DNA from: Akkermansiaceae bacterium
Lineage (GTDB): Bacteria > Verrucomicrobiota > Verrucomicrobiia > Verrucomicrobiales > Akkermansiaceae
NCBI GenBank assembly: GCA_903827375.1
Contig: CAIKHZ010000109.1
Location: 1-32,379 of the forward strand
Length of the DNA: 32,379 bases
Direction of reading: 5' to 3'
Part shown: one piece after another, positions 1 through 32,379 of the stretch
How the letters are laid out: every line of letters starts with the position of its first letter
Numbering within the stretch: position 1 is the first letter of the stretch
The notes under the pieces: model-generated
The model's input: only the letters and a program-made list of their open reading frames with translations
Told to the model about the DNA's origin: nothing
The model's database searches: none
Made by a program: the position numbers and the translations under genes

Positions 1-327
1 ATCGGCCGATGGGGTCAGTCCTCGCACGGTAACATTTGAGCTTGCTCGACCCGGTAGCGCTTTTGAGGTCGAAGATTGAGTTCTGATCTTTGGCTTTTCA
101 AGGATTCTAGGGTGACAGTCAAAGCAGCCCAGCCCGTTTCAGGCCAGCGACGATGGCAGAATGATCCCCAAGAGACGTCATCGCCGGACTACCGCCTGTC
201 CATGCAGGGTCTTCAGGGAATCTTCAAATGAAGCCAAGTAAGGTGCCCCTGAACGCAGTTCCACGTAGGTCGGAGCGTCTGAGGCTCGACAGCAGCAGAT
301 TCTTGTGCAGTTTCGGAGTTGCCGACC
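1..327. other. Intergenic region with dispersed repeat, no gene seen
   Basis: I see no convincing gene here. Short open frames exist on both strands but lack family-like composition, and one overlaps the start of the next gene in another frame. The stretch carries repeat copy A (9-86) and, right beside it, a CTTTTCAAGG-type box (88-107) that also occurs before other genes. Any promoter of the downstream phosphoesterase should lie here, but I cannot point to clear -35/-10 boxes. Confidence 0.5.
9..86 (-). repeat. Dispersed repeat, copy A (inverted relative to copy B)
   Basis: The reverse complement of this 78-base stretch matches 21367-21444 with about five mismatches and no gaps by hand alignment. 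The conserved end reads GAGGACTGACCCC, and the conserved core contains GAGCAAGCTCAAATG. A further, partial copy begins at 32301. The CTGACCCC end recalls intergenic repeats that in other bacteria accompany REP-associated tyrosine transposases; that link is from memory. No transposase gene is present in the window. Confidence 0.8.
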
Positions 328-2985
328 ATGCAAGCCAATCCCATCGCATTCGCCCTGCTGCTGCTCGCTTCGCCGCTCCGAGGGGATTCCCCCCCCCCAG
401 CACCCGCGAAAGACAATCCTCGCGAGGCAGTCGAGCCGCGCGACCCAGTCCCCGCCACCAATCCGGCCAACACTGGGGCGCCCGCCGATTCCGGACAAGA
501 GTGGAGCCTGCAAAAAGTCCGCGATCGCGAGCACCCGGATCTAGCAGAAACCGGCCACCAAATCCATCCGGCCGGCTCCTCCATCCGTGTCGGCGGCAAA
601 ATCCTGAGCATGGCCTTGGCTCGCGACGGTAAGTTTCTCGTCGTCAAATCTAACAGCCATATCAGTGTGGTCAATGCCGACTCCTTCGAACTGGTCCAGC
701 AGGTGGCGTTTCCCAGCGATCCTAACGGCAGGGCGGATAGCGGCTCGATGCACGGCATCGCCGTCAGCCCAGATGGAGCCACCGTCTTTTTCACAGGCAA
801 CCTGCGCGATCTCTATCAGGCGGATCTCGACGCCTCCGGACACCTGGATTTTGCCCCACCGATCCTTCTAACGGACAGCCACAAGACCGCCAATCCCCTC
901 GGCTTGGCCGTCACACCCAATGGCAAGCGGGTGATCGTTGCGTTGTCCGTTAGCAACGAGCTGGCGGTGGTCAAGCTCGCCAACCGCTCGGTGGTCTCGC
1001 GCATTCCGGTGGGGGTTTGCCCGTATGGGGTGGAGTTGAGCCGCAACGGCCGGTTTGCGTTTGTTAGCAACTTTGGCGGCAGCCGCCCTCATGACGGTGA
1101 TAAAACTGAAAACGGTGCCGGCACCGCCATCGCCGTCGATGAGCGCTCGGTGGCTCTGCGCGGATCGGTTTCCGTGGTTGATCTAAAAACCGGCGCAGTC
1201 GTTGAGGAAATCGCCACCGGGATTCATCCGGAAGCGATGGCCAAGTCGCCCGATGGCAAGCGACTCTACGTTGTGGATGCCAGCGGCGACGCGATTTCGG
1301 TGATTCAGATGGCCACTCGCAAGGTCATCGGTCATTTGGGAACCAAGCCGGAGCCGGGACTGCCCTACGGCAGCCTAACCAACGGGGTGGCGCTCAGTGG
1401 CGGCACGGTGTTTGCGGTTAACGCGGGCAACAATGCCGTTGCCTTGATCGATCCCGCCAAGCCCGAGGCACCGTACGCATTCATTCCCGCCGGCGGTTAT
1501 CCCGGCGCACTGTGCGTCCGCGGCAACGACCTTTTCATCGGCAACATCGCGGGCTATCAGGGCAACCTGCAAAAGGTCACGCTACCCGGCGACCCTGCGG
1601 AATTGGCCAAGCTAACGGCCGAGGCGAAACTCGGTTTCCGGCTGCCGGAGATTCTCCGGGCACAGGAGCGCGCCGAGACTGGCGTGGCACCCAAGCCCGT
1701 GCCCGATCACGTTGGCGAACCTTCGCCCCTCAAACACGTCGTTTTCATCATCAAGGAAAACAAGAAATTCGACCAAGTATTCGGCGACATCGGGCGCGGC
1801 AATGTGGAGCCGAAGTTTTGTGAATTCCCGCGCAGCACCACTCCTAACATCCATGCGCTGGCCGATGATTTCGTCCTGCTGGACAACTACTATTGCAGCG
1901 GTGTGCGCTCGAGCGTCGGCCACCAATGGACGGTGCAGGGACTCACCACGCCCTACCGCGAAAAAGATTGCAACAACGTCCGCTCGCCCTACGACTTCGG
2001 CCTCGACCCGTTGTCCTACGCAGGTTGTGGGTTCATCTGGGACCACCTCCTGCGCAAAGGTCTCTCGTTCCGCAACTTCGGTGAATTGGGCGTCGTCTCG
2101 ACCCCGAAACATGATCCCCAATGGCGGGATTACTACGAGGCGTGGGCGAACCATACCGAGAGCCCGGGCTTCACCAATAGCTATCAGATAGACACGCTTC
2201 GCCGCTACAGCGACCCGGGTTTTCCGGGCTGGCAGATGGCGATCCCGGATCAAATCCGCGCCGATATCTTCCTCAAGGCCCTAGGCGAGTTCGAGCAATC
2301 CGGCACAATGCCAGAGTTCACCACGATCTACCTGCCCGATGACCACACCGTCGGCGGCCACCTAGGCTGGCCAAGCCCGCGAGCCTACGTGGCCGATAAC
2401 GACCTGGCGCTGGGCCGCGTCGTCGAGGGCCTAACCAAGAGTCGGTTCTGGCAGGACATGGTCATTTTTTCGATTCAGGACGACCCGCAAACGGGAGTGG
2501 ATCACGTGGACGGGCATCGCTCGTTCTGTTTGATTGCCAGTCCCTATGCCAAACGCGGCGGCGAGGTGGTGAGCCGGTTTTACACCCAGTCGTCGGTGTT
2601 GCACACGATCTGCCGGATTTTCGGGGTGGAACCGATGAACCAACTCGTGGCCATGGCACCAGTGATGGCGGAATGTTTCCAACAAACGAGCGATGCGGCA
2701 CCCTATGTCTGCAGGGCTGCGGGCGTCGAACTCAACGAACTCAATCCGGATCCCAAAGCCGCCCCCAACAAAACTCAGGCAACCCTCGCGCCCAAAACGC
2801 TCGACATGGATTTCTCCAAGCCCGATCTGATTGATGCCGACGCACTGGTATTCAGCCGCTGGGCGTGGTCCACGGTGCGCGGCGACGAACCTTTTCCCAT
2901 CGCCTACTTCGGTGCTCACGGCATGGGACTCCCGGCCCTCGGACTGACCCTCGATCCCGACGCAGAGACCGCTACCGACGACTGA
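328..2985 (+). CDS. Secreted YVTN beta-propeller / phosphoesterase fusion
   Basis: The start is placed at ATG 328 rather than TTG 319, because the signal peptide (hydrophobic core IAFALLLLAS) begins there. This gives about 885 residues. Residues about 60-440 form YVTN/NHL-type propeller blades, with repeated SPDGKRLYVV-like motifs. From about residue 470 (HVVFIIKENKKFDQVFG) to about 800 the protein resembles the PF04185 phosphoesterase family, which has an alkaline-phosphatase-like fold and includes bacterial phospholipase C enzymes. LPDDHTVGG and DDPQTGVDHVDGHR are likely metal and active-site regions. The usual ENHSFD motif reads ENKKFD here. The substrate is unknown; a phosphodiester or phosphomonoester is expected. 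The protein is predicted periplasmic or extracellular. A run of ten C at 389-398 sits just after the signal peptide. The next gene starts 48 bases downstream in the same direction. Confidence 0.88.
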   Translation: MQANPIAFALLLLASPLRGDSPPPAPAKDNPREAVEPRDPVPATNPANTGAPADSGQEWSLQKVRDREHPDLAETGHQIHPAGSSIRVGGKILSMALARDGKFLVVKSNSHISVVNADSFELVQQVAFPSDPNGRADSGSMHGIAVSPDGATVFFTGNLRDLYQADLDASGHLDFAPPILLTDSHKTANPLGLAVTPNGKRVIVALSVSNELAVVKLANRSVVSRIPVGVCPYGVELSRNGRFAFVSNFGGSRPHDGDKTENGAGTAIAVDERSVALRGSVSVVDLKTGAVVEEIATGIHPEAMAKSPDGKRLYVVDASGDAISVIQMATRKVIGHLGTKPEPGLPYGSLTNGVALSGGTVFAVNAGNNAVALIDPAKPEAPYAFIPAGGYPGALCVRGNDLFIGNIAGYQGNLQKVTLPGDPAELAKLTAEAKLGFRLPEILRAQERAETGVAPKPVPDHVGEPSPLKHVVFIIKENKKFDQVFGDIGRGNVEPKFCEFPRSTTPNIHALADDFVLLDNYYCSGVRSSVGHQWTVQGLTTPYREKDCNNVRSPYDFGLDPLSYAGCGFIWDHLLRKGLSFRNFGELGVVSTPKHDPQWRDYYEAWANHTESPGFTNSYQIDTLRRYSDPGFPGWQMAIPDQIRADIFLKALGEFEQSGTMPEFTTIYLPDDHTVGGHLGWPSPRAYVADNDLALGRVVEGLTKSRFWQDMVIFSIQDDPQTGVDHVDGHRSFCLIASPYAKRGGEVVSRFYTQSSVLHTICRIFGVEPMNQLVAMAPVMAECFQQTSDAAPYVCRAAGVELNELNPDPKAAPNKTQATLAPKTLDMDFSKPDLIDADALVFSRWAWSTVRGDEPFPIAYFGAHGMGLPALGLTLDPDAETATDD

Positions 2986-3004
2986 ACCCGCGCGGAAAAG
3001 AAAG

Positions 3005-3024
3005 ACCGGAGGCCGACTTCCGGT
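3005..3024 (+). promoter_or_regulatory. Small hairpin between phosphoesterase and glycosidase
   Basis: ACCGGA (3005-3010) pairs with TCCGGT (3019-3024) around an eight-base loop. It ends nine bases before the glycosidase ATG, and a GGAGG lies at its stem-loop junction. It has no T-run, so it is not a typical intrinsic terminator. It could modulate translation of the downstream gene; this is inference. Confidence 0.25.
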
Positions 3025-3033
3025 ACCCCATCC

Positions 3034-5082
3034 ATGCGCCACCTCCTGCCGCCATTTTGCCTCGCTCTTGCGCTTGCTGCGCCCCCGTTGCACGCCGCCC
3101 CGCATCCGTCGCTCCCGAATCCTGGCACGCTGGACGGACTGGGTGTGAACATCCATTTCACGGATCCTAGCAAAGGTGAGATGGAGATGTTAGCCGCAGC
3201 AGGTTTCCGCTGGGTTCGCATGGATCTGGGCTGGGAAAATATCGAACGCGAACGTGGCAAATACGATTTTTCTGCGATCGACCGGCTTGTTAGCCAATTG
3301 GAGCGATTCAAGATCAAGGCGCTGTTCATCTTGGACTACAGCCACCGGCTCTACGAGCAGGACAACTCAGTGCGGACCGATGAAGGCCGCAGTGCGTTCG
3401 CCCGCTGGGCCGCTGCCACCGCGAAACGCTATGAGGGCCGCGGCTTCCTGTGGGAAGTCTGGAACGAACCAAACATCAGTTTCTGGAAGCCCACGCCCGA
3501 TGCCGCTGTCTATTCCGCCCTCGCCCACGCCGCAGCAGCACAAATTCACAAGACCTCGCCCGGCGAAGCGGTCATCGGCCCGGCCTGTTCCGGCATCGAT
3601 GTCCCGTTCCTCGACGGCTGTTTCAAAATGGGTGTACTCGAGGATTTTGCAGGGGTAAGCCTGCACCCATACCGCCAAAGCGACCCGGAAACCGTGCTGC
3701 CGGAATATGCCAAACTGCGTAACTCCATCCAGCAAGCCGCCCCTGCTAACAGCACCATCCCCTTGATCTCCGGCGAGTGGGGGTACTCCGCCGCATGGGA
3801 TGGCTTCGACGAGGATAGGCAGGGCCGCATGCTCGCCCGTGGGTTTCTCACGAACCTCTCGCAGGGCATCGCTCTCTCCATCTGGTATGACTGGCGCGAC
3901 GACGGCTCCAACCCCAAGGACGCCGAACACCACTTCGGCAGCGTCGGTCTGCCTCGGAATGTGGAAGGAGGGGGAGCGGTATTCCGCATCAAGCCCGCTT
4001 ACCGCGCCGCCCACACGCTCACCACCACGCTGCAAGGCATGCATTTCATCAAGCGTCTTGCCCTTGGCACCACCAATGACTGGGTGTTGCTGTTTGGCAA
4101 AGATCATGAAATGGCCGCCGCCTGTTGGACGACCGCAAACGATGCCAGGACAATCCGCCTGCCCGTTGGCAACGCCAAGCTGCGGCTGCACGACCACCTC
4201 GGCACCGACATCACACCGCCTGCCGGCACCGAGGGCTCCATCGAGGTGGCCCTGGACGGCGCACCGCGTTACCTGAGCCTGGATCGCATCGTGGCCCTTT
4301 TGCTGGAAGTCCCCTCCCCTCCTGCCTTCACCTGCGAGATGATCCGCGGGCCAGACGGAGGATTCCTCGCACTGCTGGAAAATCCGGGCGGCGACCCGTT
4401 TTCCGGATCGCTTCGGCTCACCGGCATAGGTGGGACCCGTGCCGTACCGATTTCCCTCACACAAGGGGAGACATCCAAGGTTGTCCGCCTCGAAACCCCT
4501 GCGGAAGCCACCACCAGCGCCGTCGGACTCGAGGTTTGGATCGGCGAGCACCGGATCATGATCGTGCCAGCCAGACAATTCCTGCTAGCAGATCCGCAAC
4601 TCCTTGCTCGTTGCCTCGCAAAATCAGATGGCGACTCCAAAGTGGCATCCGCGCAAACGATCGCTCTGGCAGCCAACCCGCCGCCCCTCCCTGGATTCGC
4701 CACCCCAGCCTGGGAACTCACCTGCCGCTTTGAACCCGGCTGGCGCTTCGCCACCTTCGAGCCCCAAGGCAATCGCGACGTCCCAGGCCAACCAAAGTCT
4801 TTCGGCTTATGGGTCTTTGGCGATGACAGCGGCATCGCCCTGCGCATGCGCCTTCGGGATGCCGCCGGCCGCACTTGGCAACCCGATGGCGGCAACGTCA
4901 ATTGGCGCGGATGGCACCATGTCCGCTTCGAAATCAGCCCCACCACCGCTCATTGGGGCGGCTCCGGCGAGCCCATCGTCCGCTATCCGCTGCAATGGGA
5001 AGTGCCGGTCCTCTTGGACAACACATCGCGCAAATCCCTCCAATCCCGTATCCTCGTCACCGCGCCAACCATCCAAGAATGA
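3034..5082 (+). CDS. Secreted clan GH-A glycoside hydrolase (GH5/GH39-like)
   Basis: The 682-residue protein begins with a signal peptide (core PPFCLALALAAPPLHAA). Residues about 35-340 read as a TIM barrel: GVNIHF, GFRWVRMDLGWENIE and the acid/base motif WNEPN with Glu145. The nucleophile candidate is Glu248 in ISGEWGYS, followed by SIWYDWRDDG. These two glutamates about 100 residues apart are the hallmark of clan GH-A (GH5, GH39 and relatives). The C-terminal half (about 345-682) looks like beta-sandwich accessory domains and is not recognised. The likely role is hydrolysis of a plant or algal polysaccharide or oligosaccharide outside the cytoplasm; the exact substrate cannot be read. It may be cotranscribed with the phosphoesterase 48 bases upstream. 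It converges with the Rpn gene downstream. Confidence 0.85.
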   Translation: MRHLLPPFCLALALAAPPLHAAPHPSLPNPGTLDGLGVNIHFTDPSKGEMEMLAAAGFRWVRMDLGWENIERERGKYDFSAIDRLVSQLERFKIKALFILDYSHRLYEQDNSVRTDEGRSAFARWAAATAKRYEGRGFLWEVWNEPNISFWKPTPDAAVYSALAHAAAAQIHKTSPGEAVIGPACSGIDVPFLDGCFKMGVLEDFAGVSLHPYRQSDPETVLPEYAKLRNSIQQAAPANSTIPLISGEWGYSAAWDGFDEDRQGRMLARGFLTNLSQGIALSIWYDWRDDGSNPKDAEHHFGSVGLPRNVEGGGAVFRIKPAYRAAHTLTTTLQGMHFIKRLALGTTNDWVLLFGKDHEMAAACWTTANDARTIRLPVGNAKLRLHDHLGTDITPPAGTEGSIEVALDGAPRYLSLDRIVALLLEVPSPPAFTCEMIRGPDGGFLALLENPGGDPFSGSLRLTGIGGTRAVPISLTQGETSKVVRLETPAEATTSAVGLEVWIGEHRIMIVPARQFLLADPQLLARCLAKSDGDSKVASAQTIALAANPPPLPGFATPAWELTCRFEPGWRFATFEPQGNRDVPGQPKSFGLWVFGDDSGIALRMRLRDAAGRTWQPDGGNVNWRGWHHVRFEISPTTAHWGGSGEPIVRYPLQWEVPVLLDNTSRKSLQSRILVTAPTIQE

Positions 5083-5179
5083 CGGGCTGGCCCGACAAGT
5101 CAACAAGACCTGAGGGCATGAAGGGAGCGCCTATCTTCCTCTTCCCCATGCGCCCGTTCTGTTCCACAGTCACCTACCC

Positions 5180-6049
5180 TCACAAACGCTCAATCTCGTC
5201 GCTCATCAAACCGGTGATCGCGCTGATATCTTGCGGAGACAATCCCTTCAGCTTCATGGCAAGCGCCGTTTCGCGCAACATCTCGGCGCGGCCTTCCGCT
5301 ATACCTTCCGCCTTGCCATCAAGCCTGGCGGTGTCAATCTGGTTGTTGAGGCGGCTTCGGTTGGAGCGATAGGCGTCGTAGGCACGCTGCTCGCTTTTGG
5401 GGAGGGATTCATACTGCAATCGCTCCCGCACCCGGTCGATCCCCTTGGCGTGGAAATCCTCCTTCAGATCATAATTTTTCAGGTAGTAAATCCATTCGTC
5501 GAGGCTGCTTTTGGCGACGTTGTCGAAGTTATCGATCTTGATGATGTAATATTCCGGATAGATCTTACTGACCGCGTCATACTTGAAGGCGGCGGCCTGC
5601 CGGTTGCTCAGAGTGAGGATGTCGTCCTGATGGATGCCCCTGAACTCAGTCTTGCCGTGATAGACATAATCCTTGCCGTGACCAAGGTCGAAATAGACAA
5701 GATTGACCGAGTAGATCTTTCTGACCTTCTCATACAACTCGCCTTTGTCGAGGTGATCGACGATGAGTTTGGAGGTGGCGAAGAGCGTGCGGTGGAAGTA
5801 GTCCCATTCGGAATCATATTGCAATTCCACGATAATGAGTTCGTTCGCCGAGGTTTCCACCAGCATATCCAGCCGGTTGTTCTTGAGTTCTTCGGAAGCC
5901 ACGTTGCCCTCACTTTCCAGCAATTGGCGCACCGTCAGATCATCCCCAAGCAAGGCCGATAAAAATCCTTCCAAAATCTCAAAATTCGCCTTGTTCCTGA
6001 GCATTTTCTTCATCGCCCAGTCGAAGCTGATGAGAGGGCGCGCGTTCAT
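5180..6049 (-). CDS. Rpn-family PD-(D/E)XK nuclease / putative transposase
   Basis: The start is set at ATG 6049 (MNARPLISFDWAMKKML), giving 289 residues. The open frame continues upstream, but that part is antisense to recN and not family-like. The N-terminus (FDWAMKKML, then FEILEGFLSALLGD) is typical of the Rpn/PDDEXK_2 family. The nuclease core shows Asp61 (NNRLDML) and Glu75-x-Gln77 (IIVELQ), the D...ExQ form of PD-(D/E)XK. The tail (DGKAEGIAEGRAEML, then ISAITGLMSDEIERL) is the family's usual charged repeat and helical end. Relatives such as E. coli RpnA are DNA endonucleases that promote RecA-independent recombination. It is divergent from recN, with 130 bases between the two starts. 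The protein looks intact. Its composition is slightly richer in A+T-type residues (Ile, Lys, Asn, Tyr) than its neighbours, which would fit transfer. Confidence 0.87.
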   Translation of the reverse strand: MNARPLISFDWAMKKMLRNKANFEILEGFLSALLGDDLTVRQLLESEGNVASEELKNNRLDMLVETSANELIIVELQYDSEWDYFHRTLFATSKLIVDHLDKGELYEKVRKIYSVNLVYFDLGHGKDYVYHGKTEFRGIHQDDILTLSNRQAAAFKYDAVSKIYPEYYIIKIDNFDNVAKSSLDEWIYYLKNYDLKEDFHAKGIDRVRERLQYESLPKSEQRAYDAYRSNRSRLNNQIDTARLDGKAEGIAEGRAEMLRETALAMKLKGLSPQDISAITGLMSDEIERL

Positions 6050-6179
6050 GTTCTGAAGGTGGCTGAAAGCGCCTGGATTGCAAGGGCAATGGCGCGAGAC
6101 CTTGAAAAAGCGCGATTCCGGCTTACCTGGGATTGCGTCCGCACCTGCTCCCTGCATAATCCGCCCGTTCCGCACCCGC
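6050..6179. promoter_or_regulatory. Divergent rpn/recN intergenic region
   Basis: These 130 bases separate two divergent starts and must hold both promoters. Read on the minus strand, a CGCTTTTTCAAGGTCTC box lies at 6096-6113, about 47 bases before the rpn ATG, and resembles boxes found before other genes in the window. I see no clear LexA-type palindrome. Confidence 0.4.
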
Positions 6180-7829
6180 ATGCTCACGCTACTCAAAATC
6201 CGCAATCTGGCCCTAGTTGACGAACTCGTCTGGGAACTCGGCTCCGGCCTCATCGGCGTCACTGGCGAAACCGGTGCCGGCAAATCCGTCATCGTCGGTG
6301 CACTCAAGCTCGTGTTGGGCGAACGCGCCGAAAAATCCCTGATCCGAACCGGCGAGGACGCCTGCTCCGTAGAGGCCGTCTTCGAACTCAAGGACCCTGC
6401 CGAAATCAACGCTATCCTCGCCGATGGCGGCCTCGTGCCTTGCGATGAAACGCAACTCATCGTGCGCCGCATCATCGGCCAGACCAACACCCGCCAGTTT
6501 GTCAACGACTCTCCGGTCACCCTCGCCCTGCTCAAACGCCTTGGCGAGCACCTTGTGGACCTTCACGGCCCCCACGAACACCAGTCGCTGCTCTCCGCAG
6601 AACGCCAACTCTCGATGCTCGATGCCTACGCCGGAGCCGAGACCGCCCACGCGAGCTACCGCCAGCGCCACCGCGCTTGGCGCAGCAAAGCGGCAGAGTT
6701 TGAGGAAGTGAGCCTCGCCGAAAACGCCAGCGAACAGGAACTCGAACTGCTCCGCTATCAAATCCAGGAAATCGATGCCGCCAACCTCAAACCCGAGGAT
6801 GAACAAGACCTCGAAGACCGCTGGCGCCGCGCATCCAACGCCTCTCGCCTCGTCGAAACCGCCGCCGCCGCCGCTGCCTCCCTCACCTCGGAAGACGGCA
6901 TCCTCGAGCGTCTCGCCGAACTCCAGCGCCATGTCCGCGAACTCGAAAAACTCGACCCCTCGATCCGCGAACGCACCGCTTCCTTGGAAACAGCCAGCCT
7001 CGAACTCACCGACCTCGAATCCACCCTAGCCGATTACGCCGAGGAACTCGATATCGACCCCGCCGCCGCCGTTACCCTCGAACAACGCGTCAATTTGATC
7101 GAATCCCTAAAACGCAAGTATGGCCCCTCTCTCACTGACGTGCTCGCTCGCAGGGAAAGCGCCGCCTCACGGCTCGACACCATCGAGAACCGCGGCGAAA
7201 AACTCGCCGCCCTAGAGAGCGAACTTCTCGCCTGCCGCGCCGCTCTTGACGCCGCCGGTAAACTGCTGAGCACCGCCCGACGCAAGGCCGCTCCCAAGCT
7301 CGCCAAGGAAATCTCTAACCAACTCAAGGACCTCGGCTTCATCCAATCCTCATTCGAAGCCCCACTTCTAACACTAGGCGAACCAGGCCCTCAAGGCTGC
7401 GAGTCCATCGATTTCCAGTTCGGGCCAAACCCGGGCGAACCCCTGCTGCCGCTGCGCCAGATCGCATCTTCCGGCGAGATCAGCCGCGTCATGCTCGCCG
7501 TCAAATCCGCGCTGGCTGAGCAGGACGCCACTCCCTTGATGGTATTTGACGAAATTGATGCCAACGTCGGCGGTGAAGTGGCCCGAGCTGTCGGCCGCAA
7601 AATGGCCGCCTTGGGGACGCGTCACCAGGTGGTTGCCATCACCCATTTCCCGCAGGTGGCGGCCAGTGCCAATCATCATTTTGTTGTCGAAAAGGAAGTC
7701 GCCAACGGCCGTACCCGCTCGCGCCTGTTCCGCGTCCACGGCGAAACCCGCATCAGTGAGCTCGTCCGCATGCTCGGCGGCGGCGGCCAGCAAGCCCGCG
7801 CCATGGCAGCCTCCCTCTTGGCACCCTAA
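6180..7829 (+). CDS. recN: DNA repair protein RecN
   Basis: The start is ATG 6180 (MLTLLKIRNLALVDELVWEL), which gives 549 residues, the usual RecN length. An in-frame upstream extension to 6078 is rejected because RecN proteins start at this conserved segment. RecN is an SMC-like ATPase that acts at double-strand breaks with RecA. Walker A is GETGAGKS at residues 29-36. Residues about 150-370 are rich in Glu, Leu, Ala and Arg, as expected for the coiled-coil arms. The C-terminal ATPase half has the signature SSGEISRVMLAVK and Walker B MVFDEIDANVGG (Asp457-Glu458), followed by AITHFPQVAA, which is conserved in the family. It is cytoplasmic. Its divergent neighbour is an Rpn nuclease, a pairing that fits a recombination theme. 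Confidence 0.96.
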   Translation: MLTLLKIRNLALVDELVWELGSGLIGVTGETGAGKSVIVGALKLVLGERAEKSLIRTGEDACSVEAVFELKDPAEINAILADGGLVPCDETQLIVRRIIGQTNTRQFVNDSPVTLALLKRLGEHLVDLHGPHEHQSLLSAERQLSMLDAYAGAETAHASYRQRHRAWRSKAAEFEEVSLAENASEQELELLRYQIQEIDAANLKPEDEQDLEDRWRRASNASRLVETAAAAAASLTSEDGILERLAELQRHVRELEKLDPSIRERTASLETASLELTDLESTLADYAEELDIDPAAAVTLEQRVNLIESLKRKYGPSLTDVLARRESAASRLDTIENRGEKLAALESELLACRAALDAAGKLLSTARRKAAPKLAKEISNQLKDLGFIQSSFEAPLLTLGEPGPQGCESIDFQFGPNPGEPLLPLRQIASSGEISRVMLAVKSALAEQDATPLMVFDEIDANVGGEVARAVGRKMAALGTRHQVVAITHFPQVAASANHHFVVEKEVANGRTRSRLFRVHGETRISELVRMLGGGGQQARAMAASLLAP

Positions 7830-7865
7830 CAGCGGCGTCCAGCAGCCTCCAAGGAGCGGCGCCAT

Positions 7866-7900
7866 CCTGACAAAATCCAGATCTGCATCTTTTTCAATTT
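7866..7900 (+). promoter_or_regulatory. Possible upstream element of the Bax-inhibitor gene
   Basis: This A+T-richer stretch holds TGACAAAATCC and, about 22 bases on, CTTTTTCAATT. The order and spacing resemble the TTGACC...GCTTTTCA elements at 25352-25396 and 28732-28776. It lies about 90 bases before the ATG of the next gene. The match is weak. Confidence 0.25.
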
Positions 7901-7988
7901 TCTCACTTGCCAGCGGGCTGCCAAGGCCGCAAAATTCGGAGTGTTCGCTTGAGTGATTCATCATTAGCCCTACAACTATCCAACCATC

Positions 7989-8705
7989 ATGAACTCCTAC
8001 ATCAATCCCTACGCCGTCACCATGGTCGCAGATTCACCAGAAGCGGCACGGGCTGAATTCATCCGCAAAACCTACGCCCACCTCGCTGGAGCCATCGCCG
8101 GATTTGTCGTGATCGAAGGCTTGCTGCTAAGCCTCGGCATGGGACAGGTCGCACTCGAAATCTTAGGCACAAGCCGCTACTCGTGGCTGTTGGTCATGGG
8201 CGCGTTCATGCTCGTGTCCTGGGTCGCCGAGAGCTGGGCCACCAACGGATCATCCAGTGGCATGCAATACGCCGGGTTGGCACTCTACACAGCTGCGGAA
8301 GCGTTCATTTTCCTGCCTCTCATCTCCCTCGCCATTGTCATCACCGGGGACGGCTCACTGCTGCTGCAAGCCGGCCTGATCACAGCGGCAATGGTGCTTG
8401 GCATCTCAGCCGTCGCCCTAACAACCAAGCGGGACTTCAGCTTCCTCGGAGGAATTCTCAAAATCGGCAGCTTCGTTGTCCTCGGCTTGATCGTCGCCTC
8501 GTTTTTCCTGCCAATCTCGTTAGGTTTGTGGTTTTCCGCGGCCATGATCATCTTTGCATCAGGAGCGATTCTATACAACACCAGCAACCTGCTTCACCGC
8601 TATCAACCCGGCCAGCATGTCGCCGCCTCGTTGTCGCTATTTGCCAGTGTGGCGCTGCTTTTCTGGTATGTGCTGCGCTTCCTGATGAGTTTCAACCGGA
8701 ACTGA
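7989..8705 (+). CDS. Bax inhibitor-1 / YccA family membrane protein
   Basis: This 238-residue protein has about seven hydrophobic segments, the topology of the BI-1 (UPF0005, YccA/YbhL) family. The N-terminus (FIRKTYAHLAGAIAGFVVIEGLLL) is the conserved family opening. The C-terminal half has SFLGGILKIGSFVVLGL, GAILYNTSNLLHRY and a final LFWYVLRFLMSFNRN, all characteristic. Homologues are inner-membrane proteins implicated in calcium leak and in modulating FtsH proteolysis (E. coli YccA). The start ATG is clear, although no strong ribosome-binding site precedes it. It lies 159 bases after recN and appears to be its own transcription unit. Confidence 0.93.
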   Translation: MNSYINPYAVTMVADSPEAARAEFIRKTYAHLAGAIAGFVVIEGLLLSLGMGQVALEILGTSRYSWLLVMGAFMLVSWVAESWATNGSSSGMQYAGLALYTAAEAFIFLPLISLAIVITGDGSLLLQAGLITAAMVLGISAVALTTKRDFSFLGGILKIGSFVVLGLIVASFFLPISLGLWFSAAMIIFASGAILYNTSNLLHRYQPGQHVAASLSLFASVALLFWYVLRFLMSFNRN

Positions 8706-8882
8706 TCTCCGCTGGCGTGCCATGCGGGCGGTGCTAGAGCTCTCGAAATGCCAAAGTTGCTGTCGTTAGGTCAGTTTTTTCTTCTCGTGTCTTCAAGCCT
8801 TGCGTCTTCGGTCTGAGGCGCAGCCTCGATCGTTCAACTCTGTGCCAGATGAGTCAACTGGCCGAAGTCGCTTCGTGCGCAT

Positions 8883-11800
8883 TTGCCAGACTTTCCCCCC
8901 CTTACCGCCGTGCCAACCAACCAATCGTTTGTTAGAGCCCTCCTCGCCGCTCTCGCCCGCCTGTCCAGCCTGTTATTCGGTCAAATCTCATGGTCAGCTC
9001 CGCCATGGCTGGCTGGCTGCGGCCGTCGCCTGACAGCGTTGCGAGAGAGGGTCAAGGCCCATCCCCGCGCCGTCACGCTGAGCCTGTGTTTGCTGGTGGT
9101 GCTGGCCACCGGCGGTTGGCAGACATGGCGCTGGTGGGACTCGCACAAGCCCCGTACGTTTGCCTACAACGCATTGCGGGATGTTGCAGTGACGGCAGAA
9201 GCGCCCGCAGCAGTGGCTGCCGGCGCTCTAGACAAGGATCTAAAGCCGGGCCCGCTGCGGGTTAGGTTCGCCGGTGCGCCAGTCGCCCCGTTGGAGAAAA
9301 TCGGCAAGGACGCCGCGGAGGCGGTCAGTCTCACGCCCAAGACCCGCGGCAAATGGACCTGGCAAGACGGTTCCACGCTGGTGTTCCAACCAGAGGAACA
9401 TTGGCCGCCGGAGAGCCTCTTCACGGTGACCCTGCGGCCTGCGGCCTTGGCCGAGGGGCTCCACCTCGACAAGCCATCCCTAACCGTGAAGACAGCACCG
9501 TTTACCGCAGAGTTGGACGACTTTTCGTTCTATAACAGTCCGCAGGATGCCTCTGTCTATCAGGTTGTCGGCGAGCTCACACTCAGCCATCCGGTGGCGC
9601 TAAACGTCCTCCAACAGAAACTACGGTTGGAGGTGCTCGGTTCCACGCCCTTGTTCACGGCCGTCGGCCAGGGGACCCCGCTGTTCAGTGTGAGCGCCGA
9701 CCCGCTCTCCGCCCGGAGGTTTTTTGTTCGAAGTCGGCAGATCGCCGTGCCGCTCAAGGAGGACTGGGTAAAACTCACCGTGCCCGCCGGGCTGGTCTCC
9801 AGCTTGGTCGGCACTCCGTTGGCCAAGGATACGACGGCCAAGGCCCGCGTTCCTGACAAATTCAGCGGCTTGGAATTCACCGATGCCGAAACGAAAATCA
9901 TCCGCACCGACGAAGGCGAACCCCAACAATTTGTGCTCGTCACCACCAACCTCGATATCGACAGCGCCGAGGTCGCCAAGCACATCGGCCTGTGGTGGCA
10001 CAAGGGTACTTGGCTTGACTCAACCGGTAACCCCGCCTTTGCCAAGCTCGAGGACACTGCCACCAAAATCGAGCTGGTGCCGGTGGAAAACGAGGCACCT
10101 GCGGCCAAACAACATGCCTTCCGATTTATCGAACCGCGCACCAACGGGGGGCTGTGCCTGCGCGTCACACCAGGCGTGAAATCCCCCGGCGGATTCGAAA
10201 TCAACACCATCTCTGAGGAAATCCTACAGGTGCCGCCATTTCCCAAGGAAACCCGTCTGTTAGGAAAGGGCAACGTGCTGGCACTCGATGGCGAACGCAA
10301 GCTCATCGTCCAATCGCGTGGCATCGACCACCTGCGCATCACCCTCAGCCGAATCCCGGTATCCCAATTCCAACATCTCGTGTCGTTCAGCTATGGCAAA
10401 ATGGCCACCGAGACTCTGTCGAACTCCGCCATATCGGAGGACAACCTCGCCCAGAAATGGAGCCGGGTCGTCACCGTGGGGCGGCACAACGAGTGGGAGG
10501 CCATCCAATCGGTCATCGATATCTCGAAGGCCCCGCCACTCGTCACGCCGGAGCCACAACCCGGTGGCTGCGGCGTCTTCATTGTCACGGTCGAGCCCGT
10601 TAAAAAGAACAACATCAAAAAAGCTGGGGATGACATCTATTCGCGCATCGAGGAAGTCAGTGAAGCCAGGGGCGAACCATGGCACGAACAAGATAATCAG
10701 GAGTCCGACGATGCTCAGGACGGCTGGCGACGCTCCGAGGGCACGGTTTCCAAACGCCTCGTCATGGCGACCGACCTCGGGATGTTAGTGAAAGCCAGTG
10801 CCGACGGCTCTCGCGACGTCTATGTCATGGCCCTCGGTGCCGGCAAACCGGTGGCCGATGTGAAAATCCGCGCCTTGGCCTGCAATGGTACCGTGCTGGA
10901 GGCCACCCAAACCGACGCCACCGGCCACGCCCGCCTGGCCCCTTTCACGCATTGCACCGGCGAGCGCTTGCCGGTGGCGGTGCTGGCCACCAAAGGCGAC
11001 GATACCTCGTATCTGCCGCTCAACGAATACCAACTCCCTAACCTCGATTACTCGCGCTTCGAGGTGGAAGGCGTGCTCGCCTCGCGGATCAAGGCAGTGG
11101 AAGCTTTTGTCTTCACCGAACGCGGTGTCTATCGGCCCGGCGACACCCTCCACAGCGGCTTCATCGTGCGCCGCCACGACTGGCAACCCGTACTGGAAGG
11201 ATTGCCCCTCGCTATCATTCTAACTGATTCTCAAGGCCGGGATGTGGCCACCCAAAACACCCGCCTGCCATTCGATGGCTTCTTCGCCTGTGATTTTCCC
11301 CTGTCGGAAAGCGCCGCGCTCGGAACCTATCGGATCGCAGTGGACGTGCTCGACAGCGAGGGCAGACATCTGTTCCGCCTCGGCCGAGCCGCCATCCGGG
11401 TGGAGGAATTCCAACCGGACCGCATGAAAGTGAGTACCAAGCTCGACCCAGCGCCACCGGCCGGTTGGATCGATTGCAAGGCCACCGATGCGGTGGTGTC
11501 CGTGCAATCGCTTTTCGGTGAAGCCGCGCCGCAGCGCCGTGTGACCATGCGCCTCGAACTCTCACCCGCTGATTTTGGCTTCCCTCAATGGCCCAGCTTT
11601 ACTTTCTATATCGATAACGAAAAAGCCGAAAAATCTCTGGCCGGCCGCACCATCGACCTCGGCGAAACTCCTACCAATGACCAGGGCCTTGCAACCTTCA
11701 AATTGCCCTTCGACACCCTCAAGGATGCCACCTTCCGCGCCGCCGTCCTCACCGAAGCCTTCGAGCGCGAAGGAGGCCGCAGCGTGCGCAGCTCCTCCAC

Positions 11801-14800
11801 CTATCTCGTCTCGCCCTATGCCGCAGTGATCGGATGGAAGGCCGACGCCAAGCTCGACTACCTCGCCAAAGACAGCGGCAGCACACTCAAGTTGTTAGCA
11901 GTCGGACGCGATTTGAAACCCGTTGCACTCGACGGCCTGCGCCGCCGTCTCATTGAAATCCGCCAGGTTTCCGTCCTAACCAAACTCGATAACGGCAACT
12001 ATGCCTATGTTTCCACCCGAAAAGAACGCCAAATTGCCGAAGAACCGCTCAACTTGCCCGCCAGTGAAACGGACTATCAAATCCCGACCGCCAAGGCCGG
12101 AGATTTTCGAATGGAACTCATCGACGCCGACAGCGTGGTGCGTTGCGCCGTACCCTTCAGCGTAGTGGGTAAGGGCGATAACCACGCCAGCGTCGATCGC
12201 GAGGCCGAGCTTCGCATGCAGCTGTCCAAAGAGGAAGTCATGCCTGGCGGAGAAATCGAAGTGCATCTATCAGCGCCGTATGCCGGTGCCGGGCTGGTGA
12301 CCTTGGAGCGCGATCACGTGTTCGTTGCGCAGTGGTTCAAGACGACCACCAAGGAAAGCACGTTGACGATCAAGATTCCCGACGATGCCGAGGGGACCTA
12401 CTATATCAATGCGGCCTTTGTCCGCTCGACCTCCTCGCCCGAGGTGTTCCACAGTCCGCTGAGTTATGCCGCCGAGCCAGTGCGGGTGCTTGCCCCGAAA
12501 AAAACCCTGGCCTATCAACTCGACGCGCCGCGCGAGATCAGGCCGGGTAGTGAGGCCGTGTTTGGCATCACTTCTAACGAGCCGACGCGGTTGGTGATTT
12601 ACGCGGTGGACGAAGGGATTCACCAGATCACTTCCTACAAATTGCCGCAGCCTCTCGAGTTTTTCCTGCGCAAACAGGCGCTGGAAGTTCGCACCCAACA
12701 ATGGCTGGACCTGCTGCTGCCAGAGTACCGTTTTCTCAAAGGTGCCGCAGCCTTCGGTGGCGACGGCGATGCCGCACTCTCGCTGCACCTCAACCCGTTC
12801 AAACGCCGTCAGGAGCCTCCCGTTGTTTACTGGTCGGGTATCATCGATGCCGGCCCCAAACGCAGCGAGGTGAAATGGCAGGTGCCGGATTATTTCAACG
12901 GCAACCTGCGCATCATGGCGGTCGGCTGCAACGCCCGTGCCGTGGGAGCTACCGCCAGCGCCACCTTGGTCAAAGCGCCCATCATCGTGCAACCAAACGC
13001 GCCGTTGTTTGTCACACCCGGAGATGAATTCGAGGCCGCTGTCTCGGTCTTCAATCATCTGACTGTCGCCGGCGAGACGAAATTCCAGATCAGCGCCAGC
13101 GCCTCCGAGCATTTCGAAGTCATCGGCGCGGCCAGCACGTCGCTGGCGTTGGCCGACGGAAGTGAGGGCATCGCACGCTTCCGATTCCGAGCCAAGGACA
13201 AGCTCGGCGCAGCCGACTTGAAGTTCGAGGCCAGCGGCGGCGGCGAATCCGTCCGCCGCTCCACCACCCTGAGCGTTCGCCCAGCCACCCACCACCTCAC
13301 TAGCGTCACCACCGGCTGGTTCCGCAGCGGCTCGGCCGAGTTGAAGGTAAAACGCACTCTCTATCAGGAATACCGGCACACCGAGGTCACTGCCAGCATT
13401 GTGCCGCTGGGTCTTGCCCGCGGGCTGGAAGCCTACGTCCGCGAATACCCGTACGGGTGCTCAGAGCAAATAACCAGCCGCGCCATGGTCAAACTCATCG
13501 CCGCCACCGAGGCGGATTTCGCCATCGCCCCCAAGGATGCCGCTGCCGCCTTGACCTCTGCCATCAGCCAACTTGCCGCCCGCCAACGCGCAGACGGCGG
13601 ATTTGGCTATTGGTTTGCCGGTGCATCCTCGGATCTTGAATTCCACTCGCTCTATGTCCTGCACTTCCTGAGCGAAGCAAAATTGTTGGGCCACGCGCTG
13701 CCGGAACCCCTGCTGACTGGCGCTCTGAAATATGCGGCCCGCAGCGCCCGCGCCAATGTGAGTTCCATTGAAGATGCTGAGATGCAGGCGTATGCCATCT
13801 ATCTGTTGGCCCGCAACGGAACCAATCCCGCCCCTCAATTGCTCAACCTGCGAGATACCCTAACCGCAAAATTCAAGGGGCAATGGGAGTCCCGCGCCTC
13901 AGCCGCCTGGATGGCCGCCACTTATATGTTGCTCAAAAAGGACGCCGAAGCCAATAAATTGCTAGATGCCTGCATCCAGGCCAGAGCCGCCAATAAGGCT
14001 GCCAACAAGAGCGAACCCTGCTCCTACTACCGCACCCCGGCGATGGAGGACATCGGCATTTTCTACATCCAATGCCGCCATTTCCCCGAGCGTGCGAAGA
14101 AATTCGGGATCGAGGCGCTGGAACCGATCATGAAACCGCTGCGCGATCAAAGTTTCAACACGCTCGCCTGTTCTTACATGACGCTGGCCTTAAAAGCTTA
14201 TAGCGACCTGGCCCGCAGCACAGGCGTCGAGGTCTCCATTCTCGGCGCTGCGACCGGAAAACCCACCCCACAGCTGCTTGCAGGCCCCGGCCAAGGGATC
14301 CTTCATGCTACCTTCGACCCCGCCACCACTGCACTGCGTTTTGAGCGCCAACAAAAGGGCAATGGTGACATCGGCGCGTTCTATCAAGTCGTCGAGCAGG
14401 GCTACGACTCCGGCAAACCCACCGGTCCCGAGCGCAGTGGCCTCGAGGTTTCGCGCGAAATCTCCCCGCTGCACAAGGACCAGGCACTCCGTGCCGGCGA
14501 TCCGGTCGATGTGGTGCTGCGAGTGCGCAACGTATCTGGTCGAAATCTAACCAGCCTGGCGGTTGTTGATTTGCTGCCAGCCGGCTTTGAGGTGTTGGCC
14601 GGCGACTTGAAGTCTGGTGCCAACACAGTGCTAGGCACACAATTCGCCGAATTGCGCGAGGACCGCAGCCTGTTTTTCCTCGGCCTCAACGCCAACGCAG
14701 AGTGGTCCGTCAAGTATCGCATGAAAGCCGTCTGTGCCGGGTCCTTCGCTGTGCCAACTGCCATGGCCGAAGACATGTACGAGCGCGGCCTCCATGGCGT

Positions 14801-14840
14801 CTCCACTCCCGGGCGCATCACCATCGAGCCAGCCAAGTGA
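8883..14840 (+). CDS. Bacterial alpha-2-macroglobulin (thioester type)
   Basis: The protein has up to 1985 residues, somewhat longer than E. coli YfhM. A single N-terminal membrane anchor (residues about 63-80, core LSLCLLVVLATGGW) is followed by a large periplasmic region. An MG2-type segment (RGVYRPGDTLH) lies near 745 and the A2M domain (VYWSGIIDAGPKRSEVKW) near 1315. The thioester motif is intact: YPYGCSEQ with Cys1526-Ser-Glu-Gln1529, followed by the alpha-alpha barrel. The C-terminal segment ends AEDMYERGLHG...GRITI, as in relatives. Such proteins trap attacking proteases in the periplasm, often alongside penicillin-binding protein 1C; no pbpC is in this window. The start is uncertain: TTG 8883 and GTG 8910 are both possible, neither has a good ribosome-binding site, and no in-frame ATG precedes the membrane helix. 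Confidence 0.95.
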   Translation: MPDFPPLTAVPTNQSFVRALLAALARLSSLLFGQISWSAPPWLAGCGRRLTALRERVKAHPRAVTLSLCLLVVLATGGWQTWRWWDSHKPRTFAYNALRDVAVTAEAPAAVAAGALDKDLKPGPLRVRFAGAPVAPLEKIGKDAAEAVSLTPKTRGKWTWQDGSTLVFQPEEHWPPESLFTVTLRPAALAEGLHLDKPSLTVKTAPFTAELDDFSFYNSPQDASVYQVVGELTLSHPVALNVLQQKLRLEVLGSTPLFTAVGQGTPLFSVSADPLSARRFFVRSRQIAVPLKEDWVKLTVPAGLVSSLVGTPLAKDTTAKARVPDKFSGLEFTDAETKIIRTDEGEPQQFVLVTTNLDIDSAEVAKHIGLWWHKGTWLDSTGNPAFAKLEDTATKIELVPVENEAPAAKQHAFRFIEPRTNGGLCLRVTPGVKSPGGFEINTISEEILQVPPFPKETRLLGKGNVLALDGERKLIVQSRGIDHLRITLSRIPVSQFQHLVSFSYGKMATETLSNSAISEDNLAQKWSRVVTVGRHNEWEAIQSVIDISKAPPLVTPEPQPGGCGVFIVTVEPVKKNNIKKAGDDIYSRIEEVSEARGEPWHEQDNQESDDAQDGWRRSEGTVSKRLVMATDLGMLVKASADGSRDVYVMALGAGKPVADVKIRALACNGTVLEATQTDATGHARLAPFTHCTGERLPVAVLATKGDDTSYLPLNEYQLPNLDYSRFEVEGVLASRIKAVEAFVFTERGVYRPGDTLHSGFIVRRHDWQPVLEGLPLAIILTDSQGRDVATQNTRLPFDGFFACDFPLSESAALGTYRIAVDVLDSEGRHLFRLGRAAIRVEEFQPDRMKVSTKLDPAPPAGWIDCKATDAVVSVQSLFGEAAPQRRVTMRLELSPADFGFPQWPSFTFYIDNEKAEKSLAGRTIDLGETPTNDQGLATFKLPFDTLKDATFRAAVLTEAFEREGGRSVRSSSTYLVSPYAAVIGWKADAKLDYLAKDSGSTLKLLAVGRDLKPVALDGLRRRLIEIRQVSVLTKLDNGNYAYVSTRKERQIAEEPLNLPASETDYQIPTAKAGDFRMELIDADSVVRCAVPFSVVGKGDNHASVDREAELRMQLSKEEVMPGGEIEVHLSAPYAGAGLVTLERDHVFVAQWFKTTTKESTLTIKIPDDAEGTYYINAAFVRSTSSPEVFHSPLSYAAEPVRVLAPKKTLAYQLDAPREIRPGSEAVFGITSNEPTRLVIYAVDEGIHQITSYKLPQPLEFFLRKQALEVRTQQWLDLLLPEYRFLKGAAAFGGDGDAALSLHLNPFKRRQEPPVVYWSGIIDAGPKRSEVKWQVPDYFNGNLRIMAVGCNARAVGATASATLVKAPIIVQPNAPLFVTPGDEFEAAVSVFNHLTVAGETKFQISASASEHFEVIGAASTSLALADGSEGIARFRFRAKDKLGAADLKFEASGGGESVRRSTTLSVRPATHHLTSVTTGWFRSGSAELKVKRTLYQEYRHTEVTASIVPLGLARGLEAYVREYPYGCSEQITSRAMVKLIAATEADFAIAPKDAAAALTSAISQLAARQRADGGFGYWFAGASSDLEFHSLYVLHFLSEAKLLGHALPEPLLTGALKYAARSARANVSSIEDAEMQAYAIYLLARNGTNPAPQLLNLRDTLTAKFKGQWESRASAAWMAATYMLLKKDAEANKLLDACIQARAANKAANKSEPCSYYRTPAMEDIGIFYIQCRHFPERAKKFGIEALEPIMKPLRDQSFNTLACSYMTLALKAYSDLARSTGVEVSILGAATGKPTPQLLAGPGQGILHATFDPATTALRFERQQKGNGDIGAFYQVVEQGYDSGKPTGPERSGLEVSREISPLHKDQALRAGDPVDVVLRVRNVSGRNLTSLAVVDLLPAGFEVLAGDLKSGANTVLGTQFAELREDRSLFFLGLNANAEWSVKYRMKAVCAGSFAVPTAMAEDMYERGLHGVSTPGRITIEPAK

Positions 14841-15169
14841 CTCCCGCACGATTGAAGTGAGGCGACGCAGGGATGACGGGAAACGGTTTCGGGACTTGAA
14901 TCAGGCACCATGACCTATCACTGAATAAATTCTTGTCATTTATTCCGAATTGCATCACATTCCGGGCGAATCTGCTTTGATCTCATGAAAAAATATTGCA
15001 ATCTTTTCCATGTTCCAATCGAATACCCGCTGTCCAGAGAGCCAATCCTGTACTTCCAGCCATGCACACACGGGGAGAGTCCTGGTGTCACTCAGGCGCT
15101 TGCGCAGTGGCCTGCCCCTACTTGCCTCGCTCTAAACCTGATATCTAAAGCCAAAATGGAGGCAACCCG
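14841..15169. other. Intergenic region before the hydroxylase gene
   Basis: The region is about 330 bases. It includes an A+T-rich patch (about 14915-14990) that stands out from its surroundings and probably holds the promoter; a TTGTCA at 14933-14938 is a candidate -35 box, but the matching -10 is unclear. A 62-codon open frame (14985-15173) fills the second half. Confidence 0.4.
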
Positions 15170-15173
15170 ATGA
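14985..15173 (+). CDS. Doubtful 62-residue leader ORF before hydroxylase
   Basis: The frame starts at ATG 14985 (MKKYCNLFHVPIEYP) and its TGA overlaps the ATG of the hydroxylase gene in an ATGA arrangement, which is typical of translational coupling. I recognise no family, and the composition (several Pro, Cys and Gln residues) is not clearly protein-like. It may be a chance frame. The GGAGG serving the hydroxylase lies inside its 3' end. Confidence 0.2.
   Translation: MKKYCNLFHVPIEYPLSREPILYFQPCTHGESPGVTQALAQWPAPTCLALNLISKAKMEATR
15158..15162 (+). promoter_or_regulatory. Ribosome-binding site of the hydroxylase gene
   Basis: GGAGG lies seven bases before ATG 15170. It is one of the few clear Shine-Dalgarno sites in the window, and it fixes this start. 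Confidence 0.7.
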
Positions 15174-16147
15174 AGGACCAACCATTTTTCGTCCGCAACT
15201 CACGTGGGGAATGGCAACCCACGCCCTTGCCCGAGCCAGGCCCGCTGTTTGCATGGCCATGGAAGCCATGGAATGCCCTCAAGAGTCTGTGGGCGACGCT
15301 GTGGCCGTATAATTTGATATATATCGGAATGGCCGTCGTGAGTTGGCTCTATTTAACACCAGGCACGGAGGCAACGACGCACCTTCAACTCGGCTGGATT
15401 GTCACTCTGTACCTTCGAAACGCAGTGCTTTTGACTTTTGTCGCGGGTGGACTCCATCTGAGGTTGTATCTGGCGAAGGCTCAGGGAATGGATTACAAGT
15501 ATATCGACAAGTGGCTGGGCAAAGGCGACAAGAGATTTCTATTTGGAAGCCAGACGTGGGACAACATTCTATGGAACTTGACCAGCGGCTGCGTCATCTG
15601 GACGGCCTATGAAAGTATTTCTCTCTGGGCCTACTCCAACAAGATCATACCATTCCTGGATTTCCGTGAACACCCCGTGTACGGCTCGTTGATGATGCTG
15701 GCAATTATCTATATCCGCTACAGCCACTTCTTCTTCGTGCATTGGCTCATCCATTGGAAGCCGCTATACAATGCCTGCCACTATCTCCACCACAAAAATA
15801 TCAACATCGGCCCATGGTCGGGATTATCCATGCATCCGCTTGAGCACCTGTTCTATTTTTCTGGTGTCTTGATCCACTGGGTTATTCCTTCCCACCCGGT
15901 GCATGCAATCTTCCACCTGATGCATGCGGGAATCAGCCCTGCAGTGGGACACTCCGGCTTTCACAAAATTGCCACTTCCAAGGACAGGGAGTTGATTGCA
16001 GACCATTACTTCCACTACCTACACCACCGTCACTTCACCGTGAACTTCGGCGTTCAGGAAGTACCCCTTGACTGGTGGTTCCGAACCCATCACGACGGGA
16101 CACCCGAGTCTCATGCACGGATGTTAGCAGCGCGGGATAAGAAATAG
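15170..16147 (+). CDS. Fatty acid hydroxylase / sterol desaturase family protein
   Basis: The 325-residue integral membrane protein has the histidine clusters of the di-iron fatty acid hydroxylase superfamily (PF04116): HWLIH at 191-195, HYLHH at 204-208 and FHYLHHRH around 281-288. Further histidines lie in MHPLEH (221-226) and FHLMHAG. Hydrophobic segments lie at about 47-62, 76-95, 137-155 and 173-190. Members use O2 and a di-iron centre to hydroxylate or desaturate lipids such as sterols, fatty acids, sphingoid bases or carotenoids. The substrate is not evident. The start is supported by GGAGG seven bases upstream. It converges with the DUF1501 gene. Confidence 0.9.
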   Translation: MKDQPFFVRNSRGEWQPTPLPEPGPLFAWPWKPWNALKSLWATLWPYNLIYIGMAVVSWLYLTPGTEATTHLQLGWIVTLYLRNAVLLTFVAGGLHLRLYLAKAQGMDYKYIDKWLGKGDKRFLFGSQTWDNILWNLTSGCVIWTAYESISLWAYSNKIIPFLDFREHPVYGSLMMLAIIYIRYSHFFFVHWLIHWKPLYNACHYLHHKNINIGPWSGLSMHPLEHLFYFSGVLIHWVIPSHPVHAIFHLMHAGISPAVGHSGFHKIATSKDRELIADHYFHYLHHRHFTVNFGVQEVPLDWWFRTHHDGTPESHARMLAARDKK

Positions 16148-16164
16148 TCCAACGCTCGTTGGAC
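16147..16164. terminator. Hairpin between convergent genes
   Basis: GTCCAAC (16147-16153) pairs perfectly with GTTGGAC (16158-16164) around a four-base loop. It begins at the last base of the hydroxylase stop codon and lies between two convergent genes whose stops are 53 bases apart. There is no T-run on either side, so it is a possible bidirectional terminator or 3'-end stabiliser rather than a textbook one. Confidence 0.4.
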
Positions 16165-16200
16165 GCCATCTTCGCCGATATCAGGGAGTGTGCCCGATAC

Positions 16201-17661
16201 TCAGGCCAGAATGGGCTGGATCAATTCGCCGTGGACGTCGGTAAGCCGCATGTCTCGGCCTGAAAATCGCACGGTGAGCCTTTTATGGTCGATGCCCAAT
16301 AGATGCAGCATGGTGGCGTGCAGATCATGGATGGAGCACTTGTTTTCAACGGCCTTGTATCCGTATTCATCGGTGGAGCCATGGATTGTCCCACCCTTGA
16401 CTCCGCCCCCCGCCAGCCAGATCGAGTAACCAAAGGGATTGTGATCGCGTCCATCGCTGCCTTGAGCAAACGGAGTCCGGCCAAATTCGCTGGCCCAAAC
16501 CACCAGCGTCTGATCCAACAAGCCGCGTGACTTCAGATCCTTGAGCAACCCGGCAATGGGCTGATCCACGGCTAGGGCGTTCGCTTCATGCCCACGCTTC
16601 AGGTCACCGTGCTGGTCCCATCGGTCATTTCCATTCACGACCGGACAGGTGAGTTCAATAAACCGAACGCCACGTTCCACCAATCGACGGGCCACCAAGC
16701 ATTGGGCGCCGAAGGTGCGTGTGGATGAGTTCTGCGAATCCACTCCGTAAAGGTTTCGGGTTGCTTCCGATTCGCCCTTCAGATCCATCAGATCCGGCAC
16801 CGCCGACTGCATGCGGAAGGCGAGTTCATAGTTTGAAATGGCTGACTCTAACTGATCGAGTCGACCATTTCGGACGAGTCTCTCCTGATCGAGTTTGTGC
16901 ATCAAGGCAAGTTTGTTTTGCTGCAGAGCGGAGTTAGCTTCGGCGGGAGATATGTTGGCAACCGGGTTGGCTCCAGTTCGAAAAATGGACCCCTGATAGG
17001 CCGAAGGCAGAAATCCGTTGCCAAAATTTTCCAGCCCGCCCGGCGGAATCAAGCCGCCATTGAGCACGACAAAGCCCGGGAGGTTTTGGTTCTCGCTGCC
17101 CAGACCATAGCCGACCCAGGCACCCATGCTTGGACGGCCTGAGAGGCCGAGACCGGTGTGGAGGAAATAGTTTGCGTTGGTGTGCTCGGAGAAATCCGAA
17201 GTCATCGAGCGGATGAGTGCCAAATCGTCGGCGCACTGGCCGATATGGGGGAACAGGTCACTGATGGGCATTCCACATTGGCCATAGTTCTTGAACTGCC
17301 ACGGGCTAGCAAGGACGTTGCCGATGTTGTTGAACTGGGTCGGCTCCGTCTTCATCTTGAATGGCTTGCCATGTTCCTTGGTCAAGCGCGGCTTGGGGTC
17401 AAACGAATCAACCTGAGAAACCCCGCCATCCATGTAGAGAAAGATGATGTTGCGAGCCTTGGGTGGAGCCTGTGGAGGACGCGCAGCCCAGGGCGCGGTA
17501 CCCGGATCTCCAGTGGCTTTCAACGTCTCGCCAAAGGCCTTGTCGCCGAGCAGACCCCAGAGAGCCACCCCTCCAAAGCCGCTGGCGGCACGCTGAAGCA
17601 TCTCGCGCCTGGTCAATGGCGGTCGCAAAAAATTTCTGCAATGGTGTTGGATCGGACTCAT
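16201..17661 (-). CDS. DUF1501 family protein with Tat signal
   Basis: The start is taken at ATG 17661 (MSPIQHHCRNFLRPPLTRRE), giving 486 residues; an upstream ATG at 17730 would overlap the previous gene. The N-terminus carries a twin-arginine signal (LTRREMLQRAASGFGG, Arg18-Arg19), as is common in this family. The body matches DUF1501 (PF07394), which has an alkaline-phosphatase/sulfatase-like fold: IIFLYMDGGVSQVDSFDP, ASEFGRTP and GRDHNPFGYSIWLAGGG are the hallmark segments. The biochemical activity of DUF1501 proteins is not established. The gene begins 11 bases after the stop of the PSCyt1/DUF1549/DUF1553 gene, the standard partnership in Planctomycetota and Verrucomicrobiota. The pair is almost certainly one operon. 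Confidence 0.93.
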   Translation of the reverse strand: MSPIQHHCRNFLRPPLTRREMLQRAASGFGGVALWGLLGDKAFGETLKATGDPGTAPWAARPPQAPPKARNIIFLYMDGGVSQVDSFDPKPRLTKEHGKPFKMKTEPTQFNNIGNVLASPWQFKNYGQCGMPISDLFPHIGQCADDLALIRSMTSDFSEHTNANYFLHTGLGLSGRPSMGAWVGYGLGSENQNLPGFVVLNGGLIPPGGLENFGNGFLPSAYQGSIFRTGANPVANISPAEANSALQQNKLALMHKLDQERLVRNGRLDQLESAISNYELAFRMQSAVPDLMDLKGESEATRNLYGVDSQNSSTRTFGAQCLVARRLVERGVRFIELTCPVVNGNDRWDQHGDLKRGHEANALAVDQPIAGLLKDLKSRGLLDQTLVVWASEFGRTPFAQGSDGRDHNPFGYSIWLAGGGVKGGTIHGSTDEYGYKAVENKCSIHDLHATMLHLLGIDHKRLTVRFSGRDMRLTDVHGELIQPILA

Positions 17662-17672
17662 CGTTGAGCGGT

Positions 17673-20600
17673 TCAATTCAGGAAAATAAATTCTTTCACA
17701 TTCATCAAGACGTGACACAGGTCCGCCCAAAGTCTCGGATCAGTATCAGCCTGCTGCGGCTTGAGATGATACGCAAGTGCCTGCTGATGCAAGAAATCCA
17801 TCGCTGCGAGTCCTTCATTGGCTAGCGGCGGGCGACTGAAGATTGTCTCATACATCAGGGCGATGCGCTCCTCGGGCGTAAGTTGCTTGTTAGCCAAGAG
17901 CCGGTTGGCCCAGGCGCTGGCCTCGCTGAGGACGAAAGGATCGTTCATGAGGACGAGCGATTGGGCTGGCACATTGGAGGCTGTGCGACGGCCAATGGTG
18001 GTGTATGGCACGGGGAAATCAAAGGCCCGCATCATCGGGGGAAGAAAATTGCGCCGCACCTCCTGATAGATGCTGCGCCGCCCTGCTCCATCGAGAGGGC
18101 CGCATTGGCCGGGGCGGCCGCGGCCTTCCATGAATGCGGTCAGAAACACCGGCACCGGAGGTCCAAACATGGCAGGATTCATTTGGCCTGAGACAGCCAG
18201 AATGGCATCGCGAATGGCCTCGCCCTCAAGCCTCCGCAAAGGCATCCGATGCAACAGCAGATCCTGTGGATCCTTTTCCTCAGCACCGGGGTCCGCAGGG
18301 TTGCTAGACATGCGATAGGTTTGCGAAGTCATCAGGAGGCGGATCAGCTTCTTGTTCGACCAGCCCCCCTTGGTGCGGTACCAATCGGCTAACCAGTCCA
18401 GCAACTCAGGATGGGTCGGTGCCTGCCCGAGAGCACCGAAGTCATCCGGCGTGGCGACAATGCCGCGGCCAAAGAGGTGTTGCCAGATGCGGTTGACCAT
18501 GACGCGGGAGAGGAAGGGATTGGATGGATCTGTCATGCACTTGGACAATTCAAGGCGACCGCTGCCGCTGGTGAAGCGGTTGTTTTCCGAGCCGCCCAAG
18601 GCCTCCAGAAAGCGGCGGGGCACGACCTCGCCCAAGGATTTATGGCTGCCACGGATAAAGACATTCTCGTCCACCGGGCTGCCATCGATCATTGCTAGAA
18701 CCCTCTGTTGCTCGGGCAAAGCTTCCTCGAGTTTGTGGAATCGCGCCAACGCCTCCACCAGTTGCCGACTTGATGGCTCCTCGGATGGAGTGAAATCTAA
18801 CAAATTCTTGCGCAGCATCCAGTTGAGCCACTCGATTTGTGATGCGGAAACCTTTGAGCCGTCTTTAGCACACCACGCTTCAACGGCCTTAACGGTGGTG
18901 GCCTGATATAGCATGGCCAACTCGGCTGCCGATCCGATCCGGGCCAACTCGCCACCTTCCATCAGCGCAGGCCGGATGGCGTCCACCGGTGCCTGCGGCT
19001 GGTCGGAGAAAACCGCCCGGCTAACCACCACGTAGGCACGAGAGTCATACTTGTGATCCGGCGTTTCGGTTGGATCCGGGGTGGGCAGATCGTTGAATTC
19101 CAGATAGGCCCGATGGCCTTTCCAAGTATTGAGATCAAGGGTTATCCAGCTGAGTTCCTCTTTGTCGAGCATTCGCCGCAAGGAGTCGTAGATCGGGGCG
19201 ACGATCATGGTGAAGTTATCGATTCGAACATTGAGGCGGGAATGCTGGCCTGCTAGCAAAATGTGCAGATAGCGCTTGTGGATCGTGAATGTGGGGGAGC
19301 GCAAAACGCCTTCCAGACGGCGGGAGATGGCAGCGCTACTGGCCGAGGGTTCACGCAGGAGGGTCGTAACGGGCTGTTTCATATCACCGACGGCGAAGTC
19401 ACCGACGGGAGCGGGAGCGGTTCCGAACGCGGCATCTTCGACTGACCAACCGGCGAAATCAGGACCGTCAAAAGCGGCAAATATCTCGTCGCTGGGTCTC
19501 GGGGCCGCCGGATGAGAAGCATTCAAGGCTGCCAGCACGGCAGGCAGGCGGTCGCGGAACTGCGGCTCTTTGGATTGAGGGTCGGCGGCAAGTGCAGACC
19601 AGGCGAAGAGAGGATTTGCGGGTGCTTGCGCTGGCTTCTCCAGCAAGACCTTCGTCCATGAGTTGAGCCGCGCAGCGTCCAAATGCCGTTCTGTAGCCAC
19701 TGCATCGGCCGGAGTGCCGATGGGATCGGTGGGGGGGCCTTTTGCCACTCCGGCGGCCGTCTGCAGGTATTCCGCCACACCAGCCGCCTGTTGCTGCCAG
19801 GCCTGCCCGATGAGCGGACGCAATTCCTTTTTGAGGCTGGCAAGGGCGGCCACCTGGGGCTGCAATTTCTGACGCGGATAGGTGGAACCTTGAGTGTAGC
19901 GAGAACTTCCCATCACCCCAAAAAGCGAGTAATAATCTTTGCTGGAGATGGCATCGAACTTGTGATCGTGGCAACGCGCACACGCCACAGTCAGCCCCAA
20001 AAAGGTCTTGCTGGTCACATCAATCTGATTGTCCACCACCACCGACTCCTCGGCGCGGACATCGACAGGTGAGTGCACCCGCTGCCCCATCCAATAAAAG
20101 CCGGTGCCAATGATCGACTCGTTGAATCCTTCGGCGGGATCGAGGCGGGGCTTTGGCAGCAGATCGCCGGCAATCTGTTCGGTGACGAATTGGTCATAGG
20201 GTAAATCGGCATTGAATGCCCGGATCACATAGTCGCGATAGCGCCAAGCATTGAAATTAGCAAAGTCAAACTCGTGCCCTAGGGTCTCCGCATAGCGAAC
20301 CAGATCCAACCAATGGCGGGCCCAACGCTCGCCGAATTGGGGCGAGGCCAACAAGCGGTCGAGCACATCCTCATAGGCATTGGGCGAGGAATCCTTGAGA
20401 AATGCCTCAACTTCAGCAGGCGAAGGCGGCAGCCCTATCAAATCAAAATAGGCGCGGCGGATCAAGGTACGGCGGTCCGCAGCAGTCGCGGGTTTCAGGC
20501 CTGCCTCATCCAGCTTGGCCAGAATAAATCGGTCAGGCTCGGTGGCGGGCCAGCGGTCATCATGGACGACAGGGAGGGCTTGAGGGCGGATCGGTTGCCA

Positions 20601-21092
20601 GGCCCAGTGGGCTTCGCGGCGTTTCGTGAGGTCGAAGGCGGAGAGCTTGCCTGCCACGGCACCAACGGTGCTGTTGGGCCAAGGTGCCCCCATGTTCACC
20701 CAGGCCGTTAGATCGGCGATCTCGGAGTCCGCCAGCTTTTTCTTGGGCGGCATCTGCAGGTCAATGTTGGCGTGGCCCACTGCCTCGATCAACAAGCTCT
20801 TGGCGGCATCACCCGGCACGATGGCGGCCCGGGTATCGCCACCCTTCAACAGGCCATCCCGCGAATCCATCTGTAGCCCGCCTTTGATCTTATCGCCGGT
20901 GCTGCTGTGACATTTGTAGCAGCGCTCGACGAGCAGCGGGCGGATCTTTCTCTCAAACAATTCCACCCCTTCTGGAGCCAACGCCAGGTCTCCGGCGATC
21001 GAACAAATGCTCGGAAGCCACAGCCATACGGCCAGCAGCAAGTGGATCTGCCACAGCCACCCCGAGGATCGATGAGTGCCTTGCTTGGTCAT
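17673..21092 (-). CDS. PSCyt1-DUF1549-DUF1553 planctomycete cytochrome c protein
   Basis: The preferred start is ATG 21092 (MTKQGTHRSSGWLWQ), because the hydrophobic export segment follows directly; ATG 21146 is an alternative. The 1139-residue protein has a PSCyt1 domain (about 40-130) with haem motif CYKCH at 58-62 and the typical PPKKKLADSEIADLTAWV. DUF1549/PSCyt2 follows (about 175-385), including VACARCHDHKFDAI near residue 370, a second CxxCH. A middle region (about 560-700) contains a lectin- or LamG-like stretch. DUF1553/PSD1 (about 845-1100) carries NPFLSRVMVNRIWQHLFGRG. The protein is exported and probably binds c-type haem. Suggested roles for such proteins include polysaccharide breakdown, but no reaction has been proven to my knowledge. 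The downstream DUF1501 partner is in the same operon. Confidence 0.94.
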   Translation of the reverse strand: MTKQGTHRSSGWLWQIHLLLAVWLWLPSICSIAGDLALAPEGVELFERKIRPLLVERCYKCHSSTGDKIKGGLQMDSRDGLLKGGDTRAAIVPGDAAKSLLIEAVGHANIDLQMPPKKKLADSEIADLTAWVNMGAPWPNSTVGAVAGKLSAFDLTKRREAHWAWQPIRPQALPVVHDDRWPATEPDRFILAKLDEAGLKPATAADRRTLIRRAYFDLIGLPPSPAEVEAFLKDSSPNAYEDVLDRLLASPQFGERWARHWLDLVRYAETLGHEFDFANFNAWRYRDYVIRAFNADLPYDQFVTEQIAGDLLPKPRLDPAEGFNESIIGTGFYWMGQRVHSPVDVRAEESVVVDNQIDVTSKTFLGLTVACARCHDHKFDAISSKDYYSLFGVMGSSRYTQGSTYPRQKLQPQVAALASLKKELRPLIGQAWQQQAAGVAEYLQTAAGVAKGPPTDPIGTPADAVATERHLDAARLNSWTKVLLEKPAQAPANPLFAWSALAADPQSKEPQFRDRLPAVLAALNASHPAAPRPSDEIFAAFDGPDFAGWSVEDAAFGTAPAPVGDFAVGDMKQPVTTLLREPSASSAAISRRLEGVLRSPTFTIHKRYLHILLAGQHSRLNVRIDNFTMIVAPIYDSLRRMLDKEELSWITLDLNTWKGHRAYLEFNDLPTPDPTETPDHKYDSRAYVVVSRAVFSDQPQAPVDAIRPALMEGGELARIGSAAELAMLYQATTVKAVEAWCAKDGSKVSASQIEWLNWMLRKNLLDFTPSEEPSSRQLVEALARFHKLEEALPEQQRVLAMIDGSPVDENVFIRGSHKSLGEVVPRRFLEALGGSENNRFTSGSGRLELSKCMTDPSNPFLSRVMVNRIWQHLFGRGIVATPDDFGALGQAPTHPELLDWLADWYRTKGGWSNKKLIRLLMTSQTYRMSSNPADPGAEEKDPQDLLLHRMPLRRLEGEAIRDAILAVSGQMNPAMFGPPVPVFLTAFMEGRGRPGQCGPLDGAGRRSIYQEVRRNFLPPMMRAFDFPVPYTTIGRRTASNVPAQSLVLMNDPFVLSEASAWANRLLANKQLTPEERIALMYETIFSRPPLANEGLAAMDFLHQQALAYHLKPQQADTDPRLWADLCHVLMNVKEFIFLN

Positions 21093-21169
21093 GTCAGTTT
21101 TTTGGGGATCCTCAGGCCAGAGGCAATCAACCATACGGCATCCCATCCACTATTTTTCCATTCAAAAGT

Positions 21170-21187
21170 AAAAAAACTTCTTTTTTT
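21170..21187. promoter_or_regulatory. A7/T7 palindrome upstream of cytochrome/DUF1501 operon
   Basis: Seven A, CTTC, then seven T form a perfect inverted repeat about 78 bases before the ATG of the cytochrome gene on the minus strand. The surrounding sequence is much more A+T-rich than the rest of the window. It may be part of the promoter or an operator; this is inference. Confidence 0.3.
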
Positions 21188-21297
21188 CCAAGGATCACCC
21201 ATCACGCCTCCGTAAGTGTCGGCTGTATGAGGCGGCCGTGCTAACCTCGGATAAATTTTGGCGGCGCACAAGTCGCAGGTGAGCCAAACCTCAGAGG

Positions 21298-21326
21298 CCT
21301 CTTGATAGAGGCGGTCTGTGACCGCC
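21298..21326. repeat. Two adjacent small hairpins
   Basis: CCTCT/AGAGG (21298-21302 with 21307-21311) and GGCGGTC/GACCGCC (21310-21316 with 21320-21326) are perfect inverted repeats with loops of four and three bases. They overlap by two bases, so the two stems could be alternative structures. No T-run follows. Confidence 0.4.
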
Positions 21327-21365
21327 GATGAGCTTGAGTTGCCCCTTGTCGAAGCGGCACGTTCA

Positions 21366-21444
21366 TTCAGAACTCAGTGTTCGACCTCAAAAGCACCACG
21401 GGGTCGAGCAAGCTCAAATGTTACCGTGCGAGGACTGACCCCAT
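21366..21444 (+). repeat. Dispersed repeat, copy B
   Basis: This matches the reverse complement of 9-86 over 78 bases with about five mismatches. Its first 28 bases (21366-21393) are identical to 32301-32328. Key words along it are CAGTGTTCGACCTCAAAAG, then GAGCAAG twelve bases later, then GAGGACTGACCCC at the end. It is non-coding. Confidence 0.85.
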
Positions 21445-21665
21445 TGAAGCTTTATTTGCGCCTCATGCCGCATTTTTCTGCCACGGACGACGATTTTGGG
21501 TTTGCCCTACCCTTGGCCACCGGCGTTCCCACAGCCTATCTGTGACCTCACTAGCAGCCTGCTAGGATTGAATTTTCCCGAGAAGTTTTCCACACCGATC
21601 CCGCTGATTGCTGATTTTTTGAAGTGAGCTTGAAAGTGCGCCCTGCCCCAATCAAGCGCACATCA

Positions 21666-21693
21666 TCAATCATCAATCGTCAATCATCAATCA
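21666..21693. repeat. Heptamer tandem repeat TCAATCA
   Basis: Four copies in a row of TCAATCA (the second reads TCAATCG), preceded by a partial copy. It lies 27 bases from the 3' end of the PDZ gene. Confidence 0.75.
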
Positions 21694-21719
21694 GCCTGGC
21701 ACGTCTCCCGTTCAGGAAC

Positions 21720-22634
21720 TCAATGCCCCGGGGGCTGACCGAACCCCTTGAGCAAACCACCGATGGCACCGGCGGATTTGAGGATTTCAGCCAGATCAAT
21801 TTCCGTTTGGCGACCATCTGGCCCGATCAAAAAGATCTTGCTGGCGAGCATGGCCGCAGGATCGGATTTCCCGAGATCCAATCCCTTCAGCAACTCACCC
21901 ATATTGCCGTTGGATTTCATCAGATCGCCCAAATTGATTTCGTGGCGGCTGCCGTCCGGGGCCACTATGGCAATTTTTCCACCGAGCAAGGCGGCGGGAT
22001 CCAGCTTGGCCGGATCGAGTTTGCCGAGGCCCGCCCCATTGAGCATATTGGCCACTGCATTGGCATCAATGCCCGAGTGAGCCAAGGCGTCGGCGGCCTG
22101 GCGAACGGCATCACTGCCTAACAATGCGCCCAATTCAGCGAGAGGCGCACCACCGGCCGGTTGGCGATGGCTACCGGGCTTGGCGTGGGCTGCGGATGAC
22201 GCGGCAAGTGTGACTTGAGCATGGGTGAGCACGCCGTGGTGCAGGTAAGCCAGGTCCACTTGGTCTCCCGCCGTGGCACTTTGGGCAAGCACCTGCAATT
22301 GCGCGGGATGCACCAATAATTGGTCGTTCCACTGCAGCAAAATGTCCAGTTTACTGATCTGGGCCAGGGCTGCAGGACCACCCGACACGAGCCCACGAAC
22401 GATCAGGCCGGCCCCCGGCTTGATGAGCGGAAGCTGATAGCGAAGTTCCTCGCTGATGCGTTCGACCTCGACCCCGAGCATCCCGGGTGACTTGCTCTCA
22501 GCACCTGCCGCCGACTGCGGACTGCCACTTTGCGGCCCGGTTGGCATGGCGGGCTGCTGCTGGGCCATCGCCGACCATGTGGCGAGCATTGAAAGGGACA
22601 ACAAGGCGGTGAGGCGACGGGTGGCTGATTTCAT
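21720..22634 (-). CDS. Exported PDZ-domain protein with C-terminal tandem repeat
   Basis: The start is ATG 22634 (MKSATRRLTALLSLSMLAT), directly before a signal peptide ending near SAMA; an upstream ATG at 22688 would put 18 extra residues before it. The protein has 304 residues. A Gln/Pro/Ser-rich linker is followed by a PDZ-like domain (about 52-143; GMLGVEVERIS, GLIVRGLVSGGPAALAQI, LDILLQWND). The C-terminal third has two copies of a module of about 43 residues (about 211-255 and 257-299), sharing the pattern DPAA-L--KI---PDG---EI-L---L-KS-G--G-LLKG. I do not recognise the repeat. With no protease domain, it is more likely an adaptor or scaffold in the envelope than a HtrA-type enzyme. It is downstream of the GYF-RDD gene on the same strand, with a 157-base gap. 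Confidence 0.78.
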   Translation of the reverse strand: MKSATRRLTALLSLSMLATWSAMAQQQPAMPTGPQSGSPQSAAGAESKSPGMLGVEVERISEELRYQLPLIKPGAGLIVRGLVSGGPAALAQISKLDILLQWNDQLLVHPAQLQVLAQSATAGDQVDLAYLHHGVLTHAQVTLAASSAAHAKPGSHRQPAGGAPLAELGALLGSDAVRQAADALAHSGIDANAVANMLNGAGLGKLDPAKLDPAALLGGKIAIVAPDGSRHEINLGDLMKSNGNMGELLKGLDLGKSDPAAMLASKIFLIGPDGRQTEIDLAEILKSAGAIGGLLKGFGQPPGH

Positions 22635-22791
22635 AGATTGGAGGGGTTGCTGATGTAAATCGGTGGGGGATGATGGCAGCGAGCCCACTGGCTGCGCAGT
22701 CCATGTCCTGACAAAAGCGAAGCTGCACCCGTGCTTTGTTGAGGAATCTCATCCCGCACCCCACCGGCTAGGCACACCCAGTTTTCTGAGA
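22635..22791. other. 157-base gap between GYF-RDD and PDZ genes
   Basis: I see no gene and no clear terminator. The gap is long enough for a separate promoter for the PDZ gene, but no distinct boxes stand out. Confidence 0.3.
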
Positions 22792-23640
22792 CTAACGCGG
22801 AGGCAGGTGCCAGGGCTGGTCTTTTTCCAATTTCTCCTTCAGGAAGGGGAACTTCTCTGCCGCATATTTGTAGATGGATGGGCCGATGACGGCCATCTGC
22901 AATTGCAGGGCGGCGAAGAACACACAGGCCATGATCGTCACGCGCCAGGCGACCAGTGGCTGGGCCAGCACCCGATGTCCGCCGGCCTTATCCCACAGGG
23001 CGCTGCCTAGCCGTTTGGCCGTGAAATAACTCAGCGTCTGACAAAATAAAGCGAGCAAGCCCCAGCCAAAACCAATCCCTCCAAATAAAACCCGGAACGA
23101 ACGCAGAGTGGCAGCTGCCAGATTGAGAGGCGTGCCATTGGTATTGGCCACATGCAGTCCTAACAACCACTTGCCCGGCGTGGTGCCGAAGTGATGGATG
23201 AGGATGGACTCCAAGATAAACCATGGCACGAGTTGTACGACCATGATCCAGAGGTTGCTGAACACGGCATCAATATTGCGGCCGGTGACCCACATGCACA
23301 GCCACCAAACGGCGATATAGACCTGGATATCGAACGAGCGAGCCCAGAACCGCCGCCCCAGTGCCAGGGAGGAGGGCAGCGGAGGTGGCGAGGCTTTCAC
23401 CGCATCTAAGATCTCCGATTCCTCGTCACCGGGGGTGTGCTCGGCGTTCAGGTCGATGAATTGGAGACCGTCGCAGTCGTCCTTGAAGATACCCATCTCG
23501 GACAGCGGTCGCCATGTGTCCAATCCCTCGTGCCACCCATGGGTATCGCAGGCCAGTTCGCCGGACAGGATTCTACGACGGGCCTCGTAGTCATGGATGG
23601 GGCCGACTTTTTCGCCGTTGCGGATGATCCAAATGTCCAT
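22792..23640 (-). CDS. GYF_2-RDD family membrane protein
   Basis: The 282-residue protein opens with a GYF_2/DUF4339-type domain (about 1-50: IWIIRNGEKVGPIHDYEARR, then W--GLDTWRPLSEM). A linker ending PPPLPS precedes an RDD domain (about 95-250), with FWARSFDIQVYIAVWW, then FGTTPGKWLLGLHV and LRSFRVLFGGIGFGWGLLALFC. Four to five hydrophobic helices are expected, so it is an inner-membrane protein. RDD proteins are often linked to transport, but this one has no specific known role. Its ATG lies three bases after the stop of the LolC/E-like permease (TGAATCATG), so the two are translationally coupled and probably act in the same process. Confidence 0.88.
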   Translation of the reverse strand: MDIWIIRNGEKVGPIHDYEARRRILSGELACDTHGWHEGLDTWRPLSEMGIFKDDCDGLQFIDLNAEHTPGDEESEILDAVKASPPPLPSSLALGRRFWARSFDIQVYIAVWWLCMWVTGRNIDAVFSNLWIMVVQLVPWFILESILIHHFGTTPGKWLLGLHVANTNGTPLNLAAATLRSFRVLFGGIGFGWGLLALFCQTLSYFTAKRLGSALWDKAGGHRVLAQPLVAWRVTIMACVFFAALQLQMAVIGPSIYKYAAEKFPFLKEKLEKDQPWHLPPR

Positions 23641-23643
23641 GAT

Positions 23644-25260
23644 TCAGAGGTTGCGGAGGGATTTGGCGGCATCAGAACGAGCTGCAAAGAATGCCGGCAC
23701 CAAAGCCGCCAGCGAACACAGAATAAAGGCCATCACCGCGATGACCGCTTGCTCTAGCGGATTGTTATATGCAGGAAGCTGGGTAAAGCCAGTGAACGAG
23801 GCTGAAAAGGGATCGAAACCCAGGGCCCGGAACGCCAGCTGGATTTCCCCGCGAAACAAAATAACAACCCGGCCGAGCGCCACACCCAGAACCGCGCCCA
23901 GCACGCCGAGAATCATCCCCTGATAGAGGAAGACCCGCACGATTTGCCCAGGGGCGGCACCCAGCGCCTTCATCACACCGATTTCGCGGCGTTTTTGGAT
24001 GGTGACGGTGAACATGACGGCCATCATTGAGAAGGCCGAAACCAACACAATGAATGAAAGTGCGAAGTACATCATGACCCGCTGCTGGTTGATCAGCGTG
24101 GAGAACGCTTGGTATTGCTCGCCCCAGGTGAGCAGCGACCAATCCGGGCCAAGCGTCACACGTGCGGCGGCGGCCACGGGTTCGGCCCGATACGGGTCGT
24201 CGAGGCGCAGCGCTATCCCCTGCACCCCGTCCTCCAGGCCGGCCAGGCTTTGGGCCAGCTGCAACGGCATGAACAAATCGGGCGTGACGGCCATTTGCGA
24301 CGCTTGATAGACGCCGCTGACTTCGGCCTCTTTGGGCAGCACGATGGATTTTAGCCCCTTGAGGATGTCGCCGTCCATTTTTTCAGCGTCGCTCGTATTG
24401 AGGCGCTCAATGGATTCCTCGATGCCAGCTTTGGCATCGGCACTGAAATGATAGGACGGGTTATTGAGGGCTGGATCCATGGCCAGAAGGATCTCGTTGA
24501 GCAATTCCTGCTCGGGCTTGCGAATGTTATCCGAAAATATCCGGTACAACGGCCCATAGATCTCACCCTCCAACACCTTGGGCGGTACCGAAAATCCGTC
24601 CTTCTCCGGGTGCCACGCCCCCGCCAGCGTGATGGTGGCCTTTTTCCAGATCCCGGCATAGGCGTCGCGCACCGGTGGGTTTTCCGTCGCCTTGTAAGCT
24701 CGCATGACCTCCTCAAAATTGCGTGTCGAGTAGAGGCGCAATTTGTCGCCAACACTGAGGCCAAATTGCTCAGCCAGAAGCGAGGAGACGATCACCCGGT
24801 CGTCAATCCCCAAATCGGCGCTGGATGAGGGATACTTTGCAAGGTCCAGCATTTTCGTCAGACCAGCCACCTGCGCCGGATCCGTGGTATCGATGCCATG
24901 AAAAAGCACAGGACGCTGACGCGACCCGACGTCCACGATCACATTGTCCGCGATGTACGGGGCGGCCGCCTGCACGTGGGGCAGTGCCTTGGCCATGGCC
25001 GCCGCCTTGCGCCAATCGCCCATCGGGCTCCCCTCGCCCATGCCGCCGGGTTGGAAGCGCAGCAAAATGTGCGGAGTAAACCCCAGCAAGCGGCCCTTCA
25101 CATCGCGCTCCAATCCAGCATAGACCGCCATCACGACGACAAGAACGAGCACGCCCAGCATCACCCCGATCAGCGAGATGAGGGTAAAAGACGACAGCAT
25201 GGCGCGGCGGGGATTGAGATACCGCCTGGCGAGAAGAAAGCTGAAAGAACGACGTTTGAT
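23644..25260 (-). CDS. LolC/E-type ABC transporter permease, start uncertain
   Basis: The protein resembles the LolC/LolE permeases that release lipoproteins from the inner membrane. It has an N-terminal helix (ISLIGVMLGVLVLVVVMAVY), a long periplasmic MacB-like domain, and three C-terminal FtsX helices with the cytoplasmic signature KRREIGVMKALGAAPGQIVR. The first ordinary start is ATG 25200, which gives 518 residues. The frame stays open upstream, and codons from 25258-25260 encode IKRRSFSFLLARRYLNPRRA, the conserved cytoplasmic N-terminus of this family. No ATG, GTG or TTG exists before the in-frame stop at 25297. ATC 25260 has GGGAG a few bases before it and is a candidate non-standard start; CTG 25284 is another. 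No LolD-type ATPase is in the window. It is coupled to the GYF-RDD gene. Confidence 0.87.
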   Translation of the reverse strand: MKRRSFSFLLARRYLNPRRAMLSSFTLISLIGVMLGVLVLVVVMAVYAGLERDVKGRLLGFTPHILLRFQPGGMGEGSPMGDWRKAAAMAKALPHVQAAAPYIADNVIVDVGSRQRPVLFHGIDTTDPAQVAGLTKMLDLAKYPSSSADLGIDDRVIVSSLLAEQFGLSVGDKLRLYSTRNFEEVMRAYKATENPPVRDAYAGIWKKATITLAGAWHPEKDGFSVPPKVLEGEIYGPLYRIFSDNIRKPEQELLNEILLAMDPALNNPSYHFSADAKAGIEESIERLNTSDAEKMDGDILKGLKSIVLPKEAEVSGVYQASQMAVTPDLFMPLQLAQSLAGLEDGVQGIALRLDDPYRAEPVAAAARVTLGPDWSLLTWGEQYQAFSTLINQQRVMMYFALSFIVLVSAFSMMAVMFTVTIQKRREIGVMKALGAAPGQIVRVFLYQGMILGVLGAVLGVALGRVVILFRGEIQLAFRALGFDPFSASFTGFTQLPAYNNPLEQAVIAVMAFILCSLAALVPAFFAARSDAAKSLRNL

Positions 25261-25484
25261 GCGTCTCCCTATCCCCTGACGCAGCCCTGGGCAAGCTCAA
25301 CCCGGCTCAAACGTGAAAATTGCCGAGTTGCCCGTCAATCCAGCCGGTTCCGGAAAACTTGACCCAACCCCAGCAACTTTGGCTTTTCAGGGGCTCCAAG
25401 ATCCTTCGGATTTGGTATCGGCGGGGGTTTGCAATTGCCTTGTGGCATCGTTCGTGTCGTTGATGTGTCCGCCTGTTTTCCGCC
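25261..25484. promoter_or_regulatory. Divergent permease/uvrD intergenic region
   Basis: The region must contain promoters for both divergent genes. It carries the element at 25352-25396 (TTGACC, then GCTTTTCAGGGGCTC). I see no gene; open frames here are shadows or artefacts. Confidence 0.4.
25352..25396 (+). promoter_or_regulatory. Shared upstream element (copy before uvrD)
   Basis: By hand alignment this 45-base stretch matches 28732-28776 without gaps. The best-conserved parts are GGAaAACTTGACC-AAC and, at the same spacing, GGC-TTTCA-GG-CTC. TTGACC could be a -35 box, but no good -10 is visible 17 bases on. It ends 88 bases before the uvrD ATG. Confidence 0.4.
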
Positions 25485-27524
25485 ATGGCCCGCTCCTACA
25501 CCCTTCACCGCCCGCTTGCCACCTCCGGCATCGACTACGCTGCCGCGCTCAATGCCGAGCAGTACGCGGCTGTGGCCTCGCCGCCGGGCAAGGCACTGGT
25601 CATCGCAGGGGCCGGCTCGGGCAAAACCCGCACGCTCACGTACCGCGTCGCTTGGCTGCTGGATCACGCGGTGGAGCCGTGGCAAATCCTGTTGCTGACG
25701 TTCACCAACAAAGCGGCGAGAGAGATGGTCGGCCGGGTCCGAGAGCTCATTGCCCGCGATACCTCGGACCTGTGGGCCGGCACCTTCCACTCCGTCGGCA
25801 GCCGCATCCTCCGCCGCCACTCCGAACTCCTCGGCTTCACCCGTTCATTTTCTATCCTCGACCGCGACGACCAAAAATCAATGATCTCTAAGGTGGTCGC
25901 AGCCTGTGCAATCCATACCAAAGAACGCCGCTTCCCCAAAGCCGACGTCCTCGCCTCCATCTTCAGCCTGATCGAAAATTCCGGCACCAGCCTCGAGCAA
26001 ATCATCGCCAATAGCTATGATCAGTTTTACGATTGGATCGACCAAATCGAACAAGTCCGCCTCGGCTATATCGAAAAAAAGCGCGCCTCTAACGCGATGG
26101 ACTTCGATGACCTGCTGGTGCTCACTGTGCGCCTGTTCGAAGATAGGCCGGAGGTGCTCGATATCTATCAAAAACGCTTCCGCCACATCCTCGTCGATGA
26201 GTATCAAGACACCAACCGGGTGCAGGGCCGCTTGATCGACCTGCTAGCTGGCGAGTCTAACAGCCTAATGGCCGTCGGCGACGACGCACAGTCGATCTAT
26301 TCATGGCGTGGCGCCGATATGGCCCACATTTTGGGGTTTCCCAAGCACTACGCCGGGGCGCAGGTGTTCACGATTGACACGAACTACCGCAGCGTGCCGG
26401 AGTTGCTGGATCTATCAAATGCATCGATCCGCGCCAACCAGGGCCGCTTTGAAAAGGACCTGCGATCGGCCCGCGAGGCCGGCGGGGTGAGGCCGGCGTT
26501 GGTAGCGCTAACCGAGCCACGGGCGCAGGCGTCGTTTGTGGTCCAGAGGATGCTTGAAATGCACGATGCGGGGGTGCCGCTGGCCGAGATGGCGGTGCTT
26601 TACCGCGCGCATTTCCACAGCCTGGAACTCCAAATGGAACTAACGGTTCGGCAAATCCCGTTTATTCTAACCAGCGGTCTGCGTTTCTTCGAGCAAGCCC
26701 ATATCAAGGATGTGTCGGCGTTTCTTCGCTTCGTGGCCAACCGCCGCGACGAGGAAAGTTTCCTGCGTCTGGTGATGATGCTGCCGGGTTGCGGACCCGT
26801 CGCCGCCGAAAAACTCTGGCGCGAATGGCTCAACACCGGCTGGGCCGCCCGCGACGAACTGCCCATCAAATTTTCCGAGGTTATGCTAACCTTCAAGAAG
26901 GTGCCTAAGAAAGGGCTCAAGGCTTGGCAGCAACTGTGTTTTACACTCGACGAGATCGCGCCCAATGGATTTCCAGCCAAGCCTGCGGCGATGATTTACA
27001 GCGTGATGGAGGGCGTCTATAAGGATTATTTGGAAGCCAGCTTCGAAAACTTCGAGAGCCGCCACAGTGACTTGGACCAACTCTCACGCTACAGCGAAAA
27101 ATTCGAGGACATCGTCGAATTCCTCTCTCAATTGTCATTGATGGGCTCTGTCGATGGCGGACCGGGTGCTGCCGACAATGCTGCCAACGAGGACAAGGTG
27201 ACGCTTTCGTCGATCCATCAGGCGAAGGGCTTGGAATGGCAGGTGGTGTTTGTGATCTGGCTGGTGGACGGGCAATTTCCCAATGGCCGGATCGTTGAAT
27301 CCGGCAACCATCCACTGTTAGAAGAGGAGCGGCGGCTGTTTTACGTTGCCATCACCCGCGCCAAAGACCACCTGTACCTCACCTATCCACAGACCAATCC
27401 CAAGTCCTACACCGGGGATTCGAGCTGCTACCCGTCGCGTTTCCTCAGTGACTTCCCGCCCGAACTCGTCGAGGAATGGAACGTCAGCAGCCCCGACCCG
27501 TGGGGCGAGGACACGCCATTTTAA
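25485..27524 (+). CDS. UvrD/Rep/PcrA-type ATP-dependent DNA helicase
   Basis: The 679-residue superfamily 1A helicase has all motifs in order. These are Walker A GAGSGKT at 42-48, motif Ia LLLTFTNKAAREM, Walker B VDEYQDTN at 237-244, motif III VGDDAQSIYSWRGAD, motif IV NYRS, motif V SSIHQAKGLEWQVVF and motif VI EEERRLFYVAITRAKDHLYL near 612-631. Such enzymes unwind 3'-5' in nucleotide-excision and mismatch repair or at stalled forks. The sequence alone does not separate UvrD, Rep and PcrA, so no symbol is given. It is slightly shorter than typical UvrD (about 720) because the C-terminal tail is short. The ATG at 25485 fits the family's N-terminus. The aminopeptidase gene follows 66 bases downstream. 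Confidence 0.95.
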   Translation: MARSYTLHRPLATSGIDYAAALNAEQYAAVASPPGKALVIAGAGSGKTRTLTYRVAWLLDHAVEPWQILLLTFTNKAAREMVGRVRELIARDTSDLWAGTFHSVGSRILRRHSELLGFTRSFSILDRDDQKSMISKVVAACAIHTKERRFPKADVLASIFSLIENSGTSLEQIIANSYDQFYDWIDQIEQVRLGYIEKKRASNAMDFDDLLVLTVRLFEDRPEVLDIYQKRFRHILVDEYQDTNRVQGRLIDLLAGESNSLMAVGDDAQSIYSWRGADMAHILGFPKHYAGAQVFTIDTNYRSVPELLDLSNASIRANQGRFEKDLRSAREAGGVRPALVALTEPRAQASFVVQRMLEMHDAGVPLAEMAVLYRAHFHSLELQMELTVRQIPFILTSGLRFFEQAHIKDVSAFLRFVANRRDEESFLRLVMMLPGCGPVAAEKLWREWLNTGWAARDELPIKFSEVMLTFKKVPKKGLKAWQQLCFTLDEIAPNGFPAKPAAMIYSVMEGVYKDYLEASFENFESRHSDLDQLSRYSEKFEDIVEFLSQLSLMGSVDGGPGAADNAANEDKVTLSSIHQAKGLEWQVVFVIWLVDGQFPNGRIVESGNHPLLEEERRLFYVAITRAKDHLYLTYPQTNPKSYTGDSSCYPSRFLSDFPPELVEEWNVSSPDPWGEDTPF

Positions 27525-27590
27525 CGACTGCCCGCGCAATTTGTGAAGATCGCGCTTGGAAGCGGGCGGGTCCGTCGCTAGCCTTGGCTC

Positions 27591-28691
27591 ATGCACGACA
27601 CTCGCATCGACGCGCTGGCCCGTCAATTGGTCCGCTATTCCACCTCACTCAAAAAAGACGAAAAAGTCCTCATCGACTTATTTGATGTTCCCGATTCCAT
27701 CGGATTGGCGCTCATCCGCGAAGTGCGGGCCAAGGGAGCGCTGCCATTTGTCCGGGTCTATCAGGCACGGCTGACCCGCGAGTTGCTCAAAGGCGCGCAG
27801 GACGGGCAATACTCAGTGATGAGCAAGCACCTGCTGGCGGAAATGCAAGACATGGACGCCTACATTGCCATCCGCGGCGGCAACAATATTGCCGAAACCT
27901 CGGACGTGCCCGTCGAGCGCATGCAACTGGCCATGAAGCATCTGCGGCCGGTGCAAGATTACCGGGTGAAAAAAACCAAGTGGAGCGTGTTGCGTTGGCC
28001 GAGCCCGTCGATGGCCCAGCAAGCTGGCATGAGCACCGAAGCGTTCGAAGATTTCTATTTCAAAGTCTGCCTGCTCGACTACAAGGCACTGGTCCCGGCC
28101 ATGAACGCCCTGAAAAAACTCATGGACAAGACCGACCGGGTTGAAATCACCGGACCGGGCACCGACCTGCGCTTTTCCATCAAGGACATCCCCACCCTCA
28201 TCAGTGCCGGCTGCTACAATGTGCCCGATGGCGAAGTGTTCACCTCTCCAGTGCGCAATTCAGTGGAAGGTTTCATCACCTATAACGCGCCAACCATCTA
28301 TCAGGGCATCGGGTTTGACGGCATCCGCCTCGAGTTTTCACAAGGCAAGGTGATCAAGGCCGAGGCTGGAGCCAAAACCAAGGAACTGAACAAAATCCTC
28401 GATACCGACGAAGGCGCACGCTACATCGGCGAATTCGCCTTGGGCGTCCACCCGCTGATTCTCGAACCGATGCGCGATATCCTGTTTGACGAAAAGATCG
28501 CCGGTTCGTTCCACTTCACTCCGGGCCAAGCCTACGAGGACGCCGACAACGGCAACCGCTCGCAAATCCACTGGGATATTGTCAACATCCAGCGCAAGGA
28601 CTACGGCGGCGGCGAGATCCGCTTCGATGGCAAACTCATCCGCAAGGACGGTCTGTTTCTGCCAAAAGCCTTCGCCAAACTCAATGGCTAA
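27591..28691 (+). CDS. M29-family aminopeptidase
   Basis: The 366-residue protein matches the M29 metallo-aminopeptidases (AmpS/AmpT/PepS, thermophilic metalloprotease family). Candidate ligands of the two-metal centre are Glu215 ([10 protein letters not shown]), Glu281 (GEFALG), His308 ([12 protein letters not shown]), and His327 with Asp329 (QIHWDIV). The [10 protein letters not shown] and [12 protein letters not shown] segments are strongly family-like. The enzyme is cytoplasmic and removes N-terminal residues from peptides. The region between His308 and His327 appears compact. It lies between uvrD and the HzsA-like gene on the same strand, with no functional link obvious. Confidence 0.93.
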
Positions 28692-28731
28692 CGAGGCCGC
28701 GCCTCAGACACAAGACCTCAATACTCAAGAT

Positions 28732-28776
28732 GGAGAACTTGACCTAACAGAACCATCTCCGGCCTTTCAAGGACTC
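28732..28776 (+). promoter_or_regulatory. Shared upstream element (copy before HzsA-like gene)
   Basis: This is the gapless counterpart of 25352-25396, with GGAGAACTTGACC and, at equal spacing, GGCCTTTCAAGGACTC. It lies 66 bases before the ATG at 28843 and 40 bases after the aminopeptidase stop. It is possibly a promoter or a binding site. Confidence 0.4.
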
Positions 28777-28842
28777 ACGGTCGCACCCTGCCGCCAGCCA
28801 CGTCCAGCCAAGGTATTTGCCCATCCACTCACAAAAAAAACC

Positions 28843-31800
28843 ATGAACCTTCGACGCCTCCATCGGACCACAGGTGCAGCCATCCTGCTCGGCTCTCTCA
28901 GCCTGGCCACTGCCGCTCCTCTGCACTTTGATTTTGAAACCGGCGATCTCCAAGGCTGGAAAGTCGTCGAAGGTTCGTTTGTCCGGGTCGTCACCGACCG
29001 ACCGGAATATCATAACAAAGGGGCCTATGCCTCGCGCCAAGGCAAGTTCCATCTATCCACCGTCGAAGGTCCTAACGATTCATCCGCAGACACCCAGCGC
29101 GGTGTCATCGAGTCGCCGGTATTCCTGTTGGATGCTCCGGATGTTTCCTTCCTCATCGGCGGCGGCTCGCATCCAGACACTTATGTGGCTCTGTGCACAC
29201 TCGACGGCAAGGAACTGGTGCAGGCCCGCGGCAAAAATTCCGAAGTCATGGAGCGGGTGCAATGGAACCTCCCGCAGTGCATCGCCAAGCCAGTGTTTCT
29301 GCGGGTCTTCGACGGCAACGCCGGCAGCTGGGGACACGTCACTCTCGATGATGTGACCGCCAGCGGCCACATCGACCCCGAGGCCAGCGCCACCCACTTC
29401 GCCAAGCGCAAGCGGGTCCTAACACCCCAACCGGGATCGGCCTGCCCGGTATCTATCGACGCCCTGCGCTCCGCCGTCGAAGACCTCAATGCCACCTTCG
29501 CCGAGCGCTACCCCGATGGTGCCCAATTCATCAAGGAACTCGACGCCCTCCAACAAGCCGCCGATGACGCCTCAGCGGATCAGGCCGATGTAGCCGCCAA
29601 GCTCGCCGACCTGCAGCAGCGGGCTCTGTTAGCCAATCCACTGCTCCGCTCCCAACCCCTGGTGTTCGTCGCAAGACCCCAATATGTAGCCATCTATCAT
29701 GCCATCGACACCCTCTTCCAAGTCGGCGAGGCCACCGAGGGCAAGTTCACTCCCGGCGGCGCTCTCAAACTCCTGGACACCACCACCGGCACCACCCGCA
29801 CTCTGGTCGATACCCCGTTAGGCACCGTGCGCAGCCCCTGCGTCCACTTCGACGCCAAGAAAATCCTCTTTGCCATGCGCCGACACGCGAAGGAAAATTT
29901 CCACATCTACGAGATTCATGCCGATGGCAGCGAGCTCAAGCAACTCACCTTTGCGGCGGGCGTCAGTGACTTTGATCCCATCTATCTGCCGGACGGTGGG
30001 ATCGTGTTTTCCTCCACCCGCGAGCCGAAGTTCAATATGTGCAGCCAGGACATCGGAGCCAACCTCTTCCGCATGGATGGCGATGGATCTAACATCCTTC
30101 AAATCACCAAAAGCACACTCTTCGAAAACCAGGCCGGGCTGATGCCAGACGGCCGCATCGTGTACAAGCGCTGGGAATACGTGGACCGCAACTTTGGCGA
30201 CGCCCACGGCTTCTGGACCGTCAACCCGGATGGCACCCAGCAGTCGATTTTGTGGGGCAACAACAAAGCCGATCCCGCTGCCGTGTATTACCCGCGGCTC
30301 ATCCCGGACACCTGGCAACTTCTGTGCATCCTCAGCACCCATCACCAGAACATGTGGGGAGCGCTAGCCATCATCGACCCCAGCCTGGACACCGACCGCA
30401 ACGCGTCGATCCTCCGCACCTGGCCGGCAGGTGTGCGTGCCACGCTCCGCGATAGTGATAACTTCGATTGCGACCGCCTCGGCAGCGTCAACCCCAAGTA
30501 TGAGGATCCGTGGCCGTTGAGCAGCAAGTATTTCCTCTGCTCCCGCAGTGATCCGCAACACCAGATGGGCATCTATCTGCTCGACGTGTTCGGCAACGAG
30601 ATACGCGTCCACGCCGAAGCCCCGGGCTGCTTCGGCGCCATGCCTCTCGCCCCAACGCCCCGCCCACCGGTCTCCCCACAACGCCGCAATTTCACCAACG
30701 CCAGCGGCCTGATGTACGTGAGCGACGTCTATCAGGGGACCCACATGCAGGGCGTCAAGCGCGGTGCCGTCAAAAAACTCCGCGTCGTCGAATCACCCGA
30801 AAAACGCGCATGGACCGATGGCAAATGGTATGGCCAGGGGTTCCAGGCTCCCGGCATGAACTGGCACGACTTCACCGCCAAACGCATCCTCGGCACTGTG
30901 CCGGTGGAAGAAGACGGCAGCGCCTATTTCTCAGTGCCCGCCAATACCTTCGTGTTTTTCCAGCTGCTCGATGAAAACGACATGATGATCCAGTCGATGC
31001 GCAGTGGCACCGTCGTCCAGCCCGGCGAACAAACCGGCTGCGTCGGTTGCCACGACAACCGGCTCGCAGCGCCGCCGCCATCACTGGTCGTGCCGCTGGC
31101 GCTGCGCCGAGAGCCGAGCACACTGACACCTTGGTACGGGCCGCTGCGTTCGTTCAGTTTCATGGCCGAAGTACAACCGGTGTTAGATAAGTATTGTGTG
31201 AAGTGCCATGACTTCGGTAAACCAGCCGGCCAAAAACTTCTGCTCGCTGGCGACCGCGATCCATTTTTCAATGCTGCCTACACCGAGATGTGGCGCAAGC
31301 ATGCGATCAAGCCCATCGGTGCCGGTCCCGCCGGCATCCAACAGCCCTACGCTTGGGGCGCCCATCCCAGTCCCCTCGTCAAAGTCATCCGCGAAGGCCA
31401 CCCCACTGGCAAGGGCCCGGGCCTCGACAAACTCACCCTCGACAAGGAAAGCTTCGACCGCATCGTCACTTGGATCGACATCAACGCCCCTTACTACCCA
31501 ACATACGATAGCGCCTATCCGGACAACCCCGCCGGCCGTTCACCCCTAACCGGTGAACAACTCTCCCGCCTCAGCGCCCTGACCGGTGCCCCCTGCGCTC
31601 AGGACAACTTCGCCACGAGCACCGGCCCATGGCTCAGCTTCGACCGCCCGGAACTCTCCCCTGCCCTTGCCAAGCTCGATAAGAATTCCCCGCAATACAC
31701 CGAGGCCCTAGCCCTCCTGCAAAGCGGTCACGACGCCCTAACCAAAAAGCCTCGAGGCGACACTTTGGATTTCACGCCTTGTTCCAAAGACCGCCAGCGC

Positions 31801-31890
31801 GAAGACTTCTATCGCCAGCGCCAGCAAATCGAACTCTCCAACCGGGAAGCCATCCGCGACGGCAAAAAACTCCGCGAGGCAGCGGAATAA
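28843..31890 (+). CDS. Hydrazine-synthase-alpha-like diheme protein
   Basis: The start is ATG 28843 (MNLRRLHRTTGAAILLGSLS), directly before a signal peptide; an in-frame extension to 28486 runs through the aminopeptidase gene and is rejected. The protein has 1015 residues. Residues about 25-170 are a beta-sandwich (FDFETGDLQGWKVVEGSF). Residues about 270-620 form a TolB/PD40-like propeller (EIHADGSELKQLTF, LPDGGIVFSSTREP). The middle-to-C-terminal part resembles the HzsA family: VPVEEDGSAYFSVPANTFVF, then haem motif CVGCH at 733-737 and a second, CVKCH, at 785-789 preceded by VQPVLDKY. HzsA in anammox bacteria makes hydrazine, but homologues elsewhere have no proven role and nothing nearby suggests anammox. 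The protein is predicted exported. An 81-residue membrane protein follows after 14 bases. Confidence 0.88.
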   Translation: MNLRRLHRTTGAAILLGSLSLATAAPLHFDFETGDLQGWKVVEGSFVRVVTDRPEYHNKGAYASRQGKFHLSTVEGPNDSSADTQRGVIESPVFLLDAPDVSFLIGGGSHPDTYVALCTLDGKELVQARGKNSEVMERVQWNLPQCIAKPVFLRVFDGNAGSWGHVTLDDVTASGHIDPEASATHFAKRKRVLTPQPGSACPVSIDALRSAVEDLNATFAERYPDGAQFIKELDALQQAADDASADQADVAAKLADLQQRALLANPLLRSQPLVFVARPQYVAIYHAIDTLFQVGEATEGKFTPGGALKLLDTTTGTTRTLVDTPLGTVRSPCVHFDAKKILFAMRRHAKENFHIYEIHADGSELKQLTFAAGVSDFDPIYLPDGGIVFSSTREPKFNMCSQDIGANLFRMDGDGSNILQITKSTLFENQAGLMPDGRIVYKRWEYVDRNFGDAHGFWTVNPDGTQQSILWGNNKADPAAVYYPRLIPDTWQLLCILSTHHQNMWGALAIIDPSLDTDRNASILRTWPAGVRATLRDSDNFDCDRLGSVNPKYEDPWPLSSKYFLCSRSDPQHQMGIYLLDVFGNEIRVHAEAPGCFGAMPLAPTPRPPVSPQRRNFTNASGLMYVSDVYQGTHMQGVKRGAVKKLRVVESPEKRAWTDGKWYGQGFQAPGMNWHDFTAKRILGTVPVEEDGSAYFSVPANTFVFFQLLDENDMMIQSMRSGTVVQPGEQTGCVGCHDNRLAAPPPSLVVPLALRREPSTLTPWYGPLRSFSFMAEVQPVLDKYCVKCHDFGKPAGQKLLLAGDRDPFFNAAYTEMWRKHAIKPIGAGPAGIQQPYAWGAHPSPLVKVIREGHPTGKGPGLDKLTLDKESFDRIVTWIDINAPYYPTYDSAYPDNPAGRSPLTGEQLSRLSALTGAPCAQDNFATSTGPWLSFDRPELSPALAKLDKNSPQYTEALALLQSGHDALTKKPRGDTLDFTPCSKDRQREDFYRQRQQIELSNREAIRDGKKLREAAE

Positions 31891-31904
31891 CGCCCCGGCA
31901 AGTC

Positions 31905-32150
31905 ATGATCCATCGTCTAACTCGCAAGCGTTTACAACTGGGCTTACTGGTCGTGACGGTCATTTCTTGGCTCATTTACGCGGGGTTGGTGATCCGCCAG
32001 CAACGGCTGTGCGAGACCGTTGACCCTTCGTGCGATACCGGGGTTTCCTTCGGCTATGTGGCGCTCGTTCACTTCGGCGGCCCCCTGCTTTTCGCATGCA
32101 GCGCCTGCTCAATCAGTGCGATCGCTTGGCTCTCACGAAAATCCCCGTGA
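31905..32150 (+). CDS. Small two-helix membrane protein, unknown
   Basis: The start is ATG 31905 (MIHRLTRKRLQLGLLVVTVI), giving 81 residues; the frame extends upstream to 31779, but that part overlaps the previous gene. Two hydrophobic segments (about 12-28 and 50-74) flank a short polar loop with two cysteines (LCETVDPSCDTG). The basic N-terminus suggests an N-in orientation. I recognise no family. It begins 14 bases after the HzsA-like gene on the same strand, so cotranscription and an accessory envelope role are possible. Confidence 0.6.
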   Translation: MIHRLTRKRLQLGLLVVTVISWLIYAGLVIRQQRLCETVDPSCDTGVSFGYVALVHFGGPLLFACSACSISAIAWLSRKSP

Positions 32151-32226
32151 TATCCAATCACAGCGCCGGCCTCCGGACCCGCTTCAAAACCCAGTACTTG
32201 ACCTCCCGAGAAACATGCCCCGGGAA

Positions 32227-32246
32227 CGCCGAGCCCCAGCTCGGCG
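32227..32246 (+). terminator. Strong hairpin downstream of small membrane protein
   Basis: CGCCGAGC (32227-32234) pairs perfectly with GCTCGGCG (32239-32246) around loop CCCA. It lies 77 bases after the stop of the last gene. It lacks an adjacent T-run, so it is only a possible terminator; it could equally be an intergenic repeat. Confidence 0.35.
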
Positions 32247-32300
32247 AGAACTCGCTTTGCAAAACAAGATCCTCAATTTTCCGCACCCTCATAGAACAGG

Positions 32301-32379
32301 TTCAGAACTCAGTGTTCGACCTCAAAAGAGGCAATGTGTGGAGCAAGTTGGATTCCCTGAAACGCGAGCCGGGTTGAAC
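32301..32379 (+). repeat. Dispersed repeat, copy C (runs to window edge)
   Basis: The first 28 bases (32301-32328) are identical to the start of copy B (21366-21393). GAGCAAG recurs after the same 12-base gap as in copies A and B, and the sequence then diverges. It is therefore a partial or diverged family member. The window ends here, so its full extent is unknown. Confidence 0.75.

Follow-up and report, generated by a model that had tools for sequence, protein, structure and literature searches.

Hydrazine synthase is a biochemically unusual enzyme, the origin of which is debated. In the window analyzed here, namely the entire 32,379-nucleotide contig C109 of a lake-dwelling Akkermansiaceae bacterium, the initial annotation described an HzsA-like protein in a non-anammox setting, and it left the choice between nitrogen redox chemistry and carbohydrate oxidation to further study. 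Both the homology to HzsA and the setting proved right. The question is what an alpha-type subunit of hydrazine synthase (HZS), hereafter P0001, could be doing in such a genome (completeness 96%).

Gene and domain organization of P0001

The reading frame of P0001 starts with ATG at 28843, comprises 1015 codons and ends at 31890 (Table 1). HZS_alpha was the only Pfam domain detected at E ≤ 0.001 (E = 7.9 × 10−37, 126 bits, cut-off 26.6), and 5c2v_A was the sole sequence match in the PDB at E ≤ 0.1 (E = 4.9 × 10−13). The protein contained two CxxCH motifs, with 0.006 expected from its composition, and they lie exactly where the initial annotation had placed them. The AlphaFold2 model had a pLDDT of 88.2 and a pTM of 0.81; residues 1–8 and 10–22 had a pLDDT below 50 and fall in the region of the probable signal peptide, which was assigned by eye, without a predictor. 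Homology was detected between the N-terminal sandwich and the N-terminal module of a GH32 protein encoded beside paralog L017_4 (E = 7 × 10−16, 29% over 151 aa). The small membrane protein reported 3′ of the gene was present as well, and no evidence was found tying it to the HZS-like system.

Table 1. Features of the P0001 locus, with positions in the window.
Feature	Position	Strand	Basis
HZS-alpha-like dihaem protein P0001, 1015 aa	28843..31890	+	Pfam, PDB sequence search, AlphaFold2 model, structural match
Probable signal peptide, residues 1–25	28843..28917	+	By eye: basic start, hydrophobic core, AxA-like end
N-terminal beta-sandwich, residues 27–177	28921..29373	+	Model and homology to GH32 neighbour of L017_4
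Helical linker, residues 179–269	29377..29649	+	AlphaFold2 model
TolB/HzsA-type beta-propeller, residues about 270–606	29650..30660	+	Model and structural match
HZS_alpha middle domain (PF18582), residues 641–738	30763..31056	+	Pfam
Haem alphaI site CVGCH, residues 733–737; His737 aligned with HzsA His587	31039..31053	+	Motif and alignment
Haem alphaII site CVKCH, residues 785–789; His789 aligned with HzsA His689	31195..31209	+	Motif and alignment
His853; its counterpart in HzsA is His772, the distal haem alphaII ligand	31399..31401	+	Alignment
C-terminal helical extension, residues about 935–1005	31645..31857	+	AlphaFold2 model
Small two-helix membrane protein, 81 aa, 3′ of P0001	31905..32150	+	ORF list

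Comparison with HzsA and TolB

The best structural match of the P0001 model was, by far, HzsA (Z = 33.5, rmsd 2.9 Å, 568 residues), with residues 271–975 of the model aligned to residues 57–807 of the HzsA chain. As in HzsA (PDB 5c2v, NCBIfam NF052339), the propeller is followed by the HZS_alpha middle domain and the C-terminal cytochrome domain, which agrees with the domain order proposed in the initial annotation, except that the N-terminal sandwich is an extra element without an aligned counterpart in HzsA. The haem alphaI CxxCH motif is present, and the bis-His ligands of haem alphaII, His689 and His772, are retained at the sequence level as His789 and His853. The superposition on HzsA proposed earlier showed a kept fold. 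In contrast to HzsA, P0001 sits outside any hzsBC cluster, shares only 17–22% identity with it and lacks Tyr591 and Cys303. In the 164-row alignment, the Tyr591 column contained Tyr in 9/9 anammox HzsA sequences and in 0/155 others, and the same proportions were obtained for Cys in the Cys303 column, where P0001 has Asn; position +4 after His737 is occupied by Leu. Tyr591 is reported as the proximal ligand of haem alphaI in HzsA (PMC12607021), and the Cys303 Zn site as not conserved in every anammox bacterium (PMC12758564). It should be noted that in L148, a paired alpha, a Tyr lies four residues past the alphaI His, in a spacing of its own. Loss of the catalytic haem environment, which the initial annotation had named as one outcome that would speak against its reading, was consequently found in the aligned residues as far as Tyr591 and Cys303 are concerned, whereas the haem alphaII ligands and the fold were kept.

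P0001 reached 64.6 bits with the NCBIfam HzsA equivalog model (cut-off 800) and 30.4 bits with the TolB model (cut-off 343), below the cut-off in both cases. Identification as a true HzsA was ruled out, because Tyr591 and Cys303 are absent, the score is far from 800 bits and no HAO-family gene was found in the genome (PF13447, 0 matches; the two anammox-type genomes serving as positive control gave 14 and 12). Identification as TolB was also ruled out: E. coli TolB was the next structural match (Z = 25.8 over 277 residues), limited to the propeller. The resemblance of the propeller to TolB, together with lectin-like modules in some alphas, would fit a non-catalytic surface or sensor scaffold in which propeller and sandwich bind glycans and the haems are structural or signalling; this is nonetheless quite unlikely, given that the alphaI His was invariant in 164/164 aligned sequences, the alphaII ligands were nearly so and the alphas are linked to catabolic genes.

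Alpha and beta-gamma genes in the genome

The genome encodes 33 HZS-alpha copies, P0001 included, all above the Pfam cut-off, and since so many occur in a single genome here, matches to the HZS_alpha domain are not evidence of anammox. The haem alphaI motif was present in 33/33 copies, the alphaII motif in 32/33, and the His772 equivalent was kept in 32/33. Accessory domains comprised FGE-sulfatase (6/33) as well as NPCBM, laminin-G and 3-keto-disaccharide hydrolase (one copy each). Cytochrome c assembly genes were also present. Genes beyond the window were called with our own codon-usage or longest-frame scripts rather than a standard gene finder.

The earlier statement that no other anammox-type subunit lies nearby is true of the window, where the beta-gamma profile gave only partial propeller matches (607–1356, best E = 2.5 × 10−10), all within a phosphoesterase-propeller gene 27 kb from P0001. 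In the rest of the genome, however, the search for HzsB/HzsC-like genes suggested by the initial annotation revealed two HzsBC-like (beta-gamma) genes, C306:31021-32739 (E = 1.5 × 10−223) and C229:56060-57832 (E = 1.4 × 10−190), both directly upstream of another alpha gene. A structural model of the beta-gamma protein had low confidence in its gamma portion (pLDDT < 50 over 403–473 and 518–567) and was excluded from use. The gamma residues His144, Cys165 and Asp168 were found in 0/37 non-anammox beta-gamma sequences and were missing from both genes of this genome; these counts are based on 37 non-anammox and 5 anammox rows, after a truncated protein without CxxCH (L080) had been dropped.

The HzsA fold, the two haems and the presence of HzsBC-like genes would be compatible with an enzyme that, like HzsA, forms or processes hydrazine, hydroxylamine or nitric oxide, and a Rid/chorismatase-like gene, found in 12/39 non-anammox beta-gamma loci examined, could hint at imine chemistry. 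Set against the missing residues of both the alpha and gamma parts, the lack of an HAO-family match and the carbohydrate context, such a nitrogen-redox function appears very improbable.

Co-occurrence, natural fusions and phylogeny

In the first phylum sample (194 genomes of the host phylum), an alpha was found in 37 genomes, a beta-gamma in 39 and both in 36 (Fisher p = 1.7 × 10−34, genome relatedness being ignored here and below), the exceptions being three genomes with a beta-gamma and no alpha and one with the reverse; alpha counts per genome in this sample are lower bounds, as 24 candidates were scored per genome. At the genus level, a beta-gamma occurred in all 16 alpha genera and in 18/107 genera overall, and genus g2 comprised 10 genomes with both, 7 with neither and 0 discordant. 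In the second phylum sample (199 genomes), the corresponding numbers were 38, 19 and 15 (p = 2.7 × 10−9), with four genomes having a beta-gamma without an alpha and 23 of the 38 alpha genomes having no beta-gamma at the threshold used. These 23 include nine of anammox type, in which unfused subunits score lower, and several others with weak partial matches; in G312 and G322, a strong alpha lies on a short contig and a beta-gamma is absent. In the single-pair genome G035, alpha and beta-gamma are about 290 kb apart. Two natural fusions were identified: L143 (2497-11832, 3111 aa) combines an alpha (966–1693) with a beta-gamma (2302–2886), and L163 (4542-8705, 1387 aa) contains PF18582 and CCP_MauG in one protein. 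In L161, a beta-gamma was listed by the profile search, yet no beta-gamma gene was called.

A beta-gamma was present in 10/80 ortholog loci of P0001 (a called gene was obtained from 78/80, with none from L067 and L074, and 74/80, 700–1100 aa in length, were used further), and the P0001 subfamily includes paired alphas, namely L009_3 of the same genome as well as L049, L055 and L058. These data bear on whether the alphas are stand-alone periplasmic cytochromes, electron-transfer or carbohydrate-linked, with the beta-gamma pairing only with the one or two alphas adjacent to it. Given 33 alphas and two beta-gammas, it is just as conceivable that the majority of alphas work without a beta-gamma: 31/33 have none adjacent, P0001 is solitary, many alphas bear accessory domains of their own, and the 23 alpha genomes of the second sample point the same way. 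Nevertheless, 36/37 alpha genomes of the first sample, many-alpha ones included, have a beta-gamma, and paired alphas occur within the P0001 subfamily itself, so that the stand-alone reading is considered rather unlikely, though a serious contender.

Phylogenetic analysis (132/134 and 163/164 rows kept in the trees; all 164 used for residue counts) placed, in the 163-row tree, the nine HzsA sequences on a long branch (1.00), apart from the 154 others, among which the L156/L157 type splits first; the root was placed on HzsA by choice, which sets the direction of branching. A position of P0001 beside anammox HzsA was not seen. A purely recent, lineage-specific expansion of the alphas is not favoured, because a number of the 33 group in the tree with sequences from other phyla (for example, L026_3 with L109, L036_10 with L177 and L035_4 with L176). 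Some copies are nevertheless sisters within the genome (L010_5 and L011_1, as well as L014_8 and L023_1). The two sets of 20 regions each were hand-chosen, not random.

Gene neighbourhoods

Many glycoside hydrolases were found among the neighbours of alphas (104 genes encoding ≥100 aa and located at most two genes from an alpha; first 25 of 173 families listed). The background consisted of 104 shuffled genes from 20 other contigs picked at even steps (first 25 of 248 families listed), and the enrichment is not a full count, since it covers the listed families. Of the five lactonase-like SGL genes above the cut-off, three are no further than 4.2 kb from an alpha (p = 9 × 10−4 under random placement), and these three are mutually related. 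For DUF1080, 5/16 unfused copies lie within 8 kb of an alpha (p = 0.009, tandem copies not being independent). Across phyla, an operon of DhaK, DhaL and an LsrF-type aldolase is joined to an alpha: it occurs at L018 of the same genome and in two records of Hydrogenedentes (L049 and L057), where the cluster holds both a P0001 ortholog and a beta-gamma. Directly beside P0001, neither a beta-gamma nor a sugar gene was found; its upstream neighbours encode a UvrD helicase and an M29 peptidase, in an order identical to that in L040 (96% identical), while L041 (82% ortholog) has a GH2 gene directly upstream. Between the two substrate classes considered initially, the genomic context suggests carbohydrate rather than nitrogen.

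Proposed role

P0001 is interpreted, with a probability of about 0.5, as a dihaem c-type cytochrome located outside the cytoplasm that forms the alpha subunit of an HZS-like, non-anammox redox system for the breakdown of carbohydrates, one in which numerous alphas go with a small number of beta-gamma cores. In such a system, alpha and beta-gamma would form a complex, and P0001, itself an orphan, would rely on a beta-gamma from another locus. Haem alphaI would be His-ligated and may be where the reaction takes place or electrons enter, haem alphaII would relay electrons, and exchange with the MauG/CCP-like dihaem gamma part could run in either direction. The propeller and the N-terminal sandwich would direct the protein to a carbohydrate-derived substrate, and separate alpha copies would serve separate substrates, sharing one or two beta-gamma cores. 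If the alphas do share a beta-gamma, the system would represent a modular haem enzyme of an unusual kind, linked to the use of glycans.

More tentatively, and with greater doubt, Verrucomicrobiota and Planctomycetota may use an HZS-fold system for sugar chemistry, in which one conserved beta-gamma core (propeller and MauG-like dihaem) would serve up to dozens of interchangeable glycan-targeted alphas and a Rid/chorismatase-like enzyme would handle the product. Anammox HZS would then be a specialised offshoot, the alpha haem of which gained a Tyr ligand and Zn, and small-genome relatives in the same family, probably gut Akkermansia, would have a version with one beta-gamma and usually one alpha. 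A large non-anammox alpha/beta-gamma system, as indicated by co-occurrence, fusions and metabolic context, provides a plausible setting for hydrazine synthase and a function that can be tested.

Relation to known systems

HZS homologs outside anammox bacteria are already published; the alpha expansion, the co-occurrence of alpha and beta-gamma and the sugar context were not found in the literature searched. With PF18582, two CxxCH motifs and no Tyr591, P0001 itself falls among the HZS_alpha-domain proteins outside anammox. The system resembles the non-anammox homologs of clades I–IV (Hagglund et al. 2025, PMC12758564), for which an alpha beside a fused beta-gamma and lost catalytic residues are described. 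L156 and L157 fit the description given there of Opitutus terrae (an alpha with one haem motif, an FG-GAP gene and a beta-gamma with four extra haem motifs). As a difference, the Trp at the His144 position reported there for clades I–III was present in 9/37 beta-gamma rows. Unlike clade I of that study, in which the His772 equivalent is reported missing, the P0001 clade keeps this residue, and, unlike the homologs described there, the beta-gamma partners of this genome and of G2 have two CxxCH motifs only and the alphas are strongly multiplied. An alpha adjoining a fused beta-gamma is likewise described, in PMC10732223, for hzs-like genes of Oslofjord Planctomycetota and KSB1 MAGs, and its authors already propose that the enzyme family is broader and acts on other substrates. 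Phycisphaerae sets are read there as possible anammox, whereas here neither the key residues nor an HAO-family match was found.

The PSCyt1/2/PSD1 proteins of freshwater Verrucomicrobia, as presented in PMC5615132, are similarly multi-copy cytochromes with carbohydrate-binding modules and nearby glycan genes, but they belong to other Pfam families, none of which matches P0001. Membership of P0001 in the PSCyt family was rejected, no PSCyt1, PSCyt2 or PSD1 domain being found in it. Elsewhere in the window, a PSCyt gene adjoins a DUF1501 gene.

Similarity of P0001 to HzsA

The dihaem protein P0001 contained HZS_alpha (residues 641–738, E = 7.9e-37) as its sole Pfam domain, and its sole sequence relative in the PDB (E <= 0.1) was HzsA of anammox hydrazine synthase (HZS) (5c2v_A, E = 4.9e-13); the score against the NCBIfam HzsA equivalog (64.6 bits) was below the cut-off of 800. 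The profile of the genome's 33 alpha (HzsA-like, PF18582) copies retrieved HzsA first from the PDB (E = 8.3e-55), ahead of TolB-type propellers, which began at 7e-11. The AlphaFold2 model of P0001 (75 sequences; pLDDT 88.2, pTM 0.81) matched two HzsA chains at Foldseek ranks 1 and 2 (E = 3.2e-28 and 5.0e-28; TolB next, 3.8e-9), and VIA-align superposed residues 271–975 on HzsA (Z = 33.5, rmsd 2.9 Å, 568 residues). The HzsA likeness proposed in the initial annotation was thus borne out by the PDB sequence search, Foldseek and VIA-align; the N-terminal sandwich (residues 27–177), which had been counted as part of the HzsA order, lay outside the match. A module homologous to this sandwich (29% identity, 151 residues, E = 7e-16) stands at the N-terminus of the protein encoded next to another alpha copy of the genome, L017_4, and PF00251 (E = 3.8e-51) marks that protein as a glycoside hydrolase of family 32.

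Positions of the gene of P0001, of the alpha–beta-gamma fusions and of other genes in the window
Feature	Sequence	Positions	Strand	Description
P0001 gene	window	28843-31890	+	1015 aa, N-terminus MNLRRLHRTTGAAILLGSLSLATAA
Alpha–beta-gamma fusion	L143	2497-11832	+	3111 aa, one open frame, four CxxCH
Alpha–beta-gamma fusion	L163	4542-8705	-	1387 aa, one open frame, four CxxCH
PSCyt1/PSCyt2/PSD1 protein adjoining DUF1501 protein	window	16201-21134	-	1153 aa (PSCyt1/PSCyt2/PSD1 protein); Pfam
Bacterial alpha-2-macroglobulin-like protein	window	9096-14840	+	1914 aa

Haem Sites and Copy Number of Alpha

In HzsA, according to PMC12607021, haem alphaI has Tyr591 as a ligand, His587 holds zinc, and haem alphaII is bis-His; PMC12758564 names Cys303 as a further ligand of zinc and assigns the distal position at haem alphaII to His772. 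In the alignment of nine anammox-type HzsA (second phylum sample) and 155 non-anammox alphas, the His587 column held His in 164/164 sequences, while the Tyr591 and Cys303 columns held Tyr and Cys, respectively, in 9/9 anammox HzsA and in 0/155 non-anammox alphas. The His772 equivalent was found in 9/9 anammox proteins, 32/33 alphas of the genome and 70/78 orthologs. Since Tyr591 and Cys303 are lost and His772 is mostly kept, haem alphaII looks conserved in the non-anammox alphas, judging from the alignment, and the special alphaI arrangement of HzsA is missing. The catalytic haem environment, on which the initial annotation had made the HzsA-like reading depend, is thus lost from P0001 at the sequence level. 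The non-anammox alpha L148 had Tyr four residues past the alphaI His, with its own spacing, and seven others had Tyr elsewhere within 8 residues of His, all outside the aligned Tyr591 column.

The genome in which the window is one contig, C109 (6.11 Mb, 370 contigs, 96% complete), had 33 PF18582 matches, all above the cut-off; 14 control genomes had 0. The alphaI motif was present in 33/33 copies and the alphaII motif in 32/33. The closest orthologs of P0001, L040 (96%) and L041 (82%), were both from Akkermansiaceae, and the genome of the former had 31 PF18582 matches; the window's genome is thus probably that of a lake bacterium in this family of Verrucomicrobiota. An FGE-sulfatase domain was added in 6/33 copies, and F5/8-type, NPCBM, laminin-G, rhamnosidase-N and 3-keto-disaccharide hydrolase domains in one or two each. 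Locus L173 had two alphas within one 1780-aa frame.

The Proposed Beta-Gamma Partner

A search of the genome for HzsB/HzsC-like genes revealed two full HzsBC-like (beta-gamma) genes, each directly upstream of an alpha copy, as well as weaker partial matches. The family gene (~610 aa) was near an alpha in 10/80 ortholog loci (two cut by contig ends). Its top NCBIfam match was hydrazine_BC (E = 1.1e-47), yet far below the 1250-bit cut-off, and a profile of eight members matched the 5c2v subunits HzsB at E = 1.1e-44 and HzsC at 2.6e-37, ranked after a surface-layer propeller. HzsC Cys165, His144 and Asp168 were absent from 37/37 non-anammox gamma parts, and the Glu122 position held Asp in 35 and Ser in two. 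In 33/37, a Cys preceded the first gammaI haem Cys by 7 residues (L049:10532-12343, residue 403, and equivalents); anammox HzsC lacked it and had the extra Cys165 instead.

In 18 hand-picked regions with a called beta-gamma gene, alpha was fused in one, adjoining in 10 (including L160, with a broken alpha gene), separated by one gene in three and not close in four. The two fusions, from genomes of the two phylum samples, combined HZS_alpha, a lactonase-type propeller and CCP_MauG (L163), and HZS_alpha and FGE-sulfatase (L143, alpha part scanned). Such natural fusion is the strongest sign of alpha and beta-gamma acting together.

In the first phylum sample (194 genomes from the phylum of the window; beta-gamma E <= 1e-50), alpha was found in 37 genomes, beta-gamma in 39 and both in 36; alpha alone occurred in G026 only, and beta-gamma alone in G086, G087 and G091. 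All 16 alpha genera had beta-gamma, found in 18/107 genera. Within g2, a genus in the window's family (2.2–3.3 Mb genomes) and probably Akkermansia, 10 genomes had both and seven neither (Fisher p = 1.7e-34 overall and 5e-5 within g2, kinship ignored). The second sample (199 genomes; centre G194, Planctomycetota) gave 38, 19 and 15, respectively (p = 2.7e-9). Beta-gamma had 1–3 matches per genome; for alpha the count ranged from one to 24 or more in the sample and reached 33 in the window's genome. As an alternative, the alphas may act independently of beta-gamma. In a joint system, one beta-gamma would be common to many alphas, which is the boldest step.

G9, a Rid/chorismatase-like family (chorismatase FkbO/Hyg5 in NCBIfam, E = 3.1e-17; Ribonuc_L-PSP in Pfam, E = 4.7e-11), was found in 12/39 non-anammox beta-gamma loci (e.g., L049:12395-13528), directly next to beta-gamma in 10/12 (exceptions L064 and L182), and in 1/123 other non-anammox loci (L090, adjoining an alpha; p = 9e-8, loci non-random). 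It was not found at the loci of the two beta-gamma genes of the window's genome. In L144:4900-11311, L145:6362-12776 and L153:3320-9817, from small-genome relatives in the window's family, probably Akkermansia, alpha, a three-CxxCH beta-gamma and a Rid/chorismatase-like gene stood side by side.

Genomic Context and Proposed Role

The 104 neighbours of the 33 alphas were compared with 104 genes from other contigs by their 25 most frequent families. The former included rhamnosidases (six-hairpin type, GH106), GH32, GH95, GH43, sialate-type esterases, SGL, 3-keto-disaccharide hydrolase and xylose-isomerase-like barrels; the latter included Mur ligases, regulators and transporters, with the chitobiase C-terminal domain (2) as the sole glycan-linked entry besides an esterase (SASA) in the first member. 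Gfo/Idh dehydrogenases were in both. Three of the five SGL genes above the cut-off in the genome, mutually related, lay within 4.2 kb of an alpha. A cross-phylum operon combined alpha, DhaK, DhaL, two small families that matched nothing in the family search, one presumably VOC-like, and an aldolase clearing the LsrF cut-off of 297 bits (scores 442 and 456). It was found at L018 (window's genome) and, in Hydrogenedentes, at L049 and L057, in the same gene run as a P0001 ortholog, beta-gamma and G9. Its 189–241-aa family also occurred at alpha or beta-gamma loci L036 (gene 3), L071 (gene 2) and L159 (gene 6), where DhaK was not found. The HAO family (PF13447) had 0 matches in the window's genome; two genomes of anammox type had 14 and 12. 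Cytochrome c assembly had three matches in the window's genome.

The best-supported reading is that P0001 is the alpha subunit of a redox system that resembles HZS, has no hydrazine role and serves carbohydrate catabolism. In this system alpha and beta-gamma would form a complex, with a putative electron path, and the substrate may be carbohydrate-linked. PMC12758564 already describes homologs of alpha and beta-gamma outside anammox that have lost residues, and calls those of alpha few; PMC10732223 suggests a wider HZS enzyme family, and PMC5615132 ties other multi-copy cytochromes of lake Verrucomicrobia to carbohydrates. Neither a large alpha expansion nor a shared beta-gamma or an Akkermansia pair appeared in the titles and abstract openings searched in the open literature. 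The PSCyt1/PSCyt2/PSD1 gene represents a second multi-copy PVC cytochrome type on the contig of P0001.
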